Shown: piece after piece, positions 1 through 64,000 of the stretch
Layout of the letters: each line of letters begins with the position of its first letter
Position numbering within the stretch: the stretch's first letter is position 1
Origin: Burkholderiales bacterium
GTDB taxonomy: Bacteria; Pseudomonadota; Gammaproteobacteria; Burkholderiales; SHXO01
DNA length: 64,000 nucleotides
NCBI GenBank assembly: GCA_020854105.1
Contig: JADZGB010000045.1
Coordinates: forward strand, 1 to 64,000
Direction: 5' to 3'
Notes under the pieces: model-generated
What the model was told of the DNA's origin: nothing
Databases searched by the model: none
Seen by the model: only the letters and a program-made list of their open reading frames with translations
Program-made: the position numbers and the translations under genes

Positions 1-146
1 ACCTTCGGCGTCTGCGCAAGCTGGAAGTACGCCTTCCACCCCGGCAGGTACGCTCGACACCGTTGCCCCACCTGCTCGAGGCTGCGCCCCGACGAGCGGC
101 GCGTCATCCAGCGGATGCGCTGCTTGTCGTTCGCTGTGACCAACTT
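1..146 (-). pseudogene. C-terminal fragment of a group II intron reverse transcriptase/maturase, truncated
   Basis: Reverse-strand translation LVTANDKQRIRWMTRRSSGRSLEQVGQRCRAYLPGWKAYFQLAQTPKV resembles the RGxSLEQV..LxxYLxGWxxYF..A.TP region of intron maturases. The N-terminal RT domain cannot be present because cytochrome c lies directly upstream; the fragment runs off the left edge. Confidence 0.5.
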
Positions 147-192
147 ACGGCGGGACTTGCACCCGCAGGAGTGCACCCATGCTGGGCGCATA

Positions 193-217
193 CAAAAAAG
201 CCGGCGCAGGGCCGGCT
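193..217 (-). terminator. Rho-independent terminator of the cytochrome c gene
   Basis: Minus strand AGCCGGC-CCTGC-GCCGGCT followed by TTTTTT, just 3' of the cytochrome c stop. Confidence 0.85.
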
Positions 218-241
218 GTTTCTTCGATCGCGGGGCGATCC

Positions 242-571
242 TTACATGGAGAGAATCCACTCCACCATGGTCTTGATGTCGCCCTCGGGCACGTTGTTGG
301 GCGGCATCGGAATGCTGCCCCACACGCCGCCGCCGCCGCCCTTGACCTTGCCGGCCAGCTTTGGAGCTGCGCCGGCATCGCTCTTGTACTTCTTGGCGAC
401 CTCCTTGAAGGCCGGACCGACCAGCTTCTTGTCCTCGGCGTGACAGGCCATGCAGTTGTACTTGGTGGCCAACTGCTTGGCCTTGGCCGCATCAACCGCC
501 GCACCGGCATTCGCGCCAGCCAGCACCCCTGCAGCCGCGACAGCGGCAATCAGGAATTTCTTCATGTCCAC
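242..571 (-). CDS. Class I c-type cytochrome (c551/c552-like)
   Basis: Signal peptide, CMACH heme motif, distal PMPPNNV methionine region. Confidence 0.9.
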   Translation of the reverse strand: MDMKKFLIAAVAAAGVLAGANAGAAVDAAKAKQLATKYNCMACHAEDKKLVGPAFKEVAKKYKSDAGAAPKLAGKVKGGGGGVWGSIPMPPNNVPEGDIKTMVEWILSM

Positions 572-612
572 AACCCCTTCTCGTTAGTGATTGAGCGTAA
601 AGCTTCGAAAGT

Positions 613-2685
613 TTAAGCCATTTCTGCCCCGTTGGAACTAGCCGCCCAGGCAGGCTCCCTCAGCGACGCCAGCAGGCCGGACGCTTCCGACACGGACGTC
701 TTGCAGGTAACGCCGCGGCACACCCAGGCGTTGACACCGCCGCTCCAGGGTTTGTCCAGGGTCGCGGGCAACCCTGCCATCCCGGGCGGGATCGACAGCA
801 CCAGCCTGCCGGGGTCCGGAGCGGCGGCCAGCGCGCGTTCCCATTCGCGCATCCCGTCAGCGTCACCGCGCAGGATCACCAGCGTCGGCGGCTGGATCTG
901 CTCCTGCAGCGCGAGGAGCAACGAGCAGAAGGCACTGGGATGCGCGGCGAGCTGTCCCTGGAAAGCCAGCAGGGACCGTTCCGCGGCCTGCAGAAAGCGC
1001 GTCTCGCCGGTTACGTGCCCCAGGCGCTGCAACGACATCGTCGCCACCCCGTTGCCGGACGGGGTGGCATTGTCGTACGCGCTCTTGGGCCTCGACATGA
1101 GGCGCTCGTGATCGTGGCTGGTGAAGAAGAACCCGCCCGCCTCCTTGTCCTCGAACCGGTCGATGAGGACGTCGGCGAGCTCGACGGCGAAGCGCAGGCG
1201 GTCCGGGTGGAACTCCGCCTGCAGCATCTCCAGAAGGGCGGCAAGCAGGAACGCGTGGTCGTCCAGATACGCGTTCAGATGCGCCCGGCCGTCCTTGAAC
1301 GTGGCAAGCAGCCTGCCGTCGCGCCACATGGCGCGCTCCACGAATGCCAGCGCCCGCCGCGCCGAATCGAGCCAGTCCTCGCGCCCGAATATCCGCGCAG
1401 CGCAGGCCATGCCGTCGATGGCGAGCGCGTTCCAGGCGGTCAGGATCTTCTCGTCGCGACCCGGCCGCACGCGGCGTTCCCGCCACGCGAACAGCGTCGC
1501 GTGCGCACGCTCCAGCATACGCGCCGCCGCTGTGGAGTCCAGGCCCAGTTCACGCGCGACGTCGTCCGTCTCGCGCTCGATGCGCAGGTGCCAGTGCCTG
1601 CCCTCGAAGTTCGGCGGGCCATCCAGCCCGTGGACGCGTGCGACCAGTTCGTACGCGGCCGGCTCGAGCGCCGCGTGGACCTCTTCGCGCACCCACACGT
1701 AGAACTTGCCCTCCTCGTGCTCGGAGTCCGCGTCCAGGCTGGAGTAGTAGCCGCCCTCGGGCGACTGCATCTCCCGCATCAGCCAGGCAGCCGCCTGCTC
1801 GCACACGTGCACGAAGCGGGGTTCCCCGGCGGCCTGCCACGCCTGGGCGTACAGGCGCAGCAGCGGCCCGTTGTCGTAGAGCATCTTCTCGAAGTGGGGG
1901 ATGGTCCATGTCGCGTCCACGCTGTAGCGTGCGAATCCCCCGCCCAGCTGGTCGTGGATGCCACCGCGCGCCATCTGGCGCAGCGTGAGGAGCGCGAGCT
2001 GCCCCAGTTCGCCGTCCCGGCCGGCAAGCCCCTGACGCAGGCAGAACTCGAGTTCCGCAGCATGCGGAAACTTCGGCGCGGCGCCCAGGCCCCCGTGCTC
2101 GCGGTCGAACAGCTGCTTCAACTCGACGATGGCGCGGCGGATGGCCGCCTCCTGCGGCTCGCTCCCGGGCGCCGGTGCGGCCTGCGCGCGCTGCAGTGCA
2201 GCCTGCAGCTGGTCGTTCTGGACGTCGATCGCCGCGCGCTGGCCTCGGTACACGCGCTCGACATGGACGCACAGGTCGCCAAACCCCGGCAGGTTGTAGC
2301 GGGCGCTCCTGGGAAAGTAGGTGCCGCCGAAGAAGGGACGCTGGTCGGGTGTCAGGAACATGGTGAGCGGCCAGCCGCCGCCCCGCCCCGTGAGCGCCTG
2401 GTGCGCCGCCTGGTAGATCTGGTCGATGTCCGGGCGCTCCTCGCGATCGACCTTGATGTTCACGAACAGGCGGTTCATCACGGCGGCGACATCTGGATCC
2501 TCGAAGGACTCGTGCGCCATCACGTGGCACCAGTGACAGGCCGAGTAGCCGATCGACAGCAGAATCGGCCGGTCCTCGTCGCGCGCGCGACGCAGCGCCT
2601 CCTCGCCCCACGGATACCAGTCGACCGGATTGTCCGCGTGCTGCTGCAGGTAGGGGCTGGTTTCGTTCGCGAGGCGGTTGGGCAT
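613..2685 (-). CDS. Thioredoxin-domain DUF255 protein (YyaL/SPATA20 family)
   Basis: [51 protein letters not shown] signature. Confidence 0.92.
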
Positions 2686-2697
2686 ATTAAAGTCTTC

Positions 2698-2886
2698 GCC
2701 ACAGAGGGCACGGAGAAACGCGTTCGTGCACGCTGCGTCCGATAATCTTCACCACAGAGACGGAGACGACGCTGCGAGCGGAGCGACCCTGCACTGCGTA
2801 ACAGGCACGGGGCACGCTCGAGCTCTGAACCGGCCAAGGGCAGTTGGCCGGTCTATCGCGCGAAAACTCTCCGTGCCCTCTGTGGC
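2698..2886. repeat. 189-bp intergenic element with perfect 19-bp terminal inverted repeats
   Basis: GCCACAGAGGGCACGGAGA (2698-2716) and its exact reverse complement TCTCCGTGCCCTCTGTGGC (2868-2886). Confidence 0.85.
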
Positions 2887-2893
2887 AGAACAG

Positions 2894-4360
2894 TTACGAC
2901 AGTCCCAGGGACGACCACATCTCGTCCACGCGCCGCTTCACCGCCTCGTCCATCGCGATCGGCCGGCCCCACTCGCGCGTGGTCTCGCCCGGCCACTTGC
3001 CGGTGGCGTCGATGCCCATCTTCGAGCCCAGCCCCGACACCGGACTGGCGAAGTCCAGATAATCGATCGGCGTGTTCTCCACCAGCAGCGTGTCGCGTGC
3101 CGGGTCCACGCGGGTGGTGATCGCCCAGATCACCTCTTTCCAGTCGCGGATGTCGACATCGTCGTCGGTCACCACGATGAACTTGGTGTACATGAACTGG
3201 CGCAGGAACGACCAGATGCCGAACATCACGCGCCTGGCGTGCCCTGGATACTGCTTGCGCATGCTCACCACGGCGAGCCGGTAGCTGCAGCCCTCGGGGG
3301 GCAGGTAGAAGTCGACGATCTCGGGGAACTGCCTGGCGAGCAGCGGTACGAACACCTCGTTGAGCGCCACGCCGAGGATGGCGGGCTCGTCCGGCGGCTT
3401 GCCGGTGTAGGTGCTGTGGTAGATCGGATTGCGCCGCATCGTGATGCGCCCGATCGTGAAGACGGGGAACCGGTCCTGTTCGTTGTAGTAGCCGGTGTGA
3501 TCGCCGAACGGCCCTTCCAGGGCGACCTCGTCCGGCGCGATGGACCCTTCCAGCACGATCTCCGCGCTCGCCGGCACCTGAAGATCGTTGCCGATGCACT
3601 TCACCAGTTCGGTACGTGCACCGCGCAGCAGGCCGGCGAACTGGTACTCCGACAGTGTGTCGGGCACAGGCGTGACCGCTCCGAGGATGGTCGCCGGGTC
3701 GGCTCCCAGCGCCACCGCCGCCGGAAACGGCTCGCCCGGGTGCGCGGCGCAGTGATCGCGGAAATCCAGCGCACCACCACGGTGCGCGAGCCAGCGCATG
3801 ATGACCTTGTTGCGGCCGATCACCTGCTGGCGGTAGATGCCGAGGTTCTGGCGTTTCTTGAGCGGCCCACGCGTGACGGTGAGCCCCCAGGTGATCAGCG
3901 GCGCTGCGTCCCCCGGCCAGCAGGTCTGGATCGGCAGGCGCGACAGATCCACGTCGGCACCGTCCCATACGATCTCCTGGCACGACGCCGAGCCGCGTTC
4001 CTTCGGCGCCATGTCCAGCACCTTCCGCAGCACCGGCAGCTTGTCCCAGGCGTCCTTCATGCCCTTGGGCGGCTCCGGCTCCTTCAGGTACGCCAGCAGC
4101 TTGCCGACCTCGCGCAGCGCCTCGGCCGATTCCTCGCCCATCCCCAGTGCGACGCGCCGCGGCGTGCCGAACAGGTTGCCCAGGACCGGGATCGAGTGGC
4201 CGGCCGGCCGCTCGAACAGCAGCGCAGGGCCGCCGGCCTTGAGCACGCGGTCGCAGATCTCGGTCATTTCCAGGCGCGGCGAGACCTCGGTGCGAATGCG
4301 CTTCAACTCGCCCAGCGCTTCCAGTTGCGCGACGAAGTCGCGCAGGTCGGCATAGCGCAT
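2894..4360 (-). CDS. ubiD: 4-hydroxy-3-polyprenylbenzoate decarboxylase
   Basis: Full-length UbiD-family sequence ([22 protein letters not shown]..., [20 protein letters not shown]). Confidence 0.93.
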
Positions 4361-4361
4361 G

Positions 4362-5150
4362 TCAGATCAGCGGATTCGCCCCGCCGTCCATCGGGATCAG
4401 CGCACCGGTGACGTAGCTCGCGCGATCCGAGGCGAGGAACAGCGTGAGCTCGGCGACGTCCTCGGGCGCGGCGTAGCGGCGCAGGGGCACCTTGGCCTCC
4501 CCCTGTGCGAGCACCTCCTGCTCGCTGGTGCCTCGCATCCTCGCCTCCAGCCGCAGCGCCTCCTGTACCCGTCCCGTCATGGTCGCTGCAGGATTGATCG
4601 CGTTCACGCGCACGCCCTTCGACCCGTAGACATTGGCCAGCCCGACGGTGGCCAGCATCAGGGCCGAGTTCGCCGCCCCGCCGGGCAGGTGGTAGGGCGT
4701 GGCCACCTTGCCGCCCATGCCGATGATGTTCACCACCACACCGCCGCCCTTCGCCGCCATGCGCGGCAATACTGCATCCATGGCGTGGATGTAGGTGAAG
4801 TACTTGGCGTCCATCGCGTCGTGCCACGCGAGCGCGTTCAGATCCTCTGGCAGGTAGCGCTTTGCCGCACCGGCGGAGTTGACCAGCACGTCGACGCTTC
4901 CCCACCGCGCGTCGACGTTCGCAGCCACTGCCTGCGCAGACGCCGCATCCGTCAGGTCAGCGGGAAGGGCGATCAATTGCGCGTCGGAGGCACCGCCGAG
5001 TTGCTGCATGGCGTCGTCCAGATTGGCCTGCGTGCGCGACACCAGGGCGACACGTGCGCCCTCCGCCAGGAACGCACGCGCGCACGCGAGCCCGATGCCC
5101 TTGCTGCCGCCGGTGATGAGAACGGTCTTGCCGGTGAGTCCGAGGTCCAT
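4362..5150 (-). CDS. SDR-family oxidoreductase
   Basis: [12 protein letters not shown] Rossmann motif, NSAG, C-terminal [12 protein letters not shown]. Confidence 0.88.
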
Positions 5151-5197
5151 GTGCCGAGTCCTGTCGTCGTGATGCCTTCGACTATAGGCAGAGACGC

Positions 5198-6073
5198 TCA
5201 GGCCGGCAACTGCAGCGCGACGGCGAGGCCAACGAAGACCGCGGCACCCACCCGGCTATTGCCCAGGAAGGCGCGGAAGCAGGCAGCCGGCTCGCGATGG
5301 CGGATTAGAACGTACTGGTGACCGACGAAGCCCGCCGCCATGAGCAGGCCGGCATGGAACGGCCATGCCAGGCCGCGCGCGAGGCCGATCCACAGCAGGA
5401 TCGCGAGAAATGCCGCGTGGCAGAGCATGACGGCGGCGACGTCCAGGCGGCCGAACAGGATGGCCGAGGTCCGGATGCCGATCTTGCGGTCGTCCTCGCG
5501 GTCGACCATGGCGTATTCGGTGTCGTAGGCGATGGTCCAGAGAACATTGGCCAGGAGCAGGAGCCAGGCTTCCGCCGGCACCCGGCCGAGCACCGCCGCG
5601 TAGCCCATGGGAATGCCGAAGCCGAACGCGATGCCCAGATACGCCTGGGGCATGGCGAAGAAGCGCTTGGTGAAGGGATAGCTGACCGCCAGGAACAGTG
5701 CGGGAAAGGACAAGGCAATGGTCAGCGTGTCGAGCGTGAGCACCAGCGCGAAGGCCAGCAGCGACAGCAGCACGGCAAGGCCGAGCGCCTCCCGCGAGCG
5801 GATCCGGCGCGCGGCGAGCGGGCGCTCTCGCGTGCGCGCGACATGCGGATCGACGTCGCGATCGGCGAAGTCGTTCACCGCGCAGCCGGCGGAGCGCATC
5901 AGCAGCGTTCCGGCCATGAACACGGCGAGCACGTGGACACCTGGCACACCACCGGCGGCGAGCCACAGTGCCCACAGCGTAGGCCAGAGCAGCAACAGCG
6001 TGCCGATCGGCTTGTCGAGCCGGATCAGCCGCGCGTAGGCATGCAGTTTCTCGGCAACGATCGATCGGGTCAT
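5198..6073 (-). CDS. ubiA: 4-hydroxybenzoate polyprenyltransferase
   Basis: RLDKPIGTLLLLWPTLWALW and NDFADRDVD motifs; start placed at MTRSIVAEKLH inside the longer listed ORF. Confidence 0.93.
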   Translation of the reverse strand: MTRSIVAEKLHAYARLIRLDKPIGTLLLLWPTLWALWLAAGGVPGVHVLAVFMAGTLLMRSAGCAVNDFADRDVDPHVARTRERPLAARRIRSREALGLAVLLSLLAFALVLTLDTLTIALSFPALFLAVSYPFTKRFFAMPQAYLGIAFGFGIPMGYAAVLGRVPAEAWLLLLANVLWTIAYDTEYAMVDREDDRKIGIRTSAILFGRLDVAAVMLCHAAFLAILLWIGLARGLAWPFHAGLLMAAGFVGHQYVLIRHREPAACFRAFLGNSRVGAAVFVGLAVALQLPA

Positions 6074-6093
6074 CGCTGGGCACGCACGGCGGC

Positions 6094-6612
6094 TCAGGAG
6101 GCCGCGCGGACCTCGATGGCGGTGAGGATGCCCTGGATGATCTGCACCGGGGTCGGCGGACAGCCCGGGACGGCGACGTCGACCGGGATCACCTTGGACA
6201 CGCGCCCGGCGCTCGCGTAGCTCTCGCCGAAGATGCCGCCCGTGCAGCCGCAGTCGCCGATCGCCACGACCAGGCGCGGCGCGGGGGTGGCATCGTAGGT
6301 GCGGCGCAGCGCGGTTTCCATGTTGCGCGAGACCGGACCGGTGACCAGCAGCATGTCGGCGTGGCGCGGACTGGCCACGAAGCGGATGCCCAGGCCCTCG
6401 AGGTTGTAGACGGGATTGCTGGTGGCGTGGATCTCGAGCTCGCAGCCGTTGCACGAGCCGGCGTCGACATGGCGGATGCTCAGCGCGCCGGCAAAGCTGC
6501 GCAGGACCTCGGCCCGCAGCCGCGCGCTGAGCAGCCGATAGGCTTCGTCGGGGCGGGGCGGCGTCTCCGAGACGATGCCGGTGCGGGCGATCTGCCTGAG
6601 GATGCGGTACAT
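6094..6612 (-). CDS. NuoB/HyfI-like Fe-S small subunit of an Ehr-type complex
   Basis: CNGCELE...GDCGC...PGCPPTP cysteines retained; start at MYRILRQIARTG. Confidence 0.88.
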   Translation of the reverse strand: MYRILRQIARTGIVSETPPRPDEAYRLLSARLRAEVLRSFAGALSIRHVDAGSCNGCELEIHATSNPVYNLEGLGIRFVASPRHADMLLVTGPVSRNMETALRRTYDATPAPRLVVAIGDCGCTGGIFGESYASAGRVSKVIPVDVAVPGCPPTPVQIIQGILTAIEVRAAS

Positions 6613-6614
6613 GG

Positions 6615-8156
6615 CTACAAGTCCTGTCCGCTGTAGCTGAGGTTGAACGACTTGTTGATCAGCGGGAAGTCGGGAACGATGTTGCCGATGATCGCGTGCT
6701 CGAGCACCGGCCAGTTGCGCCAGGACGGATCGTGCGGATGCACCCGCCGCAGCGCACCGTTCGACCCCGTCTCGAGCGCGATCAGGATATCGCCACGCCA
6801 GCCCTCGACCCAGCCAATGCCCACGGCCCCCTCTTCGGGAGTGGGGTAGAGCGTCGCGATATTGCCCTCCGGCATCCCGTCCAGGATGCGGCCGCAGCAC
6901 TGCAGGCTCTCGATCACTTCGTCGAAACGCAGTGCGGTGCGGGCGGCAACGTCGCCACCCTCGTGCACCACCATGCGCGGCTGCAGGGCGTCGTAGGGCG
7001 CGCAGGGGAAACTGCTGCGCAGGTCCAGGGGCATGCCGCTGGCGCGCGCCGCCAGGCCGGTCATGCCGAGACGTTCGCCCAGTTCGCGTGTCACGCGGCC
7101 GGTCCCGACCAGGCGGTCCTGCAGCCCCGGGTGCTCATCGAAGATGACCCTGAGACGGGCGATCTCCCCGCGCACGCGCACGATGTCGTCACGCATGCGC
7201 ATCATCGCGTCGTCGGCGAGGTCGACCGCGGCGCCGCCAGGCAGCACTCGATCCATCAGGTAGCGGTGTCCGAACGCATACTGGTTGCTGCGCAGCCAGT
7301 CTTCCTTCAGGCGCGAGAACTGCGCCAAGGCAAATCCCAGACCGGCATCGTTGCCGATGTGGCCGAGATCCCCCAGGTGATTGGCGATGCGCTCGCGCTC
7401 GAGCCACAGCGCCCGCAGCCACAGCGCCCTCGGCGGGGGCGTGAGGCCGGCGGCCGCCTCGGCGGCCATCGAATAGGCCCAGGCGTAGGCGACGGTGGAA
7501 TCACCGCTCACGCGCCCGGCAAGCCTGTACCCGTCGTGCACGCCCAGCGTCTCGAAACGCTTCTCGATGCCCTTGTGCGCGTAGCCCAGCCGCTCCTCCA
7601 GCCGCAGCACACGCTCGCCCACGACGGAGAAGCGGAAGTGCCCCGGTTCGATGGCGCCGGCATGCACGGGGCCGACCGCGATCTCGTGTACGCCATCTCC
7701 CGCGACGCGCACGAATGCATAGTCGTCGGCCACCGGATCGAAGCGCCGTCCGGCGTCGAAGCCGCGGCGCAGCGGAAACTCGCTTACGGGCCATGCGCCG
7801 TGCCGCAGCCAGCGCCGCTTGTCGACCAGGTCGCCGCGCGCCCGGATGCCGACCAGGTCGAACACCGCGCGCTGCATGCGTGCGGCGGCGGGAAACAGGT
7901 CGCTCAGGTCCGGGTACTCCGGTTCCGGCCCCTTCACCGGCAGCGACAGCCACAGCAGCCTGCCGGCGAACACGAGCGCCAGGTGCACGCTGGGAGAACG
8001 CCCGGTGTCCGCCGCCCACAGCGCGATCAGCCGTCCGCCGTGCTCCCACACCTGGTGCGCACTCAGGCGCCAGGTGGCGGCATCGACTTCGGCCCGCCAG
8101 GCGATCACCGCACCCGGCACCGGTTCGAACTCCGGAACGAGGATGTCGATCTTCAT
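6615..8156 (-). CDS. NuoCD/HyfG-like large subunit lacking NiFe-binding cysteines
   Basis: EPGHFRFSVVGE..LGYAHKGIEKRFE is hydrogenase/NuoD-like. RVCGIC is replaced by RVSGDS and DPCYSC by NLSYSG. Confidence 0.88.
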   Translation of the reverse strand: MKIDILVPEFEPVPGAVIAWRAEVDAATWRLSAHQVWEHGGRLIALWAADTGRSPSVHLALVFAGRLLWLSLPVKGPEPEYPDLSDLFPAAARMQRAVFDLVGIRARGDLVDKRRWLRHGAWPVSEFPLRRGFDAGRRFDPVADDYAFVRVAGDGVHEIAVGPVHAGAIEPGHFRFSVVGERVLRLEERLGYAHKGIEKRFETLGVHDGYRLAGRVSGDSTVAYAWAYSMAAEAAAGLTPPPRALWLRALWLERERIANHLGDLGHIGNDAGLGFALAQFSRLKEDWLRSNQYAFGHRYLMDRVLPGGAAVDLADDAMMRMRDDIVRVRGEIARLRVIFDEHPGLQDRLVGTGRVTRELGERLGMTGLAARASGMPLDLRSSFPCAPYDALQPRMVVHEGGDVAARTALRFDEVIESLQCCGRILDGMPEGNIATLYPTPEEGAVGIGWVEGWRGDILIALETGSNGALRRVHPHDPSWRNWPVLEHAIIGNIVPDFPLINKSFNLSYSGQDL

Positions 8157-8163
8157 CGACTGA

Positions 8164-9615
8164 TCATCCCAGCATGGCGGCCGCCTGGCGGTACCAGGCA
8201 GCCAGATACGGCGGCATGTACAGGCCGAGCATCAGCACCAGAGCGAGATGCACGAACACCGGCAGCAGCGCGGGCGGGTGCGGCAGCCGCTTCGCCGTGG
8301 TGTCGCCGAACACCATCGCCTGCAGCCGGGAGAACACCGAAGCGAAGGCAACCCCCAGGCCGATCAGCAGGATCGGCGCGGCCCATGGATGATCGCGCAT
8401 CGCCGTGGTCAGGATCACGAACTCGCTGGCGAACACGCCGAAGGGCGGGATGCCGAGGATCGCGATGCCGCCCACCATCAGACCCCAGCCCACTGCGGGG
8501 CTGACGTGCACGAGCCCGCGGATCTCGTCCATGTTCTGCGTGCCTGTCTTCTGTGCGGCATGGCCCACCGCGAAGAAGATGGCGGACTTGGTCAGCGAAT
8601 GCGCCGTCATGTGCAGCAGGCCGCCGAAGGCGGCCACCGGCCCGCCCATGCCGAAGGCGAAGGCAGCGATGCCCATGTGCTCGATCGAGGAGTACGCAAA
8701 CAGGCGCTTCACGTCCTTCTGGCGGAACAGGAAGAACGCGGCCACCAGCACGGAAAGCAGGCCGAATCCCATCATCAGGTAGCCGGGCAGGGGACTGCCC
8801 AGCGCCGCATCCACCAACACCTTGTTGCGCACCACGGCGTAGAGCGCCACGTTCAGGAGCAGGCCGGAGAGCACCGCGGAGATCGGCGTGGGGCCTTCGG
8901 CATGCGCATCCGGCAGCCAGTTGTGCAGCGGCACCAGGCCGACCTTGGTGCCATAGCCCACGAGCAGGAACACGAACGCGATACCGAGCACGGTGGGCTC
9001 GAGCTGGTCCTTGACCTCGTGCAGATGCGTCCACAGCAGTGCGGAGCCCCCGGCGCCCAGGACGCGCTCGGCCGCGAGGTAGAGCAGGATGGTGCCGAAC
9101 AGCGCCTGCGCGATGCCCACGCCGCAGAGGATGAAGTACTTCCAGGCCGCCTCGATGCTCGCCGGGGTGCGGTACAGGCTCACCAGCAGCACGGTCGCGA
9201 GCGTAGCCGCCTCCATCGCCACCCACAGGATGCCGACGTTGTTGGTGAGCAGCGCCACCAGCATCGTGAACATGAACATCTGGTACATGCCGTGGTACAG
9301 GCGCAGGCGCATCCCGGTGAGGCGTCCAAGCTGCTGCTCCACCCGCATGTAGACGCGGCTGAACAGTGACGTGGTGAAGCCCACGAACGCCGTGAGCGTC
9401 ACCAGAAAGACGTTGAGCGCGTCCACGAAGAACAGCTCCGAGAGCAGGACCAGCGGTCCCTGCCCCACCACCCGCGCCGCCAGGGCGACGGCGGCCAGAA
9501 AGGTGACCAGGCTGAAGGCGGCGTTCGCCTCCGCGGCCCACGTACGCTCGCCGCGCAGGCCCAGCACGGCGGCGCCGGCGAGCGGCAGGCACAGGATGAG
9601 CAGCAGTTCCGTCAT
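8164..9615 (-). CDS. HyfF/NuoN-like proton-translocating membrane subunit
   Basis: Antiporter-type TM protein (VGYGTKVGLVPLHNWLPDAHAEGPTPISAVLSG); ATGA overlap with the upstream gene. Confidence 0.88.
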   Translation of the reverse strand: MTELLLILCLPLAGAAVLGLRGERTWAAEANAAFSLVTFLAAVALAARVVGQGPLVLLSELFFVDALNVFLVTLTAFVGFTTSLFSRVYMRVEQQLGRLTGMRLRLYHGMYQMFMFTMLVALLTNNVGILWVAMEAATLATVLLVSLYRTPASIEAAWKYFILCGVGIAQALFGTILLYLAAERVLGAGGSALLWTHLHEVKDQLEPTVLGIAFVFLLVGYGTKVGLVPLHNWLPDAHAEGPTPISAVLSGLLLNVALYAVVRNKVLVDAALGSPLPGYLMMGFGLLSVLVAAFFLFRQKDVKRLFAYSSIEHMGIAAFAFGMGGPVAAFGGLLHMTAHSLTKSAIFFAVGHAAQKTGTQNMDEIRGLVHVSPAVGWGLMVGGIAILGIPPFGVFASEFVILTTAMRDHPWAAPILLIGLGVAFASVFSRLQAMVFGDTTAKRLPHPPALLPVFVHLALVLMLGLYMPPYLAAWYRQAAAMLG

Positions 9616-10277
9616 TCCCGGCCCCCGAGCCGCTCGAGACTGCGGGTGTCGAGACTGTCGAAGGTCTCGCGGATCTGGAAGAAGAAGATGCCGAAGATGA
9701 AGGTGCCGACCAGCACGTCGAGCGCGATGCCCAGCTCCACCACCATCGGCATGCCGTAGGTGGCGCTGGTGGCCGCGAAGAACAGCGCATTCTCCATCGC
9801 CAGGAAGCCCACCACCTGCGCGACCGCCTTGCGGCGCGTGATCATCATCAGGAAGGCGATCAACATGCTCGCCATGGCAATGCCCAGCGTTCCTCGCGTG
9901 ATGGTACCGGCGAGCCGCGAGATCGGCAGCGCCACGTTGAACGACAGGATCACCAGGACCACGGCGACCAGCATGATGAACGGCAGGTTGCCCACCGACT
10001 CCGCATCCCGGCGCAGGCCGAGCCGATTCACCACCCGGATGAGGATCATCGGCAGCACGATCACCTTGAGCACGAGGTTGAGTGCGACCGAGAACCACAG
10101 GTGGCTCTGGACGAGGGTGACGGCGACCACCATCGTGTTGAGCGTGAGCACGGCGCCCTGCAGGGCGAACAGGTGGATGAGCCGCAGCAGACGCCGCTGC
10201 GCGAGCATGGCGAAGGCGATCAGCAGCATCAGCGCCGCGAGCAGGTCGATCACCTGGCCGACGAAGGGACTGCTCAC
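9612..10277 (-). CDS. HyfE/NuoK-like membrane subunit
   Basis: Hydrophobic, HyfE-like; GTG start at 10277 overlaps the hyfC-like stop (GTGA). Confidence 0.82.
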   Translation of the reverse strand: MSSPFVGQVIDLLAALMLLIAFAMLAQRRLLRLIHLFALQGAVLTLNTMVVAVTLVQSHLWFSVALNLVLKVIVLPMILIRVVNRLGLRRDAESVGNLPFIMLVAVVLVILSFNVALPISRLAGTITRGTLGIAMASMLIAFLMMITRRKAVAQVVGFLAMENALFFAATSATYGMPMVVELGIALDVLVGTFIFGIFFFQIRETFDSLDTRSLERLGGRE

Positions 10278-11221
10278 GTTTCCACCAGGAAGTGAACCAG
10301 CATGCCGAGCACGGCCAGCATGAAGGCCATGCCCAGGAACTCCGGCACCTTGAAGATGCGCATCTTCGCGGCCAGCGTCTCGAGCAGCGCGAGGCCGGCG
10401 CCTGCCAGCGCGAGCTTCACCCCCAGTGCCGCCAGCGCGAGCGGCAGTTCCAGCCAGTTCTGCGGGTGCGCCATGCCCCAGGGCAGGAACAGGGCGATGC
10501 CGATGCCCATGTACACGGTGAGCTTGAGCGCGTGGGCCCAGTCCATCAGGGCGAGATGGCGCCCCGAGTACTCCAGGATCATCGCCTCGTGCACCATGGT
10601 CAGCTCGAGGTGCGTGGATGGGTTGTCCACCGGAATGCGGGCGTTCTCCGCCAGCAGCACCATCACGAACGCGACGGCGGCGAAGGCCATGCTGGGATGG
10701 ATCTGCAGGGCGCCGTTGGAGAACTGGTCCACGATCGTGGTGAGCGCGGTGGAGTGGCTGATCAGCGCCGGGGTGAAGAACACCATCAGCAGAGCCGGTT
10801 CGGCCAGGGCAGCGATCAGCATCTCCCGGCGCGAGCCCAGCGAACCGAAGGCGGTGCCGACATCCATCGCAGCCAGTGCCATGAACACGCGCGCCAGCGC
10901 GAACAGGCCGACCAGCGCGATGACGTCCGCAGCGCGCGCGAACGGCAGGTCGGTGGCGACCAGCGGCACGATGGCGCCCGCGAGCACCATGCAGGCGAAC
11001 ACGACATAGGGGGCGAGGCGGAACAGCCACGAGGCGTTGGTCGCCAGCACCATCTCCTTGCGCAGCAGCTTGATCAGGACGCGATAGGGCTGGAGGAGCG
11101 AGGGCGCGCGGCGGTTCTGCAGCCAGGCACGGCACTGGTTCAGCCAGCCGAGCACCAGCGGCGCCACGGCCACCGCGAGGACGCCCTGGAACAGCTGCAG
11201 CACGGCTTGGGAGACGCTCAC
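10274..11221 (-). CDS. HyfC/NuoH-like membrane subunit
   Basis: NuoH-family (LLQPYRVLIKLLRKE...ENARIPVDNPSTHLELTMVHEAMILEYSG); GTG start overlaps the upstream stop. Confidence 0.88.
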   Translation of the reverse strand: MSVSQAVLQLFQGVLAVAVAPLVLGWLNQCRAWLQNRRAPSLLQPYRVLIKLLRKEMVLATNASWLFRLAPYVVFACMVLAGAIVPLVATDLPFARAADVIALVGLFALARVFMALAAMDVGTAFGSLGSRREMLIAALAEPALLMVFFTPALISHSTALTTIVDQFSNGALQIHPSMAFAAVAFVMVLLAENARIPVDNPSTHLELTMVHEAMILEYSGRHLALMDWAHALKLTVYMGIGIALFLPWGMAHPQNWLELPLALAALGVKLALAGAGLALLETLAAKMRIFKVPEFLGMAFMLAVLGMLVHFLVET

Positions 11222-13215
11222 AGGATCACCACCAGCAGCAGCAGCAGCGTCACGAAGCTGTACACCAGGTAGATCGCGATGCGTCCGTGCTGTACCGCGC
11301 CGATGATGGAGGCGAGCCGCTCGACGCCGCGTGCCACCGGCAGATACAGCCGCTCCCACACCGGATCCTCGATGCGCGAGTGGTAGCGCGGCTGCCGGTC
11401 GAAGGGGCTCGGATGGTGCCGCTCCAGGCGCAGGAACACCTGGAAGATCTGCTTGACGGGTTGTCCGTAGCCCTCGGCGCTGTCCTGCATGCGCGCGTCG
11501 AGCTTGCCGAAGCCGCAGTCCCACGCCGGAGCACGGCGCCGGTCGACCGGGAACCAGCGGCGCAGCAGCATCGCGACGATGACGATCACCAACACGATGA
11601 CCAGCAGGAACGCGAGCGCGCTGTAGCTCGCCTGTTCGGGCGCGACCGCGGTGAGGAAGGTCCAATTGGATCGCGCGAGGCTGTCGCGCAGTCCCGTACC
11701 CACCAGCGTCTGGAACACGGGATCGAGCGTGCGCAGGAACAGCACGGGGGCCAGCCCGATCAGCACGCACCACAGCGCGAGCCAACCCATCGCGATGCGC
11801 GCCGCGAGTCCGATGTCATGCGCCTCGTGCAGGCTCTCTTCGCGCGGCAGGCCGAGAAATACGATGCCGAAGAACTTCACCATCACGTAGCTCGACAGCG
11901 CCACCGCCAGCGCCAGCAGCGCCGTGCCGATGGGGATGAACATGTTCAGATAGGAGTTGGGCAGACTCGGGCTGAGCAGGAAGGACTGAAACAGGAGCCA
12001 TTCCGAGACGAAGCCGTTGAGCGGCGGAAGCCCGGCGATCGCGAGGGTCCCGATCAGTGCCAGGCCGGCCACCCATGGCATGCGCCGGATCAGGCCTCCG
12101 AGCTTGCCCAGGCTGCGTTGGCTGGTGGCGTGCATCACCGCACCGGTGGCGAGAAAGAGCAGAGTCTTGAACAGCGCGTGATTCAGGCAGTGCAGCAGCG
12201 TGGCTGCCAGCGCCAGCGCGGCGAGCAGGTCCATGCCGTAGGCGTGGAACACCAGTGCCAATCCCGCGCCGGCCAGCACGATGCCGATGTTCTCGATGGA
12301 CGAATAGGCCAGCAGCCGCTTCATGTCGGTCTGCAGCGCCGCGAACACCGCGCCGTAGAACGCGGTGGCCAGGCCGACCGCCAGCGCCACCACGCCCCAC
12401 CACCACACCTGGTTCTGCAGCAGGTCGAAGCTCACGCGCAGGAAGCCATAGATCGCGGTCTTGAGCATCACACCGCTCATCAGCGCGGAGACCGGCGAAG
12501 GCGCGGCCGGATGCGCCTCCGGCAGCCACACGTGCAGCGGCAGGAAGCCCGCCTTCGCGCCGAAGCCGATCAGTGCGAGGACGAACACCGCTGCACTCCA
12601 CTGCGTGCCGAGCGAGGTATTGCGCATCGCCTCGAAGGTGTAGTCCCACTGCCCCAGTTGCAGCAGACCGAAGGCGAGCAGGATGGCAATGGCACCCAGG
12701 TGCGCGACCAGGAAATAGATGAAGCCCGCGCGGCGGATCTCCGCGATGCGGTGGTCGGTGATCACCAGGAAATACGAGGCGAGCGCCATCGTCTCCCATG
12801 CCAGCATGAACAGATAGGCGTCGTCGGCGATCAGGACCATGGTCATCGCCGCGAGGAAGACGTGGTACAGCAGGCACACGAGCCGGATCTCGCCGCCGCC
12901 GCCGCGCTGGAAGTACTCGGCCGAGAACGCGGACACCGCCGCGCCCGCTGCACCGAGCAGGAGCAGGAAGAACGACGACAGCGGATCGATGCGTACGTGG
13001 AACGGCAGGTCGGGCAGGCCCAGCCCGAGCACGGCGGACTGCGGCCAGCCGCTCAGGCCTGCCAGGCCCACGCCGGTGAGGAGCAACCCCCCGAGCGTGC
13101 CGAGCGTGAAGAACACGCGTGCATGCACCGCGCGCTCGAGCGGAATCGCCACGCCGGCTGCGCCGAGCGCGATCCAGTACACCACGACGGCGAGAGTGAG
13201 ATCGAGAAGAGGCAC
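11218..13215 (-). CDS. HyfB/NuoL-like proton-translocating membrane subunit
   Basis: FGAKAGFLPLHVWLPEAHPAAPSPVSALMSG motif, multiple TM segments. Confidence 0.88.
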   Translation of the reverse strand: MPLLDLTLAVVVYWIALGAAGVAIPLERAVHARVFFTLGTLGGLLLTGVGLAGLSGWPQSAVLGLGLPDLPFHVRIDPLSSFFLLLLGAAGAAVSAFSAEYFQRGGGGEIRLVCLLYHVFLAAMTMVLIADDAYLFMLAWETMALASYFLVITDHRIAEIRRAGFIYFLVAHLGAIAILLAFGLLQLGQWDYTFEAMRNTSLGTQWSAAVFVLALIGFGAKAGFLPLHVWLPEAHPAAPSPVSALMSGVMLKTAIYGFLRVSFDLLQNQVWWWGVVALAVGLATAFYGAVFAALQTDMKRLLAYSSIENIGIVLAGAGLALVFHAYGMDLLAALALAATLLHCLNHALFKTLLFLATGAVMHATSQRSLGKLGGLIRRMPWVAGLALIGTLAIAGLPPLNGFVSEWLLFQSFLLSPSLPNSYLNMFIPIGTALLALAVALSSYVMVKFFGIVFLGLPREESLHEAHDIGLAARIAMGWLALWCVLIGLAPVLFLRTLDPVFQTLVGTGLRDSLARSNWTFLTAVAPEQASYSALAFLLVIVLVIVIVAMLLRRWFPVDRRRAPAWDCGFGKLDARMQDSAEGYGQPVKQIFQVFLRLERHHPSPFDRQPRYHSRIEDPVWERLYLPVARGVERLASIIGAVQHGRIAIYLVYSFVTLLLLLVVIL

Positions 13216-13356
13216 TTGGAACGATTACGAACGGCCCGCGGCTGCCGGGCCCGTGCACCCCAATCGTGCCGGGGCGATGAGGTCTGCAGCGAGACCCTGT
13301 CCCCGGTTCTCGCGGGTGGCACCCGATGATAGCGCAGCCACACCCTGCGCGCCGCC

Positions 13357-13446
13357 GCATCTGCCTGACCCGCACCTGCCTGACCCGCATCTGCCTGACC
13401 CGCATCTGCCTGGCCCGCACCTGCCTGGCCCGCACCTGCCTGAACA
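13357..13446. repeat. Tandem array, 15-bp unit x 6 (GCATCTGCCTGACCC)
   Basis: Six near-identical consecutive units between recG and the hyfB-like gene. Confidence 0.95.
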
Positions 13447-13460
13447 GGCGCGCAGCGCCC

Positions 13461-15512
13461 TCATACGCGCAGGTACTCCTGGCGCCCGCCCATCCAGCGC
13501 TGCAGGTGCAGCTGCGCCGCCTGCGCATGCTCCTGCAGCAGCAGGGGGGCGGCGTCGCGCGCGGCCTCGACCAGATCGGCATCGGCCTCCAGGTCGGCAA
13601 AGCGCAGCATCGGCACGCCGCTCTGGCGGGCACCCAGCAGCTCGCCCGGACCGCGGATGCGCAGGTCGTGCCGCGCGATCTCGAAGCCGTCGACGTGCTC
13701 GTAGATGATGCGCAGGCGCTCGCGCGCGTTGTCGGACAGCGGATTCTGGAACAGCAGGATGCACACGCTCGCAGCCGCGCCCCGTCCCACGCGTCCGCGC
13801 AGCTGATGCATCTGCGCCAGGCCCATGCGCTCGGCGTGCTCGATCACCATGAGCGACGCATTCGGCACGTCGACTCCGACCTCGATGACCGTGGTGGCGA
13901 CCAGCAGCTGCAGCGCCCCGGCCGAGAATCGCGCCATCACCGCCGCCTTGTCCGTCGACGACAGCCGGCCGTGCACGAGGCCGACGCTGAGATCGGGAAA
14001 GGTCGTGCGCAGGCTCTCGTAGGTATCCATCGCGGTCTGCAGCTGGAGCGCCTCCGACTCCTCGATCAGCGGACACACCCAGTAGGCCTGGCGGCCGGAC
14101 AGGCAAGCCTCGCGTACGCGTGCGATCACTTCGTCGCGCCGCGCGTCGGCGACCAGCTTGGTCAGCACCGGCGTGCGGCCAGGCGGCAGTTCGTCGATGA
14201 CGGATACCTCGAGGTCGGCGTAGAAGGTCATCGCCAGCGTGCGCGGGATGGGCGTCGCACTCATCATGAGCTGGTGCGGCTGCAGCGCACCCGCCTGGTC
14301 CGTGCCCTTCTGGCGCAAGGCGAGCCGTTGATGCACCCCGAAGCGATGCTGCTCGTCGACGACCGCCAGGGCCAGCCGGTGGAACGTCACTTGATCCTGG
14401 AACAGCGCGTGCGTGCCCACCGCCACCTGCGCCTCGCCCGTCTCGATGCGCGCAGCCGCCTCGCGCTTTTCCCTACGCGGCTGGCTGCCGCTCAGCCAGG
14501 CCACCGATACGCCCAGCGGCTGCAGCCAGGCGGAGAACTTGCCGTAGTGCTGCTCGGCCAGGATCTCGGTCGGCGCCATCACCGCGACCTGCGCGCCGCT
14601 CTCGACCGCCTGCAGCGCGGCCAGCGCTGCAACGACGGTCTTTCCGCTGCCGACGTCGCCCTGCAGCAGCCGCTGCATCGGATGCGCCCGCGCCAGATCG
14701 GCGCGGATCTCCGCGAGACAGCGCGCCTGCGCGGCGGTGAGGGAGAAGGGCAGGCGCTCGACCAGGGTGCGCGTGAGCCTCGCCGGCGGCGCCAGCGCCA
14801 GTGCGCGTGCGGATTGCCGGCGCCGCTGGTGCACGCGCATCGACAGCTGCTGCGCCAGCAGTTCGTCGAACTTGATGCGCCGCCACGCCGGATGCGTGCG
14901 ATGCTCCAGTGCCTGCGCGGCAATGTCCGGGGGCGGCTGGTGCAGCAGACGCAGGCTGGCGGCGAAATCGGGCAGGCGTAGCGCGCGCAGCAGTTCGGGC
15001 GGCAGCGTCTCGCTCAGATCGCTCTCGGCCATGGCCTCGCCGATGGCCTTGCGCAGGACATGCTGCTGCAGCCCGGCGGTGGTCGGATAGATCGGGGTAA
15101 GAGACTGCGGCAGCGGGGTATCGGCGCGCACGACCCGATAGCGCGGGTGGATCATCTCTGCGCCGAAGAAGCCCGGCCGCACTTCGCCCACGGCACGCAC
15201 CCGCACCCCCGGCGCGAGCTGCTTCAGCTGGCTGGGGTAGAAGTGGAAGAAGCGCAGGACGAGCGGCTGATCCACACTGCGTGTCCGGCACAGCAGCATG
15301 CGGCGCGGGCGAAACGCGATCTCGCTCGATTCGACCACCGCCTCGACCTGCACGGTCTCGCCCGCACGCGCCTCGCTCAGCGCCGTGATGCGGGTCTCGT
15401 CCTCGTAGCGCAGCGGAAGGTGCAGGACGAGGTCGAAGGCATTGCGCAGGCCCAGCTTCTCCAGATGCCCGCGCGCCGCGGCAGGCAGGCTCTCGAGGCT
15501 GCCGCCGGACAC
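13461..15512 (-). CDS. recG: ATP-dependent DNA helicase RecG
   Basis: GDVGSGKTVVAALAAL, DEQHRFGVHQR, MSATPIPRT, QLRGRVGRG. Confidence 0.96.
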   Translation of the reverse strand: MSGGSLESLPAAARGHLEKLGLRNAFDLVLHLPLRYEDETRITALSEARAGETVQVEAVVESSEIAFRPRRMLLCRTRSVDQPLVLRFFHFYPSQLKQLAPGVRVRAVGEVRPGFFGAEMIHPRYRVVRADTPLPQSLTPIYPTTAGLQQHVLRKAIGEAMAESDLSETLPPELLRALRLPDFAASLRLLHQPPPDIAAQALEHRTHPAWRRIKFDELLAQQLSMRVHQRRRQSARALALAPPARLTRTLVERLPFSLTAAQARCLAEIRADLARAHPMQRLLQGDVGSGKTVVAALAALQAVESGAQVAVMAPTEILAEQHYGKFSAWLQPLGVSVAWLSGSQPRREKREAAARIETGEAQVAVGTHALFQDQVTFHRLALAVVDEQHRFGVHQRLALRQKGTDQAGALQPHQLMMSATPIPRTLAMTFYADLEVSVIDELPPGRTPVLTKLVADARRDEVIARVREACLSGRQAYWVCPLIEESEALQLQTAMDTYESLRTTFPDLSVGLVHGRLSSTDKAAVMARFSAGALQLLVATTVIEVGVDVPNASLMVIEHAERMGLAQMHQLRGRVGRGAAASVCILLFQNPLSDNARERLRIIYEHVDGFEIARHDLRIRGPGELLGARQSGVPMLRFADLEADADLVEAARDAAPLLLQEHAQAAQLHLQRWMGGRQEYLRV

Positions 15513-15535
15513 CGTCTGCGGCGTGCGGCGGGCGC

Positions 15536-15919
15536 TCAGGGCTCGACCATCAGAACGGCTTCGATCTCCACCAGCGCATCGCGCGGCAGCGCCGCCGCTG
15601 CGACCGCCGAGCGCGCCGGATAGGGTGCGCGCACGTAACCGGCCATGATCTCGTTCACCCGGGAGAAGTTCGCCATGTCGGTGAGGAACACGGTGAACTT
15701 GACGGCGTCGTCGAGCGAGGCGCCGGCCGCAGCGGCCACGGCACGCAGGTTGAGGAACACCTGATGGATCTGCGAATCGATGCCCTCGACCAGCTGCATG
15801 GTGCGCGGATCGAGCCCGATCTGGCCGGACAGGTAGATGGCGTCCCCGGCCTTCACCGCCTGGGAATAGATGCCGATCGGCTGTGGCGCATCGGTGGTCC
15901 GGATGACCTGTTTGGGCAT
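15536..15919 (-). CDS. RidA-family protein
   Basis: IGIYSQAVKAGDAIYLSGQIGLDP..., PYPARSAVAAAALPRDALVEIEA. Confidence 0.93.
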   Translation of the reverse strand: MPKQVIRTTDAPQPIGIYSQAVKAGDAIYLSGQIGLDPRTMQLVEGIDSQIHQVFLNLRAVAAAAGASLDDAVKFTVFLTDMANFSRVNEIMAGYVRAPYPARSAVAAAALPRDALVEIEAVLMVEP

Positions 15920-16044
15920 GTCCCCGCCTCGTACGTTTACGGAACGTGTGAGGGCAATGTTAGTCCCGAACCCTCTCTGCGACAACGTGATGCAGCGCGC
16001 GCGATCGGGGGCCGCGGGGCCGCGTGCTATGATCCGGCGCCGCA

Positions 16045-17997
16045 GTGAAGAAGGCTGACTCTGTGGAAGACAACAACGGAACGCGAGGCCCGGCACTCGC
16101 CCTGCACGAGCATCGGGGCGACCGCCAAGGCAGACGCGGCCTGATCGGACTGTCCGTCGGCGCCATCGGCGTCGTCTTCGGCGACATCGGCACCAGTCCG
16201 CTGTATGCCTTCAAGGAATCATTCGGAGGGGCGCACGCGCTGCCCGTCCACCACGACAATGTCGTGGGGGTGCTCTCGCTGATGGCCTGGGCGCTGTTCG
16301 CCATCGTCACGCTCAAGTACGTGGTGCTCATGATGCGCGCCGACAACCGCGGCGAGGGCGGGATCATGGCATTGATGGCGCTGGTGCGCCGATCCCTCGA
16401 CGGCGACCCGAAGCTGCGCACCGCACTGCTCGCGCTCGGCATGTTCGGCGCAGCGCTGTTCTACGGCGACGGCATGATCACTCCGGCCATCTCGGTGCTG
16501 TCCGCCGTCGAGGGACTGGAAGTCGTCACGCCGGTGCTCGAGCCCTACGTGATTCCCATCACGCTGATCATCATCACTGCCCTGTTCCTCGTGCAGCACT
16601 CCGGCACGGGCAAGGTCGGCGCGTTCTTCGGGCCGATCACCGTGGTGTGGTTCTCGGTGCTAGGCCTGATGGGCCTGTACAGCATCCTGCAGTATCCGAG
16701 TGTGCTGGAGGCGCTCAATCCGTGGTGGGGAGTGCGCTTCTTCGTCGGCAACGGCGCGCTGGGCTTCTTCGTGCTCGGCGCCGTCGTACTGGCGGTCACC
16801 GGTGCGGAAGCGCTCTACGCCGACATGGGCCACTTCGGCAAACGGCCGATCCGGCTCGCCTGGCTGTGGTTCGTGTTCCCCGCCCTGCTGCTGAACTACT
16901 TCGGGCAGGGTGCACTGCTGCTGCGCCAGCCCGATGCGATCAGGCACCCCTTCTTCCATCTCGCGCCCGAGTGGGCACTGCTGCCGCTGGTACTGCTCGC
17001 CACGATGGCAACCGTGATCGCTTCCCAGGCCGTCATCACCGGTGCGTATTCGGTGACGCGCCAGGCGATTCAGCTCGGCTACTGCCCCCGGCTCATGATC
17101 GAGCATACCTCCGAGCGCGAGATCGGCCAGGTGTACCTGCCCTGGATCAACTGGGGCCTGTACTTCGCCGTGGTCGGCCTGGTGCTCGGCTTCGGTTCCT
17201 CGAGCAACCTGGCGGGCGCGTACGGCATCGCGGTCACGGCCACGATGGCGATCGATTCGATCCTGATCTTCTTCGTGATGCGCAAGCTGTGGAACTGGCC
17301 GCTGTTCGTGGCGGTGCCGATCTCCGCGCTGTTTCTGGCGGTCGATCTCGCCTTCCTGAGCGCGAACCTGCTCAAGGTACTCGATGGAGGCTGGTTCCCG
17401 GTGATCGTGGGCATCGCGGTGTTCGTGGTCATGTCCACCTGGAAGCGCGGCCGCGAGATCCTGTTCGAGCGCCTGCGCCCCGGCGCGATCGCGCTGCAGC
17501 CGTTCATCACCAGCCTGACACTGTCCCCGCCCGCGCGCGTGCCGGGCACGGCGATCTTCCTCACCGGCTCGCAGGAGGGCGTGCCGCACGCGCTGCTGCA
17601 CAACCTGAACCACAACAAGGTGCTGCACGAACGTGTGGTGCTGCTGACCGTGCGCGCCGAGGACATCCCGCACGTGCCGGACAGCCAGCGCATCGAGATC
17701 CAGGATCTGGGCGACGATTTCTACGGCATGCTGGTGCACTACGGCTTCAAGGACGAACCGGATCTGCCCGCGGCGCTCGAGCTGGCGCGCGAGAAGGGAA
17801 TGGAGTTCAGCATGCTGGAGACGTCCTTCTTCCTGTCGCGACAGACCCTGGTGCCGATCGAATCCCGCGGCATGGGCATGGCGTTGTGGCGCGAGAAGAT
17901 CTTCGCAGCGATGTCGCGCAACGCGGCCAGTGCCACCGCGTTCTTCAAGATCCCGACCAACCGGGTGGTCGAGCTGGGCACGCGCATCGAACTGTAG
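16045..17997 (+). CDS. kup: Kup-family potassium transporter
   Basis: GVVFGDIGTSPLYAFKESFGG and full-length Kup sequence. Confidence 0.95.
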   Translation: MKKADSVEDNNGTRGPALALHEHRGDRQGRRGLIGLSVGAIGVVFGDIGTSPLYAFKESFGGAHALPVHHDNVVGVLSLMAWALFAIVTLKYVVLMMRADNRGEGGIMALMALVRRSLDGDPKLRTALLALGMFGAALFYGDGMITPAISVLSAVEGLEVVTPVLEPYVIPITLIIITALFLVQHSGTGKVGAFFGPITVVWFSVLGLMGLYSILQYPSVLEALNPWWGVRFFVGNGALGFFVLGAVVLAVTGAEALYADMGHFGKRPIRLAWLWFVFPALLLNYFGQGALLLRQPDAIRHPFFHLAPEWALLPLVLLATMATVIASQAVITGAYSVTRQAIQLGYCPRLMIEHTSEREIGQVYLPWINWGLYFAVVGLVLGFGSSSNLAGAYGIAVTATMAIDSILIFFVMRKLWNWPLFVAVPISALFLAVDLAFLSANLLKVLDGGWFPVIVGIAVFVVMSTWKRGREILFERLRPGAIALQPFITSLTLSPPARVPGTAIFLTGSQEGVPHALLHNLNHNKVLHERVVLLTVRAEDIPHVPDSQRIEIQDLGDDFYGMLVHYGFKDEPDLPAALELAREKGMEFSMLETSFFLSRQTLVPIESRGMGMALWREKIFAAMSRNAASATAFFKIPTNRVVELGTRIEL

Positions 17998-18018
17998 GCC
18001 CGGCGAGCGGAGGCGCCG

Positions 18019-18339
18019 ATGACAATAGCGAATCTGGAGAAGCTGCTCGCTGCCGGCAAGGACAGTGCGATGCTGCGCTTCGGACTGGGCAGCGCGTACA
18101 TGAAGGCGGGAGACCATGGCACGGCTGCTGCACACCTGCAGCGCGCGGTGACGCTGGAGCCGGCCTACTCGGCTGCGTGGAAGCTGCTGGGGCAGGCGCT
18201 CACCCAGCTCGGGCAGTTCGAGCGCGCGCTCGAGGCGTACGATCGGGGCATCGCCGCGGCCGAGTCGAGGGGTGACAAGCAGGCGGCGAAGGAGATGACG
18301 GTCTTCGCACGGCGCCTGCGCAAGCGGCAGGAGGGCTGA
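18019..18339 (+). CDS. Small TPR-repeat protein
   Basis: MLRFGLGSAYMKAGDHGTAAAHLQRAVTLEPAYSAAWKLLGQAL. Confidence 0.8.
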   Translation: MTIANLEKLLAAGKDSAMLRFGLGSAYMKAGDHGTAAAHLQRAVTLEPAYSAAWKLLGQALTQLGQFERALEAYDRGIAAAESRGDKQAAKEMTVFARRLRKRQEG

Positions 18340-18375
18340 GGCGGGGCGATGCGGGCGAGCGCCTCCGCGCACCGC

Positions 18376-18738
18376 TCAGTAGTCGTCGTCGTCCCGGCCA
18401 CGGCGCTCCTCGAGTTCCTCGAGATCCTCGTCATAGCCTTCGTACTCTTCCTCGGTCGCCCACTCGCGCTCCTCGATCACGTCGTTGGCGATCTCGTGCA
18501 CGCGCGATTCCACGTCGGACATCGCTTCCTGCAGCGCCTTCTCGTTCGGGAAATCGCCGTCGGCGAACACCACTTCGACCGCCGCGTGCTCCCCGTCCTC
18601 GACTGCGAGGGTGGCCTTGGGCCATTCCTTGTGCAGGGCCTCCAGCAGGATGTCCTTGAACTGCTCGTAATCCTCGTCGGATACGAGGCCCAGCATGTCC
18701 CGGTCAGCGAGGTATGTGATACTCAATTGCCTGGCCAT
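18376..18738 (-). CDS. Hypothetical protein with highly acidic C-terminus
   Basis: MARQLSITYLADRDM...EEEYEGYDEDLEELEERRGRDDDDY. Confidence 0.65.
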   Translation of the reverse strand: MARQLSITYLADRDMLGLVSDEDYEQFKDILLEALHKEWPKATLAVEDGEHAAVEVVFADGDFPNEKALQEAMSDVESRVHEIANDVIEEREWATEEEYEGYDEDLEELEERRGRDDDDY

Positions 18739-18752
18739 GAACATCTCCCATA

Positions 18753-19556
18753 TTGCGCACAGGCCGCATCGTCGTCGACGCCCACGGCAATGCGGCCCGC
18801 GATCGAATTGCACGCGATCGAGTTGCATTGGCGGCGAAGGATAGCATGAGGTCGCGCGTGCGGCGCATGACGAGGCGGCGCAATCCGCAGGAGGCGGCAA
18901 CTGCTGTGCCGTCGCCGCGCGCGCGCCCGCGCACGTGGCTGTCCACGCCATTGCGTCGGGTGGGCAGCATCGCCTCCCTGCTCATCGCCGGCGTGCTCGG
19001 CCGGATGGGCCGCTACCGCTGCCTGGACGAGGCCGAGCGGTCGGATGCCGCGCTCGTGTTCGGAGACAGCCTGGACCTGAGCCGGGTGCGCATCGCGCAG
19101 TCCGGCCTGCTGCACCGCCTGCTGTTCGCCGTGCAGTGCGTGACACAGGGTGGCGGCGCGGCACGGCCCTTCGTCACCGGATGGCTGGTGCACGCGGTGC
19201 CCGGGCATGCACTTGCGCGCGCCACCCTCATCCACGAACTGACGCATGTCTGGCAGGCGCAGGTGTACGGCCCCTGCTGTCTGTGGCAGGCGCTGCACGC
19301 GCAGTTCTTGGGCGAGGGGTACGACTACTCGGGAGCGCAGCGCGGGCGCGCCGATCCCGCATGCCACGCGACCGGGGAAGGAGGTCAGGATGCCCTGCGC
19401 AGCAGGTCCTTCCTCTCGTTCAACCGCGAGCAGCAGGCGCAGATCGTCATGCACTATTTCGTGCGTCGCGTCCTGCGGGGCGAGTCCGACGAGGCGTGCG
19501 AGCCGTGGGAAGCGCAGATGCGCACGCTGCGCCAGGCCGGCCTCGCCGCTCAGGCG

Positions 19557-19571
<15 letters not shown>
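18753..19571 (+). CDS. HExxH-containing protein of the 'vgr-related' type
   Basis: [12 protein letters not shown]...[16 protein letters not shown]-terminal start uncertain. Confidence 0.65.
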
Positions 19572-20504
<933 letters not shown>

Positions 20505-20622
20505 GGAGGATCCTGGAGTCCGGGGAGAGACCGAGCGTCGAGCAGGCGGCGCGGCTAGCGCGCCGCGACGGATTATCGCCCGGTGCGCGACACGCCGTAG
20601 AGCGCCGGCGAAGTTACCGGCG

Positions 20623-21687
20623 TCAGGCGCGATCCGCCGGCGGCCTGGTTTCGAACCTGATGGCCGCGCCCGGCTCGCGGTCGCGGCGCTGGAACGCGAT
20701 CATCCATCCCGGATACTCCGCTGGCAGCGCGCTTGCCCCATCCAGCGCGGACAGCTCGTCCCCGGACAGGCGCAATGTGCAGGCAGCGACATTGTCCTCG
20801 AGCTGCTGCACGCTTTTCGCACCCACGATGACGCTCGCGATGCCGGGCTGCTGCAGGGTCCACGCCAGCGCGACGCGTGCCACGGAGACCCCATGGGCCC
20901 GGGCGATGGGGCGCATCGCGTCGACGCAGCGGAAGGCCCGCTCGCGATCCACCGGAGGAAAGTCGAACGTGGTGCGGCGCGCGCCCTCGGGGCCTTGGCT
21001 GTCGGCGCTGAACTTCCCGGACAGCAGGCCGCCGGCGAGCGGACTCCACACCAGGATGCCCAGCTGCTGGTCCAGGGCGAGGGGCATGATCTCGCGTTCC
21101 AGGTCGCGTCCGGCAATGGAGTAATAGGCCTGGATCGCCTCGAATCGGCTCCAGCCGTGCCGCTCGGAGATGCCGAGCGCCTTCATGATCTGCCAGGCAG
21201 CATGGTTCGACACGCCGATGTGGCGGACGCGCCCGGAGCGCACCAGGTCGTCGAGCGCGCGCAGCGTCTCCTCCATCGGGGTGAGGAAGTCCACGGCGTG
21301 AACCTGGTACAGGTCCACGTGCTCGAGCCCGAGGCGTTTCAGGCTGGCGTCCAGGGCGTTCAGGATGTTCACGCGCGACAGGCCGACGCGGTTCGGCCCC
21401 TCGCCCATGCGGATGCGCACCTTGGTCGCGATCACCAGTTCCTCCCGCGGCAGGCCCAGCTCGCGGATGGCTGCGCCGAGCAGCCGCTCGGATTCGCCCT
21501 CGGAGTACACGTCGGCGGTGTCGATGAAATTCACGCCGGCGTCGACGGCGCAGCGCAACTGCGCCTTGGCATCCTCCAGGCCGAGCTTCCCCACGATCTG
21601 GAAGCGGCCCTTGCCGCCCCAGGTCATGGTGCCCAGGCAGATCTCGGAAACGAACAGGCCGGTGCGGCCGAGCAGGCGGTAGTTCAT
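20623..21687 (-). CDS. Aldo/keto reductase
   Basis: [38 protein letters not shown]. Confidence 0.92.
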
Positions 21688-21826
21688 GAGTGGTCTCCGT
21701 GGGTTGCGGCGGTGTGCCGTCTTCTTCTCGAGGTCCTGCGACCGGGTGATGTGCAGCGGTGCGTCATGGTCTCACGCGGCGAGGACCGCCGTCGCGCAGA
21801 GAGCTGACCGGCGAGCTGCGGCCCCG

Positions 21827-22759
21827 CTACGAAGCGAGCGCCAGCTCCCGCGGCGACATGCGAAGCGCGGGGTCGGCCGCCATCAGCTCGAGCAGCCATT
21901 CCACGAAGCAGCGCACACGCGGCGACAGGTGCCTGCGGCCCGGGTAGATGACGTGGATCGGGCGCGGCGCGAAGCACCAGTCGGGCAGCACGGGCTCCAG
22001 GGCCCCGGCCCGCACCCAGCCGGCCACCGCGAACGGCGCCCCCGGACAGATGCCCGCACCGGCCATGCACGAGGCAATGGCGACGTCGGGATCGTCGAAT
22101 CGCAGGCCGCCGGCCGCAGGCACCTCGCAGGGCCCGTCAGCGGATTCCAGCCTCCAGGCGAACGGATGGCGCAGGCCGCCGAACCAGGAAAGCCGCCGAT
22201 GGCCTTGCAGTTCCCGTGCATGGCGCAGGTGCCCCGCGCGACGCAGGTAGGCCGGCGCTGCGTACAAGCCCAGTTGCACATCGCAGGCGTGGCGCGCGAT
22301 CAAGGCGGAATCGTCCAGCGGACCGCCACGGATCGCACAGTCGATTCCGTCCTCCAGCAGGTGGCTGATGCGGTCGGACGCCCCCAGGCGTACCTCCACC
22401 TGCGGATACCTCGCCTGGAACGCGTGCAGGTGCGGCGCGATCACCCAGCGCGCGATCGACATCAGGGCCTCGACGCGCAGCCTGCCGCGAGGCTCCGCCG
22501 TCGCACCCTTGAGCGCACCTTCGAGTTCCGCGATCTCCTGCAGGATCACCCGGCACCGGGCGAAGTAGGACTCCCCGTCGTCGGTGAGGCGCAGCGTTCG
22601 GGTGGTACGGTGCAGAAGCCGCACGCCGAGCGCACGCTCCAGGTCGGAGACGCGCTGTGACACGCGCGCCTTCGGCTGCTCGAGCGCCAGCGCCACCCGG
22701 GTGAAGCTGCCCAGTTCCACCACCTTCGCGAAGGTGGCCATCGCCGCCAACTTGTCCAC
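21827..22759 (-). CDS. LysR-family transcriptional regulator
   Basis: N-terminal wHTH (MDKLAAMATFAKVVELGSFTRVALALEQPKARVSQRVSDLE). Confidence 0.92.
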   Translation of the reverse strand: MDKLAAMATFAKVVELGSFTRVALALEQPKARVSQRVSDLERALGVRLLHRTTRTLRLTDDGESYFARCRVILQEIAELEGALKGATAEPRGRLRVEALMSIARWVIAPHLHAFQARYPQVEVRLGASDRISHLLEDGIDCAIRGGPLDDSALIARHACDVQLGLYAAPAYLRRAGHLRHARELQGHRRLSWFGGLRHPFAWRLESADGPCEVPAAGGLRFDDPDVAIASCMAGAGICPGAPFAVAGWVRAGALEPVLPDWCFAPRPIHVIYPGRRHLSPRVRCFVEWLLELMAADPALRMSPRELALAS

Positions 22760-22878
22760 AGTTTCGTTCGCGAATCACGAACAATGTATCCAGAAACGGA
22801 TTGTATATCTCGAACCGTCCTATCAATAGACTGGTCTTCGTGTTCTACCGCCATTGAGGACGACATGCTGAAGCTCCT

Positions 22879-22971
22879 GATGGCGGCGCCGACATGGTGG
22901 TTCGCCAGGCCGATGGCAGCTGGCGGTACGCGGTCGGCAATCCGTTCGGCGTCGCCCAGCCGGCACACTGA
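22879..22971 (+). pseudogene. Possible C-terminal remnant of a SnoaL/ketosteroid isomerase-like gene
   Basis: DGGADMVVRQADGSWRYAVGNPFGVAQPAH* in the LysR-DsbA intergenic gap; no full ORF upstream. Confidence 0.3.
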
Positions 22972-23030
22972 TCCCGGGGCGCGGATGGCGCAAGGCCGAT
23001 ACAGCCCCCGTCACGCAGGGAGCACCTGAC

Positions 23031-23759
23031 ATGCACGACTGCGATCCCGTTGCCGGTGCCTGCGCAAGTCCCGGTCCGCACACGCTAGCCGATCCCGCGC
23101 CCCGAATCAGGGGCGACAACGCCACGGTGCACTACGTGGGCGACCCGATGTGCTCCTGGTGCTGGGGCATCTCACCAGCCATCCACGCGCTTGCCGCGCG
23201 CTGCGCGCGACAGGGGATCGCGTTCACGCTGACCATGGGCGGCCTGCGCGCCGGGGGCGGCGATCCCTGGAACGCGGCCTTCAAGGACTTCCTGCGCAAT
23301 GAATGGCGCCACATCGCGCGGGCGACGGGCCAGCCCTTCGGCTTCACCCTGCTGGACCGGGCCGAGTTCGACTACGACACCGAGCCGGCATGCCGGGCGG
23401 TGGTCACAGTGCAGATGCTGCAGCAGTCGGCGGGACTGGATCCGTCGCTGTCGCTGCGCTTCTTCTCGGCGGTGCAGCAGCACTTCTACGTCGACGGGGA
23501 AGACCCCAAGACCGCGCGGTTCCATGCCGGCATCTGCGCCGCGCTCGGCATCGACTTCGACGCGTTTCGCCTGGCGTTCGAATCGGCCGGCGCGCGCGAG
23601 GGGGTGCGGCAGTCGTTCCAGCGCGCGCGGCAGTGGGGTGTGCGTTCCTTCCCGACACTGCTCTACCAGCACGACAGCCGGATCATGCCGCTCGCCGTCG
23701 GATACGTGACGCCGGAGCAGGCGCTGGACCGGCTGGACGAACTCGCCAGGCATTCCTGA
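23031..23759 (+). CDS. DsbA-family (FrnE/COG3531-like) thioredoxin-fold protein
   Basis: VHYVGDPMCSWCWGISPA active site. Confidence 0.88.
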   Translation: MHDCDPVAGACASPGPHTLADPAPRIRGDNATVHYVGDPMCSWCWGISPAIHALAARCARQGIAFTLTMGGLRAGGGDPWNAAFKDFLRNEWRHIARATGQPFGFTLLDRAEFDYDTEPACRAVVTVQMLQQSAGLDPSLSLRFFSAVQQHFYVDGEDPKTARFHAGICAALGIDFDAFRLAFESAGAREGVRQSFQRARQWGVRSFPTLLYQHDSRIMPLAVGYVTPEQALDRLDELARHS

Positions 23760-23867
23760 GCCGAGGCATTCCGACCTGGGCCTTCGGACCCGGCGCTACT
23801 GGCCGGGTCTGCCGCTGGCCGGCCGCCGCCGGCACCATTTTCGATGCTGCCCGCGACCCCGCGCCGC

Positions 23868-24281
23868 TCAGCGGTTGCTGCGCGCCGCTCTGCTGATCTC
23901 GATCAGCGCATTCAAGGCGTCGGTTACGGTGAAGATGCCGCGGAAATCGCCGTTGTCATCGTTCACGATCACGCTGCCGATCTTGCGCTCCGACATCGCG
24001 TACGCCACATCGTCGAGCGGCGTCGCGGCGGATACCGCCACGGGGTCGGTGGCCATGATGTCCGCCGCTCGCACCTGGATCATGTGCTCGGCGCTGAGCC
24101 CCTGCGCCACGCGCACGTCCCGGTCGCTGACCAGCCCCACCACCTTGCCGCCGCGCACGATCGGCAGATGGCGCACGCCGTGCTGCTGCATCAACTCCCG
24201 AAGCTGTTCGATCGACAAGTCCTCCGTCGCCGTGATCGGATCGGGGGTCGTGAATTCCTCTACGGGTGGATTCCATTGCAT
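23868..24281 (-). CDS. Tandem CBS-domain protein
   Basis: LPIVRGGKVVGLVSDRDV ... IGSVIVNDDNGDFRGIFTVTDALNAL. Confidence 0.9.
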   Translation of the reverse strand: MQWNPPVEEFTTPDPITATEDLSIEQLRELMQQHGVRHLPIVRGGKVVGLVSDRDVRVAQGLSAEHMIQVRAADIMATDPVAVSAATPLDDVAYAMSERKIGSVIVNDDNGDFRGIFTVTDALNALIEISRAARSNR

Positions 24282-24377
24282 GACGTGATGTCTCCGTCGC
24301 GGCGCCTGGACAGCGCCGGAAAAGGGTTGGGTTTCAGATCGACGCGGCGTAGCACGGAACCGAACCCGCGTCCGCTT

Positions 24378-24563
24378 TCAAAACCGGATAGTAAACGGCC
24401 TCGGGGCGTGAATTGGATGATCTGGCCGAATGCTGCTGCGATCAGGTGGCATCACGTCCCGCGCCAGCGTGCCATTGCCGACGGTAATCCTCGCGCCCGC
24501 CGACAGCGCGGTCAGCACCGGCATCAGAAACACCGTGATCCCGTCGGCCCCGGCGGCGCTCAT
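24378..24563 (-). CDS. 61-aa ORF overlapping the rtcB stop (ATGA), unknown or remnant
   Basis: MSAAGADGITVFLMPVLTALSAGARITVGNGTLARDVMPP...; 4-bp overlap with rtcB suggests translational coupling. Confidence 0.35.
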   Translation of the reverse strand: MSAAGADGITVFLMPVLTALSAGARITVGNGTLARDVMPPDRSSIRPDHPIHAPRPFTIRF

Positions 24564-25990
24564 CCCTTCACGCAGACGAGCGGAACGAGCTTCGCCACCT
24601 TGCGCGCCAGGCCGGCGGCATCGGTGGCGTCGACGACCTCGGAGACGTCCTTGTAGGCGCCCGGCGCCTCTTCGGCGATGCCCCGCGAAGATGGACTGCG
24701 CACCATGATGCCGCGCGCGGCGAGATCGTCGACCACCTGGCGTCCGCGCCAGCACGCAACTGCCTGGTGGCGGCTCATCGCCCGTCCCGCCCCGTGGCAG
24801 GCCGACGAGAACGCGAGCGACTCCGAGCGCGCGGTGCCGGCGAGCACGTACGAGCCGGTGCCCATCGAGCCGCCGATCAGCACCGGCTGGCCGGCCAGGC
24901 GCAGCGATTCGGGAAGCTCGGGGTGCCCGGGACCGAGCGCGCGGGTGGCGCCCTTGCGGTGCACGAACAGCGCGCGCTCGTGCCCGTCGATGCGGTGCGT
25001 CTCGAGCTTGCAGGTGTTGTGCGAGACGTCGTAGAGCAACGGCATGCGTGCCGCCGGCAGCAATCCGGCGAAGACCTCGCGCACCAGGTGCGTCAGGATC
25101 TGGCGATTGGCGAGCGCGCAGTTGATCGCCGAGCGCATCGCACCGAGGTAGGCTTCGCCGAGATCCGAGCGGATCGGCGCGCAAGCGAGCTCGCGATCCG
25201 GCAGTGCGATGCCGAAGCCCTTGGCCGCGATCGCCATCTCACGCAGAAACTCGGTGCCGATCTGATGCCCGAGCCCGCGCGAGCCGCAGTGGATCATCAC
25301 GACCGCGTCGTCGACGCGCAGCCCGAACGCGCCGGCGATCGACTCGTCGAACACCTCCGCGACGCGCTGCACCTCGAGATAGTGGTTGCCGCTGCCCAGG
25401 GTTCCCATCTCGTCGCGCTGGCGCTTCTTGGCCAGCGCGGACACCTTGTCGGGCTTCGCGTGCGGCATCTGGCCGCGCTCTTCGATGCGTTCGAGGTCGG
25501 CCGGCGTGCCCCAGCCCTGGTCGACGGCCCATCTCGCACCGCCGACGAGCATGGCTTCCATCCGTGCGACGTCCAGGCGGATCGCGCCGGTACTGCCGAC
25601 TCCGGCCGGGATGCGTGCGAACAGCGCCTCGGCCAGCGGCCGCTGCACGGCGAGGATGTCTTCCGCACGCAGGCCGGTGAGCAGGCAGCGCACGCCGCAC
25701 GAGATGTCGAAGCCGACGCCACCCGCCGAGACGACGCCGCCGCGCTCGGGGTCGAACGCCGCGACCCCGCCGATCGGAAAGCCGTAGCCCCAGTGCGCAT
25801 CGGGCATCGCATAGGAAGCGCGCACGATGCCCGGCAGCTTCGCGACGTTGCTCGCCTGCTCGAGCACCTTGTCGTCCATCTCGGCGACCAGCGCCTCGCT
25901 GCCGTAGACGATTGCCGGCACGCGCATGTCGCCGCGCATCGGCACTTCCCATTCGCAGGGTCCGCGTCGGACCAGTTCGTCCAGGTTCAT
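24560..25990 (-). CDS. rtcB: RtcB-family RNA 3'-phosphate ligase
   Basis: YAMPDAHWGYGFPIGGVAAFD, GSGNHYLEVQ, IHCGSRGLGHQ, SHNTCKLE. Confidence 0.93.
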   Translation of the reverse strand: MNLDELVRRGPCEWEVPMRGDMRVPAIVYGSEALVAEMDDKVLEQASNVAKLPGIVRASYAMPDAHWGYGFPIGGVAAFDPERGGVVSAGGVGFDISCGVRCLLTGLRAEDILAVQRPLAEALFARIPAGVGSTGAIRLDVARMEAMLVGGARWAVDQGWGTPADLERIEERGQMPHAKPDKVSALAKKRQRDEMGTLGSGNHYLEVQRVAEVFDESIAGAFGLRVDDAVVMIHCGSRGLGHQIGTEFLREMAIAAKGFGIALPDRELACAPIRSDLGEAYLGAMRSAINCALANRQILTHLVREVFAGLLPAARMPLLYDVSHNTCKLETHRIDGHERALFVHRKGATRALGPGHPELPESLRLAGQPVLIGGSMGTGSYVLAGTARSESLAFSSACHGAGRAMSRHQAVACWRGRQVVDDLAARGIMVRSPSSRGIAEEAPGAYKDVSEVVDATDAAGLARKVAKLVPLVCVKG

Positions 25991-26004
25991 CGACTCGACT
26001 CCGG

Positions 26005-26424
26005 CTAGACGTCAACCACGGTCTGCGCCATCCAGCCGCCGTCCGCGGTCGGCGCGACGCGCAGGCTGGTGTAGGTGGCACCCTTGACCTCCACCGCCGG
26101 CCGATGCCGCTCGACCGAGGTCGGCTCGCCGAAAGCCTGGGCCCGCAGCCGCGTGCCGTCTATCTCGACCCGGTAGCGGCCGAACAGCATCCGCCGCACG
26201 GCCATTTCGTAGACCAGCGCGTTCAGCCACTGGGCTAGCAGCAGCTCCGCGTCCGGTGCCTCGCAGGCGATGTCGATCGCATCGTGCACCGCGACGCCCA
26301 CCGGATCGGTGATGACCGCGGTCAGCGCCAATGCCGCCTGCTCGAACGCGCCGGCCATCGTCGCACCGATGCCGCGCACGCCGATGTCGGCGCCATGTTC
26401 GTAGTGCTCCCAGTGCTCCTGCAT
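26005..26424 (-). CDS. Archease
   Basis: EHGADIGVRGIGATMAGAFEQAALALTAVIT...; adjacent to rtcB. Start at MQEHWEHYEHGAD inside the longer ORF. Confidence 0.9.
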   Translation of the reverse strand: MQEHWEHYEHGADIGVRGIGATMAGAFEQAALALTAVITDPVGVAVHDAIDIACEAPDAELLLAQWLNALVYEMAVRRMLFGRYRVEIDGTRLRAQAFGEPTSVERHRPAVEVKGATYTSLRVAPTADGGWMAQTVVDV

Positions 26425-26695
26425 GGCCGTGCTCACCCCTGCGGCCGGCTCCCGGCCCATGGTGGAATAATCCCCCCGAATCCAGCCGGCGTGTTGATCG
26501 ACCGCAACCCGGAGCCGGATAGTGCGGCCATGGTTGTACGGCCTGCCGCTCGTGCTGATGCCGCCGCAGGCGTTCCTCGCGCGCCCCTCGCGCTGACTGA
26601 ACAGGACGCGAGGCGTGCACAATGCGAGCATGGAATCGACGGTCACGAGCGCGGAGAACCGGCCCACCGGCCGTCACCGGAGGAGATCCGAAGTG

Positions 26696-27646
26696 ATGCT
26701 CTTTTCCCTCGAGCCGGGCAGCGCGTTCGCGGCGGCGCTGGCCAGCGAACTGGGCGTGGAGATCGCCGCGCACGAGGAGCGGCGCTTTGCCGACGAGGAA
26801 TGCAAGCTGCGCCCGCTGGTCGACGTCGGCGGCGCCGACGCCTGCGTGGTGCTCGGACTGCACGGCGGGCCGCTCGACAGCCCGCACGACAAGCTCTGGC
26901 GCCTTCTGGCCTTCGTCGCCACGCTGCGCGACCACGGCGCGCGGCGGGTGACCGCGGTCGCTCCATACCTCGCCTATGCGCGCAAGGACCGCCGCACGAA
27001 GCCGCACGATCCGATCGGTCTGCGCTACGTGGCGCAGCTGTTCGAGGCGGTCGGCACCGACGCGCTGATCGTGCTCGAGGCGCACAACGTCGCCGCGTTC
27101 GAGAACGCGTTCCGGCTTCCGGCGATCAGCCTCGAGGCGCATCACGCCTTCGGCCCGCTGATCGCGGAACTCGCCAACGACGGCCCGCTGGCGGTCGCCT
27201 CGCCCGATCCGGGCGGGGTGAAGCGCGCGCAACTGTGGCGTGAGGCGCTGGAGGAGCGACGGGGGGCGCCGGTCGGTTTCGCGATGGTCGACAAGCGTCG
27301 CAGTGCCGGCGTGATGTCCACGCGCGGCCTGGTGGCCGGCGATGTCGCCGGCGCCACCGTGCTGCTGCTCGACGACCTGATCGGCAGCGGCGAGACGATG
27401 CGGCAGGCGGCCCTTGCGCTGCGCGGTGCCGGCGCCGCCTCGATCGTGGCCTGCGCGGGCCACGGCCTGTTCATCGACCAGGCCGCTGAAGTTCTGGCCG
27501 ACGAAGCGATCGCGCGACTGGCGGTGACCGACAGCGTCCCCGCGTTCCGGCTGCCGCCCGACGCGCCGGTGCGCGGCAAGCTGCGCATCGCCTCGTGCGC
27601 GCCGCTGTTCGCGCAGGCGATCCGGCGACTGCACGCGGCGGGCTGA
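26696..27646 (+). CDS. Ribose-phosphate pyrophosphokinase-family protein
   Basis: LAYARKDRRTKPHDPIGLRYVAQLFE and VLLLDDLIGSGETMRQAA PRPP loop; ggagat RBS upstream. Confidence 0.85.
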   Translation: MLFSLEPGSAFAAALASELGVEIAAHEERRFADEECKLRPLVDVGGADACVVLGLHGGPLDSPHDKLWRLLAFVATLRDHGARRVTAVAPYLAYARKDRRTKPHDPIGLRYVAQLFEAVGTDALIVLEAHNVAAFENAFRLPAISLEAHHAFGPLIAELANDGPLAVASPDPGGVKRAQLWREALEERRGAPVGFAMVDKRRSAGVMSTRGLVAGDVAGATVLLLDDLIGSGETMRQAALALRGAGAASIVACAGHGLFIDQAAEVLADEAIARLAVTDSVPAFRLPPDAPVRGKLRIASCAPLFAQAIRRLHAAG

Positions 27647-27710
27647 AGGCGAGCCGCAGGGGCCGCGACGCGGCCAGCCGCACGGCATGGACGCCGCGGC
27701 CGGCGTGCGG

Positions 27711-28772
27711 CTACGGCTCGTCGCCGCCGCGATCGAGCGTGTCGAGCGCCGACGCTGCCTGCGCCAGGTAGCGCCCGCCCAGCGGCAGCCATCGTTCGGG
27801 CGTGCGCGGCTGCGGATCGAGCAGGTGCGCGACGGCTAGTCGCGCGCGCAATGCCGCGCGGTTAGCGGTATAGAGGTGGATCAGCGCATCGGGCGGGCGC
27901 TCGCCGAGCGCCGCGGCGACACCGTCGACCAGCCGTTGCGCGACCCAGGACGCGCCCGCGGCCGCGCATTCGAGCCCGAGGTAGGCCAGTTCGTCGAACG
28001 GATCGACCTGCCGCAACTCGGCGCTGAACTCCAGGCAGTCGATGACCACCGGAGGATCGTTCAGGCAGACGTGCTCGGGGCGCAGGTCGCCGTGCCCGTC
28101 GACGACGTGGCCGCCCGACACGCGCCCGCGCAGCACGTTGGCCCACGCTTCGATCGCCGCATCGAGCCGATCGAGCACCGGGCACGCGTCCAGCCCGGCA
28201 AAGCGCGGTTGCACGAGCAGCGCGCGATTGACCGCCTGCTCGCGGCGAACACGCACGAGATAGGCGTCCGGCCCGAGAGTGGTGCGCGCGGCGTCGCGAT
28301 AGAAGCGAGCGAGCAGCGCGATCACCGCGTCGATGTCTCCGGGTTGCAGCGCGCCGGCCGCGATCACGCGGTCGAGCATCCGCTCGGCGGGCAGCCGGCG
28401 CATCAGCACCAACCAGTCGATCGTGGTTCCGGGGCCAGGCAGCCGCTCCTCGGGCAGCAGCGCAAAGCCGCCTTCGTCCCACTGCAGGGCGAGCAACCCC
28501 AGGTAGACCCGGGGCGCGAGACGGCGGTTCAGTCTCAGCTCTTCGCGGCAGTTGCGCTCGCGCAGTGGCGGCGTGGAGAAGTCGAGAAACGGGTAGCGCA
28601 CCGCCTTCTTCATCTTCAGCACGCGTTCACCGGCAACGATGACCCACGACATGTGCGTCTCGATCAGTTGTGCGGCGGCCGGGTCCGCACCGTGCGCGGC
28701 GCGCGACATCAGGAAGCCGAGCCGCGCCTCGGTGCCCGGATCTTCGAGCCTGCCGGCGTCGGAATCGCGCAT
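27711..28772 (-). CDS. Aminoglycoside-phosphotransferase-like kinase (COG2187-type)
   Basis: ETHMSWVIVAGERVLKMKKAVRYPFLDFSTPPLRE, HGDLRPEHVCLNDPPVVIDCLEF. Confidence 0.82.
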   Translation of the reverse strand: MRDSDAGRLEDPGTEARLGFLMSRAAHGADPAAAQLIETHMSWVIVAGERVLKMKKAVRYPFLDFSTPPLRERNCREELRLNRRLAPRVYLGLLALQWDEGGFALLPEERLPGPGTTIDWLVLMRRLPAERMLDRVIAAGALQPGDIDAVIALLARFYRDAARTTLGPDAYLVRVRREQAVNRALLVQPRFAGLDACPVLDRLDAAIEAWANVLRGRVSGGHVVDGHGDLRPEHVCLNDPPVVIDCLEFSAELRQVDPFDELAYLGLECAAAGASWVAQRLVDGVAAALGERPPDALIHLYTANRAALRARLAVAHLLDPQPRTPERWLPLGGRYLAQAASALDTLDRGGDEP

Positions 28773-28786
28773 CGCTCGCGGCCGGC

Positions 28787-28939
28787 TCAGGACGTGGCGA
28801 CGTCAACCTCGCGCGCCAGCGTGCGAAGCCGCCCGGAAATCTCCACCGGAAAGGCCGCCGGCGCCGACTCGACCATCCCGCGGTGCAGGTAAGCCTGCAG
28901 CATCGTCAGCTGATACAGGTCGGTGAGCAGGGCGGTCAT
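28787..28939 (-). pseudogene. Internally deleted nicotinate phosphoribosyltransferase remnant (50 codons)
   Basis: N-terminus MTALLTDLYQLTMLQAYLHRGM is NAPRTase-typical. The tail FPVEISGRLRTLAREVDVATS looks like the extreme C-terminus; the catalytic middle is absent. ATGA overlap with the ACP gene. Confidence 0.65.
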
Positions 28940-29193
28940 GCCGATTCCAGCCGCGCGGCGAGATAGCCGAGTATCGCCTCCAGCGTACCCAGCTTGCCGT
29001 AGTCGGCTTCGGGTATCTCCACGCCGAGCCGCGCGTGCAGCTCGATCAGTACGTTGAGGAAGTCGAACGAGTCGAGGTCGAGTTCCTCGCGAAACGGACG
29101 GCGCGGGTCGAGTGCGGCGAAGTCCGCCTCGGGCGCGATCGCCCGGACGCTGTCGATCACCGCCTGTCGGATCGTTTCCGGCGTTGCGCTCAC
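28936..29193 (-). CDS. Acyl carrier protein
   Basis: ELDLDSFDFLNVLIELHARLGVEIPE; Ser of DSF is the predicted phosphopantetheine site. GTG start overlaps the E2 stop. Confidence 0.88.
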   Translation of the reverse strand: MSATPETIRQAVIDSVRAIAPEADFAALDPRRPFREELDLDSFDFLNVLIELHARLGVEIPEADYGKLGTLEAILGYLAARLESA

Positions 29194-30449
29194 GGGGCCT
29201 GCGGATCGTCGAATCGCGCACGCAGCGCTGTGAGGAAGCGCGCGCCGGCGAGCCCGTCGGTGACGCGGTGATCGCCCGAGAGCGTGGCGTTCACCGTGCG
29301 CGTCGCGACGATCGCGCCGCCGCGCACCGCGGCACGCGACACCACGCGGCCCAACCCGACCAGCGCGACCTGCGGCGGATAGATCACGCCGTAGACCGTT
29401 TCGACGCCCAGGTCGCCGAGATTGGTGAGCGTGATCGTCGAATCGGCGAGGTCGGAGCTGCGCAGGCGGCCACTGCGCGCGCGCGCGACCACGTCGCGCA
29501 GCGAGGCCATCAGTTCGGGCAGCGTCAGCCGGTCTGCATCGTGCACCGCCGGAACGACCACGCCGCCGCCGCGCAGCGAGGTGACCACGCCGACGTGGAT
29601 CGCCTCCGAACGGTGAAAGCGGCCGTCGACGAACCGGCCGTTCAGGTCGGGCACCTCGCGCAGCGCGAGTGCGACCGCGCGCAAGGCCAGCGCGGCGAAC
29701 AGCACCCGCTGGGCGAGCGGGCGCGGCGCGTTGAACTCTTCCAGCCACTGCAGCGCGCGCTCGACCTCGATCTCGCTGCCCAGGTAGTAGTGGGGAATTT
29801 CGCGCTTGGAACGCGTCATCGCGGCCGCGATCGCGGCGCGCATCGCGGCCTCGGGGCTCGCAGCGGCCGGCGCCGCGGCTGTGGCGCCGGCTTCAGCCGC
29901 GCCCGTGGCTGCGGTCCTCGCCGCTGCCGTCGCGGCCGCGCGCTCGACTTCGGCCACGTTGATCGGGGCGCCCGCGGTTGCGGCCGCCAGCGCGTCGAGG
30001 TCCACCCCCAGTTCGGCGGCACGGCGGCGCGCCGCAGGGGAGGCGCGCGGCGGCAGGGCAGGCCGGCCTGTCGCAGCCGGCACCCGTGCCGGCTGCGAGG
30101 GCAAGCCGGCCGCAGGCGCAGCCGGCGCTTGCGCGAGCGGCGAGAGAGCAGCGACCGCAGCGGCGGGCGCGGCCAGCGTTGCGGTCGACGTCGCTACCGC
30201 CTGCCAGTCCTCGCCGGCCGACGCGACGATCGCCATCGTCTGGCCGACCGGAATCCTCTGACCGGGTTCGGCAATCAGCCGCGCCACCGTGCCGGCGTCC
30301 CAGATCTCGACCTCGATCGCGCCCTTCTGCGTCTCGACCACGCAGGCCACCTGCCCGCGCGCCACGGGCTCGCCGGGGGCGACGCACCATTCGACGAACA
30401 CGCCGTCTTCCATGTCGGCGCCCAGCGAGGGCATGCGGAATTCGATCAT
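29190..30449 (-). CDS. 2-oxo acid dehydrogenase E2 (dihydrolipoamide acyltransferase)
   Basis: Lipoyl domain ([14 protein letters not shown]), PSBD ([19 protein letters not shown]), catalytic [15 protein letters not shown]. Confidence 0.92.
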
Positions 30450-31432
30450 CGGCTCAGCACCTCGCACGCGGCAGCGACGATGCGGCCGACCTGCGGCAGC
30501 GCGGCGTCCTCGAGGTGCTTCGGGTAGGGGATCGGCACCTCGGCGCTGCACACGCGCGCGAGCGGCGCGTCGAGGTCGTAGAACGCGTGCTCGACGATGA
30601 GCGCCATGATCTCGGCGGCGAGGCTGCAGGTCTTCCATCCCTCGTCGACCACCAGCGCGCGCCGCGTCTTCGTCACGCTGGCGACGATTGCGTCCACGTC
30701 GAGCGGGCGCAGCGTGCGCAGGTCCAGGACCTCGGCGTCGACTCCCTCGCGCGCGAGCACTTCGGCCGCTTCCAGGCACTTGTGCAGTGATCCGCCATAG
30801 GTGATCAGCGACAGCTGCGTGCCCGGACGCCGCACCGCTGCGTGGTCGATGTCGACCGCGCCGGCGTCGGCGTCGAGCTCACCTTCCATCGGCAGCAGCA
30901 TCGCGTGCTCGAAGATGACCACCGGGTCGGGATCCTGCAGCGCGGTCCAGAGCATGCCGCGCGCGTCGGCGAGGGTGGCCGGCGCCACCACCCGCAGGCC
31001 CGGCACGTGCGCGTACCAGACTTCGAGGCTGTGCGAGTGCTGCGCCGCCAGCTGGCGCCCGGCGCCGGTGGTCATGCGGATCACCACCGGCACCTCGATC
31101 TGCCCACCCGACATGTGGCGCAGCGTCGCCGCGTTGTTCACGATCTGGTCGAGCGCGAGCAGGCTGAAGTTGACCGTCATCACCTCGACGATCGGCCGCA
31201 TGCCGTTCATCGCCGCGCCGATGCCCGCACCGACGAAGCCCGATTCCGACAGGGGCGTGTCGCGAACCCGGTCTTCGCCGAATTCCCCGTGCAGGCTCTT
31301 GCTGACCGCGTAGGTGCCCCCGTAGTGGGCGACGTCTTCGCCCATCAGGAAGGCGCGCTCGTCGCGCGCGAGCGCATCGCGCAGACCCATGCGCAGCGCC
31401 TCGCGATAGGTGGTGCGGATCGTCGTGCTCAT
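30446..31432 (-). CDS. 2-oxo acid dehydrogenase E1 beta (pyruvate/acetoin type)
   Basis: [51 protein letters not shown]. Confidence 0.93.
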
Positions 31433-32414
31433 GCCCGCGCTGCCGGCGCCGCCGGGGCGCGCACGTAGACATCCCGCTCGAGCGCCTCGAGCGGCTCCCA
31501 GGTGCCGGCGTGCGCGATTGCTACCGCCTCGTCGATCTCGGCGGCCACTTCGCTCTCGATCGCTGCCACGCCCGCATCGTCCAGCCACTCGCGCTCGAGC
31601 GCGGTGCGTACGAAGCGCTCGATCGGGCAACGCTGGCGCCATGCGGCCACTTCGGCCTTGTCGCGATAGAGCTCGGGATCGAACATCGAGTGGGCGCGGA
31701 AGCGATAGGTGCGGAATTCGACGAAGATCGGCCCTTCGCCGGCGCGCACCGAAGCCACTGCGCGGCGCATTGCGTCGCGCACCTCGAGCACGTCCATGCC
31801 GTCGACCGACAGCGCGCGCATGCCGTAGCCGTGCGCCTTCTCGCACAGGTCTACGTTGGACTGCGAGCGGCCGAGCGCGGTGCCCATCGCATACAGGTTG
31901 TTCTCGCACAGGAACATCACCGGCAGCTTCCACAGCGCGGCGAGATTGGCCGACTCGTGGAACTCGCCCTCGGCCATCGCACCCTCGCCGAAGAAGCACG
32001 CGACCACGCGATCGGTGCCGCGCATCTGCTCGGCCAGCGCGAAGCCGACCGCCAGCGGCAGCGCGCCGCCGACGATCGCGTTGCCGCCGAAGAAGCGCCG
32101 CGAGACGTCGAACAGGTGCATCGAGCCGCCGCGGCCGCCGCTGCAGCCCTCGCGCTTGCCGAACATCTCGGCCATGATCGCCCCGGCCGGCACGCCGCGC
32201 GCCAGCGCGTGGCCGTGCTCGCGATAGGTGCCGAGGATGCTGTCGTCGGCGCGCAGTTCTGGCAGCGCGCCGGCGGCGATCGCCTCCTCGCCGATGTACA
32301 GGTGCAGGAAGCCGCGGATGTGGCCGGCGCTGTAGAGCTCGGCGCATTTCTCCTCGAAGCGCCGGATCCGCACCATCTGCCACAGCAGCCGGTGCGCCTC
32401 GCCGGATTCGATGC

Positions 32415-32418
<4 letters not shown>
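31429..32418 (-). CDS. 2-oxo acid dehydrogenase E1 alpha
   Basis: [14 protein letters not shown] motif [31 protein letters not shown]. Confidence 0.93.
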
Positions 32419-34172
<1,754 letters not shown>

Positions 34173-34658
34173 GCGTGTCCCGGTGTTCCTGCACAGGCTA
34201 TCGCCGAGGCGCGGGTACGGCATTGCGCCGGATCAATGCCAGCAGATTCTACGGCCTAGCTGCGGCAACCTGCATGCTGGCCGGCTCCGGCTCGCACCCC
34301 AGTCGAGCGAGCGGGTCAGCATGCCTTCAGGGCCGGCGACGACGACCAGCGCGTAAGGTGCTGGCCCGGGCCAGTACATGACTTCGGGTCTTGGATGTTC
34401 AAGAGGGCGACGGAGAACAGAGAGAGAAAGACGGCGGAATGCACGTCGGAAATGGTGGTTCCGGGCGGGGGGTGCTCAAGAGGCCGAGCCCGGAACCCGC
34501 GCCAACGCTGGGGGCAAGCGTTCTGCGCCGGTCGAGCATGTCCAACCGGTAGACGCCCCTGGCGACCTTTAACCTCTGGAGGGCGCCCGCTACGCCGCAG
34601 CCGCGAGGCCGGGCACCGGATCGCCCCGCAGAAGCCAGCGTGCGCGCTTCGGGGAATG

Positions 34659-34683
34659 AAAAAAGCCAGGCGAGAGACCTAGC
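34659..34683 (-). terminator. Rho-independent terminator downstream of tRNA-Ala
   Basis: Minus strand GCTAGG-TCTCTCG-CCTGGC-TTTTTT (one G-U pair). Confidence 0.75.
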
Positions 34684-34694
34684 TTCAGGATTGA

Positions 34695-34770
<76 letters not shown>

Positions 34771-34841
34771 ACGCGTTTCGGCGCACGGGACGTGCGCCGA
34801 AGGAGGCGCGCATTGTACAACACAAGTGTCGGTGAAGCGCC

Positions 34842-34898
34842 CCGGATTTCGCTCACCGGCATTTCGTCACCGGATCTCGCTCACCGGGACTTCGTTCA
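34842..34898. repeat. Degenerate tandem array, ~14-bp unit x 4 (CCGGATTTCGCTCA)
   Basis: Units at 34842, 34856, 34870 and 34884 in the tRNA-lgt gap. Confidence 0.85.
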
Positions 34899-34953
34899 TG
34901 CGCGTCGAAGCATGGAACCGCCGTTCGCGCGGGCGAGCGACGGCCGGCCGGCG

Positions 34954-35751
34954 TCAGGCCGGCGCGTCCTTGCGCCCGTGCCGGTATGCCCAGGCCAGCA
35001 TGACGATCCCGCCGAGGATCATAGGCAGGCTCAGCCACTGGCCCATGGTGAAGCCCATCGCGAGCACGCCCAGATAGCTGTCGGGTTCGCGCGTGTACTC
35101 GACCAGGAAGCGGAACGCGCCGTAACCGATCAGGAAGACGCCTGATACGGCACCGAGCGGGCGCGGCCGGCTGGAGAACAGCCACAGGATCAGAAACAGG
35201 GCCACGCCCTCGAGGGCGAACTCGTATAGCTGCGACGGGTGGCGCGGTTGCGCATCGACGTTCGGAAAGATCACTGCCCACGGCAGGTCGGTGGGCCGGC
35301 CCCACAGCTCGGCATTGATGAAGTTGCCCAGCCGCCCCGCGCCGAGGCCGAGCGGCACCAGCGGTGCGATGAAATCGGTCACGGAGAACCAGTGGCGCCG
35401 GGTGCGCCGTGCGTACCAGGCCATGGCCAGGATGACGCCGAGGAAGCCGCCGTGGAAGGACATCCCGCCTTCCCATACGTACAGGATGCGCAGCGGATCG
35501 TGGACGTACTCGCTGAACTTGTAGAACAGCACATAGCCCAGCCGGCCGCCGAGCACCACGCCGATCACGCCGAAGAACAGGATGTCGTCGAGATCCTTCG
35601 CCGTATAGCCCAGTTCCGGCCGCTGCCTGGCACGTATGCGGCCCAGCAGCAGCCAGGCGACGAACCCGACGAGGTACATCAGGCCGTACCAGCGCACGGC
35701 GACGGGACCGAGCTGGATCGCGACGGGATCGAAATCCGGGTGGACGAACAT
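34954..35751 (-). CDS. lgt: Prolipoprotein diacylglyceryl transferase
   Basis: [52 protein letters not shown]. Confidence 0.96.
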
Positions 35752-35804
35752 GCAGGCGCCGGCGGGGAGGAGTGCGGATTATACGTGACGGGTGCGGACG
35801 GCCT

Positions 35805-35861
35805 GGTCGCGATTCCGGGGGTCGCGATTCGGGGGTCGCGATTCGGGGGTCGCGATTCGGG
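35805..35861. repeat. Tandem array, 14-bp unit x 4 (GGTCGCGATTCGGG)
   Basis: One 15-bp copy plus three perfect 14-bp copies. Confidence 0.95.
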
Positions 35862-35928
35862 CGCACGCGCTTCAGGACTTTGGCATGGAACTTGCGCCCG
35901 CGCGCACGGCACAACGGAGGAGTTCCCC

Positions 35929-37461
35929 ATGCTGCATTGGCTGCGCGCCCGTGAATCCGAACACCCCCTCGAAAGAAAGGACGACGCCCAGCGTCTGCTC
36001 GGGCGGCTCGCCGACAAGGGGCCGTTCGCTGCCCTGGAGGAGATGGCCTCCTATCTCGACGAGGTGAAGACCGCGGAGACGCTCAAGGCATCACGTGCGC
36101 TGGAGATCGTCGAGTTGCTCGACCGCTCGGCCCGGCCCATCCTACGCAAGTTGACGCACGAGTACCTGTCGTCACATCGGCGGCTCACCCGCTTTCAGCA
36201 GCACCGGCTGTGGTTCACCTGCCACAGCCTGCTCGGCCAGCTGGCCGAGGGGTACCAGACCTGCCTGGCGCGCTATCACGCGGGATCGCCCGGCGCCGCC
36301 TCGCTCAGGTCGGCGCTCCCGCGCATGGCCGGACGCGCATTGCGCGCCTATGGTGGCAAGATCAAGTGGACGCTCCTGCACTACGGCGAGGTCGATCCGG
36401 ACGTGTGGCTGCAGATGGGACGGCTCTACGCGATGGGCGAGATCCTCGGATACAACGACAGCATCGTCACGATGTACCGCGGCGAGCGCGCGGAGTCCTC
36501 ACCGGTACGCGAGTTCCTGCGTCCGCTGATGCTGTTCATGTCCGCCCCGCATTCGCTGCCGCCGCTGCAGGTCGAGCTCGTCGATCGCATCACCGCGGCC
36601 TGGGCCGATGCCTTCGTGCCGAGCCGCCAGGCGCGAGAGGGCCTGCACTACGCGATGGAACTGAACAGCAGCGAACCGCCCGGGCGCGTCGGTTACAGGG
36701 CGACGCGGTCCGAACATGCGCTGTTCTTCGGTCCGGGCGATGCGATCGTGCGTGCGAGCAAGTACACCACCCGGCTGCAGCGCAGCGGGCAGGTGCCGGC
36801 AGAACTGAATCTCGGATTCGACGTCGCGCCGCACGTGCTGCTCACGACGCTGGAGCACCTGCAGCGCTACTGGTGGCCGATGCAGCCCAGGCGCGCGCAG
36901 CCGCGTGTGTCAGCCACCGAGCAGATGCGCGTGGCGCACGACTACGACGAAGTCAGCGCGAACGCCGGTGCATTGTTCCTCGACTCGCCATTCGTGAGCA
37001 ACGATGAATCGTGGGCGCTCGCCGACCAGAGCGACGGCGGCTGCGGGCTCGTCGTTCCGAAGGGACGCGGTGAATGGCTGCGCGTGGGCAGCCTGGTGGC
37101 TGCACGCCCGGAGAACGGGACCGCGTGGCGCGCCGGCATCGTGCGCCGCATCGTCGGGCGCCGTCACGGCGAACGCTATGTCGGCGTCCAGTACGTCGGA
37201 CGCGGGGGATGCGCCGTCACCATCCTGCCGCTGGAGAAACCAAGGAGTGCTGCGCCGGAAGGCGAGTTGTGCGTGCTGCTCGCCGGCGCTGCCAGGAATC
37301 CAGACGAAGCGGCCCTGCTGCTCAGGCCCGGAATGTTCAGCATCAGGGGCGCCATCGAGATGCGCGCCTACGACCGGCGCTGGTTGCTGGAGCCCGTGCG
37401 CGTGCTGGAGAGCGGCGAGGACTTCGAGATCTGCGTCTACCGCACGCGCAGCGCGCGCTGA
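35929..37461 (+). CDS. PilZ-like domain-containing protein
   Basis: Starts at MLHWLRARESEHPLE behind RBS ggagg; C-terminal GGCGLVVP..LRVGSLVAAR..WRAGIVRRI..YVGVQYVG resembles PilZ. Confidence 0.65.
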   Translation: MLHWLRARESEHPLERKDDAQRLLGRLADKGPFAALEEMASYLDEVKTAETLKASRALEIVELLDRSARPILRKLTHEYLSSHRRLTRFQQHRLWFTCHSLLGQLAEGYQTCLARYHAGSPGAASLRSALPRMAGRALRAYGGKIKWTLLHYGEVDPDVWLQMGRLYAMGEILGYNDSIVTMYRGERAESSPVREFLRPLMLFMSAPHSLPPLQVELVDRITAAWADAFVPSRQAREGLHYAMELNSSEPPGRVGYRATRSEHALFFGPGDAIVRASKYTTRLQRSGQVPAELNLGFDVAPHVLLTTLEHLQRYWWPMQPRRAQPRVSATEQMRVAHDYDEVSANAGALFLDSPFVSNDESWALADQSDGGCGLVVPKGRGEWLRVGSLVAARPENGTAWRAGIVRRIVGRRHGERYVGVQYVGRGGCAVTILPLEKPRSAAPEGELCVLLAGAARNPDEAALLLRPGMFSIRGAIEMRAYDRRWLLEPVRVLESGEDFEICVYRTRSAR

Positions 37462-37468
37462 CGCCCGC

Positions 37469-38164
37469 TCAGGGCACCACCGCAGCGGGCATGCGCGAGA
37501 CGATCAGACGGGTCTTGCGATCGAGGTAGCGTGTGTTGCGGTGACGATCGTAGAAGCGTGGATTGGGCACCATGGCCGCCATGCGTGCAGCCTCCCAGGT
37601 GCCGATCTGACTCGCGCTCTTGCGGAAGTAGTGGCGCGAGGCAGCCTCCGCGCCGAACACTCCGTTGCCCCACTCGATGATGTTCAGGTAGATCTCGAAG
37701 ATGCGGCGTTTGCTCATCACCGTCTCGATCATGACGGTGATGATCGCCTCCTGCAGCTTGCGCACCACGCTGCGCCGGCCCGACAGGAACAGGTTCTTCG
37801 CCAGCTGCTGGCTGATGGTCGAGCCGCCGGCGACGAACCGGCCCTTCTTCAGGTTCTTCGCGTAGGCATTCTCGATCGCCTCCCAGTCGAAGCCCTCGTG
37901 CTCGAGGAAGTTGGCGTCCTCCGCCGCGATCAGCGCGCGCTTCAGGTTGGGCGAGATCCTCTCGTAGGGCACCCACTGGTGGCGCAACTGCACTTCGGGA
38001 TCGTTCTGCTGGAGGACCGCCAGACGGTCGTCCATGAAGGCGCTCGAAGACGGATCGAAGAAGTTCCACCACAGCACGTGGCCGAACAGCCATGCCTGGT
38101 ACAGAATGACCAGAGCGAGCAGGAGCAGAGCCGCTTGCCCGCCGAGCTTCAGCAACCGCTTCAC
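37469..38164 (-). CDS. mtgA: Monofunctional peptidoglycan transglycosylase
   Basis: AAEDANFLEHEGFDWEAIENAYAKNLKKGRFVAGGSTISQQLAKNLFLS. Confidence 0.95.
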   Translation of the reverse strand: MKRLLKLGGQAALLLLALVILYQAWLFGHVLWWNFFDPSSSAFMDDRLAVLQQNDPEVQLRHQWVPYERISPNLKRALIAAEDANFLEHEGFDWEAIENAYAKNLKKGRFVAGGSTISQQLAKNLFLSGRRSVVRKLQEAIITVMIETVMSKRRIFEIYLNIIEWGNGVFGAEAASRHYFRKSASQIGTWEAARMAAMVPNPRFYDRHRNTRYLDRKTRLIVSRMPAAVVP

Positions 38165-38985
38165 GACGCGCGCAGGGACGCTAGGACGTTGGCGGTGTCG
38201 GGACGCACGCCGCGCCAGACGAGGAACGATTCGGCCGCCTGTTCCACGAGCATGCCGAGACCGTCGGCGAGCAGCGCGGCACCCTCAGTGCGGGCCGCTC
38301 GCAGAAAGGGAGTCATGCCCTTTCCGTACATCATGTCGTAGGCCAGCGCACCGGGTGCGAACAACCCTGCGGGCAGCGCGAGCTCAGCGTCGTCGAGACT
38401 TGCCGAGGTGGCGTTCACGACCACGTCGAAGGCTTCGCCGGCCAGCGCCTCGAAGCTGCGGGCGCACGGGCCGGCCGCGGCGCCCGCCTGGCGGAACCGC
38501 GCCGCCAGCCGCTCTGCCTTCTCCAGGGTGCGGTTGCCGATCGCCACGCGCGCCGGCCCGGCTGAAAGCAGCGGCCCGAGCACGCCCTGTGCGGCACCGC
38601 CCGCTCCGAGCAGCAGCACGCGCCGCCCGCGCAGCGGCACGCCCAGGTTGTGCTCGATGTCGCGCAACAGCCCCACGCCGTCGCTGTTGTCGCCGAACAC
38701 GCGGTCGCCGTCGAACCTAAGGACGTTCACCGCTTCGGCGACGCGCGCGCGCTCGCTATGCTCGCCGGCGAAGCGGAATGCCTCGCCCTTGAATGGTACG
38801 GTGACGTTGCAGCCGCGCCCGCCTGCGCGCCGGAATGCCTGCACCGTCTCGACGAACCGGTCCAGTGGCGCCAGCAATCGTTCGTAGACCAGATCCTCGC
38901 CGGTCTCGCGGGCGAACATGGCGTGGATGTCGGGGGACTTGCTGTGGGCAACCGGGTTGCCCACGACTGCGTAGCGGTCAGCCAT
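38161..38985 (-). CDS. aroE: Shikimate dehydrogenase
   Basis: YAVVGNPVAHSKSPDIHAMFA, GCNVTVPFKGEAF, LLGAGGAAQGVL. Confidence 0.96.
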   Translation of the reverse strand: MADRYAVVGNPVAHSKSPDIHAMFARETGEDLVYERLLAPLDRFVETVQAFRRAGGRGCNVTVPFKGEAFRFAGEHSERARVAEAVNVLRFDGDRVFGDNSDGVGLLRDIEHNLGVPLRGRRVLLLGAGGAAQGVLGPLLSAGPARVAIGNRTLEKAERLAARFRQAGAAAGPCARSFEALAGEAFDVVVNATSASLDDAELALPAGLFAPGALAYDMMYGKGMTPFLRAARTEGAALLADGLGMLVEQAAESFLVWRGVRPDTANVLASLRAS

Positions 38986-38992
38986 GAACGTT

Positions 38993-39979
38993 CTACTGCA
39001 CCACCAGATCGCTGCGGGTGAACGACCAGGTGCGCGTGATGTGCAGGATGTCGGTCTGCTGCCGCACCTTCGCGGGGAAGGCCTTGTACGGCATCGACAG
39101 CTGCACGATGCTGCGTACGGCCTGGTCGAGGAGCTGCGAGCCCGAGGAGCGATCGATCTCGATCTTCTCCACGCTGCCGTCGGCCTTGATGGCGACCGTC
39201 ACCAGCACCGTGCCGAATTCCTGGCGAGCCCTCGCCTCGACCGGGAAGTTCGCCGTGCCCACGCGCTCGATCCTCTGCCGCCATTCGTCCACGTACTCGG
39301 CGTAGACCGCGCCGGTGGTGCGCGAACCTACGAAAGTGCGCTTGGGCATCTCCTGATAGGCCTGCCACTGCCTGGAGATCTCGGCTTCGAGCCTGGCGAT
39401 GCGCTGCGCCTCGCTGGAGACGTCGGTCATCTTCTCCAGATCCGACCTGATCAGCTGTTCCACCGGCAGCGTGGTCCTGCTCACCGCCGGTCCCTGCTCG
39501 CCGACCCTGGCCATCAGACGCTGGGCTTCCTGCTCCAGCTGCTGCACGCGCCTGGCGGCAACCTGGATCTGCGCTTCCGCCATGCTGTCCGGGATGGCAG
39601 GCAGGTTGGTGGTCGCCCGCAACGCGCGCGGAGTATTGCCGCCGCCATCCAGATCGGCCTGCGCCACGGCATCGGCACGCACCGGCCTGATGGCGGAGCG
39701 GCTGTTCACCAGCACCACCTCCAGTACCGGCGAGACCTGCCGGAACGGATCGATGGTGGGAAACCTGAAGTGGATCGTGAGCAGAACGGCGTGGATCGCA
39801 ACGGACACGATCAGCGCGGTTCGAAGGCGCCTGCCCGATTCGTCGCGCAGCAGGGGCAAGAGGATCTCGTCCCCGAGGGGCTGTGCGCCGGGTGCGCTGA
39901 AACGAGGTGCGGAGGCCTGCAACGGAGGTCGGGCGGCGATCGTTCCTGGCATTCTATGCAAGGCAGGGACCGCTGTCAT
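38993..39979 (-). CDS. TonB-family energy transducer
   Basis: N-terminal TM, C-terminal YVDEWRQRIERVGTANFPVEARARQEFGTVLVTVAIKADGSVEKI. Confidence 0.85.
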   Translation of the reverse strand: MTAVPALHRMPGTIAARPPLQASAPRFSAPGAQPLGDEILLPLLRDESGRRLRTALIVSVAIHAVLLTIHFRFPTIDPFRQVSPVLEVVLVNSRSAIRPVRADAVAQADLDGGGNTPRALRATTNLPAIPDSMAEAQIQVAARRVQQLEQEAQRLMARVGEQGPAVSRTTLPVEQLIRSDLEKMTDVSSEAQRIARLEAEISRQWQAYQEMPKRTFVGSRTTGAVYAEYVDEWRQRIERVGTANFPVEARARQEFGTVLVTVAIKADGSVEKIEIDRSSGSQLLDQAVRSIVQLSMPYKAFPAKVRQQTDILHITRTWSFTRSDLVVQ

Positions 39980-41826
39980 GGCGCGGGCAGCGGGCGCATC
40001 GCCCGGTATTGGGCGCGGAAATCAATGCCCAGCAGGTCGATGTCGGAGATGTCCACTTCGACGATGCTCCCCGGCGCCGCGAAAGGCAGGCCGTGGATCT
40101 TGCCCACGAGCGGCATGTCGCCGATCTTCGCGACGTTCTCGCGGATCACCTCCGCGTAGGTCGAGGTGACCTGCTCCTGTTCCAGCCAGCGCAGGCACCA
40201 GTAGCGCTCCATCATCCGCTGGAACTCGTTGTAGGCCTCGTACGCCTGGTCGAAATCGCGCATCGCCGTGAGTAACCGCTCGCTCTTGGGGCCGTAGGCA
40301 GGTGTGTCCCCGCGCAGCCAGCTGACCAGCTGCTGTTGGTTCAACAGGTCCACATATCGGCGCAATGGTGAACTAATCCAGGTGTAGTAGGCGACGCCAA
40401 GCCCCTGGTGTGCGGCGGGAATGGTGGACATGCGCACCTTGCCGTTGCCCTGCGCCCGGTAGATCGCCGCCACGCCGGCTTCCGCCAGTTGCCGCCCCCA
40501 CTCCGAGTTGACGTAGATCATCAGCTCGGACACGAGCTTGTCCATCGGCGCGCCGCGCTTGCGCCGCACGATGCGCACCCGGTCGTTCTCGACGTAGAAG
40601 CTGTAGTCCATGTGCACGGGGCGCGGCTGTTCCGGGCGGCCGCGGCCACCCTCGAGCACCGTGGCCAGATCGTACAGAATCTTCAGTTCCGGACCGAACG
40701 GGAAGTCCTGCCGCAAGGCATCCAGCGAGTCCTCGTTGAACTGCGCTTCGAGGGTGCCGTGGCGGAGATTGCCCACGATTTCCACGCGCTCGACCGCGCT
40801 GCGCGTGCCGCGGATGCGCAGGTCGGCCGCGACGTCCATGTACAGCGACACCGCCGGCACGGTCCGGCCCTCGGCAAGGGTGAAGCGCTCAACCGTCGAG
40901 GCCGGCAGCATGGTGATCTTGCCGCCGGGCATGTATACGGTGGACAGGCGCGTACCGGCCTCCTGGTCCAAGATGGAGCCGGGCGGGATCCCCAGCGCGG
41001 GCGCGGCGATATGAACGCCGATCTCCCAGCCACCCCCGGACAGGGGTCGCACCGAGAAGGCATCGTCGATCTCGGTGGTGGTGGAGTCGTCGATGCTGAA
41101 GGCCCGTGCCGGGGCCACGGGCAGGTCGTCCGGCAGCGCCGACTCGGGCAGTTCGCGCGCCTGCGCACCGTCCGGGAAGTAGTCGAACAGGAAGCGGTTG
41201 ACGTGATAGTCGCGCGAGGAGGCGATGGCCCCGCAGCGCGACAGCAGCTCCGCGACCGACAGGCCGGCTTCCGAGGCAGCCTGCTCCAGTGCCTTCGCCT
41301 CGATGGTGTTGCGGTCCGGTCTGTACAGCAGCTGCGGGAGTATCGGCTGGAATTCGGCCGGCAGCCGGAATGCCGACAGCTCCTCGATGTAGCGCGCCTG
41401 TTGCAGAGCCTGCTGGCGCTTGCGCTCCACGCTTGCCAGCGCCGCCTTGAGCGCCTCCGCAGGGGCCGGCCGGTAGCGACCCTTGCCCCTGCGGTAGAAG
41501 TACATGGGCGAGCCGTGCAGCCGGTACAGCACGGCCGCCTGCTCGAGCGCAGCGGGCGCGTGGCCGTAGTAGTCGCGTGCCAGGGTCTCGAACCCGAACT
41601 CGTCCTGCCCGCAGCACTCCCACAGGAAATCGACGTCGATGTCCTGCGCGGCGCGCTGCGCGTCCTCGACGAAGCCGGCGATCGGCCCCTCGAAGCGGAA
41701 CAGCACGTGCGCAGCCTTGACCTTGCTGCGCTTGCCGTGCACCGCCTCGACCTGAAGGGAGGCGCCGGCGTCCGCCAGCACGGCGCCGATCCTGAAGCCG
41801 CCGTCCTCCTCGTAGAAGACGTTCAT
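39976..41826 (-). CDS. RNase II/R-family exoribonuclease
   Basis: TTEIDDAFSV, PLRRYVDLLNQQQL; start at MNVFYEEDGG inside the longer ORF. Confidence 0.9.
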   Translation of the reverse strand: MNVFYEEDGGFRIGAVLADAGASLQVEAVHGKRSKVKAAHVLFRFEGPIAGFVEDAQRAAQDIDVDFLWECCGQDEFGFETLARDYYGHAPAALEQAAVLYRLHGSPMYFYRRGKGRYRPAPAEALKAALASVERKRQQALQQARYIEELSAFRLPAEFQPILPQLLYRPDRNTIEAKALEQAASEAGLSVAELLSRCGAIASSRDYHVNRFLFDYFPDGAQARELPESALPDDLPVAPARAFSIDDSTTTEIDDAFSVRPLSGGGWEIGVHIAAPALGIPPGSILDQEAGTRLSTVYMPGGKITMLPASTVERFTLAEGRTVPAVSLYMDVAADLRIRGTRSAVERVEIVGNLRHGTLEAQFNEDSLDALRQDFPFGPELKILYDLATVLEGGRGRPEQPRPVHMDYSFYVENDRVRIVRRKRGAPMDKLVSELMIYVNSEWGRQLAEAGVAAIYRAQGNGKVRMSTIPAAHQGLGVAYYTWISSPLRRYVDLLNQQQLVSWLRGDTPAYGPKSERLLTAMRDFDQAYEAYNEFQRMMERYWCLRWLEQEQVTSTYAEVIRENVAKIGDMPLVGKIHGLPFAAPGSIVEVDISDIDLLGIDFRAQYRAMRPLPAP

Positions 41827-41932
41827 GCGCGATCGGGGCGGCGCGTGGGAGGGAGGAACGTCGAAGACATGCTCGGGCGCCGCAGAAAAGGCCGGAATTA
41901 TAACCGGCGCCCCGGTCTCGCCGAGGATGCGC

Positions 41933-42508
41933 CTACGCGGCCTCGATACCGGCGAAGCGCAGAACCCGATCCAGGTACTGTTCGAACTCGGCAAAGCCGT
42001 GATCGCTGCCCTGCACGACGAGCTGATCGGCGCCCGCATAGCGCGCAACCGCCTCCCGGTAGTCGAGCACCTCGTCCCCGGTGGTGACCATGAGCAGATA
42101 GCGGTCCATCCTCGTCGGGCGCTCCACCCACAAGCTGCTCAGTTCGTCCAGATGGGTGCGGGTCAGCTGGTATGCCTCGCCGGTGTAGAGGTTGCGCTGT
42201 TCGCCCAGGTAGGCTTGGAGGCCGAGTTGCGGGGTGATGGCGGGATTGACCAGCACCGCGCGCACGCCATGACGCTCCGCCAGCCAGGTCGAGTAGTAAC
42301 CGCCGAGCGAACTGCCGACCAGCGTGATGTGCTCCGGCGGCACGCCGCGTATTCCGCTCTCCAGCAGGGCGATCGCGTCGGCCGGACGGTGGGGCAGCGC
42401 CGGGCAGCGGAAGCGGTCGGCCATGCCCATTGCCGCAAGTCTTGTTCCGAGCTGACGCGCCTTGGTCGACGCCGGGGAGCTGTTGAATCCATGCACGTAG
42501 ACGATCAT
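41933..42508 (-). CDS. YqiA/UPF0227-type alpha/beta hydrolase
   Basis: MIVYVHGFNSSPASTKARQL, LVGSSLGGYYSTWLAERHG, GSDHGF. Confidence 0.88.
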   Translation of the reverse strand: MIVYVHGFNSSPASTKARQLGTRLAAMGMADRFRCPALPHRPADAIALLESGIRGVPPEHITLVGSSLGGYYSTWLAERHGVRAVLVNPAITPQLGLQAYLGEQRNLYTGEAYQLTRTHLDELSSLWVERPTRMDRYLLMVTTGDEVLDYREAVARYAGADQLVVQGSDHGFAEFEQYLDRVLRFAGIEAA

Positions 42509-42719
42509 TGTTTCTCTGGTTCGCTTCTCTATAGTCGTTTCTTCGAGGTCGCAGGCATTGTGCCGCAGCGTGCGGCCGCACACAAAGGCATGGCACCGGC
42601 GCTGTCACCGGCGCCGGAACTGCCCGGGCTTAAGCCTTCGTTAAGCGCCCCCGGCGCATGATGCCCACGTGGCAGTCGTCGATGCGCGCCACGTCTCTGA
42701 ACCCGATCGAGGAGCGATC

Positions 42720-42950
42720 ATGAATCTGAAGAAGGTACTTGCCCTGGGCACCGCACTGACCATCGCCGCCGCAGCCGGCGCCGATTTTGCGGCCGATACC
42801 AAGCCTGCGAAGGAAGCGCCTCCGGCTGCAGCGGCCACACCGGCCGACAAGGCCGCAGCGGCCACGCCCGCGGACAAGGCCGCGCCCGCAAAGGCAACCA
42901 AGAAGGTGCACAAGAAAGACAAGGAGAAGGAACGCGAGCACAAGAGCTGA
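42720..42950 (+). CDS. Small secreted Ala/Lys-rich protein
   Basis: MNLKKVLALGTALTIAAAAGADFAADTKPAKEAPPAAAATPADKAAAATPADKAAPAKATKKVHKKDKEKEREHKS: signal peptide then low-complexity cationic tail. Confidence 0.7.
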   Translation: MNLKKVLALGTALTIAAAAGADFAADTKPAKEAPPAAAATPADKAAAATPADKAAPAKATKKVHKKDKEKEREHKS

Positions 42951-43030
42951 TGACGTTCCAGGCCGGCTCCGGCCAGGAAGCGCCTGCGTGAAGCCGGCGC
43001 TTCCTGGCCTGCCGCGTTCAACCGGTTGTC

Positions 43031-44914
43031 ATGTATTTCGTACATCGATACGATCATCGACCGGATCTTTCCCAGGACCCGGATGCGGATCAGATGGGCG
43101 TCCATCCTCCCCATGAGGCTACCGATTCCGATGGTGTCATCTCCTGCCCGGCAAGGCATCGTGCAGAGGGCGTGAAGGGCATTCCGCGCATTCCCGCAGC
43201 GCTCACGGGCCGCCGCCAGGTGAGCGTCGGCGGCGTCATCCTGCTCGCGATCTTTCTCGCCCTATGGTTCGGCGGGCTCGACCACCGCAGGCTGGTCGAA
43301 CCCGACGAGGGGCGCTACGCCGAGGTCGCGCGCGAGATGCTCGCGGCCGGCGACTTCGTCACCCCGCGCCTGAACGGCTTCAAGCACTTCACCAAGCCGC
43401 CGATGCAGTACTGGATGACGGCGCTCGCCTTCCACCTCTTCGGCGTGAACGAATGGGCCGCGCGCCTGTGGCCGGCGCTCGCCGGGATGCTCGCGCTGCT
43501 CGTGGTGATGTTCACCATGCGCAGGCTCTTCGGTGCGGCTGCGGGGATATCATCTGCCGCCGTGCTGGGCAGCAGTCTCTACTTCACGTTCTTCGCGCAG
43601 GTGGGAACCATCGACATGGGTCTCACCCTGTTCGTCACCACCGCGATGTGCGCACTGATGCTCGGCCTGGACGCAACGCCGGACTCGGCCAGGGAGCGCA
43701 ACGCGATGCTCGCCGCCTGGGCCGCGATGGCACTGGCCGTGCTGAGCAAAGGGCTGATCGGCGTGGTCTTCCCCCTGATGGCGGCCGCTCTGTACGCGAT
43801 CAGCCAGAGTCAGTGGAGCATGTGGCGCCGGCTGCACCCGTTCACGGGCGCGTGCGTGCTGTTCGCGCTCGCTGCACCCTGGTTCATCGCCGTGTCGCTG
43901 CGCAACCCGGAGTTCCTGCGGTTCTTCCTCGTCGACGAGCACTTCGCGCGCTACACCAGCAGCATCCACCGGCGCACCCAGCCGATGTGGTTCTTCCTCC
44001 CGCTGATCGTCGTGGGAATGATGCCATGGGCATGGGTCGCGCTGTCCGGCGTGCGCGCGGCATGGCGCGCGCCCTCGCCGGCGGGCACCCCGTTCCGGCC
44101 TGCCCGCTTTCTCCTGATCTGGGCGGCGTCCATCATCGTGTTCTTCACCTTTTCCAGGGCAAAGATGCCGGCGTACGTGCTGCCTGCCATACCTGCGCTG
44201 GGCATGCTCGCCGGCATGTGCATCGCCGATCTGGACGCCCGTGCGACGCGGCGGCGCGTATTGCCGCTGCTGGCGGCGATGGGGGCGGCGATCCTGGTCG
44301 CGGCAGTGCTCCTGCCGCATTCACACGCTGCGCAGCCGTATCGCGTGCTATTCGACCGCTACGCCACATGGCTGTACGGGGCCGGGTTCACGGCACTCCT
44401 CGGCAGCGCGCTCATCGGCGCACTGCGCCCGTCCGGACCGCGCCTGATCGGCGGGATTGCGGTCGCGGGCCTGATTACGATCCAGCTCTGCGTCCTCGGG
44501 TTCGAGTCGCTTTCGCCGCTGCGCTCCAGCCACGCGCTCGCACGGCAGATCGCCGCGCGCACGCAGCCGGACACACGGGTCTTCATGGTCGGCGCGTCGT
44601 ACCTGGCGCTGCCGTTCTATCTGGGCAGGACCGTCGTGCTCGCGCAGGAGACCGGGCAGATGGCGTTCGGAGTGCGGCTGGAACCCGAGCGCGCATTGCT
44701 CGACGCCGGCAGGTTCAGGGCGGCATGGGCCGAAGCCCCCTCGGCGATTGCCGTGATGGACCACCGCACGTACGACGACGCCCGGGCAGCCGGGATGCCC
44801 ATGCAGGTGCTGTGCCGCGACCGGGAACGGGTGCTGACGATCAAGCCGGCCGGCACGGCGCAGGCCGATACCGGGCCGGTACCGGACTGCGTGCTGCAGG
44901 CGGCCGGCGAATGA
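43031..44914 (+). CDS. GT39/ArnT-like membrane glycosyltransferase (start uncertain)
   Basis: LVEPDEGRYAEVAREMLAAGDFVTPRLNGFKHFTKPPMQYWMTALAFHLFG. Confidence 0.88.
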   Translation: MYFVHRYDHRPDLSQDPDADQMGVHPPHEATDSDGVISCPARHRAEGVKGIPRIPAALTGRRQVSVGGVILLAIFLALWFGGLDHRRLVEPDEGRYAEVAREMLAAGDFVTPRLNGFKHFTKPPMQYWMTALAFHLFGVNEWAARLWPALAGMLALLVVMFTMRRLFGAAAGISSAAVLGSSLYFTFFAQVGTIDMGLTLFVTTAMCALMLGLDATPDSARERNAMLAAWAAMALAVLSKGLIGVVFPLMAAALYAISQSQWSMWRRLHPFTGACVLFALAAPWFIAVSLRNPEFLRFFLVDEHFARYTSSIHRRTQPMWFFLPLIVVGMMPWAWVALSGVRAAWRAPSPAGTPFRPARFLLIWAASIIVFFTFSRAKMPAYVLPAIPALGMLAGMCIADLDARATRRRVLPLLAAMGAAILVAAVLLPHSHAAQPYRVLFDRYATWLYGAGFTALLGSALIGALRPSGPRLIGGIAVAGLITIQLCVLGFESLSPLRSSHALARQIAARTQPDTRVFMVGASYLALPFYLGRTVVLAQETGQMAFGVRLEPERALLDAGRFRAAWAEAPSAIAVMDHRTYDDARAAGMPMQVLCRDRERVLTIKPAGTAQADTGPVPDCVLQAAGE

Positions 44915-44926
44915 GCCGGCACGCGG

Positions 44927-46291
44927 TCAGGCCGGCTCGGCCAGCGCTTCCAGAAGCCTGGCGTGCACGCCCCCGAAGCCGCCGTTGCTCATTACCAGGA
45001 CGTGGTCGCCGGCGCGCGCAACCGCCACGATGCTGCGCACCAGCGCATCGAGGTCGTCCGCACAGCTGAGTTTCTCCCCCAGGGGGGCGAGCGCGGCCGC
45101 GGCCGGCCAGTCGATGCCGCCCGTATAGCAGAACACGCCTTGCGCATCGGCGAGGCTGGGCGCGAGCGTATCCTTCATCACGCCCATCTTCATCGTGTTC
45201 GAGCGCGGCTCGAGCACGGCCAGGATGCGGGCCATGCCGACCTTGCTGCGCAGGCCCGCGATGGTGGTCTCGATCGCGGTGGGATGGTGCGCGAAGTCGT
45301 CGTAGACGGTGATGCCACGCGCGCTCCCGCGCACCTCGAGCCGGCGCCTGACGTTGCGGAATCCACCCAGCCCCGCGACCGCCGTCGCGACCGGAACACC
45401 CGCGTGGCGTGCGGCCGCGATCGTGGCCAGCGCGTTGCTGACGTTGTGACGGCCGAGCAGATCCCAGTGCACGGCGCCCAGCGCCTCGCCGCCGAAGCGC
45501 ACCTCGAACGTGTTCGCGTCGAGCTCGCGTGCATTCCACTGGCTGTTCGCGTCGAAGTTCTCCACCGGCGTCCAGCAGCGCGGCTTCCCGTTGCTGGGCG
45601 CGAGGACGCGCGCGAGCGCTTCGTCGCGGCCGTTGGCTACGATCAGTCCGGCGCGCGGTACGATACGCACGAGATTATGGAACTGCGTTTCGATCGCCTT
45701 CAGGTCGTCGAAGATGTCGGCATGGTCGAATTCCAGGTTGTTCAGGATCGCCGTGCGCGGCCGGTAGTGCACGAACTTCGAGCGCTTGTCGAAGAACGCC
45801 GTGTCGTACTCGTCGGCCTCGATCGCGAAGAACGCGCCGTCGGTCAGCCGCGCCGAGGCGTCGAAGTTCATCGGGACCCCGCCGATGAGGAAGCCCGGAT
45901 TCAGCCCCGCATGCTCGAGCACCCAGGCCAGCATGGAGGCGGTCGTGGTCTTGCCGTGCGTCCCCGCGACGGCGAGCACCCACTTGTCGCGCAGCACATT
46001 CTCGTACAGCCACTGCGGGCCCGAGATGTAGCGAAGGCCCTGGTCCAGGATCGCCTCCATCAGCGGATTGCCGCGCGAGACCACGTTGCCGACGACGAAC
46101 AGATCGGGGGCGAGCGCGGTCTGCGAGGGATCCCAGCCCTCGATCAGGTCGATGCCCCGCGATTGCAGCTGCGTGCTCATCGGCGGGTAGACGTTGGCGT
46201 CGCATCCGGTCACCCTGTGACCCGCCTGGCGGGCGATGACGGCAATGCCGCCCATGAAGGTGCCGCAGATGCCGAGAATATGGATGTGCAT
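44927..46291 (-). CDS. mpl: UDP-N-acetylmuramate:L-Ala-gamma-D-Glu-meso-DAP ligase
   Basis: MHIHILGICGTFMGGIAVIARQAGHRVTGCDANVYPPMSTQL, VAGTHGKTTTASMLA. Confidence 0.95.
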   Translation of the reverse strand: MHIHILGICGTFMGGIAVIARQAGHRVTGCDANVYPPMSTQLQSRGIDLIEGWDPSQTALAPDLFVVGNVVSRGNPLMEAILDQGLRYISGPQWLYENVLRDKWVLAVAGTHGKTTTASMLAWVLEHAGLNPGFLIGGVPMNFDASARLTDGAFFAIEADEYDTAFFDKRSKFVHYRPRTAILNNLEFDHADIFDDLKAIETQFHNLVRIVPRAGLIVANGRDEALARVLAPSNGKPRCWTPVENFDANSQWNARELDANTFEVRFGGEALGAVHWDLLGRHNVSNALATIAAARHAGVPVATAVAGLGGFRNVRRRLEVRGSARGITVYDDFAHHPTAIETTIAGLRSKVGMARILAVLEPRSNTMKMGVMKDTLAPSLADAQGVFCYTGGIDWPAAAALAPLGEKLSCADDLDALVRSIVAVARAGDHVLVMSNGGFGGVHARLLEALAEPA

Positions 46292-46420
46292 GAGTGGTGT
46301 TCGCTACGAGGCGGAATAGGTTCTTGCGGATAACGGCGCCTCCTGCGGATTACGGCGCAGGGTGCGGAAAGTGTATCGCCGGCGTCGCAGCCGGCCGGCC
46401 GCGACCCGCACGGGGTCGCG

Positions 46421-47332
46421 TCAAGGGGCAGGCCCGAATTGCAGGAGCGCGGCCTGCGCCACCGGCTCGCCCCACTCCTGCACGAAGTGGCCGGCCCGTG
46501 CGATCTCCAGGACGCTGTCGCAGCCGCGGATGTCCGAACGCAGTGCGTGCATGACGGGCGCACCCAGCACCGGATCCTGCATGCCGATCGCCATCATGCT
46601 CTCGCCGCTCCAGCGTGTGCGCCACCATTGACGGGCGGCGCGCGCGATAGACGCGCCGGCTGCGTCCGGGCGGTCCGGGACGAGCTGCGGAAAGCGGCGC
46701 ACGCCGCCCTTGTAGCGGACGTCGGGAAAGGGCGCGTCGTAGGCCGCGCATTCCTCGCTCGTCAGATGCGGGCAGGCGCGGCCGAGCAGCTTGCCGGGCG
46801 AAAGATCCGGGTTGCGCGCAACCCAGTCGCGCCACGCGAGGAATCCCGGGGGAAGCGGCGCATCGCCGGTCCCCAGCATCGTGTTCATCGCCAGCAGCCG
46901 GGTGAAGCGGTCCGGCAGGTCGAGCGGAAGCGTGAGCCCGAGCAGTCCGCCCCAGTCCTGGCACACCAGCGCGATGCCGCGCAGGTCGAGGCGCTCGACG
47001 AAGGCGAGGAGCGCATCGCGATGGAAGTCGAAGGTGTAGCGGGCATCGTCACGAGGCTTGTCCGACCGACCGAAGCCGAACAGATCCGGTGCCACCGCCC
47101 GGCAACCGGCATGCACGAACGCCGGGATCATGCGCCGGAAGAGGTAGCTCCAGGTGGGCTCGCCGTGCAGGCACAGGAAAGTGACTGGCGCATCGCGCCG
47201 CCCCTCGTCCACGTAGTGCATGCGCATGCCCTCGAAGCCGCGCAGGTCCTCGACGTAGCAGGGGAGGAAGGGAAAGCCGGGCAGGTCGCGGAAGCGCTCG
47301 TCGGCTGTTCTGAGAATCTCGGACCGGAGCAT
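46421..47332 (-). CDS. Haloalkane dehalogenase-like (HLD-I/DhlA-type) alpha/beta hydrolase
   Basis: FLCLHGEPTWSYLFRRMIP, nucleophile CQDWGG, AAYDAPFPD, AGHFVQEWGE. Confidence 0.85.
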   Translation of the reverse strand: MLRSEILRTADERFRDLPGFPFLPCYVEDLRGFEGMRMHYVDEGRRDAPVTFLCLHGEPTWSYLFRRMIPAFVHAGCRAVAPDLFGFGRSDKPRDDARYTFDFHRDALLAFVERLDLRGIALVCQDWGGLLGLTLPLDLPDRFTRLLAMNTMLGTGDAPLPPGFLAWRDWVARNPDLSPGKLLGRACPHLTSEECAAYDAPFPDVRYKGGVRRFPQLVPDRPDAAGASIARAARQWWRTRWSGESMMAIGMQDPVLGAPVMHALRSDIRGCDSVLEIARAGHFVQEWGEPVAQAALLQFGPAP

Positions 47333-47341
47333 CGACCGATT

Positions 47342-48496
47342 CTACAAGAGGCGGGACAGGTTTCCACGCGAGAACCCCGGCGGCGGCGACACGTCGCGGC
47401 CGAGCGCGATCACCTTGAACAGCTCGCCCATCTCCGCTGGGCTGAGCAGCTTTTGCGCGGGGGCCACCTGGCGCAGGTATTCGACAGTTCCCGGCTGTGC
47501 GCGTGCCAGCAGGTCGGTGATGCCGAGGTCGATGAGATACGCCGCCTGCGTGGTGTACCCGAGCAGCTGCATGCCGCGGGCGATGCCGACCTCGGCCACC
47601 GCGGTGAAGTCCACGTGCGCGGTGATGTCCTGCAGCCCGGGAAGGAAGAACACGTCGTCGTGCGCACGGTGGCGGTAATGGCACATGAGCGTGCCGTGCA
47701 CCCGCTGCGGGTGGTAATACTCGGCGCGGCCGAAGCCGTAGTCGATGAACAGCAGCGCACCGCGCCCAAGCCGCCGGGCCAGCGCGTCGACCAGCGCGCT
47801 GGCGCGCAGGTTGATCTCGCTCACGTAGGGCGCGGAAACGGGCAGCGCCTGCGCATGCGTGCGCAGCGGCCCCTGCAGCACCGGCCTGTCCTCGAATGCG
47901 AAGCCGCCGTCCCGGACGATCACGCCACGCTGGCGCACGCCCTCTGCATCCCAGACCACCAGATGGACGGGGAGCGCGTCCAGCACCTCGTTGCCCAGCA
48001 CCACGCCGTCGATGCGATCGGGAAGCGACTCGAGCCAGTGAACGCGGCTGGCCAGCTCGCCCGGCAGTGCGGCGATGCGTGCCGCCTGGCGCTGCCGCAG
48101 TTCCGGGCTCAGTTCCAGGATGCCGTAGCGTCTGGGCAGCGCGCCTGCTTCGTCGAGCGCGCGCAGCAGGCCGCAGGCGAGTGCGCCCGAGCCGGCACCC
48201 AGTTCGAGCAGATCGCCGCCGCGTCCTTCGTCGAGCAACGGGGCAATCCCCCGCGCCAGCGTCCGGGCGAAGAGCGGCGTCAGTTCGGGAGCGGTGACGA
48301 AGTCGCCCGTCCCGCCCAGCTTCGTGGATCCGGCGACGTAATAGCCCAGCCCGGGTGCGTACAGGGCGAGGTCCATGTACTGCGCGAAGTCGATCCAGCC
48401 GCCGCTGCGTTCGATCCGCGCCCTTATGAGCGCGGCCAGGGCAAGGCTGTGTTCGGCGGCTTCCGCCGAGGGACGGGGCAGGGCATCGGCGCTCAT
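47342..48496 (-). CDS. MidA/NDUFAF7-family SAM-dependent methyltransferase
   Basis: GWIDFAQYMDLALYAPGLGYYVAG..GDFVTAPELTPLFAR, LELGAGSGALA, LFIDYGFGRAEYYHPQR. Confidence 0.92.
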   Translation of the reverse strand: MSADALPRPSAEAAEHSLALAALIRARIERSGGWIDFAQYMDLALYAPGLGYYVAGSTKLGGTGDFVTAPELTPLFARTLARGIAPLLDEGRGGDLLELGAGSGALACGLLRALDEAGALPRRYGILELSPELRQRQAARIAALPGELASRVHWLESLPDRIDGVVLGNEVLDALPVHLVVWDAEGVRQRGVIVRDGGFAFEDRPVLQGPLRTHAQALPVSAPYVSEINLRASALVDALARRLGRGALLFIDYGFGRAEYYHPQRVHGTLMCHYRHRAHDDVFFLPGLQDITAHVDFTAVAEVGIARGMQLLGYTTQAAYLIDLGITDLLARAQPGTVEYLRQVAPAQKLLSPAEMGELFKVIALGRDVSPPPGFSRGNLSRLL

Positions 48497-48539
48497 CTAG
48501 AATACGAGTTTACCCTCCAGCGCCGCGCAGGCCGCTCGT

Positions 48540-49280
48540 ATGTCGAACAAGGTTGCCCTGGTCACCGGCGGTGCCCGCCGCGTCGGCGCGGCCATCTCGC
48601 GCCGTCTGCACGAACGCGGCATGAACCTGATGGTGCACTATCGCAGGTCGGCTGCGGAGGCGCAGGCACTGCAGGCAGAGCTCAACGCGGTGCGCGCCGA
48701 CTCGGTGGCGCTGGTACAGGCCGATCTGCTCAACAGGGCGGCGCTTCCGGCCATGGTCGGACAGACGCTGAAGCGCTTCGACCGCCTGGACGTGCTGGTC
48801 AACAACGCCTCGAGTTTCTTCCCCACCCCGCTGGGCCGCATCAGCGAGCGGGAGTGGGAGGACCTGATCGGCACCAACCTGAAGACTCCGCTGTTCCTGT
48901 CGCAGGCGGCCACGCCGCACCTGAAGCGCACGCAGGGCTGTATCGTGAACATCGTCGACATCCATGCCGACCGGCCAATGCTCAACCACGTCGTGTACAG
49001 CATCGCCAAGGGCGGGCTGCTGGCCCTGACGCGTTCGCTCGCATCGGAACTGGGGCCAGACGTGCGTGTCAATGGCGTCTCGCCCGGCATCATCATGTGG
49101 CCCGAGGACGGGCAGTGGGCCGACGAGGTCGGGCGCCAACGGCTGATACAGACCACTCTGCTCAAGCGCATCGGCGACCCGGACGACATCGCCACCACCG
49201 TGCGTTTCCTGGTGTTCGACGCGCCCTACGTGACCGGGCAGATCATCGCCGTGGACGGCGGCCGCAGCATCCACCTGTAA
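48540..49280 (+). CDS. Pteridine reductase-like SDR
   Basis: [42 protein letters not shown]. Confidence 0.88.
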
Positions 49281-49287
49281 AAATCCA

Positions 49288-50214
49288 ATGGACCCGCAAC
49301 GCCAAACCTACGAAGCCAACAAGCTGCACAAGCGCCTGCGCCGCCTGGTCGGGCAGGCCATCTCGGATTACGAAATGATCCGGCCGGGAGACCGGGTGAT
49401 GGTGTGCGTGTCCGGCGGCAAGGACAGCTATGCCCTGCTCGACATCCTGCTGAGTCTGAAGGCGCATGCGCCGGTCGACTTCGAGGTGATCGCCTTCAAT
49501 CTGGACCAGCGCCATCCCGGCTTTCCGGCGCACGTGCTGCCCGGCTGGTTCGAGGCGCGCGGCGTGCCCTTTCGCATCGAGACCCAGGACACCTACAGCG
49601 TGGTCAGGCGCGTGGTGCCCGAGGGCAAGACCATGTGCGGCCTGTGTTCGCGCATGCGCCGCGGCGTCATCTACCGCGTCGCGAAGGAGCTGGGCGCCAC
49701 CCGCATCGCGCTCGGCCACCACCGCGACGACATCCTCGAGACCTTCTTCCTCAACCTGTTCTTCGCCGCCCGCGTCAAGGCGATGCCGCCCAAGCTGGTG
49801 AGCGACGACGGCAACCACGTGGTGATCCGCCCGCTCGCCTACGTGCCCGAACGCGAGCTGGAGCGCTACGCGCAGGTGCGCGAGTTCCCGATCGTTCCCT
49901 GCAACCTGTGCGGGTCGCAGGACAACCTCCAGCGCCAGCAGGTCAAGGCCATGCTGCGCGACTGGGAGAAGCGCTTTCCCGGCCGCGTCGAGAGCATGTT
50001 TCGCGGCCTGCAGCACGTGGTGCCCTCGCACCTGGCCGACACCCGCCTGTTCGATTTCGCGGGACTTGCACCCGGGCGAATTCCCGAAGCAGGGGGAGAT
50101 CTCGCGCTCGACCGCGAGCCGCTGCCGCCGTTTCCCCTTCCTGCGGTTGCGCACGACGATGAGGAGCGCGCCGAGACCGAAAATGTGACATCCTTCTTGT
50201 CAAGATCAATTTGA
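49288..50214 (+). CDS. ttcA: tRNA 2-thiocytidine biosynthesis protein TtcA
   Basis: [18 protein letters not shown]-loop, [28 protein letters not shown]. Confidence 0.95.
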
Positions 50215-50264
50215 CAAGCGGAAATCCGGTGACGCATACTGGCCCGGTCGCCAGTCACCGGATT
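50196..50264 (+). promoter_or_regulatory. Promoter/operator region with nested perfect inverted repeats
   Basis: CTTGTCAA-N7-TTGACAAG (50196-50218) embeds a consensus -35 TTGACA; CATACT sits 18 bp downstream. AATCCGGTGAC/GTCACCGGATT (50223-50233/50254-50264) and ACTGGC-N6-GCCAGT (50238-50255) follow. Confidence 0.6.
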
Positions 50265-50272
50265 GCCTTTCC

Positions 50273-51793
50273 ATGAATTGCGCTGAACGCCTCGTTGCCA
50301 TCTTCGGCAGCCAGGCCGAAGTCGCCCGCCACTTCCGCATCGACCGCGCCCTGGTCAGCAACTGGGTGAAATCCGGTTATGTGCCGTCGCGATGGGCCAT
50401 GGAAGTCGAGCACGCCACCGACGGCCGGATCCTCGCGACCGAAGTCCTGAACGAAGCCAATGCGCGCAAGCCCATCCGGCTCAAGTCGCGCGGCGAAGAA
50501 GACAGTCTTTTTGGCCCATCTCTGGCAGGGAGTGACACCATGAACCAATTCGCCCCGGCGAAACGCATCCAGTCGTTCCATCCCCCGCAGCGCACCCTGA
50601 TGGGCCCCGGCCCGTCCGAGATCAATCCGCGCGTCATGGCCGCGATGAGCCTGCCGGCGATCGGCTATCTGGACCCGATCTTCGTCGAGATGATGGAAGA
50701 GTTGAAAGGCCTGCTGCGCTACACCTACCAGACCAGGAACCCGCTCACCTTCCCCGTCTCCGGCCCGGGATCGGTCGGGATGGAGTACTGCTTCGTCAAC
50801 ATGGTCGCTCCCGGGGACAAGGTCATCGTGTGCCGCAACGGCGTGTTCGGCGGACGCATGATCGAGAACGTCGAGCGCTGCGGAGGCGTCCCCGTCGTGG
50901 TGGAGGACACCTGGGGCGAACCGGTCGATCCGCAGAAGCTCGAGGATGCACTCGAGGCCCATCCGGATGCGCGCGTGGTCGCCTTCGTGCACGCCGAGAC
51001 CTCGACCGGCGTGCAGTCGGACGCGAAGACGCTGGTCGAGATCGCGCACCGGCATGACACGCTGACCATCGTCGACGCCGTCACCTCGCTGGCCGGCACG
51101 CCGGTGCTGGTCGACGAGTGGAAGATCGACGCCATCTATTCCGGCAGCCAGAAGTGCCTGTCGTGCACGCCCGGCCTGTCGCCGGTGTCGTTCAGCGAGC
51201 GCGTGGTCGACTACGTGAAGAGCCGCAAGGACAAGATCCACAGCTGGTTCATGGACATGAACCTGCTGCTCGGGTACTGGGGTGCGACCACGCGCACCTA
51301 CCATCACACCGCGCCGACCAACAGCCTGTATGCGCTGCACGAAGCCCTGCTGATCCTCAAGGAGGAAGGCATCGAGAACTCCTGGGCGCGCCATCAGCGC
51401 CATCGCCTCGCGCTGAAGGCCGGCCTGGAAGCGATGGGGCTGAAGTACCTGGTGAAGGAAGGGGCGCAACTGCCGCAGATGAACGCCGTGCACATCCCCG
51501 AGGCAATCCGGGAGCGCGAGGCGGAAGTGCGCAAGACGCTGCTCACCGAGTTCAACCTCGAGATCGGCGCCGGCCTCGGACCTCTCGCCGGCAAAATCTG
51601 GCGAATCGGCATCATGGGCTACAGCTGCAAGCCCGAGAACGTCATGGTCTGTCTGTCGGCGCTCGGCTCGGTGCTGTCCGACATGGGTCTGCCCATTCAC
51701 GTCGGCGAGGCGGAAGCCGCCGCACACGGTGCGTACGCCCAGCTCCATGCCAAGGCGGCGCAGCAGAAGAAGCGGGTGCAGGCAGCCGCCTGA
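50273..51793 (+). CDS. Class V aminotransferase (alanine/serine-glyoxylate type) in frame with an N-terminal Cro/YdaS-like HTH
   Basis: Codons 1-89: MNCAERLVAIFGSQAEVARHFRIDRALVSNWVKSGYVPSRWAMEVEHATDGRI. Aminotransferase from the internal ATG at 50540 (TLMGPGPSEINPRVM..., SGSQKCLSCTPGLSPVSFS). Confidence 0.82.
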   Translation: MNCAERLVAIFGSQAEVARHFRIDRALVSNWVKSGYVPSRWAMEVEHATDGRILATEVLNEANARKPIRLKSRGEEDSLFGPSLAGSDTMNQFAPAKRIQSFHPPQRTLMGPGPSEINPRVMAAMSLPAIGYLDPIFVEMMEELKGLLRYTYQTRNPLTFPVSGPGSVGMEYCFVNMVAPGDKVIVCRNGVFGGRMIENVERCGGVPVVVEDTWGEPVDPQKLEDALEAHPDARVVAFVHAETSTGVQSDAKTLVEIAHRHDTLTIVDAVTSLAGTPVLVDEWKIDAIYSGSQKCLSCTPGLSPVSFSERVVDYVKSRKDKIHSWFMDMNLLLGYWGATTRTYHHTAPTNSLYALHEALLILKEEGIENSWARHQRHRLALKAGLEAMGLKYLVKEGAQLPQMNAVHIPEAIREREAEVRKTLLTEFNLEIGAGLGPLAGKIWRIGIMGYSCKPENVMVCLSALGSVLSDMGLPIHVGEAEAAAHGAYAQLHAKAAQQKKRVQAAA

Positions 51794-51806
51794 GCCGGAA
51801 CGCCTG

Positions 51807-51867
51807 GTCCCGGGACACTGCGTGCCGGGACACTTCCTGCGGGGACCCTTCGCCCCAGGACACTTCA
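51807..51867. repeat. Degenerate tandem array, ~15-bp unit x 4 (core CCGGGACACTTC)
   Basis: ggtcccgggacactg / cgtgccgggacacttc / ctgcggggacccttc / gccccaggacacttc after the aminotransferase stop. Confidence 0.75.
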
Positions 51868-51907
51868 ATCGGGCCCGACGAGCTGCCGCAGGCGGCTCGT
51901 TCGCCTT

Positions 51908-52927
51908 TCAGCCCGCGGCAGCGTCCGGCCGGTCCGGGCACGGGGTCCAGTAACGCTCCCAATAGCTCCGATCGGAGCCGATCCCGGCGGAATAGGCGCG
52001 AAGCATTTCACTGCATTCCCTGGCACTGCCGAAGAACTGCGGGAACTGCGTACGGTACAGCGCGCACGCGTGCACTTTGCTGTCCAGCGCGGCCGTTACG
52101 TCCTCCACGACCGGCTCGAGCGCGAGCGGGCCGCCGACTCGCCCCGTGCCGCTGCGCAGCAGCCGGTGGAACCAGGCATCCAGGAACGGACGCACGAACG
52201 GTCGCAGCCAGGGCCGGAACCTGCTTCGAATGACCTCTGTCGCAGCGTAGTGGCGCCCGGCCCGGCGCGCATGTCGAAAGCTCGAGCCTCCTGTGCGCAC
52301 CGGCCTGCGCGGATCCAGCTCGGCCAGCCGATATTCCTGCAGATGCGGAAGCAGCATGTAGGGTGCATCCTCGTAGAAGCGCAGGCGCCCGGGGTCGATC
52401 AGCGAACGCGCGGCGAGGTGAGTCAGAAGATGATCGACATGCCAGCCGATGCCCAGCGGCGCGTAGACCACGTCGCAGGAAACATCGCGCAAGGCGGCCG
52501 CAATGGCGGAGCGGATGCGCTCGAGCTCCTGCGCATAGGAGCGCGGATCGGCCATGAAGAGTCCGGACAACGACTTGTACGCGTCCTTTCGGAACCACGC
52601 ATCGCATTCGCCCACGAAGCGCACGCAGAAACCCAGATAGCCGCTGACGGCGTGCTCTTCCTCGATGCGCGTGTCGTCCGTGCCGGCCGAGGTCCGGAAA
52701 TCCACGCCGGCTCTCGAGAACACGTTGATGACGAGCGGTCGGCAGCCCTGCTCCGCGAGCCGGGAGATGAGCCCGCCGCAGGAGAAGACCGCATCATCCA
52801 GATGCGGTGACAGGAACACCGCCGCCTGGTGTGCAGTGCGCACCGGAGCGGGAGCCGGCGTCATGGCCGATGCCATGCGCGCATTCCAGTGGAGGCGGAC
52901 GAGCGCACGGCGCAGCCCGGATACCAA
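51908..52927 (-). CDS. PIG-L/LmbE-family deacetylase
   Basis: VFLSPHLDDAVFSCGGLISRL; IGWHVDHLLTH. Confidence 0.9.
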   Translation of the reverse strand: MVSGLRRALVRLHWNARMASAMTPAPAPVRTAHQAAVFLSPHLDDAVFSCGGLISRLAEQGCRPLVINVFSRAGVDFRTSAGTDDTRIEEEHAVSGYLGFCVRFVGECDAWFRKDAYKSLSGLFMADPRSYAQELERIRSAIAAALRDVSCDVVYAPLGIGWHVDHLLTHLAARSLIDPGRLRFYEDAPYMLLPHLQEYRLAELDPRRPVRTGGSSFRHARRAGRHYAATEVIRSRFRPWLRPFVRPFLDAWFHRLLRSGTGRVGGPLALEPVVEDVTAALDSKVHACALYRTQFPQFFGSARECSEMLRAYSAGIGSDRSYWERYWTPCPDRPDAAAG

Positions 52928-53052
52928 ACCATGTGTAACCTATGCACTTTCCCCGAGCGTGTGCCGATGTAGCGGGATGGGTGTGGCACACTCCCGGACA
53001 TGCCCAGGGCGCGGAGCCAATCCATCCTACGGGATGCCTGAGGAATCCTCCA

Positions 53053-54210
53053 ATGCAGCTCGCCGCAAATCCGCGACGCATCGCGCTCGTGTCCGACGAC
53101 TTCATGCCGCCGATGACTGGAGCGGGCTACTATCTCGAGAGCCTCGCATCGCATCTGGCAGTGCGCGGTCACCATGTCGTGGTGCTGACCAGCCGCCCCA
53201 AGGGCCACCACGACCGGGCTCTGCCGCCGAACCTGAGGATCCATCGGGGTCTGACGGTCACCATGTTCGGCTTCGACCAGGCCTTGTTCTCCCCGGGACA
53301 GATACGCCGCATTCTGCACGATGAGCGCGTCGAGCTCGTCCATCATCACTACCTGAGCGGCCTGTCCGCCTCCTGCTCGCGCGTCGCCGCCCGGATTGGA
53401 CTCCCGCAACTCTATACCTATCACATGTCCGTCGAACTGCTGTCGCAGCCATTGCCGATGCGTCCGTTCAGACCGCTGTTGTTCGCCCTCTACCGGGCGT
53501 TCGCGCAGCGCATGAAGGCGATCATCACCCCCTCGCGCAAGGTCATCCCGCAGATGCAGTCCGACGGAATCTCCACGCCGATCCTGTACCTCAGCAATCC
53601 CGTCCTGTTCGACATTCCGGAATCGACCGCCCCGAAGCCATCGTCCGATGCGTGCTTCCGGATCCTGTACGTCGGCCGGCTGGCACGGGAGAAGAATCTC
53701 GCGCTGCTGATCCGTGGATTCGCGGCACTTGCGGCCAGGCGACCTCGCGTCGAGCTGTGGCTGGCGGGCAAGGGACTGCTGCAGCCACAGCTCGAGGCAT
53801 TGTGCGCCGAACTCGGGATCCGCCAGAAGGTGCAATTTTTCGGCCATCTCGCCTGGCAGGATCTGAGTCAACGCTACGCCCAGTGCGACGTGTTCGTTCT
53901 TCCGTCGAAGAACGAAGTCCAGCCGATGGTCCTGCTCGAGGCGATGAGCTTCGGAAAGCCCATCGTGGTGAGCGACCACGTGTTCAACCCGGACTTCCTG
54001 GACCGCGACCGTACCTGCCTGGTGGTGGGAGCTGACGACACCCCCGCCATGACAGACGCACTGTGCACGCTGATGGACGATCCGCACCGCAAGGAAGAGA
54101 TGGGGCGCGCCGCACTCCAGGCGGTGCAGGAATTGAAGCCCCCGGTCATCTTCGCCAGGCTCGAGAAGCTCTACGACGACGTTCTGGCCGGACGCGAACC
54201 GCGTATCTGA
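53053..54210 (+). CDS. GT4-family glycosyltransferase
   Basis: DDFMPPMTGAGYYLESLASHLAVRGHHVVVLT, ILYVGRLAREKNLALLIRGFA, VFVLPSKNEVQPMVLLEAMSFGKPIV. Confidence 0.92.
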   Translation: MQLAANPRRIALVSDDFMPPMTGAGYYLESLASHLAVRGHHVVVLTSRPKGHHDRALPPNLRIHRGLTVTMFGFDQALFSPGQIRRILHDERVELVHHHYLSGLSASCSRVAARIGLPQLYTYHMSVELLSQPLPMRPFRPLLFALYRAFAQRMKAIITPSRKVIPQMQSDGISTPILYLSNPVLFDIPESTAPKPSSDACFRILYVGRLAREKNLALLIRGFAALAARRPRVELWLAGKGLLQPQLEALCAELGIRQKVQFFGHLAWQDLSQRYAQCDVFVLPSKNEVQPMVLLEAMSFGKPIVVSDHVFNPDFLDRDRTCLVVGADDTPAMTDALCTLMDDPHRKEEMGRAALQAVQELKPPVIFARLEKLYDDVLAGREPRI

Positions 54211-54353
54211 GATGTCCGTGTCGGCGCATGCCGATGCGGCCATTGCAGCAGCTCTACGGCCGGACCGTGCGTACACTGCCTGCAGCCGCAGTGCCGCACG
54301 CTGGCATTGCGGCAGGCTAACATGGACAGCCGTGTATCCTGGAACCTGCAGCC

Positions 54354-55145
54354 ATGCTCGTCGAACAGATCTGGACCGCCAACGCCTATCGCAACTTCAA
54401 CTACCTCATCGCCTGCCCCCGGACAGGAGAGGCGCTCGCCGTGGATCCGCTCGACCACGAGAAGTGCCTGAGTAGCGCCAGGGCCAGGGGATGGACCATC
54501 CGGCAGATCGTCAACACCCACGAGCACCGCGACCACACCGGCGGCAACGATGCGCTGGCGCGCGCCACCGGGGCACGCATCCTGGCCCACGAGAACGCGA
54601 GGGACTCGATTCCGGGCATCGCCCGTGGACTGCGCGCCGGCGACGTGGTCAAGGTCGGCAGCAGCGTGGAACTGGAGGTGATGGACACGCCTGGCCATAC
54701 CATGGCCCATGTATGCCTGCGCTCCCACACTGACCAGCCGGCCCTGTTCTGCGGCGACACGCTGTTCAATGCGGGGGCCGGCAACTGCCACAACGGCGGC
54801 CACCCGGAACAGCTCTACAGGACGTTCTCGGAGCAGCTCGAGCGCCTGCCCGATGCCACCCTGATCTATCCAGGCCACGACTACATCGAGCACAACCTGC
54901 GCTTCACGCTCGACCGCGAACCGGACAATGCCAGCGCAGCATCGATGCTCGGACGGCTGTCCGGGCAGGATCCGGCGCACGCCTACGTTTCCACGCTGGG
55001 GGTGGAACGCGACATCAACACCTTCTTTCGCCTGCGCAGCCCCGGCGTCATCGCGCGCCTGCGCGAAGCATTTCCCGACCTGCCCGAGGACGTGGATCCC
55101 CGCACGGTGTTCCTCAAGCTGAGGGAACTGCGCAACAAGTGGTGA
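54354..55145 (+). CDS. gloB: Hydroxyacylglutathione hydrolase (glyoxalase II)
   Basis: VNTHEHRDHTGGNDAL metallo-beta-lactamase motif, TPGHTMAHVCL, YPGHDYIEHNLRF, C-terminal domain. Confidence 0.92.
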   Translation: MLVEQIWTANAYRNFNYLIACPRTGEALAVDPLDHEKCLSSARARGWTIRQIVNTHEHRDHTGGNDALARATGARILAHENARDSIPGIARGLRAGDVVKVGSSVELEVMDTPGHTMAHVCLRSHTDQPALFCGDTLFNAGAGNCHNGGHPEQLYRTFSEQLERLPDATLIYPGHDYIEHNLRFTLDREPDNASAASMLGRLSGQDPAHAYVSTLGVERDINTFFRLRSPGVIARLREAFPDLPEDVDPRTVFLKLRELRNKW

Positions 55146-55176
55146 ACGCCCCGCGGACCAGGACACGAGAACAATC

Positions 55177-56424
55177 ATGCGCATCGAAGTGATCTGCACC
55201 GGCGACGAAGTGCTTACCGGCAAGACCATCAACACCAATTTCGCGATGATCAGCCAGAAGCTGGAGGATGTCGGGCTAGCGGTCCGGTGGGAAACGACGG
55301 TGGGCGACGATCGTGACGAGCTGCTGCTCGCGTTCCAGCTTGCAGGGCAGCGCGCCCACGCGGTGGTCGTCAACGGCGGCCTCGGACCCACCGTCGACGA
55401 CCTTTCCCAGGAGGTCGCGGCGAGGGCAGCGGGCGTGGATCTGGTGCGGCACGAGGGCTGGGTGGCGCGCATGGAGGAGTACTTCCGGGCGCGCGGACGC
55501 ATCATGCCGTCCACCAACCACAAGCAGGCGATGCTGCCGGCGGGCGCCGAGTTGATCGACAATCCGATCGGCACGGCATGCGGATTCGCGATGACCATCG
55601 GCCGCGCGCGCTTCATGTTCACGCCCGGCGTGCCGCGCGAGGTCCGCCGCATGATCGACGAGCAGCTCATTCCGCGCCTGCTGGAGATGTACGGGACGAG
55701 GAGCACCATCTACCTGAAGCGCTTCCACTCGTTCGGCCTGGGCGAGTCGCGCGTGGACGAGATGCTGGCCGGCGTCGAGGCGCTGGCGCCGGAGGGCAGT
55801 GTCAGGCTGGGGTTCCGCGCACACTATCCGCAGCTCGAGACCAAGCTCGCCGTGCGCGGGCGGGACATGGAGGAGGTACGGCGCCAGCTCGGTCCGGTGG
55901 AGGCGGAGGTACGCAGGCGCCTGGGCAACTTCCTCCTGGCCGAGGACGACCAGACGCTCGAGCGCAATGTCCTGGGTGCCCTGCTCGCGGACGGCGCCTC
56001 TGTGGCAATCGTGGAGACCTTCACCGGGGGCCAGATCGCCGCCCGGCTCGCGCCCTTGCCCGATGCCGGCAAGGCGTTCCGGCGCGCGGTGGTCGGATTG
56101 GACCGCGAGGCGCTTGCCCGGACCCTGGGTGCGGCGGATGCCGGCGCCGTGTCGCTGGCAGCGGCGGCGCGAGCGGACACCGGGGCCAGCCACGGCCTGG
56201 CCGTGCTGGTGGACGTGGACGAGGGACAGGATCGCGTCGAGTTCGGGGGCACCGTGGATCTTGCCATCGTCACCGCCGCCGCCGTGGCCACGCGCCGCAG
56301 CAGGCTGCAGGGCGGACGCGAGTGGCTACGGCTGGGCGCGATCGAGATGGCGCTGGATTGCCTGCGTCGTCAGCTTGCCGGCCTGCCCGTGGACGAGCGC
56401 ATCGATTTCGAGAAGAGCGTCTGA
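55177..56424 (+). CDS. CinA-family protein with divergent C-terminal (PncC-like) domain
   Basis: MRIEVICTGDEVLTGKTINTNFAMISQKLEDVGL, VVNGGLGPTVDD; C-terminal ETFTGGQIAARL. Confidence 0.88.
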   Translation: MRIEVICTGDEVLTGKTINTNFAMISQKLEDVGLAVRWETTVGDDRDELLLAFQLAGQRAHAVVVNGGLGPTVDDLSQEVAARAAGVDLVRHEGWVARMEEYFRARGRIMPSTNHKQAMLPAGAELIDNPIGTACGFAMTIGRARFMFTPGVPREVRRMIDEQLIPRLLEMYGTRSTIYLKRFHSFGLGESRVDEMLAGVEALAPEGSVRLGFRAHYPQLETKLAVRGRDMEEVRRQLGPVEAEVRRRLGNFLLAEDDQTLERNVLGALLADGASVAIVETFTGGQIAARLAPLPDAGKAFRRAVVGLDREALARTLGAADAGAVSLAAAARADTGASHGLAVLVDVDEGQDRVEFGGTVDLAIVTAAAVATRRSRLQGGREWLRLGAIEMALDCLRRQLAGLPVDERIDFEKSV

Positions 56425-56528
56425 CACCGCCGGGCGACGCTCGACACGAATCGTTCACGAATCCCTGTGGGATTCCCGCGGCCTGCCGATGATGGGTTGT
56501 GATCTTCAGCCCATGGGGAGGATCGGAC

Positions 56529-56942
56529 ATGCCCATCGACGATTCCGGTAACACCGCACTGCGCGCCGCGATGAACGCGATTCCCGCTCTGGATGCCGAG
56601 CGCGGGCTGCGCTTCGCGGCCGGGCGGGTCGACCACTACATCCAGCGTCTGCGCAAGTACGCTTCCTGTCACACCGACATCGCCGACGAATTGCGTGCGG
56701 CGCAGGCATATCGGGATCCGGTCGAGCTGGGGCACATCGCCCACACGTTGCGCGGCGTGGCGGCCGTCCTCGGCGCCCGAGAGCTGCAGCAAAGCGCGAC
56801 CGACCTGGAGACGGGGCTGCGCGAGGGGCAGGACTGGAGGGCAAGCGCGAGCGCGGTCGCACGCGTGTGCGCGGCACACCAGGCGCTGCTGGAGGCGATC
56901 GCCGCCCTGCCGGAGACGGCGGAGCTGGAGACTGCGGCCTGA
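56529..56942 (+). CDS. Stand-alone Hpt-like domain protein
   Basis: ELGHIAHTLRGVAAVLGARELQQSATDLE resembles the HxLKG(xx)xLGA Hpt motif. Confidence 0.65.
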   Translation: MPIDDSGNTALRAAMNAIPALDAERGLRFAAGRVDHYIQRLRKYASCHTDIADELRAAQAYRDPVELGHIAHTLRGVAAVLGARELQQSATDLETGLREGQDWRASASAVARVCAAHQALLEAIAALPETAELETAA

Positions 56943-56952
56943 CGCCCGCCGC

Positions 56953-57783
56953 TCACAGACCCAGCCGCTGCCACACGGTGGTGGTGGGGCCGGCCTGGTT
57001 GAGGGTATAGAAGTGCAGGCCCGGCGCTCCGCCGCGCAGCAGCCGGTCGCATAGCGCCGTCACCACGTCCAGGCCGAACGAGCGGATCGAGGCCGCGTCG
57101 TCCCCGAATCCTTCCAGTTTCCGGCGGATCCAGCGCGGAATCTCCGCGCCGCAGGCATCCGAGAAGCGCGCGAGCTGGGAAAAACGGCTGATGGGCATGA
57201 TCCCGGGGATGATCGGGACATCGATCCCCATCGCTTCGCATTCCTCGACGAAGGCGAAATAGGCGTCCGCGTTGAAGAAATACTGCGTGATCGCACCGTT
57301 CGCGCCCGCCTCCACCTTGCGCTTGAAGGCGCGCAGATCCTCCTGCGCGCTGCGCGCCTGCGGGTGGTATTCGGGGTAGGCGGCCACCTCGATGTGGAAG
57401 CAATCGCCGAACTCGGCACGAACGAAGGACACGAGTTCACTGGCGTAGCGGAATTCCCCGGCCTCCGCGACTCCGGACGGCAGGTCACCTCGCAGGGCGA
57501 CCAGGCGACGGATGCCGGCCTTGCGGTACTGTTCCAGGATCTCGCGTATCGAGGTGCGGGTGGAGGCCACGCAGGACAGATGCGGAGCCACCTGCTGTCC
57601 CTCGGCCTGCACCTCGAGCGCGACGCCAAGCGTGCGCTCGCGCGTGGTGCCACCGGCCCCGTAGGTCACCGAGAAGTACGCGGGTTCGAGCTGCGCCAGC
57701 TGCCGGCGCGTCGCCCGAAGCCTCTCGATGCCTTCCGGCGTCTGCGGCGGGAACAACTCGAAGGAGAACAGTTTCGCTGTCAT
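56953..57783 (-). CDS. metF: Methylenetetrahydrofolate reductase
   Basis: FSFELFPPQTPEGIERL, FSVTYGAGGTTRERT, AITQYFFNADAYFAFVEE. Confidence 0.95.
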   Translation of the reverse strand: MTAKLFSFELFPPQTPEGIERLRATRRQLAQLEPAYFSVTYGAGGTTRERTLGVALEVQAEGQQVAPHLSCVASTRTSIREILEQYRKAGIRRLVALRGDLPSGVAEAGEFRYASELVSFVRAEFGDCFHIEVAAYPEYHPQARSAQEDLRAFKRKVEAGANGAITQYFFNADAYFAFVEECEAMGIDVPIIPGIMPISRFSQLARFSDACGAEIPRWIRRKLEGFGDDAASIRSFGLDVVTALCDRLLRGGAPGLHFYTLNQAGPTTTVWQRLGL

Positions 57784-57887
57784 GTCCGAGGGCGACAGTG
57801 GGAACGCCGGTCCGGGACCGGCGTCCGGGGTTGCGGAGGGGCCGGCGCGAGCGGCCCCGCACGAGCGCGTGCGCCGCGCCGCCAGAC

Positions 57888-59306
<1,419 letters not shown>

Positions 59307-59492
59307 GTTGCCTCCGTTCGTAAGCAGAACGGGCGCCGTTCGATCACCTCGCCGGGCTCCCGAGCCTGGCGTGCCCGGCAAGCACGTTGCCTGCCCGACA
59401 CGTCGCAGCGCCCCTCGGGACGGCGATATCGGTAGAGATGCTGCCGCTGCCGCTGAAGACCAGGGGCCACGGCTCACTGTACGGGATGTCCC

Positions 59493-59531
59493 AAAAACAG
59501 AAAGCGCCCGCACCATGTCGATGCGAGCGCC
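59493..59531 (-). terminator. Intrinsic terminator forming the riboswitch expression platform
   Basis: Minus strand GGCGCTCGCATCGACATGGTGCGGGCGCTTTCTGTTTTTGG; the 5' stem strand overlaps the riboswitch pseudoknot strand. Confidence 0.75.
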
Positions 59532-59586
59532 GTTCGTCTTGCTGAGCCTGGCCGGCCCGTCGGGCCGGTCGCAGCGCTCCTCAGCA
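59521..59586 (-). ncRNA. S-adenosylhomocysteine (SAH) riboswitch upstream of ahcY
   Basis: Minus strand GCTGAGGAGCGCTGCGACCGGCCCGACGGGCCGGCCAGGCTCAGCAAGACGAACGGCGCTCGCAT: P1 GCTGAG/CTCAGC, P2 hairpin, pseudoknot GAGCGC/GCGCTC, as in the SAH riboswitch consensus. Confidence 0.92.
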
Positions 59587-59633
59587 GCGGCGAAGTATAT
59601 CCTCGCCGGCCCCGGTGCGGAAGCGCCTGCCGG

Positions 59634-60809
59634 TCAGGCGTGCAGGCGGATTCCCGCGTCGGCGCGCAGGGCCTCGACCCGGTCGGCGGACTCCCAGGTG
59701 AATTCCGGCTCCTCGCGGCCGAAGTGGCCATATGCGGCAGTCTTCTGATAGATCGGCCGCAGCAGGTCGAGCATCTGCACGATGCCCTTGGGCCGCAGAT
59801 CGAAGTGGCGCTGGACCAGTTCCGCGATCTTCTCGTCGGAAATCCTCCCGGTACCGAAGGTCGTGACCATGACGCTGGTAGGACGTGCCACGCCGATCGC
59901 GTAGGACACCTGGATCTCGCACCGGCTCGCCAGTCCGGCGGCGACGATGTTCTTCGCGACGTAGCGCCCGGCGTAGGCCGCGGACCGGTCCACCTTGGAG
60001 GGATCCTTGCCGGAGAAGGCGCCGCCGCCGTGATGCGCCGCGCCGCCATAGGTGTCCACGATGATCTTGCGCCCGGTGAGTCCACAGTCGCCCTGCGGTC
60101 CACCCACGACGAAGCGTCCCGTGGGATTGATGAAGTAGCGGATGCTGCCCTTGACGAGATGGGCAGGCAGCACCGGCTTGACGATCTGCTCGATGACCGC
60201 TTCCTCGATCTGCTCGTGCGTGATCTCCGGTGCATGCTGCGTGGAGAGCACGACGGTGTCGATGGCGTCGGGCTGGCCGTCCTTGTAGCGCACCGTCACC
60301 TGCGACTTGGCGTCGGGCCGCAGCCAGGGCAGGCGGCCATCGCGGCGCAGTTCCGACTGGCGCTCGACCAGCCGGTGCGCGAGGTAGATCGGCAGCGGCA
60401 TGTGCTGCGGCGTCTCGTCGCACGCGTAGCCGAACATGAGGCCCTGGTCTCCCGCGCCCTGCTCGAGATCGATGCCCTCCCCCTCGGTGACGCCCTGCGA
60501 GATGTCTGGCGACTGCTTGTCATAGGCGACGAGGACGGCGCAGCCCTTGTAGTCGATACCGTATTCGGTATTGTCATAGCCGATGCGCCGGATGGTGTCG
60601 CGCGCGATCTGCTGGAAGTCCACCGTGGCGGCAGTGGTGATCTCGCCGGCCAGCACCACCAGGCCCGTGTTGACCAGGGTCTCGGCAGCAACCCGGGCGT
60701 GCTTGTCCTGGGCTAAGATCGCGTCGAGCACCGCGTCGGAGATCTGGTCGGCAACCTTGTCTGGATGCCCCTCGGAGACCGATTCGGAAGTAAAGAGGTG
60801 TTCGCTCAT
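59634..60809 (-). CDS. metK: S-adenosylmethionine synthetase
   Basis: [64 protein letters not shown]. Confidence 0.97.
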
Positions 60810-61071
60810 CGTGTTGGCGTGGGCCGGCTTCGATTGGTTGCTGGAGGCGGTGCAGTTCACCGCAGGTCTGAAGGTCTGAGTTTTGGCTTGTCCGCGTCGA
60901 TCGAGGATAGCAGATTGCGTATGCAGCTTGTAGCCGCGCCGGGCGCGGCTCACACGACTTTTCGGGCCGTTTGACACTGTTCTCGGGTTCACACCGCGGC
61001 CGGCACACCGAGGCCGGCCGGCATTGCGCGCAGGCGTTGCGAGGCGCATCCCGCCACAGTGCAGCACGCAC

Positions 61072-61950
61072 ATGAGCGGACGCATCGGCATCTTCGTCCT
61101 GTGGCTGCTGCACTTCCTGCCGCTGCCCTGGCTCGCCCTCATTGGCCGCGGCGTGGGCATGACGGCGCTTGCCGTAGTCGGCAAGCGCCGGCGCATCGCC
61201 GCGGCCAACCTCGCCCTGTGCTTTCCCGACATGGCGCCGGCCCAGCGCGCACGCCTCCTGCGCCAGCACTTCCAGTGCTTCGGGCGCGCCCTGGTGGAAT
61301 CGAGCATCGCCTGGTGGGGCTCGCCGGAGCGCCTGCGCCGCATCGTGCGCATCGAGGGACAGGAGCATGTGGACGCGATGAAGGGAGAACGCTTCATCGC
61401 GCTCGTGCCGCATTTCGTGGGCATCGAACTGGAAGGCATACGCATGACCATGGACTACCGCGGCGTGGCGGTGTACGTGCGCCAGCGCGACCCGTATGTC
61501 GATGCATTCCTGAAGCGCAAGCGCGAGCGCTTCACAGGCACACGCATGGTGGCCAGGCAGGAGGGGGTCAAGCCGATCCTGCGCGCGCTACAGGAGGGCC
61601 AGGCGCTGCAGCTGTCCCCGGACATGGACCTGGGCCCGAAGGACGCCGTGTTCGTCCCGTTCTTCGGCGTGCCGGCCGCGACCGTGACCGCCCTGCCGCG
61701 CATGGCGCGGCTGATGCGGGCCCGCATCGTGCCGCTGGTGATCCGCCAGCTGGAAGGAGGCCGCGGCTACGTCGCCCGCTTCTATCCGGCGTGGGAGGAC
61801 TACCCGGGCGACTCGGTCGAGGAAGACACCCGGCGCATGAACGCGTTCATCGAGGAGCGCATCCGCGAGATGCCGGAGCAGTACCTGTGGACGCACCGTC
61901 GCTTCAAGACGCGCCCGCCGGGCGAACCATCGCCGTATGCGCGCCGATGA
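61072..61950 (+). CDS. Lipid A acyltransferase (LpxL/HtrB family)
   Basis: [59 protein letters not shown]. Confidence 0.9.
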
Positions 61951-62100
61951 GCCTCGCCGGTCCATCGGGTGGTCTGGCCCGCGCCCGAGCCGCTGCGTGC
62001 CTGTTGCATCCCGGCTACACCGGCCGCAGCCCGCGGCGTTCCGTCCGCCTCGACCGGCTAGAATATCGATCCGACAGTGGGCAACCGCGACCCTTCCGAC

Positions 62101-62931
62101 ATGCGCATCCGCTTCACCAAGATGCAGGGCGTGGGCAACGACTTCGTCGTGCTCGATGCCATCAACCAGCCCATCGCGCTCGACGCGCGGGCCGTGCGCC
62201 GCCTCGCCGACCGCCACTTCGGCGTGGGCTGCGACCAGGTTCTTCTGATCGCGCCTGCGCACACCCCGGACACGGACTTCACCTACCGCATCTTCAACGC
62301 CGACGGCGACGAGGTGCAGCACTGCGGCAACGGCGCCCGCTGCTTCCTGCGCTTCGTACTGGACAAGGGCCTCACCACCAAGCGCGAGATCCGGGTCCAG
62401 ACGCTGTCGGGAATCATCGTGCCGCGTCTGGAGCCCGACGGGCAGGTCACGGTCGACATGGGGCCTCCGATCTTCGAGCCGGCCCGCATCCCGTTCGTCG
62501 CGGCCGAGCGCGCGCTGACCTATGCCCTGGAACTCGACGGCGAGACGGTCACCATCGGCGCGCTGTCGATGGGCAATCCGCACGCGGTGCAGGTGGTGGA
62601 CGACGCGGACACCGCACCGGTGACCACGCAGGGGCCGCTCATCGAGCGCCACGCGCGCTTTCCGCAGCGGGTCAACGCCGGCTACATGCAGGTGATCGAT
62701 CCGCGGCGCATCCGCCTGCGCGTGTTCGAACGCGGCGCGGGGGAGACGCTGGCGTGCGGCACGGGCGCGTGCGCCGCAGTCGTCTCCGGCATTCAGCGCG
62801 GGCTGTTGCGCAGCCCGGTCGAGGTGCACACGCGTGGCGGCGCCTTGCGCATCGCCTGGGAAGGAGAGGGCCGTCCGGTGTACATGACCGGACCCGCGGA
62901 AACGGTTTTCGAGGGAGAGATCGAGCTTTGA
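62101..62931 (+). CDS. dapF: Diaminopimelate epimerase
   Basis: [50 protein letters not shown]. Confidence 0.97.
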
Positions 62932-62933
62932 GC

Positions 62934-63587
62934 ATGGGCATGAGACACGAAGAGGTGGCCAGGTACCTGAAGGATCACCCCGAGTTCTTCGACGAGTACG
63001 CCGAGCTGCTGAGCACGGTGCAGGTGCGGCACCCCTACGGCGGCCGCGCCATCCCGCTGTCGGAGCGGCAGGTGCTTGCCCTGCGCGAGCGCAGCCGCAC
63101 GCTCGAGGGCAAGCTGCGCGAGCTGGTCCAGTTCGGGGAGGAGAACGACACCACCAGCGACCGCGTGCATCGGCTCAGCCTCGCGCTGCTGGCCGCACCC
63201 GATCTCGCCGGCCTGATCCAGGCCATCGACATCAGCCTGCGTGAGGATTTCACCGTGCCCGAGGTGGCGCTGCGGCTGTGGGGCGCGCGCGAGATCGATG
63301 CCGGGCCCGAGTCCGGGCCGGTGAGCGAGGAGGCACGCGCATTCGGGGACGCACTCGCCACGCCGTACTTCTGCGATCGACCCATGTTCGAATCGGGCGC
63401 CTGGTTCTCCGCCCAGTCCGCCGACCTGCGCTCACTGGTCTATCTGCCCCTGCGCGTGGACCGCCCCCTCGGCCTGCTGGCCCTCGGCAGCCCGGACCCG
63501 CGCCGGTTCACCCCGGACATGGGCACGCTCTATCTGGTGCGCATCGCCGAACTGATCAGCATGGCGCTGCGGCGTCATCTGGAATAG
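62934..63587 (+). CDS. DUF484-family protein
   Basis: VARYLKDHPEFFDEYAELLSTVQVRHPYGGRAIPLSERQVLALRERSRTLEGKLRELV; between dapF and xerC. Confidence 0.92.
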   Translation: MGMRHEEVARYLKDHPEFFDEYAELLSTVQVRHPYGGRAIPLSERQVLALRERSRTLEGKLRELVQFGEENDTTSDRVHRLSLALLAAPDLAGLIQAIDISLREDFTVPEVALRLWGAREIDAGPESGPVSEEARAFGDALATPYFCDRPMFESGAWFSAQSADLRSLVYLPLRVDRPLGLLALGSPDPRRFTPDMGTLYLVRIAELISMALRRHLE

Positions 63588-64000
63588 TGATTCCGTCCGT
63601 GCGCGATGCTGCTCCGACCGACGACGCGGCGACGCGCAACCGGGAGCGGGCCGCCGCGTTCCTGGCGCACCTGCGCAGCGAGCGGCGGCTGAGCGCGCAC
63701 ACGCTCGCGGCATACGGTCGGGACATCGACAGACTGCTGGAGCTGGCCGGAAGCACGGATCTGGCACGACTCGACGTGACGGCCGGGCGTCGCATGCTCG
63801 CGCGGCTGCACGGTCCGCGCCTGGGCGGACGTTCGCTGGCGCGCATGCTCAGCGCATGGCGCGCACTGTACCGCTACCTCGTGCGCGACCACGGCTTCGC
63901 CAGCAATCCGTTCCAGGGCACGCGCGCGCCCAGATCGGCCAGGCGGTTACCGAAGGCATTGTCGCCGGACGAGGCGGCCCGGCTGCTGGCGTTCGGGACC
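63587..64000 (+). CDS. xerC: Tyrosine recombinase XerC, N-terminal part (runs off window)
   Basis: From GTG at 63587: FLAHLRSERRLSAHTLAAYGRDIDRLLEL...SAWRALYRYLVRDHGFASNPFQGTRAPRSARRLPKALSPDEA. Confidence 0.88.
   Translation, partial: MIPSVRDAAPTDDAATRNRERAAAFLAHLRSERRLSAHTLAAYGRDIDRLLELAGSTDLARLDVTAGRRMLARLHGPRLGGRSLARMLSAWRALYRYLVRDHGFASNPFQGTRAPRSARRLPKALSPDEAARLLAFGT

Follow-up and report, generated by a model that had tools for sequence, protein, structure and literature searches.

In the present study, a Cro-like helix-turn-helix (HTH) domain and a class V aminotransferase (AT) were found in one reading frame of the window (the whole stretch of 64,000 nucleotides analysed, from a Burkholderiales bacterium), and the fusion, its upstream operator, an internal start and the codon bias at that start are conserved among relatives within a large, uncultured betaproteobacterial group. 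These features make it probable that the gene encodes a trigger enzyme produced in two forms, a minor long autorepressor and a major short plain enzyme; DNA binding, repression, dimer mixing and the relative amounts of the two forms are what we infer. The features are as follows.

50197..50217, no strand assigned: predicted operator TTGTCAAGATCAATTTGACAA, overlapping the promoter and the last ttcA codons (fixed-spacing conservation)
50211..50240, + strand: predicted sigma70 promoter TTGACA-18-CATACT (10 of 12 consensus bases)
50273..51793, + strand: long form, Cro-like HTH plus linker plus class V aminotransferase, 506 aa (ORF, in-frame relatives)
50273..50467, + strand: Cro-like HTH domain, residues about 1-65, five helices (profile and predicted fold)
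50468..50539, + strand: disordered linker, residues 66-89 (low pLDDT)
50528..50536, + strand: internal Shine-Dalgarno (SD) region GGGAGTGAC, encoding Gly-Ser-Asp (codon bias, duplex energies)
50540..51793, + strand: predicted short form, a stand-alone aminotransferase of 417 aa from ATG 50540 (conserved start, AGT-family matches)

Domains of the fused protein

The reading frame at 50273-51793 (+) is open for 506 codons from its ATG with zero stops between the HTH and the AT, and Pfam matches were obtained for both domains, bearing out the preliminary description of an HTH in frame with a class V aminotransferase. Residues 6-60 score 38.3 bits against Pfam YdaS_toxin (cut-off 30), and the isolated domain reaches P22_Cro marginally (30.3 bits against a cut-off of 30.2). 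By profile, the nearest solved structures are the prophage Cro 3bd1, the Cro hybrid XPH1 and P22 Cro. The predicted model of residues 1-89 contains five helices with a core pLDDT above 90, and its best fold match is 3bd1 (Xfaso 1 Cro; TM 0.85 by target length), whereas solved YdaS structures fit poorly (E 1.6-3.9, versus 2.5e-3 for Cro). Because 3bd1 is the best match by both profile and fold and solved YdaS matches poorly, the modelled domain is better named Cro-like than YdaS. The HTH had previously been given 89 codons, of which about 65 hold as HTH and the remainder is linker, residues from about 66 up to the AT being disordered in the predicted models; confidence in the model of the whole protein is no more than moderate (mean pLDDT 71). 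Variation in the HTH of the fused-gene alignment lies mostly at third codon positions, and together with the invariant residues this indicates selection on the HTH as a protein.

The AT domain matches Pfam Aminotran_5 with 73.7 bits (cut-off 21.5), and the AT part of the model matches PucG and AGT structures. Lys294 and Arg444 are invariant across an alignment of 56 fused proteins and, by analogy to AGT, are taken by us to be the PLP lysine and the substrate-carboxylate arginine. A YHHTAP motif is present as in 1vjo, where PucG (3isl) has HHTEA instead of HHTAP, and none of the equivalog models scored above its own cut-off for the AT protein. Judged from sequence, this is an AGT-type class V aminotransferase with putative glyoxylate transamination. 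The enzyme-domain fold is common to the fusion, 1vjo, human AGT (alanine/serine-glyoxylate aminotransferases) and PucG, but these three have no HTH. The same genome also encodes another class V aminotransferase (G000:C48:1858-2994, L002), which is 31% identical and gave no HTH match. MocR/GntR proteins likewise join a DNA-binding domain at the N-terminus to an aminotransferase-like domain of PLP fold type I; however, they combine a GntR winged HTH with an aspartate-aminotransferase-like domain (PMC6677901) and the fusion combines a Cro-like HTH with a class V AGT-type enzyme. The contrast with MocR drawn previously thus stands for HTH type and aminotransferase subclass and fails for the fold, both enzyme domains being PLP fold type I. 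Membership of MocR/GntR was rejected, as no GntR winged HTH was among the matches listed at E up to 1 in the profile search of the ORF.

Catalytic residues that appear intact and a predicted DNA-binding domain thus lie in one chain, which is the architecture of a trigger enzyme. PutA, BirA and NadR, discussed in PMC8249747, are likewise enzymes with their own DNA-binding domain, although both the DNA-binding domains and the enzymes differ from those described here; no aminotransferase is among the five E. coli cases listed in that source, and its passages on trigger enzymes do not mention that one ORF gives two forms. The only place bound by PutA is the region of its own promoter (PMC8249747), and the fused gene has a single predicted operator. 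With these precedents and the retained catalytic residues, the long form alone might matter as a metabolite-sensing repressor whose DNA binding is switched, as in PutA, by substrate or by the PLP or PMP state. We regard this as possible though rather doubtful, since it leaves unexplained the nucleotide-level selection for the internal start described below.

Two predicted translation starts and a predicted operator

First, the internal start at the AT boundary is present in 96/96 fused genes (ATG in 95, GTG in 1), and the ATG at 50540 described earlier is real, with GGGAGTGACACC preceding it in the window. The SD duplex of this start has a mean energy of -6.5 kcal/mol; AT-only starts average -4.5, the 1422 other ATGs within the fused genes -2.4 and the long-form starts -1.1. 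When the site was recoded synonymously, the native SD came out stronger at p<0.05 in 54 of the 80 distinct genes. In counts that, like those of the operator motif below, are not phylogenetically independent among relatives, the SD-site glycine is GGG or GGA in 85/86 cases, against 487/3205 (15%) in the AT body, and the SD-site serine is AGY in 68/68, against 414/2041. In some genes the site encodes Pro-Glu, and CCGGAG still gives GGAG in another frame. The Gly/Ser codon bias and the retention of GGAG when the residues differ indicate that the internal start is kept by selection on nucleotides for translation initiation. In a synonymous-rate profile along the gene, which alone is not decisive, Gly86 stands out in the linker. 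Only the long form might be made, with the internal ATG and GGGAG as relics of the ribosome-binding site of the ancestral gene, as the AT start is older than the fusion and AT-only orthologues have an SD there too. This is unlikely, because the SD of fused genes is stronger than that of these orthologues, runs against the genes' own codon preference and survives in another frame where residues changed. Comparative evidence supports both a true regulator-enzyme fusion and translation of one ORF into two products, two mutually compatible options in the preliminary description, the second remaining a prediction.

Second, the long-form start has no SD. If the -10 is set at 17 nt, the predicted leader is at most 2 nt for 30 of 75 long starts (4 of these being negative, as an upstream TTG or ATG was counted as the start) and 3-10 nt for 9 more. 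The long-form start should therefore be leaderless or nearly so in up to about half of the genes; for the window, a leader of about 26-41 nt is predicted.

Third, a near-palindrome, TTGTCA-N8-TTGNYA, with the spacing always the same, was observed upstream of 88/95 fused genes, and by eye the remaining 7 have a copy that departs from it at about one position. It was found upstream of 0/36 unfused orthologues, and the rough chance expectation is about 0.002 per 400-base upstream region. The preliminary description had guessed the binding DNA at 50196-50264, which was well placed, as the predicted near-palindrome occupies 50197-50217. In most relatives TTGTCA doubles as the -35 and is followed, after 17 nt, by a -10-like TAATCT or TAGAAT, predicted -10 boxes often being weak. 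The best promoter match in the window instead uses the second half-site as its -35 (TTGACA-18-CATACT; 1 found versus 0.2 expected in shuffles), and the alternative -35, TTGTCA at 50197 with a 17-nt spacer, corresponds to that of relatives. Because the second half-site of most relatives sits in the promoter spacer, promoter function alone does not explain it. Among ten fused genomes scanned for the operator pattern, 8 match at their own locus only, 1 has an extra match and the tenth has as its own operator a variant outside the pattern; a recurring second site, and with it a regulon beyond the own gene, was absent from these ten, and the genome of the window has the pattern at one site only. 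Since the own locus is essentially the sole match per genome, the near-unique operator points to a dedicated autoregulator, and regulation of the own promoter is predicted from the co-occurrence of operator and fusion together with about one site per genome. The HTH could activate this promoter rather than repress it, as the sign is indistinguishable from sequence; however, the operator covers the -35 and spacer, the usual position for repression, and activation is unlikely.

Around the predicted -10 and leader, a 10-base perfect inverted repeat (ATCCGGTGAC/GTCACCGGAT, 50224-50233 and 50254-50263) was also observed; it is absent from the same-genus relative L073, and GTCACCGGAT recurs before the ATG in L053, L054 and L056. 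In L013 and L040, the operator lies about 240 nt upstream of the ATG, with about 200 nt of extra, partly similar DNA separating the operator-promoter from the ORF, perhaps through insertion of a small element.

Distribution and origin of the fusion

Scanning genome contigs yielded 69 loci, with HTH and AT in one stop-free frame wherever the sequence suffices. The HTH family occurs in 37 of 300 genomes of the order, in six families (f1, f6, f11, f13, f30, f46), and its places there are open frames of at least 505 codons with one exception of 94 codons, which appears to be cut by a contig end (compare L052). No stand-alone HTH gene was found in these 300 genomes, and 369 sampled genomes of the class yielded only the HTH of the window and one distant 73-aa protein; a separate HTH gene in relatives was therefore rejected. 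A comparison of relatives had been suggested, and in all informative ones HTH and AT share one ORF. Although a single window could look so, chance read-through, whether by recent loss of a stop from an HTH gene or by assembly error, has a negligible probability, as the fusion is seen at 96 loci from many genomes with the frame conserved in 79/79. The lost stop considered in the preliminary description is refuted by a fusion common to at least six families and older than their divergence, and an indel or sequencing error is excluded because independent assemblies are in frame and the HTH-plus-linker length is a multiple of three in 79/79 distinct full-length genes. The titled matches appear to be metagenome assemblies; no published description of this fusion was found in the literature, which metagenome-only representatives may explain. 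Two atypical loci were noted: L004, a contig binned as Terriglobia and probably misbinned, has a fused gene whose HTH is 89% identical to this betaproteobacterial family, and L143 (G288) has an AT adjoining ttcA without its N-terminal part or an HTH, which may reflect decay of a fused gene or faulty assembly.

In a tree of 117 AT proteins, in which not every inner branch is well supported, three changes account for the distribution of the fused label, consistent with one gain (branch support 98) and two losses (L124; L083 with L130), and these three losers lack the operator too. The phylogeny indicates an ancient and maintained fusion that predates the divergence of at least six families. Because ttcA lies upstream of both fused (52) and unfused (17) loci, the HTH was probably inserted in place beside the AT gene. 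At some loci metF, ahcY, mgtE or transporter-type neighbours were named by eye from sequence; the shared context is ancestral and hints only weakly at glycine/one-carbon metabolism. Viral contigs and phages contain only distant stand-alone relatives of the HTH (34-47% identity), and no phage gene was recognised beside a fused gene. Herein, we tentatively propose, as an account falling a little short of probable, that a phage cro, together with promoter and operator, was taken up in situ between ttcA and the aminotransferase gene, making a one-gene feedback circuit: the often leaderless long form would repress, the internally started short enzyme would counteract it via dimer mixing, and the ratio of the two starts would set the enzyme level.

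Proposed mechanism and its meaning

Dimerisation is expected for this enzyme fold family. In the two-form trigger enzyme, pairing of the enzyme domains would bring two HTHs onto the single near-palindromic operator, and long/long dimers bound there would cover the own promoter and block transcription. The strong internal ribosome-binding site would make the HTH-less enzyme the main product, and the long form would be the minor one because its start has no SD and frequently coincides, or nearly so, with the 5' end of the mRNA. Dimers of one long and one short chain would weaken repression and thereby set the enzyme level; ligand control as in PutA could coexist with the two-form model.

Parts of this design have counterparts. 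Phage Cro proteins (Xfaso 1 Cro 3bd1, N15 Cro, P22 Cro, PY54 Cro) resemble the fusion in HTH fold and palindromic operator, although the HTH of the fusion is chromosomal and joined to an enzyme; the PY54 cro and cI transcripts are leaderless and start directly at AUG (PMC4488713). In AerR (PMC6199135) and VirF (PMC5101355), internal initiation within one ORF yields a short protein beside the long one, so that two-form regulators are real, but unlike the fusion these are non-enzymes. The short form of VirF, its autorepressor, is also made from a leaderless mRNA (PMC5101355), whereas the leaderless product predicted for the fusion is the long one.

Trigger enzymes are already known; what seems new, from the sequences compared, is the pairing of a Cro-like HTH with a class V aminotransferase and a conserved second start. 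Few enzymes regulate their own gene, and the fusion would add a new domain pairing, traced to a single gain and two later losses, with a built-in two-start design whose signals are conserved and directly testable. The regulator would be missed wherever annotation shortens such genes to the 'enzyme' start.
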